Source of the DNA: Sphingomonas sp. ATCC 31555
Lineage (GTDB): Bacteria > Pseudomonadota > Alphaproteobacteria > Sphingomonadales > Sphingomonadaceae
NCBI RefSeq assembly: GCF_000282895.1
Contig: NZ_ALBQ01000042.1
Coordinates: forward strand, 1 to 64,000
Length of the DNA stretch: 64,000 nt
Direction of reading: 5' to 3'
A program made the position numbers and the translations under genes. Positions 1-64,000 of this stretch are shown piece by piece. The notes under the pieces are model-generated. The model saw only the letters and a program-made list of their open reading frames with translations. It had not been told where the DNA came from and searched no databases. Within the stretch, counting starts at the first letter, position 1. Every line of letters starts with the position of its first letter.

Positions 1-50
1 CTCGATTCCTAATCGAGAGGTCGGAGGTTCGAATCCTCTCCGGGTCACCA
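1..50 (+). tRNA. tRNA-Arg (anticodon CCT), 3' part only
   Basis: The window opens inside a tRNA. Visible parts are the anticodon stem ctcga/tcgag around the loop ttcctaa (anticodon CCT, reading AGG), a 5-nt variable loop, a T-arm with loop ttcgaat, the 3' acceptor strand ccgggtc, discriminator A and an encoded CCA. The D-arm and 5' acceptor strand lie before base 1, so the gene is cut by the window edge. Confidence 0.93.
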
Positions 51-157
51 TTTCCCCCGCAGGCGCGTAGAACGAAGGGAGCAGCGCGCCCTAGCACGCT
101 GCTCCCAGTGATCCTCCGCCCGCCGGAGAGGGGATGGCGGGACGGGAGGAAAAAGGC

Positions 158-832
158 TCAGAAGCGGGTGCCGATGCCGAAGCCGAACACCAGCGGGTTG
201 ATGTCAACCTTGGTCTGGTTGATCGTTCCATTGGTATTCAGGCGCGCAGTCGTGTCCATATCGATGTATTTTACGTCGAGGTTTAGGAAGAACTTCTTGT
301 TCAGATCGATATCAATACCCGCCTGCAACGCATAGCCGAAGCTGTCCTTCAGCGAAAGACTGGTCTTGCCAAGCGCTTTGTTCAGCGATTCGCTGGTCTT
401 CTCCGAATAGAAGGTGGTGTAGTTGATGCCTGCGCCGATATACGGGCGCACCGCGGTCTTCGGCATGAAATGATATTGCAGCGTCAGCGTCGGCGGCAGA
501 ACCCAGGTGCGGCCGACCTTGCCCAGCGCGGAGATCGCCTCGCGGCCCTGAAGGTCATGACGGGTGCTGGAGACGATCAGCTCCGCGCCGATATTGTCCG
601 TCGCCATATAGGTGAAATCGACTTCGGGCATCACCGCATTGCCGACGCCGACCCGGCCGGTCGGGATCCCGGGCGTGATGCCGCTGGACGACTCGTTCGG
701 GGCAACGACGATGCCGCGCAGGCGGACCAGCCAGTCGCCGGCGGCGATCCCGGCAGCGTCCTGGGCCTGGGCAGCTGCCGTCGAGGCCAGAAGGCCGGCA
801 GCGGCCAGACCGACAAAAAGCGAAGTACGCAT
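158..832 (-). CDS. ompW: OmpW-family outer membrane protein
   Basis: A 224-residue protein with an N-terminal Sec signal peptide ending in an AAAQAQ region (about 24 residues), followed by a mature chain with the OmpW pattern: an opening DWLVRLRG strand, the segment LTLQYHF, RPYIGAGINYT, and a C-terminal strand ending in aromatic F (GIGTRF). OmpW proteins are eight-stranded beta-barrels thought to pass small hydrophobic molecules. The start at 832 has a GAGGAG ribosome site about 6 bases upstream. It is divergent from the Fnr-type gene at 1010, and a FixK/FNR-like box lies 59 bases upstream of its start, so oxygen-linked control is plausible. ompW is FNR-responsive in enterobacteria; here that is inference. 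Confidence 0.9.
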   Translation of the reverse strand: MRTSLFVGLAAAGLLASTAAAQAQDAAGIAAGDWLVRLRGIVVAPNESSSGITPGIPTGRVGVGNAVMPEVDFTYMATDNIGAELIVSSTRHDLQGREAISALGKVGRTWVLPPTLTLQYHFMPKTAVRPYIGAGINYTTFYSEKTSESLNKALGKTSLSLKDSFGYALQAGIDIDLNKKFFLNLDVKYIDMDTTARLNTNGTINQTKVDINPLVFGFGIGTRF

Positions 833-890
833 CTTCAAATCTCCTCGTGTTCGACGAGGGACCGGGTACGCCTGGCGCACCGCGGCAGGT

Positions 891-904
891 TTGATCCGGC
901 GCAA
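891..904. promoter_or_regulatory. FixK/FNR-like binding site
   Basis: The 14-mer TTGATCCGGCGCAA fits the alphaproteobacterial FixK/FnrN half-site pattern TTG(A/C)-N6-(T/G)CAA on both strands. It lies in the 177-bp divergent gap, about 59 bp upstream of the OmpW start and 106 bp upstream of the fnr start. Autoregulation and OmpW control are inferred. The motif is short, so chance occurrence cannot be excluded. Confidence 0.45.
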
Positions 905-1009
905 TGTTGCGGCTAGGTAATGTTCCCAAGGGATTGCTGACCCTTTGCCTCGGACCAATACGTAACGACAGGCCACCGCGCGCGCGCCATGCAACGCGGG
1001 GAGGCGGAT

Positions 1010-1744
1010 ATGTACATGGATCGGAACCAGCCGGACTTCGGCGCAGCGGAATGGACCTTGCCTACGCGATGCGCCGCTTGCGACGTGCGGATGGCCTCGC
1101 TGTGCGGCCGCGTTTCCGCGCCGGCGCTGGAAGCGCTCAACAGGATCGGCCGAAAGCGCGTCTTGCGGCGCGGGGAGGCGTTGATTTGGCAAGGGGATGT
1201 CGCCGATCAGGTCGGCATCCTCCATCACGGCTTGGTCAAGCTCTCCGCCTCGTTGGAAGATGGGCGCGAGCAGATGCTGGGCCTTGCCTTTCCGGCCGAT
1301 TTCGTCGGCGCGATCGGCGATCGACCGTCGAGCCACTGCGTTACCGCGCTCACCGAGACCGAACTGTGCGTCTTTCCGCGAAGCGCCCTGCCGGGGCTGG
1401 TCGAAGCGCATCCCGATATCGCCCAGGCACTGCTGACGCGGGCGTATGACGAACTCGATCATATGCGTCGCTGGATGCTGCTGCTTGGCCGCAAATCGGC
1501 AGAGGAGCGGGTGGCGAGCCTGTTGCTGCAGTTCGCGGCGCGAGGCGGATGCATGACGGGTGCCGCCGTGCCGCTGCCGCTCACCCGGCAGCAGATGGCC
1601 GAACTGCTGGGGCTGACGATCGAGACGGTGAGCCGTAAGCTGACGGCGATGAAGCGCGACGGGGTCATAGCGCTTCCCGATCTACGCAGCTTCGTGATGC
1701 TTGATCGCGACGCTCTGTCTGCAATCGCGGCCGAATATCCGTAA
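1010..1744 (+). CDS. fnr: Fnr/FnrN-type oxygen-sensing transcription regulator
   Basis: A 244-residue Crp/Fnr regulator. The N-terminal cysteine cluster C21-X2-C24-X7-C32 plus a central C110 matches the four [4Fe-4S] ligands of the FnrN/FixK-like oxygen sensors (E. coli FNR has C-X2-C-X5-C). A cyclic-nucleotide-type beta-barrel (about residues 45-130) is followed by a long dimer helix and a winged helix-turn-helix containing LTRQQMAELLGLTIETVSR. I chose the ATG at 1010 because ggggagg lies 5-6 bases upstream; an ATG at 989 is possible. It should dimerise and activate microaerobic genes when the cluster is intact. The cbb3 oxidase at 53-56 kb is a natural target by family knowledge, but no box was found there. 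It is followed by a universal stress protein. Confidence 0.92.
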   Translation: MYMDRNQPDFGAAEWTLPTRCAACDVRMASLCGRVSAPALEALNRIGRKRVLRRGEALIWQGDVADQVGILHHGLVKLSASLEDGREQMLGLAFPADFVGAIGDRPSSHCVTALTETELCVFPRSALPGLVEAHPDIAQALLTRAYDELDHMRRWMLLLGRKSAEERVASLLLQFAARGGCMTGAAVPLPLTRQQMAELLGLTIETVSRKLTAMKRDGVIALPDLRSFVMLDRDALSAIAAEYP

Positions 1745-1822
1745 CAAACCGCATGTCGGTGTCTGCCAGCGCAGAATAGCCTCGGAAGCATCTTCAAGTA
1801 AAACCAAGATGTGGAGGCGACG

Positions 1823-2623
1823 ATGAAGAATGTTCTCGTTCTGATGCACGACGACGCCGGGCAGGAAGCACGGTTCCAAGCGGCCGTCGATCTCACGCGT
1901 GGTCTGGAGGGGCATTTGCGCTGCGTCGATGTCGCAATGGCCCCGGCCTATATGGGCGACTATGCCGATTTCGGCGTATCGGCGGCGCTGCTTGCCGACG
2001 AGCAGGCGCGCGAAGCCGAGAATCGCAGCCGCATGGAGCCGCGGCTGAAGGTGGAAGATGTGCCCTATGACTGGATCGACCAGACCGGATCGATCCGGGA
2101 CTGCGTGCGGGCGGCGAGCGCGCTGGCCGATCTGGTAGTGCTTAACCGCGAACTGGACGGCACCAGCTATCCCGACATGCGCGAGTTGGTGGGCGATGCC
2201 GTGATCAAGACCGGCAAGCCCATCGTCGCGGTGCCGCAAAATGGCACGGGCTTCGATCTATACGGCCATGCCGTGGTGGCGTGGGATGGATCCCGCGCAG
2301 CCGAAGCGGCGCTGCAGGCGTCAATCCCGCTGGTGAAACATGCAGGGACCGTCACCATCCTGGTTGCGGACGAAGGCGAGTTGCGCGTCCCCGCAGCGGC
2401 GGCGGCCGAGTATCTGTCGCGCCACGGCATGCGGCCGGAAGTGCAAATCGTGCCGGTGCAGCGGAATGTGAGCGACACGATCCTGGAAGCGGTCGCAGCG
2501 CTGAAGGCGGCGTATCTGGTAATGGGCGGTTTTGGCCACAGCCGCTTTCTGGAGGCGGCGTTCGGCGGGGTTACGCGGCGGATGCTTGCGGAATGCCCTG
2601 TGCCGCTCGTACTGGCGCATTGA
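1823..2623 (+). CDS. Universal stress protein (UspA family)
   Basis: A 266-residue cytoplasmic protein. The first Usp-type Rossmann half begins KNVLVLMHDDAG and the second half ends with the ATP-binding-type signature GGFGHSRFLE followed by GGVTRRML and the terminal VPLVLAH strand. This is the layout of double-domain Usp proteins of alphaproteobacteria. The ATG at 1823 is preceded by ggagg at the right spacing, which is preferred over a GTG at 1811. It lies 78 bp downstream of the Fnr-type regulator on the same strand, a common pairing in low-oxygen or stress regulons. Ligand and exact role cannot be read from the sequence. A strong inverted repeat terminates it. Confidence 0.9.
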   Translation: MKNVLVLMHDDAGQEARFQAAVDLTRGLEGHLRCVDVAMAPAYMGDYADFGVSAALLADEQAREAENRSRMEPRLKVEDVPYDWIDQTGSIRDCVRAASALADLVVLNRELDGTSYPDMRELVGDAVIKTGKPIVAVPQNGTGFDLYGHAVVAWDGSRAAEAALQASIPLVKHAGTVTILVADEGELRVPAAAAAEYLSRHGMRPEVQIVPVQRNVSDTILEAVAALKAAYLVMGGFGHSRFLEAAFGGVTRRMLAECPVPLVLAH

Positions 2624-2651
2624 ACCGCCGGCATTCTCCGTCAGGAAAAAC

Positions 2652-2687
2652 AAATGGGGCGGGCATCATCGGATGCCCGCCCCATTT
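2652..2687. terminator. Bidirectional rho-independent terminator
   Basis: A perfect 16-bp stem (aaatggggcgggcatc and its complement) with a 4-base loop sits between the convergent usp and SWIB genes. The A-rich and T-rich flanks on either side suit termination in both directions. Confidence 0.85.
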
Positions 2688-2723
2688 CCTTGCATCTTGC
2701 CGGTGAGGGCAAAGACGAGCGCT

Positions 2724-2981
2724 TTACTTGACGTGCTTGGCGAGGTGCTTGTTCATTTCGAACATGGTCGCCTTGTCGCCGCCGAAGATCGGCTTCAGCG
2801 TGTCGTCCGCCAGGATCTCGCGCTTGTTGGCCGGATTCTGCAGGTTGTTCTTCTTGATATATTCCCAAACCTTGCTGACGATCTCGCTGCGGGGCAGATC
2901 GGCGGTTCCTACGATCTTCGCGAGTTCGGGCGAAGGGGTAACCGGCTTGGCAATGCCGCCGCGTGCTTTGGTCTCGGCCAT
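2724..2981 (-). CDS. SWIB/MDM2-domain protein
   Basis: A short basic protein of 85 residues. After about 15 flexible residues the whole chain is a SWIB fold: the segments LAKIVGTADLPRSEIVSKVW, YIKKNNLQNPANKREI and DDTLKPIFGG, and a closing MFEMNKHLAKHVK helix. SWIB domains are best known in eukaryotic chromatin remodellers and as C-terminal parts of chlamydial topoisomerase I. Stand-alone SWIB proteins occur in several bacterial groups, where a role in DNA or nucleoid binding is suspected but unproven. The gene is monocistronic and ends at the shared terminator with usp. Confidence 0.9.
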   Translation of the reverse strand: MAETKARGGIAKPVTPSPELAKIVGTADLPRSEIVSKVWEYIKKNNLQNPANKREILADDTLKPIFGGDKATMFEMNKHLAKHVK

Positions 2982-3415
2982 GATGTCTTACTCCTGTTCG
3001 TGCCCCTTTTCGGGGCTATTGCTTCGTCAGCGCCTCGGGATCGATGAGGCATCCTCCCCCTTGTCGCGTGCAACGATGTACTGCGGTTCGCACGGTTATG
3101 CACGTCCCTCCGCTCCCTTTGATCGTGGGAAGGGCCTCCTGTCCAGCCGAGAGATGGCGGGAAGGCGACGAGTTGCGTTTTTGTGGCGGCGCGGTGGTGC
3201 ATCGGGGCAACACTCTTGCGGCACGTCATCTGGACAAGCGGCACAAATTGCGTCAGGACGGGGCGATGACGACGTTCGCGCGCCTCGATCTGCGACTTAT
3301 CCGCCCTTAGGGGCCGATTTCGCACCTGCGCGTCTCCCCTAAGGGCAAACCGGACTTCCCGAACGCATCTCGGCTGCGCTAGGCGCAGTTCGACCTTTTG
3401 AGAGAGATACGCCCC
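2982..3415. other. Intergenic region between SWIB gene and leuA
   Basis: About 430 bp without a convincing gene. Short reading frames here lack ribosome sites and resemble no family I know. The stretch should hold the divergent promoters of the SWIB gene and leuA. Its only strong structural feature is the spaced inverted repeat at 3303-3346. Confidence 0.6.
3303..3346. repeat. Spaced inverted repeat upstream of leuA
   Basis: Two perfect 11-base arms, gcccttagggg and its reverse complement cccctaagggc, are separated by 22 bases. They end 69 bases before the leuA start. No T-run follows, so it is not an ordinary terminator. It could be an operator pair or an RNA hairpin in the leuA leader. Its function is unknown. 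Confidence 0.6.
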
Positions 3416-5074
3416 ATGTTGCGCGATCCGAGCGTGAAATACCGTCCCTTTCCCCAAGTGAATCTGCCCGACCGGCAATGGCCCGGCCGTACGATCACTC
3501 GGGCGCCGCGCTGGCTTTCCACCGACATGCGCGACGGCAACCAGGCGCTGATCGATCCGATGGATGGCGAGAAGAAGACCCGCTTCTTCGAACTGCTGCT
3601 GAAGGTGGGCGTAAAGGAAATCGAGGTCGGTTTCCCGAGCGCCGGCGCAACCGAGTTCGACTTCATCTCGGGTCTGGTGCGCGAGGGGCGAGTGCCCGAC
3701 GATGTGATCGTCCAGGTGCTCACCCAGTCGCGTCGCGATCTGATCGAGACCAGCTTTCAGTCGCTGAAGGGCGCCAAGCAGGCGATCGTCCATCTCTATA
3801 ATGCGGTGTCGCCGGCCTGGCGGCGTATCGTGTTCAACATGAGCCGCGACGAAGTCCGCCAGATCGCCATCGAAGGCGCCAAGGTGCTGCGCGACGAGGC
3901 TGGCAAGCAGCCCGACACCGATTGGCATTTCGAATATAGCCCGGAGACCTTTTCCACCGCCGAACTCGATTTCTCGGTCGAGGTCTGCGAGGCAGTCATG
4001 GACATCCTGCGGCCAACGCCTGAAAAACCGCTGATCCTGAACCTCCCGGCGACCGTCGAGGCGGCGACGCCGAACGTCTATGCGGACCAGATCGAATGGT
4101 TCTGCCGCAATATCCGCAATCGCGATAGCGTGGTCATCAGCCTGCACACGCACAACGATCGCGGGACCGGCGTTGCGGCGTCCGAACTTGGGTTGCTCGC
4201 CGGCGCGGACCGTGTGGAGGGCTGCCTGTTCGGCAATGGCGAGCGCACCGGCAATGTCGACCTGGTTACGCTGGCGCTGAATATGTACACCCAGGGCGTC
4301 GACCCGGGCCTCGACTTTTCCAATATCGACGAGGTGATCCAAACCGTCGAATATTGCAACCAGCTGCCGGTCCATCCGCGCCACCCCTATGCCGGCGATC
4401 TGGTGTTCACGGCTTTTTCCGGCAGCCATCAGGATGCGATCAAGAAGGGCTTCGCGGCCCAGGCGGCTCGCAACGACCAGCTGTGGGACGTGCCGTATCT
4501 GCCGATCGATCCCAAGGATCTCGGCCGCGATTACGAAGCGGTGATCCGCGTCAATTCGCAGTCGGGCAAGGGGGGCGTCGCCTGGGTCATCGAACAGGAC
4601 AAGGGCCTCAAACTTCCCAAGCGCATGCAGGCCGAATTTTCCAAGCACGTCCAGGCGCTTGCTGACGAAACGAGCCGCGAGCTCAACGCCGCCGACATCT
4701 GGGGGTTGTTCGAGCGCGTGTACCTGCCGGGCGAGAAGGACCGGATCGCGCTGGTAGATTATGAGGAAAGCGGCAGCGCGGGCAGCCGTGTCTTTGTCGG
4801 CCGCATCTCGATCGATGGCGATAGCCGCTCGATCTCGGGGCGAGGCAACGGCCTGATTTCGGGTGTAATCGATGCGCTGGCGGGTTCCACCGGCCCGCGG
4901 CTCGACGTCGTTGATTACAGCGAGCATGCGATGGGCGGCGGCGCGGATGCGCAGGCGGCCGCCTATGTCGAGTGCCGTACGGAGGATGGTCGGACGGTGT
5001 TCGGGGTCGGTATCGACGCCGATATCGCCACGGCCTCCGTGCGGGCAGTGCTGAGCGCCGCCAACCGCGCCTGA
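3416..5074 (+). CDS. leuA: 2-isopropylmalate synthase
   Basis: A 552-residue enzyme making 2-isopropylmalate from 2-oxoisovalerate and acetyl-CoA, the first committed step of leucine synthesis. The N-terminal TIM barrel shows STDMRDGNQ (R39-D40, substrate and metal site) and the metal-binding HTHNDRG loop. A C-terminal LeuA allosteric domain follows from about residue 420 (segment [16 protein letters not shown]), so leucine feedback is expected. Length and the opening [13 protein letters not shown] match the LeuA type-2 family. A TTG 18 bases upstream is in frame, but the ATG at 3416 matches the family N-terminus. It is monogenic and ends at a hairpin shared with the convergent chemoreceptor. 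Confidence 0.96.
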
Positions 5075-5084
5075 GGCGGCGACC

Positions 5085-5110
5085 GTCCCTCCCGCCTCGG
5101 CGGGAGGGAC
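5085..5110. terminator. Terminator between leuA and the chemoreceptor gene
   Basis: An 11-bp perfect stem (gtccctcccgc/gcgggagggac) with a 4-base loop lies between two convergent genes. There is no clear T-run on either side, so efficiency is uncertain. Confidence 0.65.
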
Positions 5111-5117
5111 CTCCGGA

Positions 5118-6881
5118 TTAGTGGACGGTCGCCGCGTTCCGTTCGGAAACGGCGCTGCGGGCCTGCGCGGCGCGATCGAAGCGGAAGGCGCCGGCACGCT
5201 GGGCCAGCGAACTGACTTCGCCGGACAGGTTGCGGATCGCGGCCGAAGTTTCCTCGACCATTGCCGCATTCTGCTGCGTCACCAGGTCCATCGCCTTCAT
5301 CGCCGTCGCCACTTGGCTGACGGCGGCCGACTGGGCATGGTTATCATGGTCGATCGCGGCGATCAGATCGTGCACCGCTTCGACGTCGCCGGAGATCGTG
5401 TCGAGCGCCGTATCGGTATCGTGCACCGCATCGGCAGCCTGGATGATGTCCGCCTGGGTTTCGCTCAACATGTCGCGGGCCTGTTTGGCCTGATCTTCGG
5501 CACGCAGCGCCAGCGCCGCGACGAGATCGGCGACGACCATGAAGCCGCGGCCGGCTTCCCCGGCGCGACCGGCTTCCACTGCCGCGTTCATCGCGAGCAC
5601 GCGCGTCTGGAAGGCGATCTTGTCGAGCCCCTCGATTACGCCATCGATATTCTTGGCGCTGCCGCTGGCGCGATCCATTGCCTGCACGGCGCGTGCCGTG
5701 GTGCCGCGGCCGTCGCGCAGCGCGGTGGTGGCTTCGCCGGCGCGCTTTACGGTGTTGTCGGCGGCGATCATCGTCGCGCGCAGGCGTTCCTCGATCTTTT
5801 CCAGCGCCTGGGTGGCCTGGGCGAGGTTGGCAGCGCTCTTTTCGGTGCGGTGCGCTAGATCCTCCGATCCATGTGCGATTTCGCTGGAGGAGGTGCGGAT
5901 GTTCTCGGCGCTTTCGCTGACTAGCTGCACGCGCGCGCGCAGCGAAGCGATCGCTTCGTTGATGTTCTGCCGCAGCACTTCATATTCGGCCGGAAAGCAG
6001 CGGTCGATCGTACGGCTCAAATCGCCTTCGCGCAACGCGAGGAGGCCACTGCCCAGAACTTCGGTTACTTCGCGCTGCTGCGCCAGCTTGTGCGCATCGG
6101 CCTCGCTCTGCGCGGCTGCGGCGGCGCGATAATGTTCGAGGCCGCAGGCGATGCGACCCATCTCGTCGGTGCGATCCTGATAGGGAATGGTCGCCACTTC
6201 ACCGCGGGCCAGTCGATCCGTCAGGCTTGAAAGCGTGCCGACGGGTTCGAGGACACGGCGATACATGGTGATGTAGAAATGCGCAGCCTGCCCTGCGACG
6301 ATCAGACCCAGCACCACGACGATGCCGATCGCAAGATAAAATTCCGCGGCGCCGCTCGCCTGGACGCGGGTCTGCTCGGCGCGCGTCATCGCGATCAGCT
6401 TGTCCACCGCCGCGCGGTGGGTGGCATAGAGCGCGCTGAGCTTGGCATAGCTCGCGTCCATCGCCGTGCGATTCTGCAGGCGAGCGGCGGGAAGGAAGCT
6501 CTGCTCGAGTTCGGTCCAGAAAGCCTGCGCGGCCGGGTGCGCCTGTTGCAGCAACTGATTGCGCAGGCCGTCGTCGATCGATGCCGTCTGCCAATATTGG
6601 TTGCGCTCGCCGTAGAGCTTCTGGAGCTTCGACAGCTTTTCCTCATGTGCGCCCACCGTTTCCGGATTGCGGGCGATCAGCGTCGCTTCCAGGAAAGGCT
6701 CGATGATATATTCCGGGGGGGGAAGGATGTCCGCGATCAGATCGGCATTCACCTGCTGGTGCACCTGCACTTCGCCGCCCATGCGGATACGATCCAGCCG
6801 CCATGCGGCAAGCAGCCCGCCCGCCAGCAGGATCGCCATCATGGCTAAGGCGCTATTGCGAACGAAATTGGCAATCGACAT
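5118..6881 (-). CDS. Methyl-accepting chemotaxis protein with divergent tip
   Basis: A 587-residue chemoreceptor with the classic layout: transmembrane helix 1 (about 11-27), a mostly helical periplasmic four-helix-bundle-type sensor (30-180), transmembrane helix 2 (182-204), a HAMP domain (205-258) and a long cytoplasmic coiled-coil signalling domain (about 300-560). The hairpin tip keeps IAFQT and MNAAVEA but departs from the near-invariant consensus at contact positions for CheA/CheW: the Asn after QT is R427, the Glu of the ADEVR motif is L453 and its Arg is A455. No che genes are nearby. It may signal through an unusual partner or be partly impaired. The ligand is unknown. Confidence 0.9.
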   Translation of the reverse strand: MSIANFVRNSALAMMAILLAGGLLAAWRLDRIRMGGEVQVHQQVNADLIADILPPPEYIIEPFLEATLIARNPETVGAHEEKLSKLQKLYGERNQYWQTASIDDGLRNQLLQQAHPAAQAFWTELEQSFLPAARLQNRTAMDASYAKLSALYATHRAAVDKLIAMTRAEQTRVQASGAAEFYLAIGIVVVLGLIVAGQAAHFYITMYRRVLEPVGTLSSLTDRLARGEVATIPYQDRTDEMGRIACGLEHYRAAAAAQSEADAHKLAQQREVTEVLGSGLLALREGDLSRTIDRCFPAEYEVLRQNINEAIASLRARVQLVSESAENIRTSSSEIAHGSEDLAHRTEKSAANLAQATQALEKIEERLRATMIAADNTVKRAGEATTALRDGRGTTARAVQAMDRASGSAKNIDGVIEGLDKIAFQTRVLAMNAAVEAGRAGEAGRGFMVVADLVAALALRAEDQAKQARDMLSETQADIIQAADAVHDTDTALDTISGDVEAVHDLIAAIDHDNHAQSAAVSQVATAMKAMDLVTQQNAAMVEETSAAIRNLSGEVSSLAQRAGAFRFDRAAQARSAVSERNAATVH

Positions 6882-6988
6882 CCACAGTCCTCTGGTGGCG
6901 GGCGCACGGCTCCCCCGATCGGCCCCCCGGCGAAAAGGCCTTGGTAGATTATAGCGGGCAGGGTGGGGTCGCGGCGCGGCGACGTCGA

Positions 6989-7345
6989 TTAATCTGCGGA
7001 ACTACGTATGATTTCGCAGCCGACGCGAGCGTCAGGGTAGACATCCTGCTTGGCGGAGCGGACGCGCACTTCCGCCACTCGCCGATCGCGAAGCGCAAGG
7101 CGGGCGATCTCCTCGCACAGCACTTCCTGCAGCTCGAAATGTCGGGATGCTACAAGCGCATGAATGCCCTCGCGGAGGAAATCATAATCCACGACAGCGT
7201 CGATCCGGTCCTCCGGGATCGCAGGGTAGCGGCAGGTCATCGCCACATCGATGCGCACCCGCTGCGGCGCCGCGCGCTCGTGCGGATGGATGCCTAGCCC
7301 CATGATGACGTCGAGCGCTTCGAGGTGGATGACATAATCAGGCAT
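6989..7345 (-). CDS. folB: Dihydroneopterin aldolase family protein
   Basis: A 118-residue FolB-type protein (T-fold). Features include the opening VIHLEALDVIMGLGIHPHER, where the conserved Glu and Gly of the pterin pocket fall, the central DAVVDYDFLREGI segment and the ELQEVLCEEIARLAL helix. FolB converts dihydroneopterin to 6-hydroxymethyl-dihydropterin and glycolaldehyde in folate synthesis. It is the last gene of folE-reductase-folB and overlaps its upstream neighbour by 8 bases, so translation is probably coupled. The sequence is divergent from E. coli FolB, so a dihydromonapterin-related role is possible. Confidence 0.85.
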   Translation of the reverse strand: MPDYVIHLEALDVIMGLGIHPHERAAPQRVRIDVAMTCRYPAIPEDRIDAVVDYDFLREGIHALVASRHFELQEVLCEEIARLALRDRRVAEVRVRSAKQDVYPDARVGCEIIRSSAD

Positions 7346-8111
7346 CGGGTCGGTGCTCGCGTCCTTCGAACATCACGTCGCTGTCGCGGGCAAGGAAATG
7401 CTGGCCGCAATCGACATAGACATTCTGGCCGGTGACGCTGCCGCATTCGAGCAGGTATGCAACCGTCGCCGCGATGTCCGCCGGATCGACCGGGCGCCGC
7501 AACAGGTTCTGCGTGCCGGTGCGGGCGAATTCCTCTTCGCTCTGGTCCAGGCTGGGCAGGGTGAGGCCGGGGGAGACGGCATTCACCCGCACGCGCGGCG
7601 CCAGCTTCTGCGCCAGCATGTGTGTCGCGCCCTGCAGCGCCAATTTGGAGCAGGTGTAGCTGAAAAAGTCCGGGTTGAGATTGCCCACCTTCTGGTCGAG
7701 AATGTTGACCACCGCTCCTCCCTCCAGATCGCGCTGCGCCGCCAGCGCCGTCGCAAGGCCGACGGGGGCGGCAAGGTTCACATGCATATGGCGATCGAGC
7801 AGGGCGTAGTCGGCGATCGGCGGCTGGTCGTAGGCGAACAGCGAGGCGTTGTTGACCACCGCGTGTAACGTCCCGCCGAAGGCCGCGCGGCAGGCCTCGA
7901 CCAGCGCGACGGGGGTAGCCGGATCGGCGAGTTCGCCCGGCAGCACGGCCACCGTCGCGCCGTCCATGCGCAGGGCGGCGGCCAGTGCTTCCGCCTCGTC
8001 GGGCGAATGATGGTGGTGGAGGGCCACCGCCCAGCCCCGGGCGGCGAGGCAGCGGGAAATGGCGGCGCCGATCCGCCGCGCCCCCCCCGTCACCAGCACA
8101 CGGCGCTGCAT
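7338..8111 (-). CDS. Short-chain reductase, pteridine reductase/FolM type
   Basis: A 257-residue SDR. The Rossmann NADP motif is TGGARRIG near residue 8, with the Arg typical of NADPH-preferring pteridine reductases. The catalytic set is D139, Y152 and K156 (in ILDQK and SYTCSK). The Asp in place of the usual SDR Ser, at the same 13-residue spacing to Tyr, is the hallmark of PTR1/FolM-type pteridine reductases. It sits between folE and folB, which fits reduction of dihydropterins, for example to tetrahydromonapterin. The start at 8111 overlaps the folE stop (TGATG). The exact substrate is inferred. Confidence 0.85.
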   Translation of the reverse strand: MQRRVLVTGGARRIGAAISRCLAARGWAVALHHHHSPDEAEALAAALRMDGATVAVLPGELADPATPVALVEACRAAFGGTLHAVVNNASLFAYDQPPIADYALLDRHMHVNLAAPVGLATALAAQRDLEGGAVVNILDQKVGNLNPDFFSYTCSKLALQGATHMLAQKLAPRVRVNAVSPGLTLPSLDQSEEEFARTGTQNLLRRPVDPADIAATVAYLLECGSVTGQNVYVDCGQHFLARDSDVMFEGREHRPDA

Positions 8112-8731
8112 CAATAGCCCATCAGCTTGAGTACTTCGGCCCGGCTCCGCTCGTCTTCGCGGAAGACGCCCATCATCCGGCTGGTGACCATGCCTACGCC
8201 CGGCGTGCGGACGCCGCGCGCGGTCATGCAGCCATGCTGCGCCTCGATCACGACTGCGACGCCGAGCGGATGCAGGTTACTCCAGATACAATCCGCGACT
8301 TCCGCGGTAAGCCGTTCCTGCACCTGCAGCCGGCGGGCGAAGGCGTGCAGCACGCGTGCGAGTTTAGAAATGCCGACAACATGGTTCCTGGGCAGATAGG
8401 CGATCGAAGCCTTGCCCGTAATTGGCGCCATGTGGTGCTCGCAATGTGACTGGAAGGGAATGTCCTTCAACAGCACGATCTCGTCATATCCACCGACTTC
8501 TTCGAATACGCGGGCAAGGTGATGCGACGGATCTTCCTGATATCCCGCGCAATATTCCCGCCACGCGCGCGCCACGCGCTGCGGCGTATCCAGCAGGCCT
8601 TCTCGGCCGGGATCATCGCCCGCCCAGCGGATAAGCGTGCGGATCGCTTCCGCTACGTGCTCCGGCACCGGAATTTTCGGCGCAGGTGCGACGATGTCAC
8701 CGTCTTCGGGGCCATCGTGGTGATCGTGCAT
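8111..8731 (-). CDS. folE: GTP cyclohydrolase I
   Basis: A 206-residue enzyme converting GTP to 7,8-dihydroneopterin triphosphate, the entry step of folate and pterin synthesis. Zinc-binding residues are visible in SHCEHH (C97, H99/H100) and in QHGCMTARG. The active-site segments DTPQRVARAW and GKASIAYLPRNHVVGISK also match. The start at 8731 (MHDHHDGPEDG) has AAGGA upstream and is preferred to longer versions. It is the first gene of a three-gene operon with the PTR1-like reductase and folB, all overlapping. The histidine-rich N-terminus is a minor oddity. Confidence 0.95.
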   Translation of the reverse strand: MHDHHDGPEDGDIVAPAPKIPVPEHVAEAIRTLIRWAGDDPGREGLLDTPQRVARAWREYCAGYQEDPSHHLARVFEEVGGYDEIVLLKDIPFQSHCEHHMAPITGKASIAYLPRNHVVGISKLARVLHAFARRLQVQERLTAEVADCIWSNLHPLGVAVVIEAQHGCMTARGVRTPGVGMVTSRMMGVFREDERSRAEVLKLMGY

Positions 8732-8924
8732 GTTCCTTCGTCCTTCTGGCGACCGCGTTGCCGTGCCGCTGCACCCTTGGCCCATCACGCGATCTGCAGG
8801 ACCGCCCTGCGGGACGAGTCAGCGCTACGTTCCGGTTGCAGAAACAGCAAAGTTACTAGCGGCGCAAGCCCGCCGCCCGAGTTCCCAGCGGCGAGGCAGC
8901 AACTCGCTTGACCAGGCAACGGAA

Positions 8925-8957
8925 AACGCCTCGGCGGGCTAACCCCGCCGAGGCGTT
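8925..8957 (-). terminator. Rho-independent terminator of the YceI gene
   Basis: A 14-bp perfect stem (aacgcctcggcggg and complement) with a 5-base loop lies just downstream of the YceI stop. On the minus strand it is followed by a short T-run. Confidence 0.85.
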
Positions 8958-9020
8958 GTCGCTGTTTGCTACCCAGTCCCTTCGCCGCGGGAATGGCGAT
9001 CAAAGGGGCGTGCGGGCAGA

Positions 9021-9620
9021 TTACTTCGCCGCGAACGCCGCGTTGATGTGCAGCTTCACTTCGTCGGAGACGAAGGGAACATATTTGTCCATGCCGAAAG
9101 CGCTGCGGCTGATCACGGTGGTAGCTTCGAAGCCAAAATTCAGCTTCTTCGACATCGGATTGGTGCCCGCACCAACCAGCGTCGTATCGAGCGTGACGGG
9201 CTTGGTGACGCCGTGCAGCGTCAGGTCGCCGGTGATCTGCGCTTTGGTACCGGAGACGACCACCTTGGTCGAGACGAAGCGGATCGTCGGATACTTGGCC
9301 GAGTCGAAGAAGTCCGGCGAAGCAAGGTGCTTGTCGAGCGCCGCGACGGTGGTGACGATGCCGCTGGTGGGAATGGTGATGTCCAGCTTGGCGTCGTTCG
9401 GCTTGGCCGGATCGATCGTCAGCGAGCCGGTGGTGCCGCCGGCCTGGCCGGTGAAGTGGCTGAAGCCGAAGTGATTAACGGTGAAGTCGACCTGCGTGTG
9501 GCCGGTATCGACTGCATAGGTGCCGGCTGGGACACGGGAAGCGTCGGCCTGGCCGGGCAGTTCCTGGGCGAAGGCGACCGGAGCGGCCGCGATGAGGGCG
9601 AAGGCAATGAGAGCGCGCAT
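9021..9620 (-). CDS. YceI-family periplasmic lipid-binding protein
   Basis: A 199-residue protein with a clear signal peptide (MRALIAFALIAAAPVAFAQ, cut after about residue 19). The mature part is a YceI lipocalin-like beta-barrel: YAVDTGHTQVDFTVNHFGFS opens it, with GSLTIDPAKPNDAKLDITIP, the LHGVTKPVTLDT strand and a final FGMDKYVPFVSDEVKL region. Structures of the family bind isoprenoid quinones or long-chain amphiphiles in the periplasm. It has its own ribosome site (AAGGGG) and a strong terminator, so it is monocistronic. Its physiological ligand here is unknown. Confidence 0.92.
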   Translation of the reverse strand: MRALIAFALIAAAPVAFAQELPGQADASRVPAGTYAVDTGHTQVDFTVNHFGFSHFTGQAGGTTGSLTIDPAKPNDAKLDITIPTSGIVTTVAALDKHLASPDFFDSAKYPTIRFVSTKVVVSGTKAQITGDLTLHGVTKPVTLDTTLVGAGTNPMSKKLNFGFEATTVISRSAFGMDKYVPFVSDEVKLHINAAFAAK

Positions 9621-9662
9621 GACAATTCCCCTTGGGTGGTTGCGTCACGCCCGTAATGAGGC

Positions 9663-9695
9663 TGCCGGCCGCGCAAAGCTAGTGCGCAGCCGGCA
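9663..9695 (-). terminator. Possible ilvC terminator hairpin
   Basis: A 12-bp stem with one mismatch (gccggccgcgca/tgcgcagccggc) and a 7-base loop lies 22 bp past the ilvC stop. No T-run follows on the minus strand, so it may be a weak terminator or an mRNA-end structure. Confidence 0.45.
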
Positions 9696-9716
9696 ACCTA
9701 AGGTTTCCGCCAGTGA

Positions 9717-11302
<1,586 letters not shown>

Positions 11303-11347
11303 TTCTACCCCTTCGATCCTCCCGCATGGAGAGGATCCAAAATCCGG

Positions 11348-13093
11348 TCAAACCAGCGCCTTGGCCTCGTCGTCCATTTCGCCGGAGACTTCGCTCGCCT
11401 GGAGCAGCATCTCGGTGTGCGCCGCGCCGCTCGGGATCATCGGGAAGCAGTTTGCCAGCTTCGCCACGCGGCAATCGACAAGCACCGGGCCATCATAGTC
11501 GAGCATCGCCTGGATGCCGTCGTCCAGCTCGGCGCGCTTCTCGATGCGGATGCCCTTCCAGCCATAGGCCTCGGCGAGCTTCACGAAATCGGGTAGCGCG
11601 TCCGAATAGCTCTCCGAATAGCGCGACTGGTAGGTCAGCTCCTGCCACTGGCGGACCATCCCCATATATTCGTTGTTGAGGATGAAGATCTTCACCGGCA
11701 GGCGATATTGCGTAGCGGTCGCAAGTTCCTGAATGTTCATCTGGATCGAAGCTTCGCCAGCAATATCAATGACAAGCGCGTCAGGATTACCCAGTTGCGC
11801 GCCGATCGCAGCAGGCAAGCCATACCCCATGGTGCCGAGACCGCCGCTGGTCAGCCATTTGTTCGGCGCCTCGAATCCGAAATGCTGGGCCGCCCACATC
11901 TGGTGCTGGCCGACCTCGGTGGTGATGATCGGGGCACGATGCTTGGTCGCCTCGTACAGCGCGCGGATCGCCCGCTGCGGCATGATGACATCGCCGCCTT
12001 CCGGAAAGTCGAGACAGCGGCGCGCGCGCCAGCCATGAATGCGGCTCCACCATTCGCCAAGATCCGGCTTGGGGTGGGCGCGCGTCTTCCAGCTTTCGAT
12101 CATCGCATCCAGCGCGCGTGCGCAATCGGCGATGATCGGCAGATCGACACGGACATTCTTGTTCACGCTCGAACGATCGATATCGATGTGCACCTTGCGG
12201 CTGTTCGGCGCGAACGCATCCAGGCGCCCGGTGACGCGATCGTCGAAGCGTGCGCCGACGGCGATGATCAAGTCGGCCTGGTTCATCGCCATATTTGCTT
12301 CATAGGTGCCGTGCATGCCGAGCATGCCCAGCCACTGGTCCGACGACGCGGGCAGGGCGCCCAGGCCCATCAGTGTCGACGTAACCGGCGCGCCGGTGAT
12401 TGCAGCCAGCTCTCGCAGTAACCGCGTGGCTTCCGGCCCCGAATTGATGACGCCGCCGCCCGTGTAGAAAACGGGGCGCTCAGCCGCCGCCAGCATATCG
12501 ACCGCTTCCTGGATCTTCGCAGCGTCTGGTTCTGTCGTCGGCCGATAGGTCTTGTGCTGGATAGGGCCGGGCGCTTCGTAACGTGCGGTGGCGACCTGCA
12601 CGTCCTTGGGGATATCGATCACAACCGGACCGGGGCGGCCAGACGTGGCGATATGGAACGCCTCGTGCACCGTCGCGCCCAGCAGCTCCGGCCGCTTCAC
12701 CAGATAGTTATGCTTGGTACAATGGCGGGTGATGCCGACCGTGTCCGCTTCCTGGAAGGCGTCGGTGCCGATCAGCGTCGTCGGCACCTGACCGGTGATG
12801 ACGACCATCGGGATCGAATCGAGCAGCGCATCGGTGATGCCGGTGATCGCATTGGTCGCGCCCGGGCCCGAGGTGACAAGGACGACTCCCGGCTTGCCGG
12901 TCGAACGGGCGTAGCCCTCGGCGGCGTGCGTGGCGGCCTGTTCGTGGCGGACCAGAATGTGCTTGATCCGGTCCTGCTTGAACAGGGCGTCGTAAATCGG
13001 AAGCACGGCACCGCCGGGATAGCCGAACACGACTTCCACCCCGAGGTCGGTCAAAGCCTCGATCAGGATGTCTGCGCCGCTCTTCTCGGTCAC
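11348..13093 (-). CDS. ilvB: Acetolactate synthase large (catalytic) subunit
   Basis: A 581-residue thiamine-diphosphate enzyme forming acetolactate from pyruvate. The catalytic Glu lies in VRHEQAATHAAEGY, FAD/substrate segments include GPGATNAITGI and SGGLGTMGYGLPAAIG, and the ThDP/Mg motif is GEASIQMNIQEL followed by KIFILNNEYMGMV. The preferred start is GTG at 13093 (VTEKSGADILIEAL) because GGAGG sits 5 bases upstream. The motif reads GEAS where most homologues have GDGS or GDAS, a conservative D-to-E change in the metal site worth noting. It heads ilvBNC and lies 93 bp after miaA on the same strand. Confidence 0.95.
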   Translation of the reverse strand: MTEKSGADILIEALTDLGVEVVFGYPGGAVLPIYDALFKQDRIKHILVRHEQAATHAAEGYARSTGKPGVVLVTSGPGATNAITGITDALLDSIPMVVITGQVPTTLIGTDAFQEADTVGITRHCTKHNYLVKRPELLGATVHEAFHIATSGRPGPVVIDIPKDVQVATARYEAPGPIQHKTYRPTTEPDAAKIQEAVDMLAAAERPVFYTGGGVINSGPEATRLLRELAAITGAPVTSTLMGLGALPASSDQWLGMLGMHGTYEANMAMNQADLIIAVGARFDDRVTGRLDAFAPNSRKVHIDIDRSSVNKNVRVDLPIIADCARALDAMIESWKTRAHPKPDLGEWWSRIHGWRARRCLDFPEGGDVIMPQRAIRALYEATKHRAPIITTEVGQHQMWAAQHFGFEAPNKWLTSGGLGTMGYGLPAAIGAQLGNPDALVIDIAGEASIQMNIQELATATQYRLPVKIFILNNEYMGMVRQWQELTYQSRYSESYSDALPDFVKLAEAYGWKGIRIEKRAELDDGIQAMLDYDGPVLVDCRVAKLANCFPMIPSGAAHTEMLLQASEVSGEMDDEAKALV

Positions 13094-13186
13094 ATTTGCC
13101 TCCACGCAATCGCAAAATGGTATACAGTGCAGAAAGATTTCCGCCGGAGAAGGGCTGCTACTCGCACGAATATGATAGGTCAACCC

Positions 13187-14113
13187 CTAAAGAGATAATT
13201 TCCTTTCAATTCTCTTGGCATTTATGTATGTATCTGTCTCCGCCGTCGACTCCCAACCCCCAGGGGGTTGGCGGCGGAACCAAGTGTATTGACGCTTGGC
13301 ATATTGTCGCGAAGCCGTGGCCCCCGCCCAAACAGCCTCGTCATCGCTCCACTCGCCGGCAAGAACCCTGCTGATCTCGTCTACGCCAATCGCTCGCAGC
13401 ACCGGTGCGTCGGCGGGGACGTCGCTGCGCGAGAGCAATGCGCGGACCTCGTCTTTCGCCGTCGCGACCATCATGGCGAAGCGGCGATCGATGCGCTCGC
13501 CCAGCCAGGCGCGATCGGGCAGCAGGATCAGCGGAGCGAGATAGACGTCCGCGCCGATGCCGCCTTCGCGGCGATCCTGCCATTCCGCGAGCGTGCGCCC
13601 GGTGGAGCGCACGACTTCCAGTGCTCGGGCGACCCGCGTGGTATCGCTCGCGTTGAGCCGGGCGGCCGATCCGGGATCTGCGATGGCGAGCGCGGCATGG
13701 GCTTCGGCGACCGGCAGTGCGCGCACCCTCGCCCGGATCGCGGGGTCGATTTCGGGAATGGGCGCGATGCCGTCGATCAGCGTACGCAGATATAGGCCGG
13801 TGCCGCCAACCAGGATCGGCAGGCGGTTCTCCGCGTGCGCTTCGGCAATCGCAGCGCGCGCGTCGGCGGCCCAGCGCGCGGCCGAGCAGGCCTCGGCACC
13901 GTCGATATGGCCGAACAGCCGGTGCGGCGCGCGGGCTTCCTCTTCCTCGGAGGGGCGGGCGGTGAGGATGCGGAGGTCGGCATAGACCTGCATCGAATCC
14001 GCGTTGATCACGGTGCCGCGATGCTTTTCGGCGAGCGCGAGCGCCAGCGCGGACTTGCCGCTTGCCGTCGGCCCTGCAATGAGCGCCACGCGCGGTAGCC
14101 CAGGGGAAATCAT
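13187..14113 (-). CDS. miaA: tRNA dimethylallyltransferase
   Basis: A 308-residue enzyme transferring a dimethylallyl group to A37 of UNN-decoding tRNAs. The P-loop [15 protein letters not shown] is near the N-terminus, followed by [18 protein letters not shown] (substrate-binding Asp) and the conserved [14 protein letters not shown]. The C-terminal half has [13 protein letters not shown]. An ATG at 14113 or 14119 can serve. With either choice the start codon region overlaps that of the divergent serB, so each promoter must lie inside the other gene. It is co-directional with ilvB downstream. Confidence 0.93.
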
Positions 14114-14990
14114 GTTCATTGCGACGCTGATAGCAGAAGGTCTCACGTCAGGGCAGCTGGAGGCGGCCAAGGATCGCCTGGCAGCTGCGGGGTGCGTGCC
14201 CGGTAGCTGGCGGTGGCTCGACGATGGCATCGCGGCGGATCTGCCCTTTGCGGCGCAACCGGACGCGGCGCGCGCCGCGCTGGAAGGGGCGGTCCCCGGC
14301 ACCGATGTGATCGTGCAGGTGGAGGTGCATCGCGAGAAGAAGCTGCTCGTCGCCGACATGGATTCGACGATGATAACCGTCGAGTGCATCGACGAACTCG
14401 CCGACTATGCCGGAATCAAGCCGCAGATCGCCGAAGTGACCGAGCGGGCGATGCGCGGCGAGCTGGACTTCGCCGAGGCGCTCGATGCCCGCGTGGCGCT
14501 GCTCAAGGGCCTGCCCGAGACCGCGATCGACCAGTGCCTCGAAGAGCGCGTGCGGCTGATGCCGGGGGCTCAGGCGCTGGTGCAGACGATGCGCGCGCGG
14601 GGCGCCCATACGATCCTCGTCTCGGGCGGCTTCACCCGCTTCGCCGAGCCGGTCGGCACGCAGATCGGCTTCGATCGCCGCATCGCCAATGTGCTGGAGA
14701 TCGAAGGCGGCAAGCTCACCGGCACCGTCACCAAGCCGATCGTCGACAGCAGCACTAAGGAAACCACGCTGCTCGGCGCGACGGCGGAGCTTGGCCTATC
14801 GCCCGAGCAGACGATGGCAGTGGGCGACGGCGCCAACGACCTGGCGATGATCCGCAAGGCCGGGTTGGGCGTCGCCTATCACGCCAAGCCGATCGTGGCG
14901 GCGGCGGCCGGCGCGCGGATCGACCACGGCGACCTGACGGCTTTGCTCTATGCCCAAGGAATTGTGCGGGCCGACTGGGTGCTGGACTGA
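14112..14990 (+). CDS. serB: Phosphoserine phosphatase
   Basis: A 292-residue HAD-family phosphatase for the last step of serine synthesis. The HAD nucleophile motif is VADMDSTMI (D82, D84), followed by [11 protein letters not shown], the cap region LLKGLPE, motif [14 protein letters not shown] and the Mg-binding [16 protein letters not shown]. An N-terminal ACT-like region of about 75 residues precedes the catalytic part, as in alphaproteobacterial SerB. AGGGG is placed 6 bases before the ATG at 14112. The start overlaps the divergent miaA start by one base or more. Confidence 0.95.
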
Positions 14991-15081
14991 CGGTGCGTTA
15001 ACCGCTTCTTATCCGCGTTCGTGCCATTTCGGGGCGTCGCCCCACGGGGCTGCCAAGCGCCCAGAACGGACGAGGACGGAC

Positions 15082-16209
15082 ATGCTGCCACGCACGATGC
15101 TGACGATCGCCGCGATGTTGGCGACGGCGTTGGGCGGGCCCGCGCCCGCGCGGCAGGGCGTGGCGATCGCGCAAGACGCCGAGTCTGCCGAGCAAATCGG
15201 GGCGGACACGGCGGTCCGCGACGCCGAGGCTGCGGTTGCGAGAGACCCGGACCATGCGGGCCATCGTGCGGCGCTGGGGAAGGCCTATCTGCGTGCGGGG
15301 CGCTTCATCTCTGCCGCACAGGCGTTGGAGGACGCGTACACGCTGCACCCCCAACAGGATCAGCGGGTGGCGTTGAACCTCGCGCTTGCTCGCGTTGCGA
15401 GCGGCGACAGCGCCGGTGCGCGGACATTGTTGACCAGCCAGGCAGAAAGCATCGATCCGAGTGACCGGGGCCTGGCACTGGCGCTTGCCGGCGATCCGCT
15501 GGCGGCGATCGAGATACTGACACCAGCTGCACGAGCGGCGGGCGCAACGGCGAGGACCCGGCAAAATCTGGCGCTCGCCTTGGCGCTGGCAGGCCGCTGG
15601 CAGGAAGCGAAGGCAGTTGCCGCCGCGGATCTCGCGCCGGATCGAGTGAACGAACGGCTGACGCAATGGGCCAGCCTTGTCCGTCCCGCCCGGGCTGCTG
15701 CGTTGGTCGCCGCGCTCCTGGGCGTGCGACCGGTGGCGGATGGCGGACAGCCGGCGGCGCTTGCGCTCGTGCGACAGCCGGAGCGCGTGCGCGCAGAAGC
15801 AGCGCCGGCGCGTGCGCCCGTGCCGCCCGCACCCGTCTGGGTTGCCCAGCTGCCGTCGAGCGCCCGAATCCGCAAGCCGCCGGCCCCGGTGCGGAAGGTC
15901 ATCCCGTTGCAGACCGGTGCCTACATGGTGCAACTGGGCGCATTCGAGAACGCCGCCGTCGCCCGTGATGCGTGGCAGCGACTGATTGGCCGTGTTCCCC
16001 CGCCCGCCGGGCACAAGCCGCAAGGCGCGGTCATCGCCAGCGGTGGAGTTAGCGTCTATCGCCTTTCCGTCGGCGGCTTTGCGCGCGCTGATGCCGATGC
16101 GCTGTGCCGCGCGGTGAAGGCTCGCCGGAGCGATTGCTTCGTCCGCATGGCGGCGGGCGATGCGGCTGCTGGCTGGGTCAAGCCCGGCACCCGCGTCGCC
16201 GCGCGCTGA
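15082..16209 (+). CDS. Secreted TPR/SPOR-domain protein
   Basis: A 375-residue protein with an N-terminal signal peptide, a TPR-like helical section (about residues 40-140, with ALGKAYLRAGRFISAAQALEDA), an Ala/Pro-rich linker, and a C-terminal SPOR domain (about 281-365) beginning GAYMVQLGAFENAAVA. SPOR domains bind denuded peptidoglycan at division sites, so a periplasmic cell-wall role is likely. The TPR part suggests a protein partner. The start has gagga upstream. Its stop is directly abutted by the stop of the convergent pyrC-like gene (TGATCA). The gene has no close named homologue that I recognise. Confidence 0.8.
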   Translation: MLPRTMLTIAAMLATALGGPAPARQGVAIAQDAESAEQIGADTAVRDAEAAVARDPDHAGHRAALGKAYLRAGRFISAAQALEDAYTLHPQQDQRVALNLALARVASGDSAGARTLLTSQAESIDPSDRGLALALAGDPLAAIEILTPAARAAGATARTRQNLALALALAGRWQEAKAVAAADLAPDRVNERLTQWASLVRPARAAALVAALLGVRPVADGGQPAALALVRQPERVRAEAAPARAPVPPAPVWVAQLPSSARIRKPPAPVRKVIPLQTGAYMVQLGAFENAAVARDAWQRLIGRVPPPAGHKPQGAVIASGGVSVYRLSVGGFARADADALCRAVKARRSDCFVRMAAGDAAAGWVKPGTRVAAR

Positions 16210-17433
16210 TCACTCGACCAGCGCGCCGCCTTTGTAGAGCCGTAACACTCGGCCTTGGGTGGGCAGGCGATCGAACGGCGTGTTGCCGGCGCGGGCGTTC
16301 ATCCTGCGCGCATCGATCACCCAGGGCGTTTCCGGATCTAGCACGATCAGGTCGGCGGGCAGGCCCGCCTTCAGCGCGCCGCTCTCCAGCCCCAGGATCT
16401 TGGCCGGATTGGCGGCGAGCAGCGCGAACAGACGGTCGAGGCCGAGCTTGCCGTCGCGCACCAGCGTGAGCGACAGCGCCAGCAGCGTCTCTGCCCCCGC
16501 CATGCCCGGCTCGGCGTCGGCGAAGGGAAGGCGCTTGGCCTCGGGCCCGCGCGGGTCGTGGCCGGAGGCGATCACGTCGATCGTGCCGTCCGCAATGGCG
16601 GCCAGCGCCGCTTGGCGGTCACTTTCGTCGCGCAAAGGCGGCGATAGGCGCGCGAAGGTGCGGAAGTCGCTGATCGCGATGTCCGACAGCAGCAGGTGGG
16701 CGGGCGTGATGCCGCAAGTGACCCGCACGCCGCGGCGCTTGGCGGCGCGGATCAGGTCGAAGCCGGCGGCGGTGGTCACCTGGCGGAAGTGAAGCTTGGC
16801 GCCGGTTTCTTCGGCGAGCATCAAGTCGCGTGCGATGGCCAGCGCTTCGGCAATTGCGGGTGCGCTCGGCAGGCCGAGGCGGGCCGCCGTCTCGCCGGCG
16901 GTGGCGACGGTGCCATTCGCCAGCCCGCCATCTTCGGCATGCGCGACGACGGTGAGGCCCAGGTCGCGCGCATAGAGCAGCACCTTGCGCATCGTGCCGG
17001 CATTGCCGATCCAGCGCCGCCCCGTAGCGATGGCCCGCGCGCCCGCCGAGGCATTGATCGCGATCTCCGCCAGATCCTCGCCCTGCAAACCGCGCGTCGC
17101 GGCGGCAAGCGGATGCACCCAGAGCTGCGGCTTGCCCGAAACCGCGGCGCGGCGGATAATGCCGGGGTCGTCCAGCACCGGCGACTGGTCGGGCATCAGG
17201 CCAACCCGCGCGATCCCGCCGAAGCGGCACGCACCCTTGTCGACGGCGAACACGCCTAGATCGATCAGCGCGGGTGCAAGCACCTTGCCGGCAACGTCGA
17301 CGATTTCGGCATCGGCCGGAGCCTCGATCGCGCCGACCGCGGCGATCGTGTCGCTTTGGACGAGCAGATCGCCTTCGGTAATCCCGCCCGTCGGGCAGAC
17401 CAGCGTTGCATTGCGGAAGAGGATGCTGCTCAT
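16210..17433 (-). CDS. pyrC: Dihydroorotase-like protein, apparently non-catalytic
   Basis: A 407-residue amidohydrolase-fold protein located directly after pyrB with an ATGA overlap, the position of PyrC' in bacteria whose aspartate carbamoyltransferase needs an inactive dihydroorotase partner. The metal HxH normally found in PGLIDxHxH reads PALIDLGVF here, and the catalytic Asp of ATDHAPH is displaced (SGHDPRG). VVAHAED is kept. I therefore infer a structural subunit stabilising PyrB rather than an enzyme, with an active dihydroorotase encoded elsewhere. The opening ([12 protein letters not shown]) and the closing composite beta-sandwich are intact, so it is not a decaying pseudogene. Confidence 0.88.
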
Positions 17434-18419
17434 GCCCAACCCTCCACGCCGCGCGATCGTCGGGTGAGGACGTCGAGGCACGCCATGCGCACCGCCACCC
17501 CCATCTCGACCTGTTCGGTGATCGCGCTGCGTTCGGGATGGTCGGCGACGATCGAGTCGATCTCCACACCGCGGTTCATGGGGCCTGGGTGCATCACCAG
17601 CGCGTCGGGCTTGGCCCGGGCGAGGCGTTCGGGGGTGAGGCCGTAGCGCATGTGGAACTCGCGTGTCGAAGGGATGTAGCCGCCGTCCATCCGTTCGTTC
17701 TGGACGCGCAGCATCATCACCACGTCGGCGCCTTCCAGCGCGGCGTCGAAATCGGTGAACGGGGTGACGAACATCCGGTCCATCGCCGGCGGCATCAACG
17801 TGGACGGCGCGACCACACGGACCTCGGCGGCCAGCGCCGTGAGCGCTAGGATGTTCGAGCGAGCGACGCGGCTGTGCAGGATGTCGCCGCAGATCACCAC
17901 GCGCTGCCCCGAGACCTGGCCGCGCCGACGGCGGATGGTGAGGGCGTCGAGCAGCGCCTGGGTGGGGTGCTCGTGCCAGCCATCGCCAGCATTGAGCACC
18001 GGGCAATCGACCTTGTCAGCGATCAATTGCACCGCACCCGAGCTCGAATGCCGGATGACGATCACGTCGGCGCGCATCGCGTTCAGCGTGACGGCGGTGT
18101 CGATCAGCGTCTCGCCTTTCTTCACGCTGCTCTGCGCGGCGTGCATGTTGACGACGTCCGCTCCCAGGCGCTTGCCGGCGATCTCGAACGACAGCAGCGT
18201 GCGTGTAGAGTTTTCGAAAAAGGCGTTGATCTGGGTGAGGCCCTCCAGCCTCTTGTCGCTCTTGGCACGGCTGCGATTGGCCTCGACCCATTGTTCCGCC
18301 TCGTCGAGCAGGAACATGATCTCGTGGGGCTGAAGTCCCGAAATGCCGGTGAGGTGCCGGTGCGGGAAAACGGCGCTGCCCTGTATCTGGGCACCGGGGC
18401 GATGATCGGAAGTGTGCAT
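17430..18419 (-). CDS. pyrB: Aspartate carbamoyltransferase catalytic subunit
   Basis: A 329-residue transcarbamylase forming carbamoyl-aspartate in pyrimidine synthesis. The carbamoyl-phosphate loop FFENSTRT, the second-site loop [18 protein letters not shown], the aspartate-binding [10 protein letters not shown] and [12 protein letters not shown] are all present. It overlaps the dihydroorotase-like gene by 4 bases, so the two are translated together. No pyrI is visible. Upstream on the same strand lies the flagellin, only 53 bp away. Confidence 0.96.
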
Positions 18420-18472
18420 TAAAGCCGCCGCCTAGAGCGAGCAGGGCGGCCGCGCAAGATCGCGACTCCGGT

Positions 18473-20272
18473 TCAGGCGGCGCGGTCGAACAGCGAAAGC
18501 AGGATCTTTGGCTGATTATTGGCGATCGACAATGCTTTCGCCGCGAGCTGCTGCTTGATTTGCGCGGATTGGAGTTTGGCGGATTCGACCGCCAAATCAG
18601 CGTCGACAAGCGCTCCCACCGCGCCGTCCAGCACGTCGGCCAATGTCGAATTGAAGCTTGCTGCGCGGTCAAAAGCGCGTGCCTTGCTGCCGAAGTGGCT
18701 GAGCGCTTCCTTCATTCGTTCCCCCGCGGCAGTGGCAGCATCGACGACACGGGACGGTTCGGACCAGTCGAGCGGTTCGAGGCCCAGGCCGGCTGCGGTC
18801 AAATCACGCGAGGTGATCCTGAGCGTGCTCTGGTCCAGATTGGTGATGACGTCATAGTTGACTGGCGCATAGCCCACGATCTGGGCGGAAGAGCTGCTCG
18901 TGGTCGCGGTGGCGACGGGGTCGGTAGTGCGGTTGAGCGCCATGCCGGTCACCGCCCAAGCGCTGTTCGGGCTGGCACCGCCAGGGTTGAACTGAAAGGT
19001 CACAGCCCCCTTTGTCGGATCATAGTCGAAGCTGACGATCTGCTGGCCGGTCACCGCAGTGCCAGCCGGGACCGCGTTGCCGCCGGGGGCGTAGGATTGC
19101 CCGGTGGCGCCGAGGCGGACCCCGTTCTGCCATGCTTCCATCACGTCGCCGACGCCAAAGGCGTCGAACGCCACATCGAGGCGCCCGGCCTGTGTCCCTA
19201 AGTCGACGCTGTAGGAGGTGCTGGCGTTTTCCGGTGGCATGTTCAGGCTCTCGCCGGCCTGTTCGGGATCGGTAGAGACGGGGAGCGGATCTCCCAGCGC
19301 AATGGATGTGACGACCGATCCGGACTGATAGGTGGTGTCGCTCGGCAGGGGGTCGTTAAGATCCTGGAGTTGTAGGCCCTGGATGGTCCAGGCGGTCCCC
19401 GGCTGTGCCCCGGCGGGATTGACCCGGATTTCCAGATCCTGTCCCTTGGCCGGATCGTAGTCAAAAGCGAGCAGCGACTTGCCCGAGACGTTGGATCCGG
19501 GCCCGGTGGCCGCGCCCCCCGGTGTGTAGGAGGCGCCAGTCGCGGCAACGCGTGTGCTGCCTTGCCAGATCTCCACCGCGTCCGGCACGCTGAAAGCGTC
19601 GATGACCAGTACCACGCGGCCTGGCGCGGCGCCGGCATTCATGGTCGCCGTCTTCGCACCTCCGCCGCTCAGCGTAGCGAGCGCCGTCGCGAAGCTGGCG
19701 GGCGTCAGGGGCGAGGCGGGCAGGCCATAGCTGGTTTTGCTCGTGTCTGTGATCGTCGATCCCTGGGGCAGCGCGGCCATAGTTGGAACGGGCGGCAGTG
19801 CATAGGCGGAGGTGGACATCGACATGGTGCTGCTGGTCCGAACCAGCGGCGCCTCTTTGCCCGTCAGCAGGTTGGTGCCGTTGAAGTCGGCGCTTTTGGC
19901 GATGCTGTTGATCTGCGTGACCAGGGCTTCGATGTATGCCCGAATGGCGGCACGCGAGGTCGCATCAGACGCGGCGCTAAGGCTGTAGCCCTTTGATTTG
20001 ATCTGATTGACGAGATCGCTGATCTGCTCAGCCCCGCTGGCGGCGACATCGAGTACCGAGCCGGCGCGTGCCATGCTTTGGCCAATTGCGCGGCGCGAGC
20101 CTGCGTCCCCACGCAGCGATTGTGCTATGATGTACGATGCGCTGTCGTCCTTGGTGCCATTCACCTTGCGGCCGGTGGAAATGCGCTGTTGTCGAAGATC
20201 GATTTCGGCCGTTGCTTCGTTCAGCGCGCGTACCGCCTGCGCTGCCGCCGTATTCGTCAATATCGACATCAT
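18473..20272 (-). CDS. Orphan flagellin with tandem inserted domain
   Basis: A 599-residue flagellin. The N-terminal D0/D1 helices (residues 1-140: ILTNTAAAQAVRAL, QRISTGRKVNGTKDDSASYIIAQ) and C-terminal D1/D0 helices (about 510-599: VDADLAVESAKLQSAQIKQQ, IANNQPKILLSLF) match the family. The middle is replaced by two related segments of about 86 residues (217-302 and 362-447), beta-rich and Gly/Asp-rich. No flagellar assembly, hook or motor gene is in the window. The gene lies between housekeeping genes pyrB and ruvX, suggesting insertion. GGAGG supports the ATG at 20272. It could be a surface-display or adhesive filament protein. Confidence 0.9.
   Translation of the reverse strand: MMSILTNTAAAQAVRALNEATAEIDLRQQRISTGRKVNGTKDDSASYIIAQSLRGDAGSRRAIGQSMARAGSVLDVAASGAEQISDLVNQIKSKGYSLSAASDATSRAAIRAYIEALVTQINSIAKSADFNGTNLLTGKEAPLVRTSSTMSMSTSAYALPPVPTMAALPQGSTITDTSKTSYGLPASPLTPASFATALATLSGGGAKTATMNAGAAPGRVVLVIDAFSVPDAVEIWQGSTRVAATGASYTPGGAATGPGSNVSGKSLLAFDYDPAKGQDLEIRVNPAGAQPGTAWTIQGLQLQDLNDPLPSDTTYQSGSVVTSIALGDPLPVSTDPEQAGESLNMPPENASTSYSVDLGTQAGRLDVAFDAFGVGDVMEAWQNGVRLGATGQSYAPGGNAVPAGTAVTGQQIVSFDYDPTKGAVTFQFNPGGASPNSAWAVTGMALNRTTDPVATATTSSSSAQIVGYAPVNYDVITNLDQSTLRITSRDLTAAGLGLEPLDWSEPSRVVDAATAAGERMKEALSHFGSKARAFDRAASFNSTLADVLDGAVGALVDADLAVESAKLQSAQIKQQLAAKALSIANNQPKILLSLFDRAA
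18932..19624 (-). repeat. Two diverged domain copies inside the flagellin
   Basis: Copy A (residues 217-302, bases 19367-19624) and copy B (362-447, bases 18932-19189) share the order IDAFSVPDAVEIWQ / FDAFGVGDVMEAWQ, AATGASYTPGG / GATGQSYAPGG, LLAFDYDPAKG / IVSFDYDPTKG and GTAWTIQGL / NSAWAVTGM. The pattern V-D-F-x-V-P-D...W-x-x-G...F-D-Y-P...GTAW resembles small beta-sandwich domains found in secreted bacterial adhesins and proteases. Confidence 0.85.
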
Positions 20273-20351
20273 GACCAGTCCTCCCTCCGCCTCGCAGAGG
20301 TAAGCGGACGAGGTAAACGGATCGTCACTGCAACGACGCTGGACGAAAAAA

Positions 20352-20813
20352 TCAGGCGTTCACCAGGGCATCCAGCGCGCCTTGCAGGATATAGGCGGCG
20401 GCCATTTTGTCGATCAGCTCGGCACGCTTGGCGCGGCTGGCGTCCTGTTCGATCAGCGTGCGCTCAACCGCGACTGTTGACCAGCGTTCGTCCCACAGCA
20501 GGATCGGCAGGCCCATATCCTCGCAGTTGCGCGCGAAGGCGCGGGTGGATTGGGTGCGCGGGCTATCCGTTCCGTCAAGGTTGAGCGGCAGGCCGATGAC
20601 CATCCCGCGAACCTGCTGGCAAGCGATGAGCTCGGCGAGTGCCGCCTTGTCCTTGCTGAACTTGGTGCGGCGGACCAGCAGTGCCGGGCTCGCGAAGCTC
20701 CAGCCCGCGTCGCACAGCGCAGTGCCGATCGTCTTCGTGCCGACGTCGAGGCCGATCAGGCGGCCGCCCTCGGGCAGGGCGGCGCGAAATTCTGCGGGGG
20801 CGATAGTGATCAC
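20352..20813 (-). CDS. ruvX: Holliday-junction resolvase-like nuclease (YqgF family)
   Basis: A 153-residue RNase H-fold protein of the essential YqgF/RuvX family, linked to pre-16S rRNA 5' end maturation and possibly Holliday junction resolution. Acidic catalytic positions lie in [29 protein letters not shown] and the final [31 protein letters not shown] is the family signature loop. The only plausible start is the GTG at 20813, which gives the usual length; its ribosome site is weak. It follows the DUF3089 gene at 58 bp and precedes the flagellin. Confidence 0.92.
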
Positions 20814-20871
20814 GACGCGGCTATAGAAGAGGTGCCCAAGACTTCCAAATGCCTGACCGCGGCGGGGGCGG

Positions 20872-21975
20872 CTACTGCTTGTATGCCGCCAGCCTGCGCG
20901 CCGCGTCCGCACGAACATTGGCCCAGAACAGGCTGTAGTCGAACACGTGATAATTGTTTCCGGGCAGCACATATTGGCTGAAGTCCGGCGGAGCGGCGCC
21001 GATCGTCAGGATGCCGCGGCCTTCGCAACGTGCGGGCACGCGGCCCGCTTCGAGTCGAGCCGATTGCAGGTTCGCGTCGGGGATCAGCGCTCCAAGATTC
21101 GCGCTGGCCGGTGCCGAACCGCCGGGTTTCCCGGTCAGCGGGTTGATGCAGAGCATCGGGGTGCCGGCGCGCGACTTGCCGGTGTAGCCGTTCGTCGCAT
21201 CGAACGTATCGAGGATCAGCGCGGGATCGGCGGGGGAGGCGAAGCTCTGCCAGGAAAGGATGCAGCCGGGCTGGTCCGGGCCGGTGCAGGCCGGCAGGCC
21301 CATCTTCGGCAGGTCAGCGGTCAGCGACACGGGCCAGCCGACGACATAGGCCGCGACGATGCGCCGCGCCACTGGCGTGCCCGCGATTCGCTCGGCGAGC
21401 AGGCGGGAAAGGTGCAATGCGCCCTGGCTGTGGCCCGCGAGGATGAGGGGGCGGTCGCCGGCTTCGTGCAGGAACTCCTCGAACGCCGCCGCCACGTCGC
21501 GATAGGCAAGGTTGAGCGCCTGCTGCGCCTGCGCCTTGCTGGTGAGGAATGCGCCGAAGGTCGCCTGGCGATAGCGCGGCGCCCAGATCGCGGCGCTGGC
21601 GTTGAATGCGCTCGCCTGCCCCCGCAGGAACAGTTCCGCGCGGGCATTGGCGTCCGGATTGTCGAGCGGGGCGTTCCACTGCCTGGTGTCGAGGAAAGAG
21701 GTGGGATGGATGAAGAACAGCGCCGCGCGCGGGGCCGGCGTGGCGCTCTGGCCGGCGGGAGTCCACAGCGCGGGGTTACCCGGTTTGTCCGGCCGCGCGA
21801 TCCACATCTCCGCCCGCGCATAGTCCCGTGCTGACATAGCGGGCAGATCGGCGACTTCTCCCCCTGGCACCATGAACTGGCGCATCAGTTGAATGCCATA
21901 GAGCCGGTAGGTGAAGAGGGAAGCAACGCCGAGCATGATCAGGATCGCAACCGCGTAGAGAAATTTCCGGGCCAA
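20872..21975 (-). CDS. DUF3089 alpha/beta-hydrolase, membrane-anchored
   Basis: A 367-residue protein with one N-terminal transmembrane or uncleaved signal segment (about residues 7-24), then a DUF3089 alpha/beta-hydrolase fold. The nucleophile elbow is AGHSQGA with S183. The opening [11 protein letters not shown] and the [16 protein letters not shown] motif are typical of DUF3089. The final catalytic His is probably in [10 protein letters not shown]. The likely start is TTG at 21975 with GAGAGG 4-5 bases upstream. The substrate is unknown; a lipase or esterase-like periplasmic role is suggested by the fold. It is divergent from gatC. Confidence 0.85.
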
Positions 21976-22122
21976 TCGGCCTCTCCATTGTGCAATGCAG
22001 CGTAAACAGGCGGCAACGCAATCGCGTTCCGGTCACTGTCGCGTGCGAAGGATGCAACCGCAAGTGCGGATGCGCGATGCGGACGCTTGAAGGGGCGGGG
22101 CTCGGCTGATAGGCGCAATGCC

Positions 22123-22410
22123 ATGTCCGTAGACACCGCAACCGTGAAGAAAGTGGCGAGCCTGGCGCGTATCGCGATCAGCGACGCTGACGCAGAGCGC
22201 CTGGCGCCCGAACTCAACAACATCCTCGGTTGGATCGAGCAGCTCGGCGAAGTCGACACGAAGGATGTCGCGCCGATGACTGCGGTGATCCCGAACACGC
22301 TGCGCCTGCGCGCCGACGTGATCACCGAGGGCCAGCAGCGCGACTCCGTACTGGCAAACGCGCCGCAGGGCGAACATGGCTTCTTCACGGTTCCGAAGGT
22401 GGTGGAATGA
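22123..22410 (+). CDS. gatC: Asp/Glu-tRNA amidotransferase subunit C
   Basis: A 95-residue GatC, the small helical clamp stabilising GatA-GatB. The pattern [15 protein letters not shown], then [26 protein letters not shown] and the closing [12 protein letters not shown] is diagnostic. It overlaps gatA by 4 bases (ATGA). The start at 22123 matches family length; the ribosome site is poor. Confidence 0.95.
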
Positions 22411-23888
22411 GCACGCTGACCGATCTGGGCGTCGCCGCCATCCGCAACGGCGTGCGCGACGGGGAATTCTCCGCGCGCGAGGTCGCCGAGGCGTTCAACG
22501 CCGCGGTTGCCGGCGCCGACGCGCTCAACGCCTTCATCGTCAAGACTCCCGAGCATGCGCTCGCTGCTGCCGAAGCAGCCGACAAGGCGCGCGCGGCGGG
22601 TGAGACGCTCAAGCCGCTGGCCGGGGTGCCGATCGGCATGAAGGACCTGTTCGCCACCAAGGGCGTCCAGACCACCGCCGCCAGCCACATCCTCGAAGGC
22701 TTCAAACCGGAATATGAGTCGACCGTCTCGCACAAGCTGTGGGATGCGGGCGCCGGCATGCTGGGCAAGCTCAATCTCGACCAGTTCGCGATGGGCTCGT
22801 CGAACGAGACCAGCTATTTCGGCAACGTGATTTCGCCCTGGCGGCGGGGCGAGGGCGACAATACGCCGCTCGCGCCCGGCGGCTCGTCAGGCGGCAGCTC
22901 GGCAGCGATTGCTGCGCGGCTCTGCCCGGCGGCGACCGGCACCGATACCGGCGGCTCGATCCGCCAGCCCGCGGCGTTCACCGGCATCTCGGGCATCAAG
23001 CCCACCTATGGCCGCTGCTCGCGCTGGGGCGTGGTGGCGTTCGCCTCCTCGCTCGACCAGGCAGGCCCGATGGCGCGCGACGTACGCGACTGCGCGATCC
23101 TGCTCGAAGCGATGGCCGGCTTCGACCCGAAGGATTCGACTTCGCTCGACATGCCCGTGCCGAACTGGGAGGCGGGCCTCTCCGCCGATCTGCGCGGCAA
23201 GCGCGTCGGCATCCCCGCCGAATACCGGATGGACGGCACGCCGGCCGAGATCGAGGCGCTGTGGCAGCAGGGCATCGCCTGGCTGAAGGATGCGGGCGCC
23301 GAGATCGTCGACGTCAGCCTGCCGCACACCAAGTACGCGCTGCCGGCCTATTACATCATTGCGCCGGCCGAGGCCTCGTCGAACCTCGCCCGCTATGACG
23401 GTGTGCGCTACGGCCTGCGCGAGCTGGCCGAGGGCCAGAACCTGCAGGAGATGTACGCCGCCACCCGCGCCGCCGGCTTCGGCGACGAAGTGAAGCGCCG
23501 CATCCTGATCGGCACCTATGTACTCTCGGCAGGCTTCTACGACGCCTATTACACCCAGGCGCAGAAGGTCCGCACGCTGATCGCGCGCGACTTCGACAAT
23601 GCCTGGAGCCAGTGCGACCTGCTGCTCACCCCCACCGCGCCGAGCGCCGCGTTCGGCCTGGGCGAGAAGGTCGATCCGCTGGCGATGTACCTCAACGACG
23701 TGTTCACCGTGCCGGCCAGCCTGGCAGGCGTACCCGCGATGAGCGTGCCGGGCGGGCTCGACGCGGCAGGCCTGCCGCTCGGCCTGCAGATCATCGGCAA
23801 ACCCTTTGACGAGCAGGGCGTGCTCAACGCCGGGCTGGCGATCGAGCAGCGCGCCGGGTTCACGGCGCGTCCCAAGGCCTGGTGGTAA
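22407..23888 (+). CDS. gatA: Asp/Glu-tRNA amidotransferase subunit A
   Basis: A 493-residue amidase-signature glutaminase. It releases ammonia from glutamine to amidate misacylated Glu-tRNA(Gln) or Asp-tRNA(Asn). Catalytic Lys79 lies in [10 protein letters not shown], the glycine/serine-rich [10 protein letters not shown] provides the cis-Ser, and the nucleophile is in [12 protein letters not shown] (Ser184). It is coupled to gatC by ATGA. Unusually, gatB is not directly next; an inverted glycosyltransferase lies between. A hairpin follows the stop. Confidence 0.97.
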
Positions 23889-23891
23889 TCT

Positions 23892-23922
23892 AACGACCCT
23901 CCCCGAGCCGGGGAGGATCGTT
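23892..23922. terminator. Terminator between gatA and the glycosyltransferase
   Basis: A 14-bp stem with one mismatch (aacgaccctccccg/cggggaggatcgtt) and a 3-base loop is followed on the plus strand by atttc. The right arm overlaps the stop codon of the convergent glycosyltransferase gene. Confidence 0.7.
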
Positions 23923-24880
23923 ATTTCTGCACGATCGGCACGGCTAGATACGCCAGCCGGCGCACTTCGCGCCGGCCGCGGACCACCGTGTCGAGGATCA
24001 GCCCGGTGAAGAAGCTCAGCGTCGCCACGATCGACAACCCTGTCACCAGCACTGCCGTCGGCAGGCGCGGGACTTGGCCGGTGTGCCAATAGGTTACCGC
24101 CAGCGGAATCGCGAGCAGCACCGCCAGCAGCGCCAGCACCGCGCCGATGCCGCCGAAGAACAGGATCGGCCGCTCGATGCGGAACAAGGTCACGATCGTC
24201 CGCAGGATCCGCCAGCCATCGCTATAGGTCGATAGCTTCGAGGTCGAGCCTTCCGGCCGCGCCGCATAGGCGGTGACAACTTCCGCCACCGGCATTCGCA
24301 GCTCCAGCGCGTGGATGCTGATCTCGGTCTCGATCTCGAACCCTGCGGAGAGCACGGGAAAGCTCTTCACGAAGCGGCGCGAGAACACCCGGTAGCCCGA
24401 CAGGATGTCGCTGAAGCTGCGGCCGAACAGCCGCGCCAGCATGCCCGTCAGCATTCGGTTGCCCAGACGGTGACCGCGCCGATAGGCCAACTCCACCTCG
24501 GATTTCCGCGCGCCGACCACCATGTCCAGCTGTTCGTCGAGCAGTCGTTCGATAAGGGCAGGGGCGGCATCTGCGTCATAGGTCAGGTCGCCGTCGGACA
24601 GGACATACACGTCCGCCTCGATATCGGCGAACATGCGGCGGACGACATTGCCCTTGCCCTGCATCCGCTCGGTGCGCACCACGGCTCCCGCAGCGCGTGC
24701 CACCTCGCTCGTCCGATCCTGACTGTTGTTGTCGTACACATAGACGGTGGCGCCGGGCAGGCTCGTGCGGAACGCCGCCACGGTCCGCGCGATCGCCACC
24801 TCTTCGTTATAGCAGGGCAGCAGCACCGCCACCCGCAATCCCGTTACCCGATCCTCTAACCGCGACGACACCGAGGCCAT
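23921..24880 (-). CDS. Family 2 glycosyltransferase, membrane-bound
   Basis: A 319-residue GT-A glycosyltransferase. The N-terminal domain opens VAVLLPCYNEEVAIARTV, with YVYDNNSQDRTSEVAR, the metal-binding DGDLTYDAD and the DILSGYRVFSRRFV acceptor loop. This most resembles the dolichyl/undecaprenyl-phosphate sugar transferase (DPM1/GtrB-like) branch. Two C-terminal transmembrane helices (about 235-262 and 275-300) anchor it. The start at 24880 is chosen for spacing from AAGGAG; an ATG at 24889 is possible. It probably makes a lipid-linked sugar donor for envelope glycans. It sits inverted between gatA and gatB. Confidence 0.88.
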   Translation of the reverse strand: MASVSSRLEDRVTGLRVAVLLPCYNEEVAIARTVAAFRTSLPGATVYVYDNNSQDRTSEVARAAGAVVRTERMQGKGNVVRRMFADIEADVYVLSDGDLTYDADAAPALIERLLDEQLDMVVGARKSEVELAYRRGHRLGNRMLTGMLARLFGRSFSDILSGYRVFSRRFVKSFPVLSAGFEIETEISIHALELRMPVAEVVTAYAARPEGSTSKLSTYSDGWRILRTIVTLFRIERPILFFGGIGAVLALLAVLLAIPLAVTYWHTGQVPRLPTAVLVTGLSIVATLSFFTGLILDTVVRGRREVRRLAYLAVPIVQK

Positions 24881-25009
24881 GCCTGCCATACTCCTTGATC
24901 GGCGGCGCCTAATCGACTCGATGCGGCTGCGCAATTGTGCGCTGGACCTGAAGGCGGCGACGCGCGATAGGCAGAGCCACGCATATTCCCATTACCTTGT
25001 GAAGAGCAC

Positions 25010-26521
25010 ATGGCGACCAAGACTGCATCGAACTACCGAATCCAGGGCGATACCGGCGAGTGGGAGGTCGTGATCGGCCTCGAAGTCCACGCGCAGGTGA
25101 CGTCCAACGCCAAGCTGTTTTCCGGTGCGGCAACGGCATTCGGGGCCGAGCCGAACAGCCAGGTGAGCCTGATCGACGCGGCCATGCCCGGGATGCTGCC
25201 CACGCCCAACCGCGAGTGCATCCGGCAAGCCGTGCGCACCGGCATGGCGATCGGCGCCGTGATCAACAAATGGTCGCGTTTTGATCGCAAGAACTATTTC
25301 TATGCCGATCTGCCGCAGGGCTATCAGATCAGCCAGCTCTACCATCCGCTGGTGGGCGAGGGCACGGTAACGATCAGCCTCGACGAGAAGGATCCCGAGG
25401 CCGAGGTGAAGACGATCGGCGTCGAGCGCATCCATGTCGAGCAGGATGCGGGCAAGCTGATGCACGATCAGCATCCGAGCCGCTCCTATGTCGACCTGAA
25501 TCGCGCCGGCGTGGCGCTGATGGAGATCGTCTCCAAGCCCGACATGCGCTCGCCGGCCGAAGCCGGCGCCTATCTGTCGAAGCTGCGCTCGATCCTGCGC
25601 TATGTGGGCTCGTGCGACGGCAACATGGATCAGGGCTCGATGCGCGCTGACGTCAATGTGTCGGTCCGCAAGCCGGGCGAGCCGTTCGGCACGCGTACCG
25701 AGACCAAGAACGTCAACTCGGTCCGCTTTGTGATGCAAGCGATCGAATATGAGGCGCGCCGCCAGGTAGAAGTGCTGGAGAGCGGCGGTCGCATTGTCCA
25801 GGAAACTCGCCTGTTCGATCCGGACAAGGGCGAGACCCGGTCGATGCGATCGAAGGAAGATGCGCACGATTACCGCTACTTCCCCGATCCCGACCTGCTG
25901 CCGCTCGAGCTGGACGAGAGCTTCCTTGAGGAGTGCCGCCAGAGCCTACCCGAGCTGCCTGACGCCAAGCGCCGCCGCTATGAGGAGTCGCTGGGCCTCA
26001 CCGCGTACAATGCCGCGGTGCTGACCGCCGAGGCGGAGACGGCGCGCTGGTTCGAGGCGCTGCTCGCCGAGAGCGCGCGGATCCAGAAGAAGGGCGAACA
26101 GGAAGTTGCACGCGCAGCAGCCAACTGGCTGCTCTCGGATCTGTACGGGGCGCTCAATCGTCTGGGCAAGGGTATCGACGAAAGCCCCGTGAGCCCCGAA
26201 CAGGGCGCCGAGCTGCTCGCGCTGATCGCTGACGGGACGATCTCCAACACGCTGGGCAAGCAGGTGTTCGAGATCATGCTCGAAAGCGGCGACGCGCCGG
26301 GCAAGATCGTCGAAGAACGCGGAATGAAGCAGACCAGCGACACCGGCGCGATCGAGGCGGTGATTGCCGACGTCCTCGCCAAGAATCCGAACCAGTTGGA
26401 GCAGTATCGCGCCGGCAAGGAAGCACTGTTCGGCTTCTTCGTCGGGCAGACCATGAAGGCGATGGCGGGCAAGGCCAACCCCGCGGTCGTCAACGAACTG
26501 CTGAAGAAGGCATTGAGCTAG
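25010..26521 (+). CDS. gatB: Asp/Glu-tRNA amidotransferase subunit B
   Basis: A 503-residue GatB, the kinase/transamidase subunit binding tRNA. Seen are [11 protein letters not shown] near the N-terminus, [16 protein letters not shown], the zinc/ATP cradle region [15 protein letters not shown], and a C-terminal YqeY-like tail domain with [35 protein letters not shown]. Completes GatCAB with the genes 1.1 kb upstream. It is followed at 13 bp by a cyclophilin gene with its own ggggagg, likely co-transcribed. Confidence 0.97.
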
Positions 26522-26534
26522 GGGAGGCGAACGG

Positions 26535-27152
26535 ATGCTGCGTCGACTGCTCGTTCTGGCCCTGTGCCTGTTTCCGCTCGCGGCTTCAGCGCAGACGGCC
26601 CCGGCGCCGGTGAGCCCGCCTGCGAATCCCCAGGTCGCGATCGAGACGAGCGCGGGCCGGATGATCGTGGAAGTCTATCTCGATAAGGCGCCCGTCTCCG
26701 CGCGCAATTTCCTTCGCTATGTCGACGCGAAGCGGCTCGATGGGGCGGCGTTCTATCGGACCGTCAAGCCAGCGGAGAAGTTTGGGTTCGTTCAGTTCGG
26801 CGTGCAGAACGCGCCGGCCAAGATGTTTCCGCCGATCAAGCACGAGCCGACCAGCGAAACCGGCATCAAGCATCTCGACGGCACACTATCGTTGCCGCGG
26901 CTCGCGCCGGGGAGCGCGCGCGGCGAATTCACGATCATGGTAGGGGATCAGCCATCGTTCGATGCCGATCCCGCCAAGCCGGGGGACAACCTCGGCTATG
27001 CCGCCTTCGGTCGCGTGATCGAAGGGGGGGACGTACTGCTGAAGATTTTCGACGCGCCGACTTCCCCCACCAAGACGTTGATGGGCAGCTTCAAAGGCGA
27101 AGTTCCTGAAGCGCCTGTGAAAATCCTGACGGCACGGCGCATGGCGCGCTGA
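26535..27152 (+). CDS. Periplasmic cyclophilin-type peptidyl-prolyl isomerase
   Basis: A 205-residue protein with a signal peptide ending in AASAQ (about residue 20) followed by a Pro-rich spacer and a cyclophilin domain: VAIETSAGRMIVEVYLDKAPVSARNFLRYVD, GAAFYRTV, LSLPRLAPGSARGEFTI and a closing GYAAFGRVIEGGDVLLKI. It assists folding of exported proteins. Some catalytic positions differ from the E. coli PpiA consensus; for example, no FHRVIPGFMIQ-type segment is present, and KFGFVQFGVQN stands in its place, so activity may be altered. It is probably co-transcribed with gatB. Confidence 0.88.
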   Translation: MLRRLLVLALCLFPLAASAQTAPAPVSPPANPQVAIETSAGRMIVEVYLDKAPVSARNFLRYVDAKRLDGAAFYRTVKPAEKFGFVQFGVQNAPAKMFPPIKHEPTSETGIKHLDGTLSLPRLAPGSARGEFTIMVGDQPSFDADPAKPGDNLGYAAFGRVIEGGDVLLKIFDAPTSPTKTLMGSFKGEVPEAPVKILTARRMAR

Positions 27153-27251
27153 TTTGCTTTCGTGCGCGGCAGTCTTGCTGCAATAGCGCCAATGTGTATC
27201 TTCTCCCTGGGGAAGTCGCCGGATCTGGCGACGGTGAAAACGGGGGGGGAT

Positions 27252-27887
27252 ATGAAAGACCGGCGAATCGCCGCATGCGCGGTGATGATGGCAATACTTG
27301 GCGCACAGGCACCGGCATTTGCGCAGGACGCAGCGCTGCCGACTGTCGCGAAACCAGCAATATTCTTGGACAGCGCGTCTCCGTTCGGCACGCCAAGCGC
27401 CAAGGAACTGGATCCGGCAGGGGTGAAGATGCCGGTGCTCGCGTTCGAACCGAACGGCACCGAAGCCCAGGACTTCGACAAATACTATTATTTCCGTCGC
27501 GACGATACCGACTTCGCGACGGCCTATGCCGATATTCGCGAATGCGACGGCTATGCCAGCGGCCTGACAAGCGGAATCGGCTATCAGCAGGTGCCCTATC
27601 CCTATTCTGGCACGATGGCAGGTGCGGTCGGCGGGGCGATCGGCAATGTGCTGGCGGTGGCGATCTTCGGTTCGGCCGAGAAACGCAAGGCGCGGCGCAT
27701 CAACATGCGCACCTGCATGTTTTACAAGGGGTACCAGCGCTACGGCTTGCCCAAGGATCTGTGGACCGAATTTAACTTCGAGGAAGGGATCGGGCATGTC
27801 GGCGAGGAACGCCGCATCGTCTTTCTGAAGCAGCAGGCGCTCGTCGCCGCCAAGGCGGCATCGAACGGGGAGGCTCTGGGGCTATGA
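27252..27887 (+). CDS. Secreted glycine-zipper protein of unknown function
   Basis: A 211-residue protein with a signal peptide (cut after about residue 24, APAFAQ). The mature part has RRDDTDFATAYADIRECDGYA, then a glycine-zipper-like hydrophobic stretch (GTMAGAVGGAIGNVLAVAIFG), then RINMRTCMFYKGYQRYGL. The two cysteines flank the hydrophobic stretch, as in small envelope proteins where they form a disulphide. The stop overlaps the next gene by ATGA, so the two are translated together. I do not recognise a named family. An outer-membrane or periplasmic location is inferred. Confidence 0.75.
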   Translation: MKDRRIAACAVMMAILGAQAPAFAQDAALPTVAKPAIFLDSASPFGTPSAKELDPAGVKMPVLAFEPNGTEAQDFDKYYYFRRDDTDFATAYADIRECDGYASGLTSGIGYQQVPYPYSGTMAGAVGGAIGNVLAVAIFGSAEKRKARRINMRTCMFYKGYQRYGLPKDLWTEFNFEEGIGHVGEERRIVFLKQQALVAAKAASNGEALGL

Positions 27888-28738
27888 TCCGCGCGACCAT
27901 TCTTACCATCATGTCGCTGCTTGCGGCGGCGCCCGCGGCAGCCGGCGAAAAGGCACCGGCATTCGTGAAGACCAAGGCGGTCGCCGATAAGCCGTCGATC
28001 TCGCTCAACCCCGCATCCGGCTATGTCCTGCTTCGCACGGATACCGCGATGCCGCTGCATCTGGTGCGCGTGCCTTCGGAGTCGGAGAAGGCGATCTATG
28101 CAGCGCTACGCGCAAAGGCTTTCGCGGAGGCGCAGCGCAAGTATCAGAAGAAGCTGAAAAGCTACGAGTCGCTGATGGCCGACGAGACGCGCATGCCCAA
28201 TGCCGCTCGCCCGCAAAAGCCCGTCGAGCCGACCGAGGCGAACTTCGAGTTCACGCCGTTTGAACTGATGACCGGAGTGGCGATCGGCCCTACCAATCGC
28301 TTCGCCAAGCAGGATGGCGGCGCTTCCACCTATTTGCAGGAACTGACGCCCGGCGAATACCGCATCTACGGCCCCGCACAGGTTATGCCCGCGGGTGGCG
28401 CGGCCGGCACCTGCTGGTGCATGGGAAGCGTGAAGTTCAAGGTGGCGGCGGGAGAGATCACCGATCTGGGCCTTATCGCGACGAAGCAGGGGAAGCCGAG
28501 CGTCACGGTGGCCGACAAGAACTTCCCAGTGCCGATGGACATTCCCAACTTCCTGGGCGCCGCGCCTGAACAGGCAGCCATCGATCCCCGTCTGGCCAAG
28601 TTCCCCATTCGGCGGGCGGAGTATCGTCCGGTAGGCAAGCTTCCGAACTATTTCGGCATTACCGTCGGCCGGATACCTGCCATGCCGGGGGTACTGCGCT
28701 ACGATCGTGATCGGATCGTCGACCTGACGGCGCGATGA
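27884..28738 (+). CDS. Secreted protein of unknown function
   Basis: A 284-residue protein with a signal peptide (cut near AAAGEK). A charged, probably helical region (about 65-110, rich in Lys/Glu/Ala) precedes a beta-rich part containing YLQELTPGEYRIYGP, the Cys pair GTCWCMGSVKF and VAAGEITDLGLIA. This looks like small envelope domains that carry a transthyretin-like or DUF2846-like sandwich. Coupled by ATGA to the glycine-zipper gene upstream, so the pair probably acts together at the cell surface. No function can be assigned from sequence. Confidence 0.75.
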   Translation: MIRATILTIMSLLAAAPAAAGEKAPAFVKTKAVADKPSISLNPASGYVLLRTDTAMPLHLVRVPSESEKAIYAALRAKAFAEAQRKYQKKLKSYESLMADETRMPNAARPQKPVEPTEANFEFTPFELMTGVAIGPTNRFAKQDGGASTYLQELTPGEYRIYGPAQVMPAGGAAGTCWCMGSVKFKVAAGEITDLGLIATKQGKPSVTVADKNFPVPMDIPNFLGAAPEQAAIDPRLAKFPIRRAEYRPVGKLPNYFGITVGRIPAMPGVLRYDRDRIVDLTAR

Positions 28739-28748
28739 TCATCGGCCG

Positions 28749-28782
28749 GCCGCTGTGGCAGGCACGGGCCGGTCACAGCGGC
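28749..28782. terminator. Weak bidirectional terminator hairpin
   Basis: A 9-bp perfect stem (gccgctgtg/cacagcggc) with a 16-base loop lies between convergent genes. The right arm covers the stop codon of the Crp-type regulator. There is no T-run, so this is a moderate candidate. Confidence 0.4.
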
Positions 28783-29492
28783 AGGGGCTGCAGATACAGA
28801 TAATCGGGGTCGAATTCCGCTAGCCGCTTCAAGGCCTGCACATCCCGCATCAGCACCTGGCCGCTGCGGAATTCGAGTAACTCGCGCTCGCGCAAGTCAC
28901 GCAGGACGCGGTTCACATGCACCGGGGTGAGCCCCAGGCACTCCGCTAGTTCGGCCTGGCTGATCGGCAACGCATAGCTGTCCGGTTCGGCCAGCCCGAC
29001 TACGGCCATGCGCGCCTGCAATTCGCAGAACAGATGCGCCGCTCGCTGGATTGCGGAGCGCCGGCCGAGCGAAACCTCCCACTCGCGGTGGATGGCCGCG
29101 TCGACATTTGTGGAGAACCACATCATTCGCGTCAGATGCGGTAAGCGCTCGGTTATTTCTTGCAGCCGGCTGTGCGACGCGCGCGCGACTACGCACGGGC
29201 TGAGCGCGAGCAGCGAATGATCCAGCCGCTTGAGCGTGAAGCCGTGCAGATCGGCGAAGTCGCCCGGAACGTGCAGGTGCGTGATCTGCCGGCTTCCGCC
29301 CCTTAGATCCTTGTAGCGCCCGATCAGCCCTTCCAGCAGCAGCGTCGAATGTTGCAGCGACTCACCAGCGCGGGCGATCGTGCGATTGGCGGCGTGTACT
29401 ACCGTATCCACGATCGTCCCGCGCAGTGCGGCCTCCTCCTCGGCGCTGATCACGTCGCGCAGGCGCAACTTCAGAAGATGGCGTTCAATCAT
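28773..29492 (-). CDS. Crp/Fnr-family regulator without Fe-S cysteines
   Basis: A 239-residue regulator. The N-terminal cyclic-nucleotide-type barrel (about 25-115, GRYKDLRGGSRQITHLHVPGDF region) lacks the N-terminal cysteine cluster of FNR, so it is not an oxygen sensor of that type. The long dimer helix is followed by a winged HTH with ISQAELAECLGLTPVHVNRVLRDLRE. This subgroup is common in Sphingomonas and Rhizobium; signals are mostly unknown. It stands alone, convergent with the secreted pair, with small-protein genes upstream on the same strand. Confidence 0.9.
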   Translation of the reverse strand: MIERHLLKLRLRDVISAEEEAALRGTIVDTVVHAANRTIARAGESLQHSTLLLEGLIGRYKDLRGGSRQITHLHVPGDFADLHGFTLKRLDHSLLALSPCVVARASHSRLQEITERLPHLTRMMWFSTNVDAAIHREWEVSLGRRSAIQRAAHLFCELQARMAVVGLAEPDSYALPISQAELAECLGLTPVHVNRVLRDLRERELLEFRSGQVLMRDVQALKRLAEFDPDYLYLQPLPL

Positions 29493-29554
29493 CGGCTGAG
29501 CGCTTCGAACGGCGTTGGTGAACCCCGATGTGGAGAGGAGGCCGCAGGCGCCAT

Positions 29555-29728
29555 CTATTGCTGATTCCCGTCCTGGTTCTTCACGACTCCGCCGGCGCCG
29601 TTCTCACCGCCAGCGCCTTCGAGCGGGGTTGCATCGGTCTGGGCGTTCTTCGCCGCATCGGCGCGTGCTTCGACGGCCTGCTGGATGTCGGGGCGATCGT
29701 CGTCACGGTCTTGGGTCGGTTCGGGCAT
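29555..29728 (-). CDS. Small acidic, probably disordered protein
   Basis: A 57-residue protein, rich in Asp, Gln, Ala and Gly with no hydrophobic segment (MPEPTQDRDDDRPDIQQAVE to the end GNQQ), so probably cytoplasmic and disordered. The ATG at 29728 has GGAG 6 bases upstream. It lies 15 bp after another small gene on the same strand, suggesting a two-gene unit. No family is recognised. Stress-related small hydrophilic proteins of this kind are frequent in sphingomonads, but that is only an analogy. Confidence 0.6.
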   Translation of the reverse strand: MPEPTQDRDDDRPDIQQAVEARADAAKNAQTDATPLEGAGGENGAGGVVKNQDGNQQ

Positions 29729-29743
29729 GATCTTCTCCATGTG

Positions 29744-29926
29744 TCAGGCGATGGGCTGGCCGGGCGTAATGCCCGGGGCGATGCCGGGATCGGTCTGCGG
29801 CGCAGGAACGTCGATGTCGGGACCGGGCGGGGAGATTTCCGGCGGCGGGCTGCCCGGCTGGCCGGGATCTGGCGCGGGGCTTTCGGCCGGGGGAGTAATG
29901 GGTTGAACGGGGGGCTCCACGGGCAT
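29744..29926 (-). CDS. Small proline-rich protein
   Basis: A 60-residue, low-complexity protein, more than a third Pro, with repeats of the type P-x-P-x-x-P-G (PVEPPVQPITPPAE, GQPGSPPPEISPPGP). There is no signal peptide. AGGAG lies 7 bases upstream of the ATG at 29926, and codon use fits the neighbours, which argues that it is translated. It is the first of two small genes ending before the Crp-type regulator. Function unknown. Confidence 0.6.
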   Translation of the reverse strand: MPVEPPVQPITPPAESPAPDPGQPGSPPPEISPPGPDIDVPAPQTDPGIAPGITPGQPIA

Positions 29927-30037
29927 GGTCGATCTCCTGCTTGTTTCCACGCTAACGCGGCAACGCACCGGAACGTTGCTTCGTACTTGCCCCGGACCCC
30001 ATGACTGCTATAGAGCCCGCCGACCGGCGGTGTCCCT

Positions 30038-30122
30038 GCGGGCGTGGCGGAACTGGTAGACGCGCTGGATTTAGGTTCCAGTATCGAAAGATGTGGGGGT
30101 TCGACTCCCTTCGCCCGCACCA
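30038..30122 (+). tRNA. tRNA-Leu (anticodon TAG)
   Basis: An 85-nt class II tRNA. The acceptor stem gcgggcg pairs with cgcccgc, the anticodon stem is ctgga/tccag with loop tttaggt (anticodon TAG, reading CUA), and there is a long variable arm, a T-arm with ttcgact, and an encoded ACCA end. It lies 58 bp upstream of tig. Confidence 0.96.
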
Positions 30123-30180
30123 GTCCTCGTGGCTGATGTGTGGTACACCGCAATTCCGATTCCTTTGAGAAAGCGTGAGA

Positions 30181-31806
30181 ATGCAGACTGTCGAGACGTT
30201 GAACGAGGGCCTGAAGCGCGCCTTCACGCTGAAGATCACCGCCGCGGACATCGACTCGAAGGTCGATGCCGAGGTCAAGCGGGTCGCTCCGCAGATTCGC
30301 ATGCCCGGCTTCCGCCCCGGCAAGGTGCCGACCAACCTGGTCCGCAAGATGCACGGTGAGGCGCTGACCCAGGACGCGCTCAACAGCTCGATCCAGGAAG
30401 GCATCCAGAAGCTGATCGCCGATCACAAGCTGCGCCCGGCGATGCAGCCGTCGGTCAGCCTCGAGGGCGAATATGCCCCCGGCGGCGACGCGGAAGTGAA
30501 GGTCGAGCTGGAAGTGTTGCCCGACGTTCCGACCCCGTCGATCGAAGGCCTGAAGCTGGAGCGCCTGACGGTGCCGGTGCAGGATTCGGAAGTGCAGGAG
30601 CAGCTGAAGCAGCTCGCTGACCAGCAGAAGCGCTGGGACGATGCCGCCGAGGGCCACGCGGCGACCACGGGTGACCAGGTCGTCATGGACTTCGTCGGCA
30701 AGGTCGACGGCGTCGCCTTCGACGGCGGCACCGGCGAGGGCATGGCCGTCGAGCTCGGCTCGGGCCGCCTGATCCCGGGCTTCGAGGAGCAGCTCGAAGG
30801 CGTGAAGGTCGGCGACGAGAAGCAGCTCAACGTCACCTTCCCGGAAGATTACGGCGCCAAGGATCTGGCCGGCAAGGCCGCGACCTTCGACGTCAAGATC
30901 ACCGCGGTGCAGACCGCCGGCGAGACCAAGATCGACGACGACATGGCGAAGGCGTTCGGTCTCCAGGACCTGGAGCAGCTGACCGGCCTGCTGAAGGGCC
31001 AGATCGAGCAGCAGCTCAACGGCCTGACCCGCACCCATATGAAGCGCAAGCTGCTCGACCAGCTCGCCGCCGGCCATGACTTCCCGGTCCCGCCGTCGAT
31101 GGTGGAAGCCGAGTTCGACCAGATCTGGCACCAGCTCGTCCACGAGACCGAGCATGAGGAAGATCCGGCCGCAGCGCTTGCCGAGCTCGAGAGCGAGCGC
31201 GACGAATACCGCGCGATCGCCGAGCGCCGCGTGCGTCTGGGCCTGCTGCTCAGCGAGATCGGCACCGCCAACGGCGTCGAAGTGACCGCGCAGGAAATGA
31301 ACCGCCTGATCGCGCAGGCCGCGCAGCAGTATGGCCCGCAGGATCGCCAGCGCTTCATCCAGTATGTCCAGCAGGAGCCGATGGCGGCTGCTCAGCTGCG
31401 CGCGCCGCTGTTCGAGGACAAGGTCGTCGACTTCCTGTTCGACAAGGCCGAAATCACCGATCGCGAAGTGACCAAGGAAGAGCTGGAAGCCGCGATCGAG
31501 AGCGAAGACGGCTTCTCGTCGGGCACCCACGTCCACGATCACGACAACCACAAGCCGAAGAAGAAGGCCGCCAAGAAGGCTGACGCTTCGGATGAGGCTG
31601 GTGAAGAGAAGCCCGCCAAGAAGCCGGCGGCCAAGAAGGCCAAGGCCGAGGAGGCTCCGGCCGCCGAGGGCGATGCGCTCGTCGAGGCCGAGCCGGTGAA
31701 GAAGGCGGCGACCAAGAAGGCGCCGAAGGCTGCCGAAGGCGAAGGCGAAGAAGCCGCGCCGAAGCCCAAAAAGGCAGCGGCGAAGAAGAAGGCCGACGCC
31801 GAGTGA
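30181..31806 (+). CDS. tig: Trigger factor with long lysine/alanine tail
   Basis: A 541-residue ribosome-associated chaperone. The N-terminal ribosome-binding domain has MPGFRPGKVPTNLVRK, the signature loop contacting L23. The FKBP-type isomerase domain is at about 160-245 (GDQVVMDFVGKVDGVAFDGG), followed by the helical C-domain arms. Beyond residue about 441 it carries a tail of roughly 100 residues made of a His/Asp patch (HVHDHDNHKP) and Lys/Ala/Glu repeats of the KKAAKK type. Most trigger factors end near 430-450 residues. The clpP gene often found next is absent; a terminator and glycoside hydrolase genes follow. Confidence 0.97.
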   Translation: MQTVETLNEGLKRAFTLKITAADIDSKVDAEVKRVAPQIRMPGFRPGKVPTNLVRKMHGEALTQDALNSSIQEGIQKLIADHKLRPAMQPSVSLEGEYAPGGDAEVKVELEVLPDVPTPSIEGLKLERLTVPVQDSEVQEQLKQLADQQKRWDDAAEGHAATTGDQVVMDFVGKVDGVAFDGGTGEGMAVELGSGRLIPGFEEQLEGVKVGDEKQLNVTFPEDYGAKDLAGKAATFDVKITAVQTAGETKIDDDMAKAFGLQDLEQLTGLLKGQIEQQLNGLTRTHMKRKLLDQLAAGHDFPVPPSMVEAEFDQIWHQLVHETEHEEDPAAALAELESERDEYRAIAERRVRLGLLLSEIGTANGVEVTAQEMNRLIAQAAQQYGPQDRQRFIQYVQQEPMAAAQLRAPLFEDKVVDFLFDKAEITDREVTKEELEAAIESEDGFSSGTHVHDHDNHKPKKKAAKKADASDEAGEEKPAKKPAAKKAKAEEAPAAEGDALVEAEPVKKAATKKAPKAAEGEGEEAAPKPKKAAAKKKADAE

Positions 31807-31812
31807 TGCGAG

Positions 31813-31846
31813 AAGGGCCGGAACGAAAGTTCCGGCCCTTTCTCTT
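31813..31846 (+). terminator. Rho-independent terminator of tig
   Basis: A 12-bp perfect stem (aagggccggaac and complement) with a GAAA loop is followed by a T-rich tail, 7 bp after the tig stop. It separates tig from the carbohydrate locus. Confidence 0.92.
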
Positions 31847-31896
31847 TCTTCTCCCCCGCCGCAAGCGCGAGCGGCGTGCATGGGAGGTCGCTGGGA

Positions 31897-33381
31897 TCAG
31901 CGAAGCGCCACGATCAGCGTGGTGATTGCCCCGGGTTCGGCGAGCGCCTGTGCTGGTACGACCGCAGCATCCCGCGTGGAATCGGTTACAATCCGCTCCA
32001 CCACCCGCGCCCCCGGCACGCCGATCGTCAGCCGCCGGGTCACCGCGCCGCCATTGACGTGGACCAGCACCAGCCGCTTGCCGTCCGGTGATAGCGCGCC
32101 GACCGTATCGGCATCGTCGACCGGCACCAGCCGATAGCCGGGCCGGATGTAGCGGCTGAACTGCGCCATCGCCCAATATTTGCGGGTAAGCTGGATCGGA
32201 TGCTCGGCCGCCGATGCGGGTGTATAGGCCATTTTGATCAGGCCCCAGTTGCTGCCGCCACCGCTGCCGTCGCCCTTGCCCTCGCCTCGGCGCTCCACCG
32301 CCTGCCAGAACACCCAGGCGACCGGTTCCAGCCGCTTGAGATCGTGGACGACATGCTCGGCAAAGGCGAGCGGCGTGGCGATGCCGTCGAAATTCTCGGG
32401 ATCCTTGTCGAGCGGGGTATCGTTCTCGCTCATCCACAGGCGGATGCCATGGGCGCGGGCGATGTCGCGCACCGCCGTCTGGTGTACGCTGCCATAGCTA
32501 TGCACGTTCAACTGGCCGATCCGGGCGCGCGTCGCTGCCGGATAGCCCTGCCAGTCGCGCACGAAGAGGTGGGAGTTGGTCTCGTCGGGGGCGGCGATCA
32601 CCGTCTTGAGGCCGTGCGCCTTGAGCGCGCGGTCGGACGCATCGATCATCAGCGCCTGGCGCGCGGGGCTCCAATGCGCACCTTCCTGGGTGTTCTTGGC
32701 GAACCAATAGTCGGTATTCGGCTCGTTGACCGGCGACAGCGTGCGGAAGCTGATGCCGTGCGCCTGTTGCAGCTTGTCCACCACGATCGCCAGATACTCG
32801 GCAAAGCGCGCTTCCTGCCCGGGGCGGAGATTGTCGTCGGTGCCCTTTTCGGCGCCCGAGACCTTGCCGCTCACGGTCATGAACCAGGGCGGCGAGTTCG
32901 AGAAGGCTTCGAAGATCGGCGCCTTCACGCGGCGCTTGATCGCGTCCAGCCACCAGCGCTGGTTGGCGTCGGCGGACCAGTCCCACATTGCCGGATCGGC
33001 CGGATCCCACCAGTCGATGCCGGTTGCCCCTATGGGGCGGCGCCAGAAGCCGGGCACATCAGCGCCCAGGCGAAGATAGGGCTTGGTCTCGGGCGCGTCG
33101 CCGCCGCCGATATTGTAGCGGGCGATCGTCCAGCCCAGTCCGTCGGGCCCGTAGAACAGGTCCGCAAGCTTCTCGCGCACCGGGTCGGGATAGCCGCCGG
33201 TGACGTGCGCGAACCAGGCGAGCGCCGTGCCCCAGCCCTCAAAGGGCTGGCCAGGCCGCTGGAGGTCGGGTCGCAGCGTCAGCGTCACCGCCGGTTCGGC
33301 AGCGGGCGGCGGCACACTCGTCTGGGCGAGCGCGGCGGGGGAGGCGGCGAGCAGCAGCGAGAGGGCGAGCGCGCGGATCAT
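31897..33381 (-). CDS. GH30-family secreted hydrolase, endo-beta-1,6-galactanase-like
   Basis: A 494-residue enzyme with a signal peptide (cut after about residue 20, AALAQ). The (beta/alpha)8 barrel opens FEGWGTALAWFAH, as in GH30 subfamily 5, which holds endo-beta-1,6-galactanases acting on arabinogalactan side chains. The acid/base is E220 in SPVNEPNTD and the nucleophile E319 in WMSENDTP. A C-terminal beta-sandwich follows (from about 420). The start overlaps the GH27 stop by ATGA, so both are made together. The family is confident. The galactanase activity is inferred from the subfamily-like motif and neighbours. Confidence 0.87.
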   Translation of the reverse strand: MIRALALSLLLAASPAALAQTSVPPPAAEPAVTLTLRPDLQRPGQPFEGWGTALAWFAHVTGGYPDPVREKLADLFYGPDGLGWTIARYNIGGGDAPETKPYLRLGADVPGFWRRPIGATGIDWWDPADPAMWDWSADANQRWWLDAIKRRVKAPIFEAFSNSPPWFMTVSGKVSGAEKGTDDNLRPGQEARFAEYLAIVVDKLQQAHGISFRTLSPVNEPNTDYWFAKNTQEGAHWSPARQALMIDASDRALKAHGLKTVIAAPDETNSHLFVRDWQGYPAATRARIGQLNVHSYGSVHQTAVRDIARAHGIRLWMSENDTPLDKDPENFDGIATPLAFAEHVVHDLKRLEPVAWVFWQAVERRGEGKGDGSGGGSNWGLIKMAYTPASAAEHPIQLTRKYWAMAQFSRYIRPGYRLVPVDDADTVGALSPDGKRLVLVHVNGGAVTRRLTIGVPGARVVERIVTDSTRDAAVVPAQALAEPGAITTLIVALR

Positions 33382-34745
33382 GCCGCCGTCACCCGATAGA
33401 GGCAGGCGCCGTGCGGCGGCAGCGTGCGCGCGAGCCGGAGCGGGCCTTGGCCCTCGTCCTTGCTCTCCCACAGGTTGCGCACCCGCACCGCGCCCGCCAG
33501 ACCCAACAGTCGCAGGTCGAACGCAGCCTCGCCGGCCTTGTCGCCGGTGTTGAACAGCGCGACATAATGGCCGCCCCCGGCCGCGCGTGCGGTCCAGACG
33601 CGGCGATCGTCGGCGACGAACCAGGGGCGGTTGTCACTGCTCGCCTGGTTCACCGCGATCACCTCCCGATTCGTGAGCAGCGCGCGGGTTGGGGCGTCGA
33701 GATGCCGCAGGTCGCCGCCCATGATCAGCGGCGAGCGGGCGATCGACCAGAGCGTCATTAGCGTCCGCTGCTCGTCGGGGGTGAACTTGGTGTCGCGCTG
33801 GCCAAGCGCGAGCCGGCCGAGCGGGAGCATGTCGGCATCCGGCCAGGCACCCGGGCGGGCGTACGGGCTCCAGTTTTCCAGCCGGGTGAACTGGGCGTCC
33901 AGCAGCTTCCACTCGTCCCAGAAATCGTCGGAGATGCGCCACATCTGGGCATGGCGAGCGACATGGTCGGCGCGCGGCACCGGCGTCTCGCCGGGCGAGA
34001 GGCTCAGCAGGATCGGCTTTCCCGTTGCCTTGATCGCGCGCGCCGCCGCTTCGATCTCAGGGGCATGCGCATCATAAGGGCGGCTCATATCGTCCATTTT
34101 CACGAAATCGACGCCCCAGGCGGCGAACAGCGAGAACACGCTGTCATAATAGGCCTGCGCCCCCGGTTTGCGCATGTCGACGCCGTACATGTCGGGGTTC
34201 CAGGGACAGGTGCTGCCGGTATCGGCGATATCGGCGGCGCGGACCCCGCTGGTGCCGAGGATCGGCAGGTTGCGTTCCACCGCGAGTCGGGGAATGCCGC
34301 GCATCAGGTGGACGCCGAAGCGCAAACCCAAAGCATGTACCTTTGCGGCGATCGGGCCGAAGCCTTTGCCATGCGCTGCCGAGGGGAAGCGGTTCGGCGC
34401 CGGTAGCAGCCGCCCATGGGCGTCCATCGTCGGCACCGGCTTGGCGTTATAGGTGTAGCTGTTCGCTTCCGGCTCGTACCATTGGATGTCGATGGTGAAG
34501 ATGTCGTAGCCGAATGGCAGCAGCTCGCGCGCCTGGATCTCGGCTATCTCCAGCGCCTGGGCTTCGGTGATGGTGGTGGCGAAGCTGTTCCAGCTGTTCC
34601 AGCCCATGGGCGGCGTGGGCGCGAGCGGCGGCGCCTTTGCGGAAGCGCGTGCGTGCGGCGCGGCTGCGAGGCTGCCCAACATCGCCGCACCCTGGAGCAG
34701 CCCGCGCCGATGGATGACGTGACCGCGCGCGTTGAACCCTGGCAT
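33378..34745 (-). CDS. GH27-family alpha-galactosidase or beta-L-arabinopyranosidase
   Basis: A 455-residue enzyme with a twin-arginine-like leader (HRRGLLQGAAML), so exported. The GH27 barrel has PPMGWNSWNSF, TIDIQWY, the nucleophile in VDFVKMDD (D218) and the acid/base in WRISDD (D273/274). A C-terminal beta-domain closes it. The start at 34745 has GGAGGA at good spacing. GH27 enzymes remove terminal alpha-galactose or, in some cases, beta-L-arabinopyranose, both found on plant arabinogalactans. It is the first gene of a pair with GH30, downstream of the GntR regulator. A putative operator lies 17 bp upstream of its start. Confidence 0.88.
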   Translation of the reverse strand: MPGFNARGHVIHRRGLLQGAAMLGSLAAAPHARASAKAPPLAPTPPMGWNSWNSFATTITEAQALEIAEIQARELLPFGYDIFTIDIQWYEPEANSYTYNAKPVPTMDAHGRLLPAPNRFPSAAHGKGFGPIAAKVHALGLRFGVHLMRGIPRLAVERNLPILGTSGVRAADIADTGSTCPWNPDMYGVDMRKPGAQAYYDSVFSLFAAWGVDFVKMDDMSRPYDAHAPEIEAAARAIKATGKPILLSLSPGETPVPRADHVARHAQMWRISDDFWDEWKLLDAQFTRLENWSPYARPGAWPDADMLPLGRLALGQRDTKFTPDEQRTLMTLWSIARSPLIMGGDLRHLDAPTRALLTNREVIAVNQASSDNRPWFVADDRRVWTARAAGGGHYVALFNTGDKAGEAAFDLRLLGLAGAVRVRNLWESKDEGQGPLRLARTLPPHGACLYRVTAA

Positions 34746-34761
34746 CGCTTCCTCCTCCATT

Positions 34762-34776
34762 TTTTGTCTGACTATA
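34762..34776 (-). promoter_or_regulatory. Putative GntR operator on the GH27-GH30 promoter
   Basis: On the minus strand the sequence reads TATAGTCAGACAAAA. The TATAGT can serve as a -10 box with TTGACG 15 bases upstream. The core GTC-N-GAC-AAAA recurs at 35631-35641 and, with changes, at 59292-59302. It fits the GT-N3-AC core known for FadR-subfamily GntR repressors. Confidence 0.5.
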
Positions 34777-34808
34777 AGCCAGGACGGCGGCCGTCAACGT
34801 CGCCGGGA

Positions 34809-35516
34809 TCAGCCTTGGAGCGAGGTTTCGATATCTTCCTGTGCCTGTAGAATCAGCGTGATGGTCGCAGCGCGGGCGGCGACCGGATCGCCATCGGTGA
34901 TGGCGGAGAACAGATCCCGGTGCAGCGGGATGGAGTCGCGCAACTGCTTGGCCTTGCGGTGCTTGAACAGAGTCGTGGAGCGCACCGCGGCGCCGATGCT
35001 GCCGGACAGGCTGATCAACAGGTCGTTGGCGGTCGCTTCCAGGATGATGTTGTGAAACTGCTGGTCGGCGGCTTGGCCCTCCGCACTCGACAGCCCTTCT
35101 TCTTCCATCACTTCCAGCGCGTGGCCCAACCGGGCGATATGCCGCGTGGTGCGCAGGCGCGCTGCCATTTCCGCCGCGGCGGGCTCCACGATCATGCGCA
35201 GCTGGAACAGGCTGTCGACAAATCCCATCGGCGGCTCGCCTTCGAACATCCAGGCGAGCAGATCGGGGTCGAGCAGGTTCCAATCGGCGCGAGCGCGAAC
35301 GCGGGTACCGGCCTTGGGGCGACTGTCGATCAGACCCTTGGCGGCCAACGTCCGCAACGCTTCGCGCACCACGCTGCGGGATACGTTCCGCGATTCGGCG
35401 AACTCCAGCTCGCCGGGCAGGACCGCGCCAGGCAGATAGCGCCCCGTGAGGATTGCCACGCCTAGCTCGCGCGCGAGCGATCGATGTGCCGGGTTGCGTT
35501 TCGCCTGCCGAACCAA
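34809..35516 (-). CDS. GntR-family regulator, FadR/FCD subfamily
   Basis: A 235-residue regulator. The N-terminal winged HTH has LARELGVAILTGRYLPGAVLPGE and NVSRSVVREALRTLAAKGLI, and the FCD all-helical effector domain (about 90-230) has the family residues in LFQLRMIVEPAAAEMAA, QQFHNIILEA and LHRDLFSAITDGD. Start is a TTG at 35516 with GAGG close upstream; no better start is seen. It sits between the GH27-GH30 pair and the GH2-GH51-GH43 operon, so it is the obvious local regulator. A shared motif near three promoters supports repression relieved by a sugar, probably galactose- or arabinose-derived (inference). Confidence 0.88.
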   Translation of the reverse strand: MVRQAKRNPAHRSLARELGVAILTGRYLPGAVLPGELEFAESRNVSRSVVREALRTLAAKGLIDSRPKAGTRVRARADWNLLDPDLLAWMFEGEPPMGFVDSLFQLRMIVEPAAAEMAARLRTTRHIARLGHALEVMEEEGLSSAEGQAADQQFHNIILEATANDLLISLSGSIGAAVRSTTLFKHRKAKQLRDSIPLHRDLFSAITDGDPVAARAATITLILQAQEDIETSLQG

Positions 35517-35602
35517 AGCCTCATCCCTTGTAGTGCTTGCCGTTGTGCGGCGCGGCTATCGCTGTGGCCACAAAAAATAACAGCATGTGCTTCGGAACGT
35601 GC

Positions 35603-40552
<4,950 letters not shown>

Positions 40553-40556
<4 letters not shown>

Positions 40557-41908
40557 GGACGCGACTGGCTCTGGTGGCGGCGGCGGGCTTGCTCGCCGCC
40601 GCCGACGCACCGGCGCCGAGCTGGGAGACGCCGGGGGACAGCAATCCGCTGATCCCCGGCTATTTCGCCGATCCCTCGATCGTGCGCGACGGCGGCACCT
40701 GGTATCTCTACGCCACAATCGACCCTTGGGGCGACGACCGGCTGGGGATGTGGACTTCCGTCAACGGTCGCGATTGGACCTTCTCCACCCCTGCCTGGCC
40801 CACCAAGGCGGCGGCGACGAGCCCGAGTTCGGGCGATTCCAAAGTGTGGGCGCCTTCGGTGGTGAAGGCGGCCAACGGCCGCTGGTACATGTATGTGTCG
40901 GTGGGATCCGAAGTGTGGGTGGGCAGCGCGCCGTCCCCCGCCGGGCCCTGGGCCGATGCCAATGGCGGCAAGCCGCTGATCGCCAAGAGCTTCGCGCCCG
41001 CCTATCACATGATCGACGCCGAAGCCTTTATCGACGACGATGGCACCGCCTATCTGTACTGGGGCTCCGGCCTCAACTGGGTCAACGGGCACTGCTTCGT
41101 CGTCAAGCTGAAGCCGGACATGGTGACCTTCGACGGCGTTCCGCGCGACGTCACGCCGGCCAATTATTTCGAGGGTCCGTTCTTGGTGAAGGCGGGCAGC
41201 CACTATGTGCTGACCTATAGCGACGGCAAGACGACCGAGGACAGCTATAAGGTCCGCTACGCCATCGGCGAGACGCCGTTCGGGCCGTTTCGCGAAGGCC
41301 CCGACAGCCCCATCCTCTCCACCGACCGCGGGCGGCACGTGATCAGCCCAGGGCATCACGCGATCTTCCGCGTCGGTGCGCAACCCTACATCCTGTATCA
41401 CCGCCAATCGCTGCCCTGGCCACGCGTGGGGGAGGATGCGACGTTGCGGCAGATTGCGGTCGATCCCCTGACGATCCGCGGCGACGGCACGATCGCCCGC
41501 GTTACGCCCAGCCATGGCAGGGCGGTGGCCGGCTTCGCCCCGCGTCGCACGCGCGGCATCGCGCTTCGGCTCAGCGGCGCCGCCGCCGGCCCGGCCTATG
41601 CCGCCGATCGTGCCGCAGACGACAATTACGCGACGCAGTGGCGGCCTGCGGCGGGCACCGATCCCGTGCTGACGGCGGATCTCGGTCGCGTGCAGGCAGT
41701 GCGTGAGACCCGTCTCCGAATGGAATATGCCCAGCGGGCCTATGATCTTACGGTGGAGGGCTCTGCGGACGGACGGAACTGGCGGCTGCTCGCCCGGCGT
41801 GCGGCGGCAAGCGGATCGCCCATCAGCCTTGCGCATCCCGCGCGCGTCCGGTTCCTGCGGTTGCGCGTTCCGCAGGATGCGGGCCTTTGGGAATGGGGCG
41901 TGTTCTGA
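40553..41908 (+). CDS. GH43-family hydrolase with C-terminal discoidin-like domain
   Basis: A 451-residue protein starting at GTG (GTGA overlap with GH51) with a short signal-like N-terminus. The five-bladed GH43 propeller has base D40 in GYFADPSIV, the pKa-modulating D155 in MIDAEAFIDDDG and acid E207 in YFEGPFLV. After about residue 340 an F5/8-type C (CBM32-like) domain is suggested by ADRAADDNYATQWRP and the final VRFLRLRVPQ. Linkage specificity cannot be read; arabinosidase or exo-galactanase activities occur in GH43 and would fit the operon. It is the last gene of the unit, with no clear terminator. Confidence 0.88.
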
Positions 41909-42137
41909 TCCCGCGCTACGCGCGCGCGCCGATGGATACTGGCGCGGTGGCGGCATCATCCCCATATAGACTATATCGCGCTGTCGTTCTCGAGCCTGGC
42001 CGCGACTGAGAGTTGTTCATGCTCCCGCTCTGACGCGGAGATTAGCATGTTGATCCTCCGCCATGACCGCCCCACGCGCAGGCTTTGCCACCGGCGAGCC
42101 CGCGTCGTCGCGACCCTCATTTTCTGGAAGTAGAATC

Positions 42138-42269
42138 ATGGCCAAAGGACAGCAGCGCGGCAATCGCGAGACACGCAAACCGAAGAAGCCGGAACCGCCG
42201 AAACAGAATGCGTCGAACCCATCGTTGAAGGGCACGCCCGCAGGACAGCCCACCGCCAAGCGCGGCTGA
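42138..42269 (+). CDS. Small basic protein, conserved type
   Basis: A 43-residue very basic protein (MAKGQQRGNRETRKPKK, then Pro/Asn/Ser-rich to the end AKRG). The ATG at 42138 has GGAAG 7 bases upstream. Short proteins opening MAKGQ-R-N-E-RKPK are common in alphaproteobacteria, from memory; their function is unknown, and the charge suggests nucleic-acid contact. It lies 230 bp after the GH operon and 29 bp before another small gene. Confidence 0.7.
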   Translation: MAKGQQRGNRETRKPKKPEPPKQNASNPSLKGTPAGQPTAKRG

Positions 42270-42298
42270 TCATTTCCCTTCCGTCGAAAGGTTCTTCC

Positions 42299-42565
42299 AT
42301 GCAGCCCTCTGCCGATCTTTGCCGCGCCCGCGCGGCGCATCATGACGCCGTCGCCCGCGGTGCTACGCTCGACAATGTTCGCCTGATTGCCAGTGCGGCC
42401 GCGGCCGCCTGGGCCAAGGAAGGCGCCGCCGCCGATATCCGCGAAGACCGAAGGCTGCGCACCCAAGCATTCGCCGCTGCCCCGATGCTGCCAATCGAGC
42501 CGCCGTCCGCCGCGCTTCGCGGTTTGAGCGAAAATCCTGATCGCGGACATGCCGACCGCGCCTGA
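42299..42565 (+). CDS. Small hypothetical protein
   Basis: An 88-residue, Ala-rich protein. It starts MQPSADLCRARAAHHDAVARG and has a central helix-forming stretch (NVRLIASAAAAAWAKEGAAADIREDRRLR). No signal peptide or membrane helix is seen. A weak ribosome site (aaagg) lies upstream. It resembles unnamed short sphingomonad proteins with the same LCR...TL-NVR...AA-AW pattern, recalled rather than checked. Its end overlaps the region upstream of the transglutaminase-like gene, so the two may be linked. Confidence 0.6.
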   Translation: MQPSADLCRARAAHHDAVARGATLDNVRLIASAAAAAWAKEGAAADIREDRRLRTQAFAAAPMLPIEPPSAALRGLSENPDRGHADRA

Positions 42566-42596
42566 TGGCGTTGCGGATAGCGGAGAAGCGGAGCGA

Positions 42597-43502
42597 ATGC
42601 GTCTCGAGATCGTGCATGTCACCCGCTATGCCTATCGGCAGCCGGTGGCGCTTTCGGCGCATCGGATGATGCTCCGCCCACGCGGATCGTCGGCGCTTCG
42701 CCTGCTCGCGGCGGATCTGCATTGCGATCCTGCCCCCGCGTTCGCGTGGACGCAGGACGTGTTCGGCAACCTGATCGCAACGGCCAGCTTCGCGGCGCCG
42801 ACAGACCGGCTGACGATTACCAACCGCTTGACGGTGGAGCAGGCTGCGGCCGCTTTTCCCTTGTTCAGCATTGCACCGCATGCGCATCGCTATCCGTTCG
42901 ACTATTCGGACGACGAGCGAACCGATCTGGGCGCCTTGCTTGTTCCGGAGCATGACGATCCGGGCGGCCGGCTTGCCGCCTGGGCACGTGCGCAGGTGCT
43001 GGGGGCCGACACCGACACCCTGTCGCTGCTGCAGGATGTGAACGCGGCCACGCGCATGGGCATGATCTATGTGGCGCGCGACGAAGTCGGGACGCAGTCG
43101 CCGCACCGGACGCTAGATCTGGGCTCAGGTTCCTGCCGTGATCTAGCCATGTTGTTCATCGAAGCGGTGCGCCACCTTGGCTTCGGCGCGCGTGCCGTAT
43201 CCGGATATCTGTTCGATCCGCCGATCGCCGGTGCGCCACAAGGTCAGCACGGTGCCACCCATGCCTGGGCCGAAGTCTATCTGCCCTGCGCGGGATGGAT
43301 TGCGTTCGATCCCGCCAACGGGCGGATGGGTGAGGCGCAACTGGTGCCCGTTGCCGTCGGGCGCAGCATCACGCAACTTAGCCCGGTGGACGGCCGCTAT
43401 GTTGGCCCGGCCGGCGCCTTTCTCGGGCTTACGGTGGAGGTCACCGTCTCCGAACTGCCCCCACCTTTGGATGACGCACGGGGCTTCCGCGACAACCGCT
43501 AG
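42597..43502 (+). CDS. Transglutaminase-like cysteine protease family protein
   Basis: A 301-residue protein with an N-terminal bacterial transglutaminase-type beta domain (MRLEIVHVTRYAYRQPVALSAHRMMLRP) and a core transglutaminase fold. The triad is complete: C180 in GSGSCRDLAMLF, H222 in THAWAEVY and D238 in FDPANG. There is no signal peptide, so it acts in the cytoplasm. Substrates of this family are largely unknown. The ATG at 42597 gives the family N-terminus. It is convergent with the esterase, the two stops overlapping within CTAG. Confidence 0.9.
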   Translation: MRLEIVHVTRYAYRQPVALSAHRMMLRPRGSSALRLLAADLHCDPAPAFAWTQDVFGNLIATASFAAPTDRLTITNRLTVEQAAAAFPLFSIAPHAHRYPFDYSDDERTDLGALLVPEHDDPGGRLAAWARAQVLGADTDTLSLLQDVNAATRMGMIYVARDEVGTQSPHRTLDLGSGSCRDLAMLFIEAVRHLGFGARAVSGYLFDPPIAGAPQGQHGATHAWAEVYLPCAGWIAFDPANGRMGEAQLVPVAVGRSITQLSPVDGRYVGPAGAFLGLTVEVTVSELPPPLDDARGFRDNR

Positions 43503-44638
43503 CGCATGAGCCCGGCGGCACGGAGCGCATCTTCGATGACGCGCCCGATCCGGTCCTTTGCCGGTGCGCGGTTCGAAGGCGAATCGACACGCGGTGTCGG
43601 TTGAGCGGTCGGCCGGCGTGGCGCCGAAGGTGCGGGGAGGGGATCCAGCTGTGGCTGGGCCCGTTGCGCACCTTGTGTGGGGTCGGCGATTCCCCAAAAT
43701 TGCGCAATCCGACGCGTCGACGAAATCCCCGCTTCGAGCAGGAACGGGCCGGCGGCGCCGCACGCTTCCGCGCCGGTAGTGGCGAGCGGCGTGCCGTGGG
43801 CCATTCCGTCGATGCGATATTCCTCGATCACTGCGCGGCCTTTAGCATCGTGCCACAGTGCGCGGCGATAGCCGGCACCCTGTTCGACCTGCGTGGCTTC
43901 GCGCGATACGCCGTGCAGCTCGCGCCACTGCTCCACCACCAGCGCGGCGTTGGCGACAGCGACGGTTGCGTCGGCTGTGCCATGCCATACCGACAGCACA
44001 GGCCATGGCCCTTCATGCGGCGATGCCGTCGACACCAGCGCGCCGAGCGCCGACGCCGGCGGTCCGCCATGGGCGCGCATTCGATCGAACGCCTCGGGTA
44101 CCGAATGCGCCGTGCCATAGGGCAGACCGGCAATCACCGCTCCGCCGGCGAATAGCTCCGGATACGTCGCCAGCATCACCGACGTCATCGCGCCGCCTGC
44201 CGAAAGGCCGGTCACAAAGATACGCGTCGGATCGATTCCGTGCGCCGACACCATCGCAGCGACCATTTGCCGAATCGACAGCGCTTCGCCGGCATCCCGG
44301 CGGATGTCGCCAGGCTGAAACCAGTTGAAGCAGAGATTGGCGTTGTTGGCGCGTTGCTGCTCCGGATAAAGCAGCGCGAAACCATGCGCATCGGCGAGCT
44401 GCGACCAGCCGGATCCATGATCATAGCCGGCTGCCGTCTGAGTACAGCCGTGCAGCACCACCACCAGTGGGGCGTTCGGCGAAAGATGCTCGGGAACATA
44501 GCAGCGCGCCCGCAGGGCGCCGGGATTGCTGCCGAATGCCGGCAGGTCCTCAAGACGATCCGAGCCCGATTGTCCAAACCCGGATGCGGCACCGCGCATC
44601 GCGGCAAGCCGGTCAATGGTATCGTTGATGCTTCGCAT
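43499..44638 (-). CDS. PHB-depolymerase-family esterase
   Basis: A 379-residue alpha/beta-hydrolase of the esterase PHB depolymerase group. Seen are VVVLHGCTQTAAGYDHGSGW, the nucleophile elbow GLSAGGAM with S146, and SVWHGTADATV, where the Asp of the triad is expected. A Pro/Gln/Ala-rich C-terminal linker and a short helix follow residue about 330. Members act on short-chain polyhydroxyalkanoates or on feruloyl and acetyl esters of plant polymers. A plant-ester role is tempting next to the arabinogalactan genes but is inference. No signal peptide is evident. AGGAG supports the start at 44638. Confidence 0.87.
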   Translation of the reverse strand: MRSINDTIDRLAAMRGAASGFGQSGSDRLEDLPAFGSNPGALRARCYVPEHLSPNAPLVVVLHGCTQTAAGYDHGSGWSQLADAHGFALLYPEQQRANNANLCFNWFQPGDIRRDAGEALSIRQMVAAMVSAHGIDPTRIFVTGLSAGGAMTSVMLATYPELFAGGAVIAGLPYGTAHSVPEAFDRMRAHGGPPASALGALVSTASPHEGPWPVLSVWHGTADATVAVANAALVVEQWRELHGVSREATQVEQGAGYRRALWHDAKGRAVIEEYRIDGMAHGTPLATTGAEACGAAGPFLLEAGISSTRRIAQFWGIADPTQGAQRAQPQLDPLPAPSAPRRPTAQPTPRVDSPSNRAPAKDRIGRVIEDALRAAGLMR

Positions 44639-44916
44639 GCGGCATTCTCCTGGCCACGGCGAGCGCCCTGACAACACAGCGGTACTTTGCTGCACTGCAC
44701 AATGTCGGAACTGCTAATCGAACCGCAAGGGGGGAGGGGGGAATATTGATGCTGCGGAGAGGCAAAGCCTTCTCGTCGGCGAAGGTAACGAGGCAGGGCG
44801 AAGGGGCTTTTGCTGCTTATGATTGGCACGCCATGAAGAAGTCGACGACGCTCATCGGACACATTCGATCCAGTGGGCGTTGTCGCGCTGCGTAGCTGAA
44901 TGATCGGATTAGCAAT

Positions 44917-45099
44917 ATGTCGGAGGGGGAACCCATCGTCGCAGTGGCCCTTCTCAGTCAACGGGATATCGACCGCTTTGGAGACAATCTGATGCGGTGC
45001 TACCGGGTCGATGATGCGTCCGATTTTGACGAACTGCTCCGCCTGATCGATCAGGCCGATAATGCACGCGAGAACCGGATCGAGGGGGGCACCGCATGA
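44917..45099 (+). CDS. Small protein next to the hybrid kinase
   Basis: A 60-residue acidic protein (MSEGEPIVAVALLSQRDIDRFG, then FDELLRLIDQAD). The VAxLxQRDxD...F-LLxxIDxAD pattern matches unnamed short sphingomonad proteins as I remember them, often near signalling genes. There is no signal peptide or membrane helix. It is convergent with the hybrid histidine kinase (gap 73 bp). Possible roles, such as a small regulator of the kinase, are speculation. Confidence 0.6.
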   Translation: MSEGEPIVAVALLSQRDIDRFGDNLMRCYRVDDASDFDELLRLIDQADNARENRIEGGTA

Positions 45100-45172
45100 A
45101 CCATCGTCCTCGCGCGCGCTGCCCGTTCGGCAGCCAATCGCCCCAAGCGCGCCGGACCGTTATCGCGATCCG

Positions 45173-47758
45173 CTAGCCGGCAACACCGGCAATCGCCTGG
45201 GCGAGTTCGTCCTTGCGGAACGGCTTGGCAAGGCGGGGAACGCTGGGATCTACGCCGGCGATGTCGGCATAACCCGATACCAGCAGCACGCGTAATCCCG
45301 GTCGCGACGACCGCATCGACAGGGCAAGCTCGGTTCCGCTGATGCCCGGCATCAAATGGTCGGTAACGAGCAGGTCCACCTGTTCGCCCTCGGCCAGGAT
45401 CTGCGCCGCTTCTTCGCCGGATGCGGCTTCGATCACCGCATAGCCAAGCTCGCCCAGCATCGCCGCCGTGCTCATGCGGACAAGTTCTTCATCGTCGACC
45501 AGCAGCACCGTCCCATGGGCGGCAAAGCTCGCCCGCTCTCGGCTGGTTTCGTGCGCCTGATCGAATATCTGAGTTTGCGGCAGCCAAAGCTCGACATTGG
45601 TGCCAAGTCCTGGCCGGCTTTCGATCGTGATGCCTCCGCCGAGCTGTGAGACAAGGCCATGAACCATCGACAGGCCGAGGCCGGTGCCCTTTCCGACGCC
45701 CTTGGTCGAAAAGAAGGGCTCCACCGCACGGGCTAGGGTGGCTTCATCCATTCCCATGCCGGTATCGGCGACGGAGACGCAGATATAGTGGCCGGTGCGC
45801 AAGCCGGACCGGTGGCCCGGCCGGATCCGCTCCGCACAGGCGGAGATGCGCAGGGTGCCGCCATGGGGCATGGCGTCGCGCGCGTTCACCGACAGGTTGA
45901 GGATCGCCATTTCCAGCTGGTTCGGATCCGCCTTGGCGTGGGGCAGGTCCGGCTTGGCGTCGACGATCACCCGTACTTGCGGGCCGGTCGTGCTCGACAC
46001 CAGCTCGCCCATGCTGGTGACGAGCTTGGCGATGTCGACGGGGATCGATTGGAGCGGCTGTCGCCTGGCGAAGGCGAGCAGGCGCTGGACCAATACCTTT
46101 GCCCGCTCCGCCGACTGCACCGCTGCCGCGATCAGGCGCTGGTCGCGCTCGCTTCCCACGCTCTTGCGTTGGAGCATGTCCAGGCTGCCGACGATGGGGG
46201 TAAGGAGATTGTTGAAATCATGGGCAACGCCACCGGTAAGTTGGCCCATGGCCTCCATCTTCTGGCTCTGGCGCAGCGCCGCCTGCGCTTCTTCCCGTTC
46301 GGCGATCGCCGTGGTTACCCGCGCTTCGAGCGTGGCGTTCAGCTCGCGCAGCGCTTCCTCGGCCGCCTTTCTGGCGCTGATCTCGACGACGGTGCCGGTC
46401 ACCCGCAGGCAGCGCCCCTCATGGTCGAATACGCCGCGGCCCTTGGCGGCAAGCCAGCGGACCACGCCGTCTTCCTTGCCGATGGTGCGATATTCGACGT
46501 CATAGAGTGAACGCCGTGCCGCATCGGCGGCCGCGGCAAAGGCGGCGGTGGTTTTCTCGCGATCGTCCGGATGCAGGCCATCATAGAAATCCTGCATCGT
46601 CACCGGCACATGCGGGAAGATGCCGAACATCGCCTTGGTCCGCGCCGGCCAGATCAGCGCGTCGTTGACAACGTCCACGTCCCAGAAGCCGATATCGGCA
46701 TGGTCCACCGCCAGCCGCAGGCGCTCTTCGCTATCGCGCAGCCTGGCTTCGGCGCCGACCCGCTCGACATGCGCCCAGCAGCGTTCGGCAGCTTCCTTCA
46801 CCAGCGCGATCTCCGCGTCCGTCCAGACGCGCGGCGTATCCTGATGCACGGCCATCATCGCGGCGAGCTGGCCGTTCTTGATCAGGGGACAGCAGATGAT
46901 CGCCGCGATGCCGATCGCCTGGAAACCGTCGCGGCCGGCGAGGGGGGTGAGCTCGGCGCCGACATCGACCAGGACGAGCGCGCGACCCTCGCGCATGTCG
47001 GAAGCGGCGCGGGCACCGAACAGATCCAGCCGATAGGCACCGGAGGAGGATTCGATCCCCGGCGCGGTGTAATCGTTGCGGATCCAGAACCGGTCGCCAT
47101 CTTCGTCCACATCGGCATAGGCGCAGCGCGAGGCGCCCAGCCGCGTTCCGAGCATGGCAGTTGCGGTGCGCATCACATCGGCGGCATGCGCGGAGCCGAA
47201 CAGCCGATCCTCCAGCTCGCGGAAGAAGCGCAACCGATCTTCGCTCTCCCGCAGCGCGCGATCGGCGACGCGGAGCTGTTCGATGATGGTGCGGTAGTTC
47301 CGCTCGATTTCCGCCTGCGCTTCGGCCGTGCCCCGCATCTCCATCAGTTCGGTTACATCTTGGGCATGGTGGACAATGAACACCAGTCGGCCATCTGCAT
47401 CAAGCAGCGGCGTGTTCACGGCCTGCCACCAGCGCTCGACGACCTGTCCGGCAGCGTTGGGTGCCGGATATCGCTGGGCCGGCATCTTATCAACGGATTT
47501 GCTGTGCAGCACACGCTCCAGCGACGCCTTCAGGCTGCGGAGTTCAATGTCTGAACTGTGATCTGAATCTTTCTGAAAAAGAGTAAAAAAATTCTTGCCT
47601 ATGGCGTATCGTAGAACAATGCCGGCGGCGTGAAGTCGGGCTTCGTCGGCGGCCAGAATCGTCCCGTCGGGAGAAAGCACCAGTAGCGGCGCCGCCAGGC
47701 TGTCGAACAACGCATCGGAGGACGTGCCATACGCGCCAGACGATTGGTTCTCGTCCAT
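45173..47758 (-). CDS. Hybrid sensor histidine kinase (PAS-GAF-PAS-HK-REC)
   Basis: An 861-residue soluble sensor. N-terminal PAS domain (about 15-130, LVLSPDGTILAADEA), a GAF domain (about 180-340), a second PAS/PAC (about 355-480, with WLAAKGRGVFDHEGRCLRVTGTV), HisKA with the phosphorylated H513 in GGVAHDFNNLLTPI, a HATPase domain (DTGMGMDEATLARAVEPFFSTK) and a C-terminal receiver with D800 in LLVTDHLMPG. It lacks membrane helices, so it senses cytoplasmic cues, perhaps redox or a bound chromophore. The GAF domain has no obvious bilin cysteine. Architecture recalls BphP-like sphingomonad kinases without the phytochrome core. No partner regulator is adjacent. Confidence 0.92.
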   Translation of the reverse strand: MDENQSSGAYGTSSDALFDSLAAPLLVLSPDGTILAADEARLHAAGIVLRYAIGKNFFTLFQKDSDHSSDIELRSLKASLERVLHSKSVDKMPAQRYPAPNAAGQVVERWWQAVNTPLLDADGRLVFIVHHAQDVTELMEMRGTAEAQAEIERNYRTIIEQLRVADRALRESEDRLRFFRELEDRLFGSAHAADVMRTATAMLGTRLGASRCAYADVDEDGDRFWIRNDYTAPGIESSSGAYRLDLFGARAASDMREGRALVLVDVGAELTPLAGRDGFQAIGIAAIICCPLIKNGQLAAMMAVHQDTPRVWTDAEIALVKEAAERCWAHVERVGAEARLRDSEERLRLAVDHADIGFWDVDVVNDALIWPARTKAMFGIFPHVPVTMQDFYDGLHPDDREKTTAAFAAAADAARRSLYDVEYRTIGKEDGVVRWLAAKGRGVFDHEGRCLRVTGTVVEISARKAAEEALRELNATLEARVTTAIAEREEAQAALRQSQKMEAMGQLTGGVAHDFNNLLTPIVGSLDMLQRKSVGSERDQRLIAAAVQSAERAKVLVQRLLAFARRQPLQSIPVDIAKLVTSMGELVSSTTGPQVRVIVDAKPDLPHAKADPNQLEMAILNLSVNARDAMPHGGTLRISACAERIRPGHRSGLRTGHYICVSVADTGMGMDEATLARAVEPFFSTKGVGKGTGLGLSMVHGLVSQLGGGITIESRPGLGTNVELWLPQTQIFDQAHETSRERASFAAHGTVLLVDDEELVRMSTAAMLGELGYAVIEAASGEEAAQILAEGEQVDLLVTDHLMPGISGTELALSMRSSRPGLRVLLVSGYADIAGVDPSVPRLAKPFRKDELAQAIAGVAG

Positions 47759-48047
47759 GGTCCTCGATCCCCCTGTGCCTGGCCCTGCTGTAGATTCCTC
47801 GCATAATCCGAACGTTAGCGATAGAGACAACAATCGTTCGACAGAAAACAAGGCAACGCTGCCGACAGGGGGAGGCCACATCATCGCAGCAGAACGGGCG
47901 CATAAGCTTCGTAGTTGTGCAACAAGGAGGCTTTCGCGATTCCGGCTGTAGAGAAAGACCGAGGTCTATCTTCGAGCGATGGGTCGCCAGTAAGGATATT
48001 TCTTGCGACGACGCGGTTCACGCGGGGAACGCTGAGGCTTTCCAGCG

Positions 48048-48275
48048 TCAATCGCAGTTGTCGTCGTCGCTTTCGGCACGCGAACTTCGGCTGCAGAAGG
48101 CATGGCAGGCGTCGATGCAGTCGCGGTCCGGCTTTCGGCCGGGGAGCGGCATCGACCTGCCTGTGGGCATGCAGAAGCGCTGCGTCAGCACCAGGCCGGC
48201 CGCACCGCTGGCGTGCGGCACGCCTGCCAGCAACATCGCCGCCATCGCCGCCGCAGACGCGATCCGGCGCGTCAT
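48048..48275 (-). CDS. Small secreted cysteine-containing protein after ccoS
   Basis: A 75-residue protein with a signal peptide (MTRRIASAAAMAAMLLAGVPHASGA) and a short mature part with Cys in TQRFCMP, RDCIDACHAFC and the terminal DNCD. CxxxCHxxxC resembles a heme- or metal-binding arrangement but is not a canonical CXXCH. Its start overlaps the ccoS stop (ATGA), so it belongs to the cco transcription unit. Function unknown; a periplasmic role in oxidase assembly or copper handling is inference from position only. Confidence 0.65.
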   Translation of the reverse strand: MTRRIASAAAMAAMLLAGVPHASGAAGLVLTQRFCMPTGRSMPLPGRKPDRDCIDACHAFCSRSSRAESDDDNCD

Positions 48276-48436
48276 GGCCGGTCGTCCGGCCGGCTAGCTT
48301 CATCGTCGATCAGAATCCGCAGCGCGGCGCCGTCGAGATCATCGAACTGGCCGCTGGCAGACGCCCAGAAGAAGGCGCCCAGGCCCAGAAGCCCCAACAG
48401 CAGCGCAACGGGAATGAGGACGGCGACGATGCTCAT
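48272..48436 (-). CDS. ccoS: cbb3 oxidase assembly protein CcoS
   Basis: A 54-residue membrane protein: MSIVAVLIPVALLLGLLGLG forms a single N-terminal helix, followed by the CcoS signature AFFWASASGQFDDLDGAALRIL. CcoS is needed for heme and copper insertion into CcoN. Coupled by ATGA to ccoI upstream and to the small secreted gene downstream. It is identifiable by motif despite its small size. Confidence 0.92.
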   Translation of the reverse strand: MSIVAVLIPVALLLGLLGLGAFFWASASGQFDDLDGAALRILIDDEASRPDDRP

Positions 48437-50574
48437 CGCGCTGCACCGCGCAGGCGCAGCGCGTTGGCCACGACAAGGATCGACGAGCCCGACATCGCCA
48501 GCGCGGCGACCAGCGGCGTGACATGGCCGGCGATGGCCAGCGGCACCGCCAGCACGTTATAGCCGATCGCCAGCACGAAATTCTGCCGCACGACCCGCAT
48601 CGTCCGCCGCGCAGCCACGATGGCGGCGGGAACGGGCATCAGCCGATCGCCGAAGAAGACGATGTCAGCGGCCTGACGGCCCACATCGCTCGCAGCGGAC
48701 GGCGCCATGCCGACCGACGCGCATTTGAGCGCAGGTCCGTCGTTGACGCCGTCGCCCACCATCAGGACGTGCCGGCCGGCGGCTTCGAGCTGCGACACCG
48801 CATCATGCTTGTCGGCCGGCGACATTTCCGCGCGGGCGGGCAGGCCGAGCCGATCGGCCAGCGTCCGCACGGCCAGGATGCTGTCTCCGGACACGAACCG
48901 AACGTCGAGTCCGAGCGTCTTCAGCCGACGCACGGCAGCACTCGCATCAACGCGAACGGCATCCGCGAAGACGATGCCGGCAGCGGGTGCCGTATCGAAG
49001 GCGAAGACGGTGCGTGTTCCGGCGGCGTCGGGCTCCGGCGCGCCGGCGCACGCCCAGCTTGCCCGGCCCAGCGCGGCACGGCGGCCATCGAGCAGCCCCT
49101 CCACGCCGCTGCCGACGACTTCGCGCAGCTCGCTGAGTAGCGCCGGGACGACCCCCTCCGCTTCCAGCGCGCGAGCGATGGCACGGGCGTGCGGATGCCG
49201 GGTACCCAGCGCGAGTGCCAGCAGCACGCGGCGCTGCTCGGTATCCGCGGGGATGCCGGAAACCGGAGTGAGCTGACCCAATGTGACGGTACCGGTCTTG
49301 TCCAGCAGCACGGTATCGACCACCGCCAGCTTTTCGAGTGCGGCGCCATCGCGGACGAGCACGCCACGGCGCATCAGCGCCCCCGACGCGACGACCTGCG
49401 CCACCGGCACCGCCAGCCCGAGCGCGCAGGGGCAGGTGATGATCAGCACGGCGACTGCGATCAGCAGCGCCTCGTGCCACCCCGCGCCGGCGAGCAACCA
49501 TCCGGCACAGCTCAGCGCTGCGAGCAAGTGGACGGCCGGGGCATAGAGCCGCGATGCGCGATCGGCGATGCGCACATAGCGCGACTTGTGCTGGCCCGCC
49601 GCTTCCATGAGCCGGGCGATATCGGCGAGCACCGTGTCGGCGGCCGCAGCTGTTACTCGCACGGTGAGGGGCGAGGTGAGGTTGATCGTGCCGGCCAGCA
49701 CCTGACCGCCGGCGGCGATCGGCTCGGGCGCGCTTTCGCCTGTCACGATGCTGCGATCGACATCGCTGATCCCGGCCTCGACCGCTCCGTCCACGCCGAT
49801 CCGGTCGCCCGCTGGAACCAGCACGCGCATGCCCGGCCGCACCGCTGCCACGGCGACGCTGCGCACCTGACCGTCCTCTTCCAGCACGCGCACATCGTCC
49901 GGCAGCTTGCGGAGCAGCGCGGCGACGCCGTCCTGCGCGCGTTCGCGCATCACGCTGTCGAGCAGGCGCCCGCCGAGCAAAAAGGCAATCAGCATCACCG
50001 CGCCATCGAAATAGGCGTGGGGCCCCTGCACGGCGGTTTCGTACAGGCTCATCGCGCAGGTGAGGGTGATGCCGATGCTGATCGGCACGTCCATATTGGT
50101 CCGCCCCTGCCGCAGCGCGCGCCAGGCGCTTTCGAAGAACGGCCGACCGGCATAGGCGATGGCGGGCAGCGCGATCAGCGCCGACAGCCAGTGGAACAGC
50201 GCGCGCGTGGCACCATCGGCGCCGGACCACACCGAGACCGAGAGCAGCATGACGTTCATCGCCGCAAAGGCCGCCACCGCCAGTGCGCGAGCCACGCGCT
50301 TGCTCTCGCGGTCCACCGTCCCGGTCTCCGCAAGCAGATGGGCTTCGAAGCCGATCCTGCCGATCCCGGCGATCAGCGCGTTGGCATCGAGCACCGGTTC
50401 GTGTACGACATGCAGCCGCTTGGTGGTGAAGTTGACGCGCGCTTCGGCCACGCCGTCGACCGCCAGCAGACCCTGTTCGAGCTTGGCGATGCAACCGGCG
50501 CATCGCAGCCCGTCGACGACAAGATCCGTGCCGGCGAGTTCGGCCGCCGGGCGCAGGGTGGCGGGGGCGTTCAC
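48433..50574 (-). CDS. ccoI: Copper-translocating P-type ATPase CcoI/FixI
   Basis: A 713-residue P1B ATPase that supplies copper for cbb3 oxidase. N-terminal heavy-metal domain with DGLRCAGCIAK (C25, C28), eight predicted transmembrane helices, the ion site CPC (C381-P-C383), phosphorylation D425 in DKTGTVT and hinge GDGVNDGPAL. The GTG start at 50574 overlaps the ccoH stop (GTGA). It lies in the usual ccoGHIS order. Confidence 0.95.
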   Translation of the reverse strand: MNAPATLRPAAELAGTDLVVDGLRCAGCIAKLEQGLLAVDGVAEARVNFTTKRLHVVHEPVLDANALIAGIGRIGFEAHLLAETGTVDRESKRVARALAVAAFAAMNVMLLSVSVWSGADGATRALFHWLSALIALPAIAYAGRPFFESAWRALRQGRTNMDVPISIGITLTCAMSLYETAVQGPHAYFDGAVMLIAFLLGGRLLDSVMRERAQDGVAALLRKLPDDVRVLEEDGQVRSVAVAAVRPGMRVLVPAGDRIGVDGAVEAGISDVDRSIVTGESAPEPIAAGGQVLAGTINLTSPLTVRVTAAAADTVLADIARLMEAAGQHKSRYVRIADRASRLYAPAVHLLAALSCAGWLLAGAGWHEALLIAVAVLIITCPCALGLAVPVAQVVASGALMRRGVLVRDGAALEKLAVVDTVLLDKTGTVTLGQLTPVSGIPADTEQRRVLLALALGTRHPHARAIARALEAEGVVPALLSELREVVGSGVEGLLDGRRAALGRASWACAGAPEPDAAGTRTVFAFDTAPAAGIVFADAVRVDASAAVRRLKTLGLDVRFVSGDSILAVRTLADRLGLPARAEMSPADKHDAVSQLEAAGRHVLMVGDGVNDGPALKCASVGMAPSAASDVGRQAADIVFFGDRLMPVPAAIVAARRTMRVVRQNFVLAIGYNVLAVPLAIAGHVTPLVAALAMSGSSILVVANALRLRGAAR

Positions 50575-51029
50575 AGACGTACGTCCTTCACGAACCGCGC
50601 GACGCGGCTGCCGGTTTGCGCGTCGATACGAATTCGCCACCGCCCCGCAGCAAGCGCGTGCGGCGCGACGTAGCGGCCGTCGCCCAGCGCGGTAAGCGGG
50701 AAACTGCGGCCGGGCAGGCGGCCCAGCGGATGTTCGGCCCTGACCGTAACAACGGCGTGCCGGATCGTGCCCTGCGCATCCCGCAGCGCCACCACCAGCG
50801 CACCGTCGGCGGTGCCCTGAGCATCGGCATGCCAGCCTGCCGCGTCTTGCGCGCGGCCTTCGGCCAGCCAGCGATTGAAGCGCTGGCTGGCGACATAACT
50901 GTTGTCGACCACGACCCCACCGAAGGTGCGCACCGCGTTCGTTGCCATCACGAGGTTGACGCCGATCACCACGGCGAAAAACGCGAGGAGAATAGCCGAC
51001 ATGTGCCAGCCGGTGAAGGAACGTGTCAT
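50571..51029 (-). CDS. ccoH: cbb3 oxidase biogenesis protein CcoH/FixH
   Basis: A 152-residue FixH-family protein with one N-terminal transmembrane helix (ILLAFFAVVIGVNLVMA) and a periplasmic beta-domain (TFGGVVVDNSYVASQRFNRWLAEG near its start). Interacts with CcoI and is needed for stable oxidase assembly. It overlaps ccoG by ATGA and ccoI by GTGA. Confidence 0.92.
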   Translation of the reverse strand: MTRSFTGWHMSAILLAFFAVVIGVNLVMATNAVRTFGGVVVDNSYVASQRFNRWLAEGRAQDAAGWHADAQGTADGALVVALRDAQGTIRHAVVTVRAEHPLGRLPGRSFPLTALGDGRYVAPHALAAGRWRIRIDAQTGSRVARFVKDVRL

Positions 51030-52498
51030 GGCTGCATCTCCGGGCGTTCGAAATAGCTGGTGGCGGTGGCGGTCTCGCCCTGCGGATCGAGCGCGCGGAC
51101 GGTGAAGCGCAGGTCGCTGCGCTGCGGGCCGGCTTCGGGCGCGGCGACGAACAGCCGTTCCTTGGCAACCTTGTCCGCCTCGATGCTGAAGCGCACGCTG
51201 GTGCCTGCATGGGCGCGGTCGCCCGTCTCGGTCCACAGCACGCCGGGCGCGCCGTCGATGCGGACTTCCACGTCGCGCGGCCGGGCCTCGAGATTGCGGA
51301 TCTTGACCTCGTAGCCGTTGCGGATCGCGCCGTCGCTGAGCCGCACCCACAGCGGATTCCGCGTCTGGAGCACGCTCAGTTCCAGCCGCGTCCGGCCGCC
51401 GAGCGTCGCCAGCATCGCGAGGCCGATCGCGCACCAGACGGCGAAATAGACGAGGGTGCGCACGCGCAGCAGTCTGCGCAGCGTGGGGGCCGATGCCTGG
51501 CCGGCCTGTTCGGCGAGGGCGTCGAGCTCGGTCGTATAGGCGATCAGCTTGGGCGCCCGGCCGATGCGGGTCATCATGTCGTCGCAAGCATCGATGCACA
51601 GCCCGCAGGTGATGCAGCCGATCTGCGGCCCTTCGCGAATGTCGATGCCGGTGGGGCATACCGCGACGCAGGCGCTGCAATCGATGCAGTCGCCGGTGCT
51701 GAGCGGCGCGACTTGCTGCGCCCCTGCCGCCTTGCTCCGCTTGAGGCCGTGCCTGCGCGGTTCGCCGCGCCAGAACTTGTAGGTGATGGTGAGCGAGCGC
51801 TCGTCCATCATCGCCGTTTGGATGCGCGGCCAGGGGCACATGAATTGGCAGACCTGCTCGCGCAGCAGGCCGCCGAGCACATAGGTTGTCGCCGCGAGGA
51901 TGCCGACGGTGGAGTAGGCGACCCATGGCGCCCCCCCGGTCACGAACTGGCGGGCGAGCGTCGGCGCGTCAGCGAAGTAGAAGATCCAGGCGCCGCCGGT
52001 CAGCACGCCGATCGCAATCCAGCTGACGTGCTTGGCGCTGCGGCGGGCGATCTTGCCCGGCCCCCAGGGGGCGGCGAGCAGGCGGATCTGGGCATTGCGA
52101 TCGCCGTCGATCAGCCGCTCGACGTGCTGAAACAAATCAGTCCACACTGTCTGCGGGCAGGCATAGCCGCACCAGGCGCGGCCGACCGCGGAGGTGACGA
52201 GGAACAGCCCGATCGCCGCCATCACCAGCAGCCCGGCGACATAATAGAATTCGTGCGGCCAGATCTCGATCGAGAAGAAGTAGAAGCGGCGATGGGCGAG
52301 ATCGACCAGTACCGCCTGATCAGGTGCGAAGGCGCCGCGATGCCAGCGCAGCCAAGGGGTGACGTAATAGACCAGCAGGGTGAGCGCCATCACCGCCCAT
52401 TTGAAGCGGCGAAACGGCCCCTTCACTGCTTTCGGCAGCACCTTTCGCCGCGCCTCGAACAGGTGCGACGAAGGGCTGAGGCCGGAGGGCGCGTTCAT
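51026..52498 (-). CDS. ccoG: cbb3 oxidase accessory ferredoxin-like protein CcoG
   Basis: A 490-residue membrane iron-sulfur protein (RdxA/FixG type), implicated in copper reduction for oxidase maturation. Several transmembrane helices, cluster-like cysteines in CGYACPQTVW and CQFMCPWPR, and two ferredoxin motifs CIDCSACVAVCP and CITCGLCIDACD. A C-terminal immunoglobulin-like FixG domain follows from about 370. The start at 52498 (MNAPSGLSPSS) is chosen on length; the ribosome site is weak. It lies 7 bp after ccoP. Confidence 0.94.
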   Translation of the reverse strand: MNAPSGLSPSSHLFEARRKVLPKAVKGPFRRFKWAVMALTLLVYYVTPWLRWHRGAFAPDQAVLVDLAHRRFYFFSIEIWPHEFYYVAGLLVMAAIGLFLVTSAVGRAWCGYACPQTVWTDLFQHVERLIDGDRNAQIRLLAAPWGPGKIARRSAKHVSWIAIGVLTGGAWIFYFADAPTLARQFVTGGAPWVAYSTVGILAATTYVLGGLLREQVCQFMCPWPRIQTAMMDERSLTITYKFWRGEPRRHGLKRSKAAGAQQVAPLSTGDCIDCSACVAVCPTGIDIREGPQIGCITCGLCIDACDDMMTRIGRAPKLIAYTTELDALAEQAGQASAPTLRRLLRVRTLVYFAVWCAIGLAMLATLGGRTRLELSVLQTRNPLWVRLSDGAIRNGYEVKIRNLEARPRDVEVRIDGAPGVLWTETGDRAHAGTSVRFSIEADKVAKERLFVAAPEAGPQRSDLRFTVRALDPQGETATATSYFERPEMQP

Positions 52499-52505
52499 CG
52501 GATGC

Positions 52506-53432
52506 TTATCGCGGCGGCGCGGCAACGGGTGCCGTGGCCACCTGTGCCGCCGGAGGGTTCGGCTCGCCGCCGCCGAGCGAATGGACATAGGCGGCCACCA
52601 TCTTGATCGTCACCGGATCGAGCTGCTTGCCCCAGGCCGGCATGCTGCCGCCATGGGCATTGGCGACGCTATCCGTCAGCGCGACACGATCGCCGCCATA
52701 GAGCCAGATATGGTCGGTCAGGTTCGGCGCACCGAAGGTGCGGTTCCCGCGCGCATTGTCGCCATGGCACACGGCGCAATTATTGACGAACAGCGCGGCG
52801 CCGCGCTTTGCCGACGCGCTTGCCGGCTCCTGCTTCGATACGAGGCGCACATAGGAGACGACGTCGTCCACCTCCGCCGGTTTCAGGATCTGGTCGCGAC
52901 CGAAGGCCGGCATCTGCGACATGCGGGTGGCGTCGTCGTCCGGCTGGCGAATACCGTGGACGACCGTCTGCTGGATCGTGGCGATGTCGCCGCCCCACAG
53001 CCAGTCGTCGTCGTTAAGGTTGGGATAGCCCTTGCTGCCCGCCGCACCGGCGCCATGGCAGGCGGCGCAATGGACCTTGAACACCGAGCGTCCGCCTTCC
53101 ACCGCGGCTGCGAGCAGCCTGGGATTGTCCGCCAGCCGCTCGATCGGCGTTGCGGCAAGCGCGCGCATGGTCGGCGCCCGCCGCTCGCGTTCGGCGGCCA
53201 GTTCCTGCTGCAGATCGCCGCGGCTCGACCAGCCGAGCATGCCCCGCGTCGCGCCGCTGAGCAGCGGCCAGGCCGGATAGGCGACGCAATAGGCGATCGC
53301 GAACAGGATGGTGGCGTAGAAGGTCCACAGCCACCAGCGCGGCATCGGCGTATCGAGTTCCTCGATGCCGTCCCATTCGTGGCCGACCGTGCTCGTGCCG
53401 GTCTTCTCGTCGATGCGCTTGTTCTCAGCCAT
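52506..53432 (-). CDS. ccoP: cbb3 oxidase diheme subunit CcoP
   Basis: A 308-residue membrane-anchored diheme cytochrome c. An N-terminal CcoP domain with one transmembrane helix (WLWTFYATILFAIAYCVAY) is followed by two c-type domains with heme motifs CAACH (C122-H126) and CAVCH (C219-H223), and axial-Met regions MPAFG and MPAWG. It relays electrons to CcoO and CcoN. It overlaps ccoQ by 8 bases. Confidence 0.97.
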   Translation of the reverse strand: MAENKRIDEKTGTSTVGHEWDGIEELDTPMPRWWLWTFYATILFAIAYCVAYPAWPLLSGATRGMLGWSSRGDLQQELAAERERRAPTMRALAATPIERLADNPRLLAAAVEGGRSVFKVHCAACHGAGAAGSKGYPNLNDDDWLWGGDIATIQQTVVHGIRQPDDDATRMSQMPAFGRDQILKPAEVDDVVSYVRLVSKQEPASASAKRGAALFVNNCAVCHGDNARGNRTFGAPNLTDHIWLYGGDRVALTDSVANAHGGSMPAWGKQLDPVTIKMVAAYVHSLGGGEPNPPAAQVATAPVAAPPR

Positions 53433-53589
53433 CGATAGGTTCCTCGTCTTCGAAGATGCTGGTGGCGGCGCGGGCGTTGCCGCGCGCGGAACCGGGCAGG
53501 AAGGGCCAGGCGGCGAGGGTGACGAAGACCAGCGTCATCACCACCAGCCCCCAGCTGTCCGCGAAATGGCGGAGCGCGTCGTAGCTCAT
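53425..53589 (-). CDS. ccoQ: cbb3 oxidase small subunit CcoQ
   Basis: A 54-residue protein with a single transmembrane helix ([18 protein letters not shown]) and the characteristic [22 protein letters not shown] tail in CcoQ style, near the stop. CcoQ stabilises the oxidase. It overlaps ccoO by 4 bases at its start and ccoP by 8 at its end. Confidence 0.93.
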
Positions 53590-54320
53590 TGCGTCTTCTC
53601 CCGGGCCGCGGCCTTGGCGAAGTCGACCTGGGTGCCCAGCCCCTGGAGATAGGCGACCACGGCATCCATCTCGGTCAGCCGCTCGCGGTTGCCGTCGAAG
53701 TCGCGCGACTGGGCGCCGGGATAGCGGCGGGCGAGATCGGCGGTGTCGCCGTCGCCATAGCCTTGCGTCCGAACGTCCTGCACCGCCTTGGCGATATCGT
53801 CGTCGGTATACGGCACGCCCTCGGCGCGAAGCGCCTTCAGGTGGCCGGCCATGTCCTCGGCCTTCAAGTCGCGCTGGGCGAGAAAGGCATAGGGCGGCAT
53901 GATCGATTCCGGCACCACGGCGCGGGGCGCCTTGAGGTGCTGGACGTGCCACTCGTCCGAATAGCGGTTGCCGACGCGGGCCAAGTCCGGCCCGGTGCGT
54001 TCCGATCCCCATTGGAATGGATGATCGAACATGCTCTCGGCGGCGAGGCTGTAATGGCCGTAGCGCTCGGTCTCGTCGCGGAACGGCCGGATCATCTGGC
54101 TGTGGCAGCCATAGCAGCCTTCGCGGATATAGATGTTGCGGCCGGCCAGCTCGAGCGGGGTGTAGGGGCGCACCCCGTCCACCTTCTCGACGGTTGACTG
54201 GATCCAGAACAGCGGCGCGATCTCGACGATCCCGCCGATGGCCACGGTAACCAGCGCGAGTGCCGCCAGCAGCGTCACGTTACGCTCGATCTTCTTATGG
54301 CCTTGGACGAAGTTGAACAT
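53586..54320 (-). CDS. ccoO: cbb3 oxidase monoheme subunit CcoO
   Basis: A 244-residue membrane-anchored cytochrome c. One N-terminal helix (about 15-38), then [15 protein letters not shown] with heme motif C69-x-x-C72-H73, and [19 protein letters not shown], where the family consensus is highly conserved. MPPYAFL provides the axial Met region. It lies 12 bp after ccoN. Confidence 0.97.
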
Positions 54321-54332
54321 CGTTGGCGTTCC

Positions 54333-55991
54333 TTATTCGGCGGCCGGAGCGCGGGCGGGGAGGGGATGGTCGCGAGCCGGATCGAACGGCGTGTCGGTCA
54401 TCGGCGCTTCGTCGCGCAGCTTGCCGGCGATCGTCATCCAGACGTTCCACACCATGAACAGCGCGCCGATGAAGTAGAGCAGGCCGCCGCCGACGCGGAT
54501 CACGTAATAGGGGTGCATCGCCTGCACGACTTCGGCGAACGAGTAGACGAGATAGCCGTCGTCGCCGTACTCGCGCCACATCAGGCCCTGGGTGATCCCC
54601 GCCACCCACATCGCGGAGGCGTAGAGCACGATGCCCAGCGTCGCGCACCAGAAGTGCCAGTTGACCATGCGCAGCGAATAGAGCCGGCTGCGGCCCCAAA
54701 GGCGCGGCGTCATGTAGTAGATCGCGGCGAAGGTGATCATGCCGTTCCAGCCGAGCGCGCCCGAATGGACATGGCCGATCGTCCAGTTGGTGTAGTGCGA
54801 CAGCGAATTGACGCTCTTCACCGACATCATCGGGCCTTCGAAGGTGCTCATCCCGTAGAAGGCGAGCGCGAACACCATCATCCGGATGATCGGATCGGTG
54901 CGGACCTTGTCCCAGGCGCCGTTGAGCGTCATCAGCCCGTTGATCATGCCGCCCCAGCTCGGCATCCACAGCATCACCGAGAACACCATGCCCAGCGTCT
55001 GCGCCCAGTCGGGCAGCGCGGTATAGTGAAGGTGGTGCGGGCCGGCCCAGATGTAGAGGAAGATCAGCGACCAGAAGTGGATGATCGACAGCCGGTAGCT
55101 GTAGATCGGCCGTTCCGCCTGCTTCGGCACGAAGTAGTACATCATGCCCAGGAAGCCGGCGGTGAGGAAGAACCCAACCGCGTTGTGGCCATACCACCAC
55201 TGGGTCAGCGCGTCCTGCACGCCCGAGAAGAGCGAGTAGGATTTGGAACCCACCCAGGAGACCGGCAGCGACAGGTTGTTGACGATGTGGAGCATCGCCA
55301 CGGTGAGGATGAAGCCCAGGTAGAACCAGTTGGCAACATAGATGTGCGGCTCGGACCGCTTGAGGATCGTGCCGACGAACACGGCGAGATAGGCGACCCA
55401 GACGATCGTCAGCCAGATGTCGACATACCATTCGGGCTCGGCATATTCGCGACCCTCGGTAACGCCGAGGAGATAGCCGGTGGCCGCCAGCACGATGAAC
55501 AGCTGATAGCCCCAGAACACGAACTTGGCGACGCCGGGCAGCGCCAGCCGCGCACGGCAGGTGCGCTGGACGACGTAGAAGCTTGTGGCGATCAGCGCAT
55601 TGCCCCCGAACGCGAAGATCACCGCCGAGGTGTGGAGCGGCCGCAGCCGCCCGAACGTGGTGTATTCGGTCGGCAGGTTGAGCACGGGGAAGCTTAACTG
55701 CGCAGCGATGACGATGCCGACGAGAAAGCCGACCACGCCCCAGAACACGGTGGCGATCACCCCCCAGCGGATGACTTCGTCGTCATAGCGCTCCGCCGCC
55801 CGGGCGGCCGCCGATCGCGTCGGCAACAGGCTGATCCCGCGCAGCGAGACAAAGGCGGTCAGCACCGCCGCCGCGGCCGCGATCCCCATATGGATCGCAA
55901 AGGCGGTATCGGCCGCGGCCGCGGCAGCGAAGATCGCCACGACCGCGATCACGAACCAGCCGCCGCTGCGTAAGAGAATATCGTCTTCCAT
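54333..55991 (-). CDS. ccoN: cbb3-type cytochrome c oxidase catalytic subunit CcoN
   Basis: A 552-residue, 12-plus-helix heme-copper oxidase. Heme and CuB histidines appear in [31 protein letters not shown] (the cross-linked Tyr-type motif), [11 protein letters not shown] and [15 protein letters not shown]-family oxidases work at very low oxygen. The start at 55991 ([11 protein letters not shown]) has GGAG 6 bases upstream. It is the first gene of ccoNOQP-GHIS, all minus strand. No FNR/FixK box was seen in the 430 bp upstream. Confidence 0.98.
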
Positions 55992-56421
55992 GTTCGGCTC
56001 CACTGCGCGGCTGGCCCGTCAGGCCCTCCGGGAGAATGTCGTTCGCGGTGCGGAGAGATCAGGCACGAGCCCCGGTCCGGCCGATCTCGCCGAGGCGCGA
56101 CGACCTCTTCCGGCCACCATCGGATTCCGGACGCTTTCGCATGCTCGCCCGTGCTGCACCTGATGCTCCCCCTCGGCGCGACGGTTATGCGGGGAGGGCG
56201 AGGCGAGCTATTGTGGAGTCCCCTTACGGAGCCTGCCGGAGATCGATGCTGCTACTGGCGGCTTTCTCGCACCGCAGAATGTACTGCGGACCCCGCCCAC
56301 CAAAAGAAGACTCCAGGCTTGCGGTTCGGCGCGACGAAGTGGCGAGAAGACTTCGCGACCATGAGCAAGCATTGGTCCAAAACAAGTTGTGTTCGTGCGG
56401 TACGAAACCTACTCTGGCCGC
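55992..56421. other. Intergenic region upstream of ccoN
   Basis: About 430 bp with only poor short frames. It should hold the cco promoter (minus strand) and the promoter of the small membrane gene at 56422 (plus strand). I searched both strands for TTG(A/C)-N6-(T/G)CAA and found none. No other strong motif stands out. Confidence 0.55.
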
Positions 56422-56574
56422 ATGCACAAGCTGACCCCGCTCGCCGCCCTGGCCATCTTCTGGTTCATCGGCATCGTCTTCGGGAAGCCCGGAATCTGGT
56501 TCCCGCTCGGCGTCCTGGCAATGATTGCGATGGTATTCGTTCAAAAGCGTCTGGACCGATCCGGACATCCATGA
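56422..56574 (+). CDS. Small two-helix membrane protein
   Basis: A 50-residue protein with two hydrophobic helices (LAALAIFWFIGIVFG and WFPLGVLAMIAMVFV) and a charged C-terminus (QKRLDRSGHP). Strong GC preference at codon third positions suggests a real gene. No ribosome site of quality is seen. It is divergent from the cco operon. Function unknown. Confidence 0.5.
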   Translation: MHKLTPLAALAIFWFIGIVFGKPGIWFPLGVLAMIAMVFVQKRLDRSGHP

Positions 56575-56787
56575 CCGAACCAGACGCATCGATTGTGCGG
56601 AAGTGCGACGGCGATAGCATTTCCCCATGAGCGAAAACGCTCCGGATGCTTGCTTGCCGCATCCTCCGAGTCGCTGACCTTAAACCGTCAACTTGAAAAT
56701 GCTTCGGGCGCCCGCCGTAGCGTCCCTGTCGGGCGGCGGCGGGGGCCGCGGCGATTCTGCTGTCCGCCCGCGCATTGCCCGCGCCGA

Positions 56788-57945
56788 TCAGCGCGCGGCG
56801 GGAACCACGCCCCTGGGTGCGGCCGACAGCCGCTGGATCAGGTCGACCTCGGCCTGGCGATAGGGCTTGCCGTCGCCGTGGAAGACCTCGTGGAACCAGA
56901 TGGTTGGCTCCTCATAGGTATAGGGCTTCTTCCAACTGTCCCAGGGCAGCCGGGTCTGCGACTTGCCGTCGACGAAGCCCCAGTTGAACATACCGATGTT
57001 CAGGCGCTTGCCGATCGGCAGCGTGCCGTCGAAGGTCGATCCGTTGCCGCGCGCCATATATTCGGTGCACAGCACCGGGCGGCCATAGCTGAGCATCTGG
57101 TTGGCGCGGCGCTCGAACGTCTCGGGCCAGCTGTAATCGTGGAAGCTCAGCACGTCGGACTGGGCGATCTGGATCTTCTCGACCGCGTCCAGCTTGCTCT
57201 GATCGTCCCAATGCTCGCCGATCCAAACGCCCGAGGTGAGCGGCTGGATCGGATCGGCCGCGCGCGCCGCCGCGAACATCCGGGGCAGCAGCAACGCAAC
57301 ATACTTGTTCTTGTCCGGCGTTGGCGCGTAGTTGCCGCCGCCGCCGTTGTTGGGCTCGTTCCAGATGTCCCAGCCAAGGACGCGCTCGTCCTTCGCAAAA
57401 GTGGTGACAAGGTCCTTCACATAGGCTTCGAGCTTCCCGTACTGCGCCGCATCCTTCAGCCGTGCCGCACCAGGCGACTGCGCGGAACCCGAGTTATGGA
57501 CGCCGGGGATCGGCGGATGCTGTGGGCCGGCCCTGGGATCGGGATCCCAGCAGCTGTCGAAGAAGATCCACAGCGTCTTGATGTGGTGCTTCGCCGCGAT
57601 CGTCATGAAATCGTCCATGCGCCGCTTGAGCCCCGGCGCATCGGTTTCCCACAGCAGGTGGTGCAGGTTCACGCGCATGACGTTCATGCCGATCTTCTCG
57701 GCCCAGCCGAGTTCAAGATCGATGCGCGTCGGATCCCAGGTTTCGGCCTGGAACATCTCGAGCTGGTTGATCGCGGTGGCGGGGGTGAAATTGGCGCCCA
57801 CCATCCAGGGCTGCTGGGCGTACCAGGCATTGGCCTCGGCCTTGGTCCATTGGTCGCGCGCCTCGGCGCTCGGCACGGTCGCGGCGATCGCCAATGCGGC
57901 GCCAGCGAGAAGGCCAGAGGAAAGGAATGTGCGGCGGATCATCAT
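56788..57945 (-). CDS. Secreted clan GH-A hydrolase, GH5-like
   Basis: A 385-residue enzyme with a twin-arginine-like leader (RRTFLSSGLLAGAAL). A (beta/alpha)8 fold is shown by MVGANFTPATAINQLEMFQ, NVMRVNLHHLLWETD, acid/base E197 in IWNEPNN and nucleophile E295 in CTEYMARG. This group is often labelled 1,4-beta-xylanase or cellulase-like, but substrates are poorly known and I leave them open. The start has GGGGAG upstream. It lies 25 bp after the epimerase gene on the same strand, so the two are probably one transcript. Confidence 0.82.
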   Translation of the reverse strand: MMIRRTFLSSGLLAGAALAIAATVPSAEARDQWTKAEANAWYAQQPWMVGANFTPATAINQLEMFQAETWDPTRIDLELGWAEKIGMNVMRVNLHHLLWETDAPGLKRRMDDFMTIAAKHHIKTLWIFFDSCWDPDPRAGPQHPPIPGVHNSGSAQSPGAARLKDAAQYGKLEAYVKDLVTTFAKDERVLGWDIWNEPNNGGGGNYAPTPDKNKYVALLLPRMFAAARAADPIQPLTSGVWIGEHWDDQSKLDAVEKIQIAQSDVLSFHDYSWPETFERRANQMLSYGRPVLCTEYMARGNGSTFDGTLPIGKRLNIGMFNWGFVDGKSQTRLPWDSWKKPYTYEEPTIWFHEVFHGDGKPYRQAEVDLIQRLSAAPRGVVPAAR

Positions 57946-57970
57946 CAGGTCTGCTCCCCTACAGGTTCAT

Positions 57971-59128
57971 TCAGCGCTTCTTCGGCGCGGCCGCCCGGCC
58001 GGTGGTCAGGCGATAGGTCATCACGTTGCGATAGGTCTGGCCGGGATCGAGTCGGGCGTTCGGAAAGCCCTTCTGGTTCGGCGAATCCGGGAAGATCTGC
58101 GGCTCCATCACGATCGCGTCGCCCTCGCGGTAGATGCGCTTGGCCTTGCCGTGCGTGGTACCGTCCAAGAAGTTGCCCGAGTAGAATTGCAGCCCGGGCT
58201 GGTTGGACCACAGCTCGAAACCGCGGCCGGATGCTGGATCATAGACCTTCGCCATCAGATGCTGGTCGCGGGTCACGGCGCGGCCGATCACCCAATTGTG
58301 GTCATAGCCTCGGCCAAAGACGATCTGCTGGTCGCGCGCATCGCGGACGCGCTCGCCGATCGGCTGGGGCGTGCGGAAATCGAACACCGTGCCCGCCACG
58401 CTCTTGAACTCGCCCGTGGGGATCGCACCGGCATCGGTAGGCAGATAGGTCTGTGCCGGGATGGTGACGCGGTGGCCCATCGCACCGTTCGCGGAGCCCT
58501 CGCCAGAGAGGTTCCAATAAGCGTGGTTGGTGATGTTGGCGATCGTCGGCGCATCGGTTTTCGCGACATATTCGATCGTCAGGTTGTTCTGCTCATCGAG
58601 CGCATAAGTGGCGTCGACGGTCATCGTGCCGGGATAGCCCTGATCGCCGTCGCGGCTGATCGCGCGCAGCGTCACCGAGGCGGTGGGGCCGTCCTTTACC
58701 GACACCACGTCCCACAGCAGCTTGTCGAAGCCGAGGGTGCCGCCGTGCAGCGCGTTCTTGCCGTCGTTGACCGGCGTCTGGAAGCTGCGCCCGTCGAGGC
58801 GGAACCTGCCCTCGGCGAGGCGATTGGCGAAGCGGCCCACGGTCGCGCCGAAATACTGCCCCTTGGCGAGATAGTCGGCCATGTTGTCATAGCCGAGGAT
58901 CACGTCCGCCTTGCGGCCGGCGCGATCGGGCATCACCAGCGACTGGAGCATTGCGCCATAGGCAACGACGGTCGCCGAAACGCCGCGCGCATTGGTGAGC
59001 GTGACCGACGTGACGGTGCGACCGTCCGCCATTTGCCCGAACGTGCCGCGCTTGGCGGTCGCCGCCTCGGCCGCGCTGGGAAGCGCAACCATTGCAGCGA
59101 TGCCGCCGATCGCCGTCAACATTCTCAT
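57971..59128 (-). CDS. galM: Exported aldose 1-epimerase (mutarotase)
   Basis: A 385-residue GalM with a signal peptide (cut near AAEAATA). It interconverts alpha and beta anomers of galactose and other aldoses. The catalytic His lies in ITNHAYWNLSG and the catalytic Glu in MEPQIFPDSPN; GRFANRLAEGRF and GYDHNWVIG are substrate-binding segments. Periplasmic mutarotases often accompany sugar-degrading loci. It is divergent from the TonB receptor, with which it shares the 259-bp promoter region. Confidence 0.92.
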   Translation of the reverse strand: MRMLTAIGGIAAMVALPSAAEAATAKRGTFGQMADGRTVTSVTLTNARGVSATVVAYGAMLQSLVMPDRAGRKADVILGYDNMADYLAKGQYFGATVGRFANRLAEGRFRLDGRSFQTPVNDGKNALHGGTLGFDKLLWDVVSVKDGPTASVTLRAISRDGDQGYPGTMTVDATYALDEQNNLTIEYVAKTDAPTIANITNHAYWNLSGEGSANGAMGHRVTIPAQTYLPTDAGAIPTGEFKSVAGTVFDFRTPQPIGERVRDARDQQIVFGRGYDHNWVIGRAVTRDQHLMAKVYDPASGRGFELWSNQPGLQFYSGNFLDGTTHGKAKRIYREGDAIVMEPQIFPDSPNQKGFPNARLDPGQTYRNVMTYRLTTGRAAAPKKR

Positions 59129-59271
59129 CGCCTGATCCTCCCGATGTTGTTCCGGCCATCGCTGGCCTCGCCCGCTGACGCGACGCCGCCGGGCAACTGC
59201 GTGCCTAACTGCCAGTTCAAGGAGGGCTTATCTATCTTACAAATACCAAAATCACATATGTTATGAAGGTT

Positions 59272-59302
59272 TTGCCGGTGTTCGGCGTTAGGTCTGATAA
59301 AT
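59272..59302 (+). promoter_or_regulatory. Possible promoter and GntR operator of the TonB receptor gene
   Basis: A candidate -35 TTGCCG (59272-59277) and -10 TGATAA (59295-59300) have 17-base spacing. The -10 lies within GGTCTGATAAAT, a one- to two-mismatch copy of GTC-N-GAC-AAAA found at the GH27 and GH2 promoters. It lies 86 bp upstream of the receptor start. Confidence 0.35.
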
Positions 59303-59387
59303 ACACGGCAAGCACCGTCCTCGCTGCGGATTGTGCACCATAACAAGCAATCCCACGCAACGACGCGGGAGAACAGGGGAGGTTGCA

Positions 59388-62162
59388 ATGACCATCAAGC
59401 CGCTTTTGTGCGCGTCCGTCTCCTTTGTTGTCGGGCTCTCGCTTCCACCGGCGGCATCTGCCCAGAGCGTCCAGGGCGCGCCCCAGCCGCAGACGTCCAG
59501 CGCCGACAGCATCAATCCCGCGTCGCCCGCGCCTGCCGTGCAGGAAATGGCGCCCGGGGAGGCGATCATCGTCACCGGCCTTCGTCGCAGCTTGCAGTCG
59601 GCGCAGTCGATCAAGCGCAACTCGGACGGCATCGTCGATGCGATCGTTGCGGAGGATATCGGCAAGCTCCCGGACACCTTCGCCTCCTCGGCGCTCCAGC
59701 GCATTGCTGGCGTCAACGTCACCCGCGGCGCCGGTGAAGCCGCCGGCGTGACCGTGCGCGGCCTGCCGGACCTGACCACCACCTATAACGGCCGCCAGAT
59801 CTTCACCGCGGAAGGCCGCTATGTCGCGATCCAGGACTTTCCGGCCGGCACCGTGGCGGCGCTGGAAGTGTACAAGTCCGGCCTCGCCAGTCAGATCGAA
59901 GGCGGCATCGCGGGCGCAGTGAACGTGCGCGGCCGGCGGCCCTTCGACTTCAAGGGCTTCGAGGTCTCAGGCTCGCTCAACGGGGTGCTGTCGCAGCAGT
60001 CGAAGGGCACGACCTGGAACGGGAACCTCCTGATCAGCGACCGGTGGGACACTGGGATCGGCGAAATGGGCCTTCTGGTGAATGGGTCCTATGTCGGCGT
60101 CAACTTCCTCGATTCGACCCGCGAACAGTCGCTGGTGATCGCGACCACCAACGCCGGCAACGCGCCTGCCGGTCAGGCGGGGCTGCGCTATCCCGATGCG
60201 CAGGGGATCTTTCTCGGCTATGGCGACCGCTGGCGCCCCTCGGCCAACGCCGCCTTCCAGTGGAAGCCGACGCCCGAGCTCGAAATCTATGCCGACGGCC
60301 TGTTTCAGGGGTTCCGCTCGCGCGATTACAACCGCTTCATGTTCATACCGATCTTCGGCGACGGACTGCAGCTGTCGAACATCACGACGCAGCAGAACAG
60401 CAACAAGATCGCCAGCATGACGGTGAGCGGCGCGTCGCGGCCGGACGGCTATAGCGGTTCGTTCAACGGCCACACCGATACTTATCAGGGCGGCGGCGGC
60501 GCGATTTGGACGCGCGACCGGCTGCGCATTTCGGCGGACGTCGCGTACACCGACAGCACGTACACCGCGAACAACGTGAACATCGACTATGCCGCGGCCA
60601 GCTCGCCCGTGCGCGAAGTGCAGTTCGAGGCGCCGGTGGACGGCGGCCCGACCCAGCGCTTCGTCAACTTCAGCCTCACCGATCCGGCCAACTTTATCAG
60701 CCGCGGCCTGTGGCAGGAGCTTCTGGTGGTGAGTGGCACCGACTGGCAGGCGCGCACCGATCTGTCCTATGACTTCGATGCCGGCTTCCTCAAGCGCATC
60801 GATGTCGGCCTGCGCTATTCCGATCGCAACGCGGGCCGCGACCTCGGCAATCTCTACATCAACAACGAAGCCGGCCGCGTTCCGCTGACGTCCTTGCCGG
60901 GCGCCGATGTGCGCCCCACGCGGCCGGGCTTCGCCTATAACGACGTGCAGCCCAACGTCGTCTATGCCGCCAGCACGCGCGACAGCATCCGCGACAATCT
61001 TCCGGCGCTGCGCAGCTTCTTCGGTGCGCCGGCCGGCATCCCGCCGTTCAACCCGGCCGAGACGTTCCGCGCCAACGAGAAGTCCTACGCCGCTTATGCC
61101 CAGGTGAAATACGGCTTCGATCTGGGCAACACGATCATCGACGGTGTGGTCGGCCTGCGCGCGGTGAAGACCAAGACGCAGATCAACGGTTTCTCCCGCG
61201 TGGAGGATGCCGGCGGCGTCGTCACCAACCCGCCGGTGAGCGCCAGCAACGACTATACCGACTATCTGCCGAACGCGAGCGCCCGCATCGCCTTCACCGA
61301 CAAGCTGCAGCTGCGCCTCGCCTTCACCCAGACGCGCACCCGGCCCAATTTCTTCGACCTGCGGCCGAACACCTCGCTCGGCCAGCCGGTGATCCTCGCC
61401 CCCGGCGATCCCTGCCTCGCCGATGCCACCGCCCCCGAATGCGTCGAGCGCCTGCGCCGCGGCGGATCGTCGGGCAATCCGTACCTCAAGCCGCTGACCT
61501 CGGACAATTACGACGCCAGCCTCGAATGGTACTTCTCGCGGTCGGGATCGTTCACCGCCGCGATCTTCCGCCACGACGCCAACGGCTTCCTAGCCACGAT
61601 CGACGATCGCACCCAGCCCGGCCTGCGGCTCGCCTCGCCGGTCAATCTCGGCAAGACCAAGCTGCAGGGCGCCGAGCTGACCTTCACCAGCTTCCTCGAC
61701 ATCGACGGGCTGCCGGACTGGGCCAAGGGCTTCGGCGTCCAGGCCAACGGCACCTATATCGACGCCAAGGGCGACCTGGTCCCCAATTTCGCCGCGACCT
61801 ATGGCAACCGCCAGCAGGCCTTCCCGGGCGTGTCGAAATGGTCGGGCAACATCGTCGCCCTGTACGAGAAGCCGCAATTCTCGGCGCGGGTCGCCTATAA
61901 CTACCGCTCGAAGTTCGTGTCCTTCTACAGCCTCGAGGCGCTCGACCCGATCGCCCACCCGGTGATCGAGAAGGGCCGCGGCCAGCTCGACCTGTCGGCG
62001 ACGGTCACCCCGGTCGAGAACATCACGATCGCGTTCGACGTGATCAACGTGCTCGGCAACCCGCTGCAGCGCTATCGCCAGTTCGACACTGGCGACAGCT
62101 ACACGCGGCAGGTGCTGTATCTCGAGCGCGCCTATTCGCTGGGCGTCCGCTTCCGCTTCTGA
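59388..62162 (+). CDS. TonB-dependent receptor, probably for oligosaccharides
   Basis: A 924-residue outer membrane transporter. Signal peptide (about 1-25, ending SASAQS region), an N-terminal segment EAIIVTGLRRSLQSAQSIKRN acting as the TonB-box/plug start, the plug domain (AEDIGKLPDTFASSALQRIAGVNV), then a 22-stranded barrel ending in LGVRFRF with terminal Phe. It is of the Sphingomonadales/Caudobacter large receptor type used for plant glycans. Linked to GH genes on both sides. Preceded by ggggagg. Substrate, probably an arabinogalactan fragment, is inferred from neighbours. Confidence 0.92.
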   Translation: MTIKPLLCASVSFVVGLSLPPAASAQSVQGAPQPQTSSADSINPASPAPAVQEMAPGEAIIVTGLRRSLQSAQSIKRNSDGIVDAIVAEDIGKLPDTFASSALQRIAGVNVTRGAGEAAGVTVRGLPDLTTTYNGRQIFTAEGRYVAIQDFPAGTVAALEVYKSGLASQIEGGIAGAVNVRGRRPFDFKGFEVSGSLNGVLSQQSKGTTWNGNLLISDRWDTGIGEMGLLVNGSYVGVNFLDSTREQSLVIATTNAGNAPAGQAGLRYPDAQGIFLGYGDRWRPSANAAFQWKPTPELEIYADGLFQGFRSRDYNRFMFIPIFGDGLQLSNITTQQNSNKIASMTVSGASRPDGYSGSFNGHTDTYQGGGGAIWTRDRLRISADVAYTDSTYTANNVNIDYAAASSPVREVQFEAPVDGGPTQRFVNFSLTDPANFISRGLWQELLVVSGTDWQARTDLSYDFDAGFLKRIDVGLRYSDRNAGRDLGNLYINNEAGRVPLTSLPGADVRPTRPGFAYNDVQPNVVYAASTRDSIRDNLPALRSFFGAPAGIPPFNPAETFRANEKSYAAYAQVKYGFDLGNTIIDGVVGLRAVKTKTQINGFSRVEDAGGVVTNPPVSASNDYTDYLPNASARIAFTDKLQLRLAFTQTRTRPNFFDLRPNTSLGQPVILAPGDPCLADATAPECVERLRRGGSSGNPYLKPLTSDNYDASLEWYFSRSGSFTAAIFRHDANGFLATIDDRTQPGLRLASPVNLGKTKLQGAELTFTSFLDIDGLPDWAKGFGVQANGTYIDAKGDLVPNFAATYGNRQQAFPGVSKWSGNIVALYEKPQFSARVAYNYRSKFVSFYSLEALDPIAHPVIEKGRGQLDLSATVTPVENITIAFDVINVLGNPLQRYRQFDTGDSYTRQVLYLERAYSLGVRFRF

Positions 62163-62182
62163 CCGGGCGGACGGAAGACCGC

Positions 62183-62208
62183 AGGGCGCGGCCATGGTGC
62201 TGCGCCCT
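62183..62208 (+). terminator. Intercistronic hairpin after the TonB receptor
   Basis: A 10-bp stem with one mismatch (agggcgcggc/gctgcgccct) and a 6-base loop lies between the receptor and the GH43 gene. It may reduce read-through or stabilise the receptor mRNA. No T-run follows. Confidence 0.4.
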
Positions 62209-62236
62209 CTTCGACACTGCCAGGTGAGGACATGGC

Positions 62237-63397
62237 ATGCGACGCTTCATCCTGGGATGCGGACTGGCCGCGATCCTCGCGGGCACGGCGCTCGCCGACA
62301 ATCCGCAATTCACCGGCGCCGACCCCCACGCCGTCTTCATCGGCAACGAGCTATGGATCTTCCCGACCGGCGGCCCCGGCGGCAGTTGGGCCGCAGACCG
62401 CTTCGGCGCCTTCTCCTCGCGTGACCTGCGGCGTTGGCGGGCGCGCGGCGAGCTGATCCGCCGCGACCAGATCACCTGGATCCAGGAGGACGGGGCACCC
62501 GCTCATTTTCTCTGGGCGCCGGCGATCGCTACACGGGGCGGCCGCTACTATCTTTACTTCTCGGTCGGGCCGCAGAACCCGACGCCCAGCCGCATCGGTG
62601 TGGCCGTCGCAGATCGGCCGGAGGGGCCATATCGCGACTTCGGACACCCCTTGATCGACGATGGCGGACACGGGTTCGAAGCTATCGATCCGATGGTGTT
62701 TGTCGATCCCCGCACGGGCAAGGCCTTCCTCTACGCAGGCGGCAGCGCGGGCGCGAAGCTGCGCCTTTGGGAACTCCGTGCCGACATGACGAGTATCGCC
62801 CGCGAGGTACCGGTCGCGACGCCGCCCCGATTTACGGAGGGTGCGTTCATGCATGTGCGTGGCGGCACCTATTATCTGTCGTACAGTCATGGGCGTTGGA
62901 ACGGCCCTGACTATTCGGTGCACTATGCCACCGCGCGCTCGCCGACCGGCCCCTGGGTCTATCGTGGCGCGGTTCTGAGGAGCGACGCGCGACATCAGGG
63001 ACCCGGTCATCACAGCTTCGTGCGTACCCCGTACGGTGAATGGCTGATCGTCTATCACCGCTGGGAGCGTGCGCGCGGCCCGGGCCCCTATGTGGGAAAG
63101 CGACAAATAGCGATCGATCGCGTGCGCTACGCAGGCGACGGCAAAATCCGTCCGGTAGTGATGACCGACGGCACGGCAGCACCCACGCTGCGAAAAGACC
63201 TCACGGCGCCGCGATCACCGAAGCGAGCTTTTTCAAGGCGGTCCAGCCGACCAGCACGCCTTGACCGCTGCGACAACATCGAGCCGTTCGCAGGATGGCG
63301 TTGGGATTCACGCAGCAGCCGAGCGGTACCATCTGACGCAACAGAGAATTGGCTGGCGGTATGGTCCCAGGGGATCCCAGGCCCATTGACGTCTTAG
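62237..63397 (+). CDS. GH43-like exported hydrolase with anomalous C-terminus
   Basis: A 386-residue protein with signal peptide MRRFILGCGLAAILAGTALA. The beta-propeller shows D29 in TGADPHAVF, D151 in EAIDPMVFVD and E201 in RFTEGAFMHV, the three GH43 acids. VMTDGTAAPTL (near residue 318) looks like the normal end. The last 65 residues are Arg/Ser/Pro-rich and unlike the family, suggesting a lost stop codon or a frameshift in the 3' part (63200-63397). It follows the TonB receptor on the same strand at 74 bp, so it is likely co-transcribed. Specificity may be galactan- or arabinan-related, but this is inference. Confidence 0.82.
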   Translation: MRRFILGCGLAAILAGTALADNPQFTGADPHAVFIGNELWIFPTGGPGGSWAADRFGAFSSRDLRRWRARGELIRRDQITWIQEDGAPAHFLWAPAIATRGGRYYLYFSVGPQNPTPSRIGVAVADRPEGPYRDFGHPLIDDGGHGFEAIDPMVFVDPRTGKAFLYAGGSAGAKLRLWELRADMTSIAREVPVATPPRFTEGAFMHVRGGTYYLSYSHGRWNGPDYSVHYATARSPTGPWVYRGAVLRSDARHQGPGHHSFVRTPYGEWLIVYHRWERARGPGPYVGKRQIAIDRVRYAGDGKIRPVVMTDGTAAPTLRKDLTAPRSPKRAFSRRSSRPARLDRCDNIEPFAGWRWDSRSSRAVPSDATENWLAVWSQGIPGPLTS

Positions 63398-63546
63398 CCC
63401 GTCAAACATGGAGCGGCCGCAAACAGCCCGTTGTCGGGAAGGGCGCCCCGAGGTGAAAGCGCCGGGCACTCAGATCATTGGGAAATTCGCTATGAACTAA
63501 CCCGAGGAGCCAGGTGAGCCGGCGCTTCCGATACAGACGCGTCCGT

Positions 63547-64000
63547 TCAGGTCCGTAGCGCGTAGAGCGCCGGCAGGAACACCAGCGTCAGGATCGTGCC
63601 GCCCAGGGTGCCGCCGATCAGCGTAACCGCCATCGAGCCCCAGAAGACTGACTGGATCAGCGGCATGAAGGCCAGCACCGCCGCCAGCGCGGTGAGGACC
63701 ACCGGTCGTGACCGCTGCACCGTTGCTTCCACCACCGCGTCATAAGGGTTCATCCCCAGCTTCTCGTTGTCGTGGATCTGGCCGATCAAGATCAGCGTGT
63801 TGGGCATCAGGATGCCGGCAAGTGCGATCAGCCCCAAGATGGCGTTGAAGCCGAACGGCTGGCCGGTCACGAGCAGCGTGGGGACGACGCCGATAGGGCC
63901 CAGCGAGGCGGTGGCGAGTACGATCCCCATCGCGGACAGGCTGCGAACCTGCAGGATGATCACGATCATCATCAGGAAGATCATGATCGGGAAGATCGGC
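63547..64000 (-). CDS. RND efflux pump inner membrane protein, C-terminal part
   Basis: The 3' end of a resistance-nodulation-division transporter gene; the frame runs open past base 64000. The visible about 151 residues hold the last four or five transmembrane helices of the AcrB fold, with LGLIALAGILMPNTLILIGQI, the loop VEATVQRSRPVVLTALAAVLAF and the closing GGTILTLVFLPALYALRT. Substrate class (HAE1 drug pump or other) cannot be told from this part. It is unrelated to the glycan genes and convergent with the GH43 gene. Confidence 0.9.
   Translation of the reverse strand, partial: PIFPIMIFLMMIVIILQVRSLSAMGIVLATASLGPIGVVPTLLVTGQPFGFNAILGLIALAGILMPNTLILIGQIHDNEKLGMNPYDAVVEATVQRSRPVVLTALAAVLAFMPLIQSVFWGSMAVTLIGGTLGGTILTLVFLPALYALRT

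Follow-up and report, generated by a model that had tools for sequence, protein, structure and literature searches.

What does a flagellin do when its gene stands alone between ruvX and pyrB and its middle region carries two copies of an inserted domain? The question is raised by the window analysed here, a 64,000-nucleotide stretch of the Sphingomonas sp. ATCC 31555 genome. An earlier note on this DNA had placed the gene correctly, between pyrB and ruvX, and omitted its strand, which is minus (Table 1). Specifically, ruvX lies 79 bp upstream of the gene and pyrB 53 bp downstream, followed by pyrC, all on the same strand.

Table 1. Accessory flagellin gene, its parts and an upstream stretch, in positions of the window.
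Feature	Coordinates	Strand	Length or basis
GATCCGTTTACC, part of an upstream stretch	20312..20323	minus	stretch occurs in varying form in six Sphingomonas orthologues
Accessory flagellin gene	18473..20272	minus (20272..18473)	599 aa, stop included
N-terminal D0/D1 core, residues 1-139	19856..20272	minus	Pfam Flagellin_N and model superposition
D1 beta extension and linker to domain A, residues 140-203	19664..19855	minus	strands in the model
Inserted domain A, residues 204-308	19349..19663	minus	copy alignment and model, pLDDT 93
Linker between inserted domains A and B, residues 309-348	19229..19348	minus	repeat limits and model
Inserted domain B, residues 349-453	18914..19228	minus	nearest is the single copy of the one-copy Sphingomonas relatives
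C-terminal D1/D0 core, residues 505-599	18476..18760	minus	Pfam Flagellin_C; helix 506-596 in the model

The two ends of the protein form an intact flagellin core, as the earlier note had described. In a Pfam search of the 599 residues, Flagellin_N (residues 4-139, 64.5 bits against a cut-off of 26.6) and Flagellin_C (residues 511-595, 38.3 bits against 23) were the only families above their cut-offs, and two further listed families stayed below theirs. The full-length predicted model (mean pLDDT 81.7) superposes on flagellar filament subunits with a D0/D1 fold, and its core matches Caulobacter FljM with a Z score of 19.6 and an rmsd of 3.7 over 259 residues at 35% identity. The same D0/D1 core is found in Caulobacter FljK, FljL, FljM and FljN (6xky, 8uxk, 8uxn and 9cef), but these flagellins are short, with 270-273 residues, and carry no inserted domains. 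Between the N-terminal core and domain A, the model places strands at residues 139-152, 172-176 and 179-182, and an LPxSxLTPxxF-type linker before domain A is common to the two- and three-copy homologues.

The two 86-residue copies that had been read from the sequence, residues 217-302 and 362-447, proved to be the cores of the longer domains A and B, which share 42% identity over 99 residues (E 7e-29 in a single pairwise comparison). Modelled alone, with 17 copies aligned, the inserted domain is predicted to fold as a beta-sandwich (pLDDT 93). It showed no match to an ordinary D2/D3 domain in the searches made: Pfam returned no flagellin D2/D3 family at E 1 and, for all 17 copies searched up to E 10, nothing convincing, and no flagellin D2/D3 domain appears among the best 50 fold matches listed. 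When the PDB was searched by sequence, three queries (middle region, domain profile and the related domain of phage PaBG) gave unconvincing matches alone, the best at 0.01, and Foldseek found no PDB match at E ≤ 0.001. VIA-align scores ranged from Z 8.3 to 6.3 among the 50 matches listed, which include GOLD domains, the EclA lectin domain, collagen-binding domains, CBM51, CBM36, a phage baseplate protein, the C-terminal domains of the subtilases SubHal, KP-43 and Tk-SP and of VesC, and pesticidal and other toxin domains. The guess that the insert resembles small beta-sandwich modules of adhesins and secreted proteases therefore holds in part, since subtilase C-terminal, lectin, collagen-binding and CBM domains are among these matches; GOLD and toxin domains score equally, CBM36, CBM51 and the EclA lectin domain (Z 6.4-7.9) being tied with GOLD domains among the matches listed, and a Z under 8 may reflect no more than a common arrangement. 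The predicted fold thus resembles those of lectin, CBM and protease C-terminal domains in a loose way. As for a metallopeptidase insert of the flagellinolysin kind, the 599 residues contain no HExxH motif, and NF033876 scores 19.4 bits against a cut-off of 205.

Does the gene supply the main flagellin of this organism? Three Flagellin_N matches occur in the genome. Besides the window gene, they are an ordinary flagellin of 285 residues and a FlgL-like gene, both on contig C11, where the ordinary flagellin lies inside a flagellar gene cluster. FlhA and all five Flg_bbr_C matches, of the rod, hook and FlgK type, also lie on C11, together with further genes that we take, by recognition, to encode flagellar proteins. 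On the contig of the window, Flagellin_N matched once and FHIPEP and Flg_bbr_C not at all, so that the claim of no other flagellar gene in 64 kb stands for these three families, the ones searched. The label "orphan" likewise applies within the window and fails genome-wide. We rejected the window gene as the main motility flagellin, because the flagellar cluster of the same genome has its own 285-residue flagellin; as that cluster stands on another contig, the window gene is an accessory flagellin set apart from the flagellum genes of its genome. The window also contains a gene for a methyl-accepting chemotaxis protein with HAMP and MCP signal domains (5118-6881).

On contig C13, a second FHIPEP match resembles SctV more than FlhA and scores below both cut-offs; of its neighbours, a SctN-like gene is below its cut-off, and SctD and SctT are above theirs. 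By its gene content, this locus encodes an injectisome-type type III secretion system, its SctV- and SctN-like genes, SctD and SctT lying at about 132-147 kb of C13 (L138). Each of the six tested Sphingomonas genomes with the accessory flagellin has a second FHIPEP locus. Since the C13 match leans towards SctV and stands beside Sct genes, we consider it less likely that a second export system serves the accessory flagellin.

FHIPEP was found in 10 of the 11 genomes tested, the exception being Altericroceibacterium xinjiangense. This genome has an intact insert-bearing flagellin (G013:C1:79609-81435, L043), and searches of it returned no FHIPEP (FlhA-type), no Flg_bbr_C (rod-hook) and no other Flagellin_N match; the genus is described as non-motile in PMC7660246. 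A flagellum-based role may therefore not hold for every member, and this copy offers a chance to ask what a lone flagellin does. In S. pituitosa (G676), a search showed no ordinary flagellin. We rejected the reading that the accessory gene is its only flagellin, because contig C16 breaks off precisely at the start of the gene for the ordinary flagellin, and the missing gene is best read as an effect of the assembly. Repeated flagellin copies may lie at this break.

Next, we collected relatives. A scan of an 84,980-species collection with two short patterns gave at least ten loci, and a plasmid search added three more full-length relatives. The 13 members with an open frame, the window gene included, carry 23 copies of the domain. 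Four Sphingomonas members have one copy each; those of the window organism, Altericroceibacterium, three Brevundimonas and three Novosphingobium plasmids have two; and that of a Brevundimonas MAG has three. A fourteenth member, from S. trueperi, has an in-frame stop, which shows that the gene is dispensable at least there; the frame is thus open in 13 of 14 members, leaving uncounted the truncated second copies on plasmids. Both N. resinovorum plasmids (L091 and L092, 14677-16218) carry such a second copy, without the N-terminal core and annotated as "hypothetical protein" or "flagellin". Insert-bearing flagellins are rare. The domain profile matched 6 of 295 Sphingomonas genomes, 5 of 131 Brevundimonas genomes and 2 of 397 genomes of the family, and at class level 1 of 385, the window's own.

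In a tree of the conserved ends, with the inserts omitted, a branch with support 100/98 separates the insert-bearing flagellins from all others. Their side holds 22 rows representing 14 genes, some of them twice, and the other side 45 flagellin rows, a non-exhaustive background picked by similarity; the tree as a whole was built from loci L008-L026 and L058-L087, filtered by score. Several background flagellins come from genomes that also have an insert-bearing one, and one of them (L023) carries a different middle of 207 residues. The S. trueperi locus (L047) was omitted from the alignments, the domain set and the dN/dS comparison, with its part after the stop (G863, L067) in the core tree; the truncated Novosphingobium copies were left out of all trees, and the fifth Brevundimonas genome (G913) was not read. 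The core tree argues that the insert-bearing flagellins form one lineage, and the search for the same insertion in other flagellins, proposed in the earlier note, thus returned a single rare lineage with one to three copies.

The copies themselves suggest how their number has changed. Domain A of the window protein is 50-53% identical to the first copies of Brevundimonas and 40% identical to its own domain B, which in turn is 64-69% identical to the single copy of the four Sphingomonas orthologues; support in the domain-copy tree is modest. Two copies are probably the ancestral state, because the linkers around domain A recur in the two-copy proteins of other genera. The one-copy Sphingomonas group has then probably lost a block of roughly residues 177-317, and the third copy in the Brevundimonas MAG may be a gain. 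Across ten pairs, dN/dS was 0.10-0.44 over the full length of the gene and 0.11-0.48 within its middle region, with some synonymous distances saturated; these ratios indicate that purifying selection has kept the gene, inserts included, in the pairs compared.

Is the position of the gene conserved as well? All five Sphingomonas relatives for which locus data exist, among them S. trueperi, keep the order ruvX-flagellin-pyrB. Between the window and its Sphingomonas relatives, pyrB is 98-99% identical, ruvX 87-92% and the flagellin 59-61% (four open members), and faster divergence of a flagellin than of its neighbours is common for surface proteins. Among the best 30 of 59 matching genomes, none of 28 other ruvX loci has this flagellin within 1.5 kb of ruvX, while 16 of the 28 have pyrB within this distance; in the same best 30 of 59, the gap between ruvX and pyrB is below 100 bp in five of nine measured cases and 50 bp in one very close relative. 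The flagellin gene has been gained or lost at the ruvX-pyrB junction. In another Sphingomonas, the junction holds what we take, by recognition, to be an OmpA-like frame (L098, 1959-2912), which suggests repeated gene uptake at this site.

The gene is patchily distributed, and in Brevundimonas and Novosphingobium it lies on mobile or accessory DNA. In Brevundimonas it is within about 8 kb of restriction-modification genes: L041 has an EcoRII-type system, including a C5 methylase and Vsr, besides a umuC-like gene, and L042 has a type III system; L045 is similar by eye and L044 too short to judge. In Novosphingobium it is plasmid-borne and adjoins genes for a histidine kinase and a response regulator on all three plasmids (L004, L005 and L036). 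This pair occurs on either strand and is 75-76% identical between P6W and N. resinovorum; at E 0.001, neither the window nor any of the 10 further loci compared contains a match to it. It is a possible regulator of the plasmid flagellin.

The inserted domain has kin among phage structural proteins, namely tail-fibre and virion proteins, as profile and predicted-fold comparisons indicate. Of the 17 domain copies, 14 match PHROG 26008, which we infer from its length of 673 to be a protein of large Erwinia/Dickeya phages, with E values no higher than 1, the best being 4.9e-6. Searched among predicted viral proteins with Foldseek, the domain matched a Brevibacillus phage virion protein (E 5e-5) and a protein of Pseudomonas phage PaBG (E 6e-4, 32% identity). 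The 17-copy profile finds two copies in the PaBG tail-fibre protein, at 34.1 and 15.7 bits, the former equal to E 1e-12 for the one sequence searched, a target picked after the earlier matches. Of the 60 phage records that tblastn returned at E ≤ 0.01 with the PaBG copy as query, 46 belong to Erwinia phages, 8 to Dickeya phages and 3 each to Pseudomonas and Brevibacillus phages; those of Brevibacillus are annotated as virion structural proteins and the listed Erwinia and Dickeya ones as hypothetical. The flagellin inserts are thus related, by profile or fold, to modules in PHROG 26008, the PaBG tail fibre, the virion proteins of SecTim467 and Jenst, and Erwinia/Dickeya hypothetical proteins, with the difference that the PaBG copy lacks a 13-column stretch in mid-domain.

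This phage link is uneven, because the window's own domain A does not match PHROG 26008, the profile of that family searched against the window organism's genome finds the window gene at E 0.0175, and tblastn with domain B against phages gave nine records, the best being PaBG at E 0.02. A pattern scan of viral contigs returned 271 matches, none of them a relative. The tail-fibre and virion kinship of the modules nevertheless adds to an adhesin-like reading of the protein.

We favour the reading that the gene encodes an accessory, adhesive filament subunit that displays binding modules for attachment, and give it a probability of about one half. It is favoured because the core is suited to assembly, the modules would point outward and have kin in phage structural proteins, and another Sphingomonas, MF220, is reported to use one flagellin for swimming and another for attachment and colonisation (PMC13015449). 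As an adhesive subunit, the accessory flagellin would most likely be exported by the flagellar apparatus encoded on C11 and would polymerise by way of the conserved D0/D1 core, joining the ordinary filament or building one of its own. Each subunit would then present two beta-sandwich modules on the filament surface, which most likely bind a surface polymer and would make the filament a multivalent adhesin. Swimming would be left to the short ordinary flagellin, a division of labour. If true, this would be a natural case of a filament re-armed through the number of its surface modules, with module kin in phage tail fibres, and would allow a clean test, in sphingomonads and brevundimonads, of how swimming and sticking are divided between flagellins.

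The modules may instead serve to change the coat of the filament, hiding it from flagellum-targeting phages, plant or animal immune receptors or grazers, with polymer binding beside the point. The plasmid location in Novosphingobium and the restriction-modification genes nearby in Brevundimonas fit such a role, and a prophage-encoded replacement flagellin is reported to lower immune activation (PMC13418256); yet the search for flagellum-using phages described in that source found none, and the window gene adjoins ruvX and pyrB, not a regulator of the main flagellin. We hold this to be unlikely. The same duplicated domains would also suit contacts along the filament that stiffen or thicken it for viscous media, and published work reports both that dimerisation of outer domains modulates motility (PMC8931119) and that swaps of variable domains altered it (PMC13418256). 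Such tuning of the propeller is rather unlikely, however, as copy number differs among close relatives (Sphingomonas members have one or two copies, Brevundimonas members two or three) and an intact member persists where no flagellar apparatus was found, and a purely propulsive role leaves both points unexplained.

A passively spreading accessory gene with no stable function in each host could account for the rarity of the gene in Sphingomonas and Brevundimonas, the S. trueperi stop, the truncated second copies on two Novosphingobium plasmids and the empty ruvX-pyrB junction of a very close relative, but the low dN/dS ratios in whole gene and middle region and the frames left open in nearly all members speak against it, and we consider it quite improbable. 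A bolder extension of the adhesive reading, rather doubtful as it stands, is that of a transferable "adhesin flagellin" cassette used in any host flagellum, and through some other surface route in Altericroceibacterium, without a flagellum. Here a flagellin lineage would have taken up a receptor-binding module of phage tail-fibre type, gained and lost copies of it (one to three), and spread between genera via plasmids and accessory islands.

How do the accessory flagellin and its relatives compare with described systems? Domain insertions in flagellins and flagellins on mobile DNA are already reported, in PMC5595980 and PMC13418256 respectively, the former describing 61 putative domain families in flagellin hypervariable regions. 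The flagellinolysin-type flagellins in that source likewise hold a folded domain between conserved ends, spread by transfer and occur in a subset of species; their insert is a metallopeptidase, whereas the window insert is a predicted beta-sandwich without HExxH, in one to three copies within its lineage. FliC-H and FliC-L of MF220 offer a second, divergent flagellin in Sphingomonas as well. Both genes lie in flagellar islands as that paper reports them, unlike the window gene, which is alone between ruvX and pyrB, as are those of L046-L050, and the word "insert" is absent from the main text of PMC13015449. The alginate-binding flagellins of Sphingomonas sp. A1, proposed to be surface binding proteins as cited there, resemble the window flagellin in this putative role. 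The prophage flagellin FliC_P with TldR (PMC13418256) is likewise a flagellin on mobile DNA, able to remodel the host filament; in that cassette TldR and prophage genes are adjacent, whereas the window gene, as far as this locus goes, is adjoined by ruvX and pyrB, and relatives of it sit on plasmids or islands. In the open-licence flagellin papers searched, the list of 61 families aside, we found neither this inserted domain nor its copy-number variation and spread, and no treatment of "orphan flagellin" as a topic.

Finally, we looked at the surroundings of the gene in the window. With up to two mismatches, the upstream stretch is absent from 40 kb around the ordinary flagellar genes, where 0.8 occurrences per half are expected by chance, and across the window three were found at two mismatches against 3.1 expected. 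The glycan-use genes to which the earlier note had drawn attention are present, but they start about 12 kb away, while the arrangement kept in the relatives is ruvX-flagellin-pyrB, so this neighbourhood is weak evidence for a function of the flagellin. The glycoside hydrolases lie at 31897-41908 and 56788-62162 and belong to families 30, 27-like, 2, 43, arabinofuranosidase and 5, accompanied by a TonB-dependent receptor. By the look of these enzymes, their substrate is presumably plant hemicellulose or arabinogalactan.
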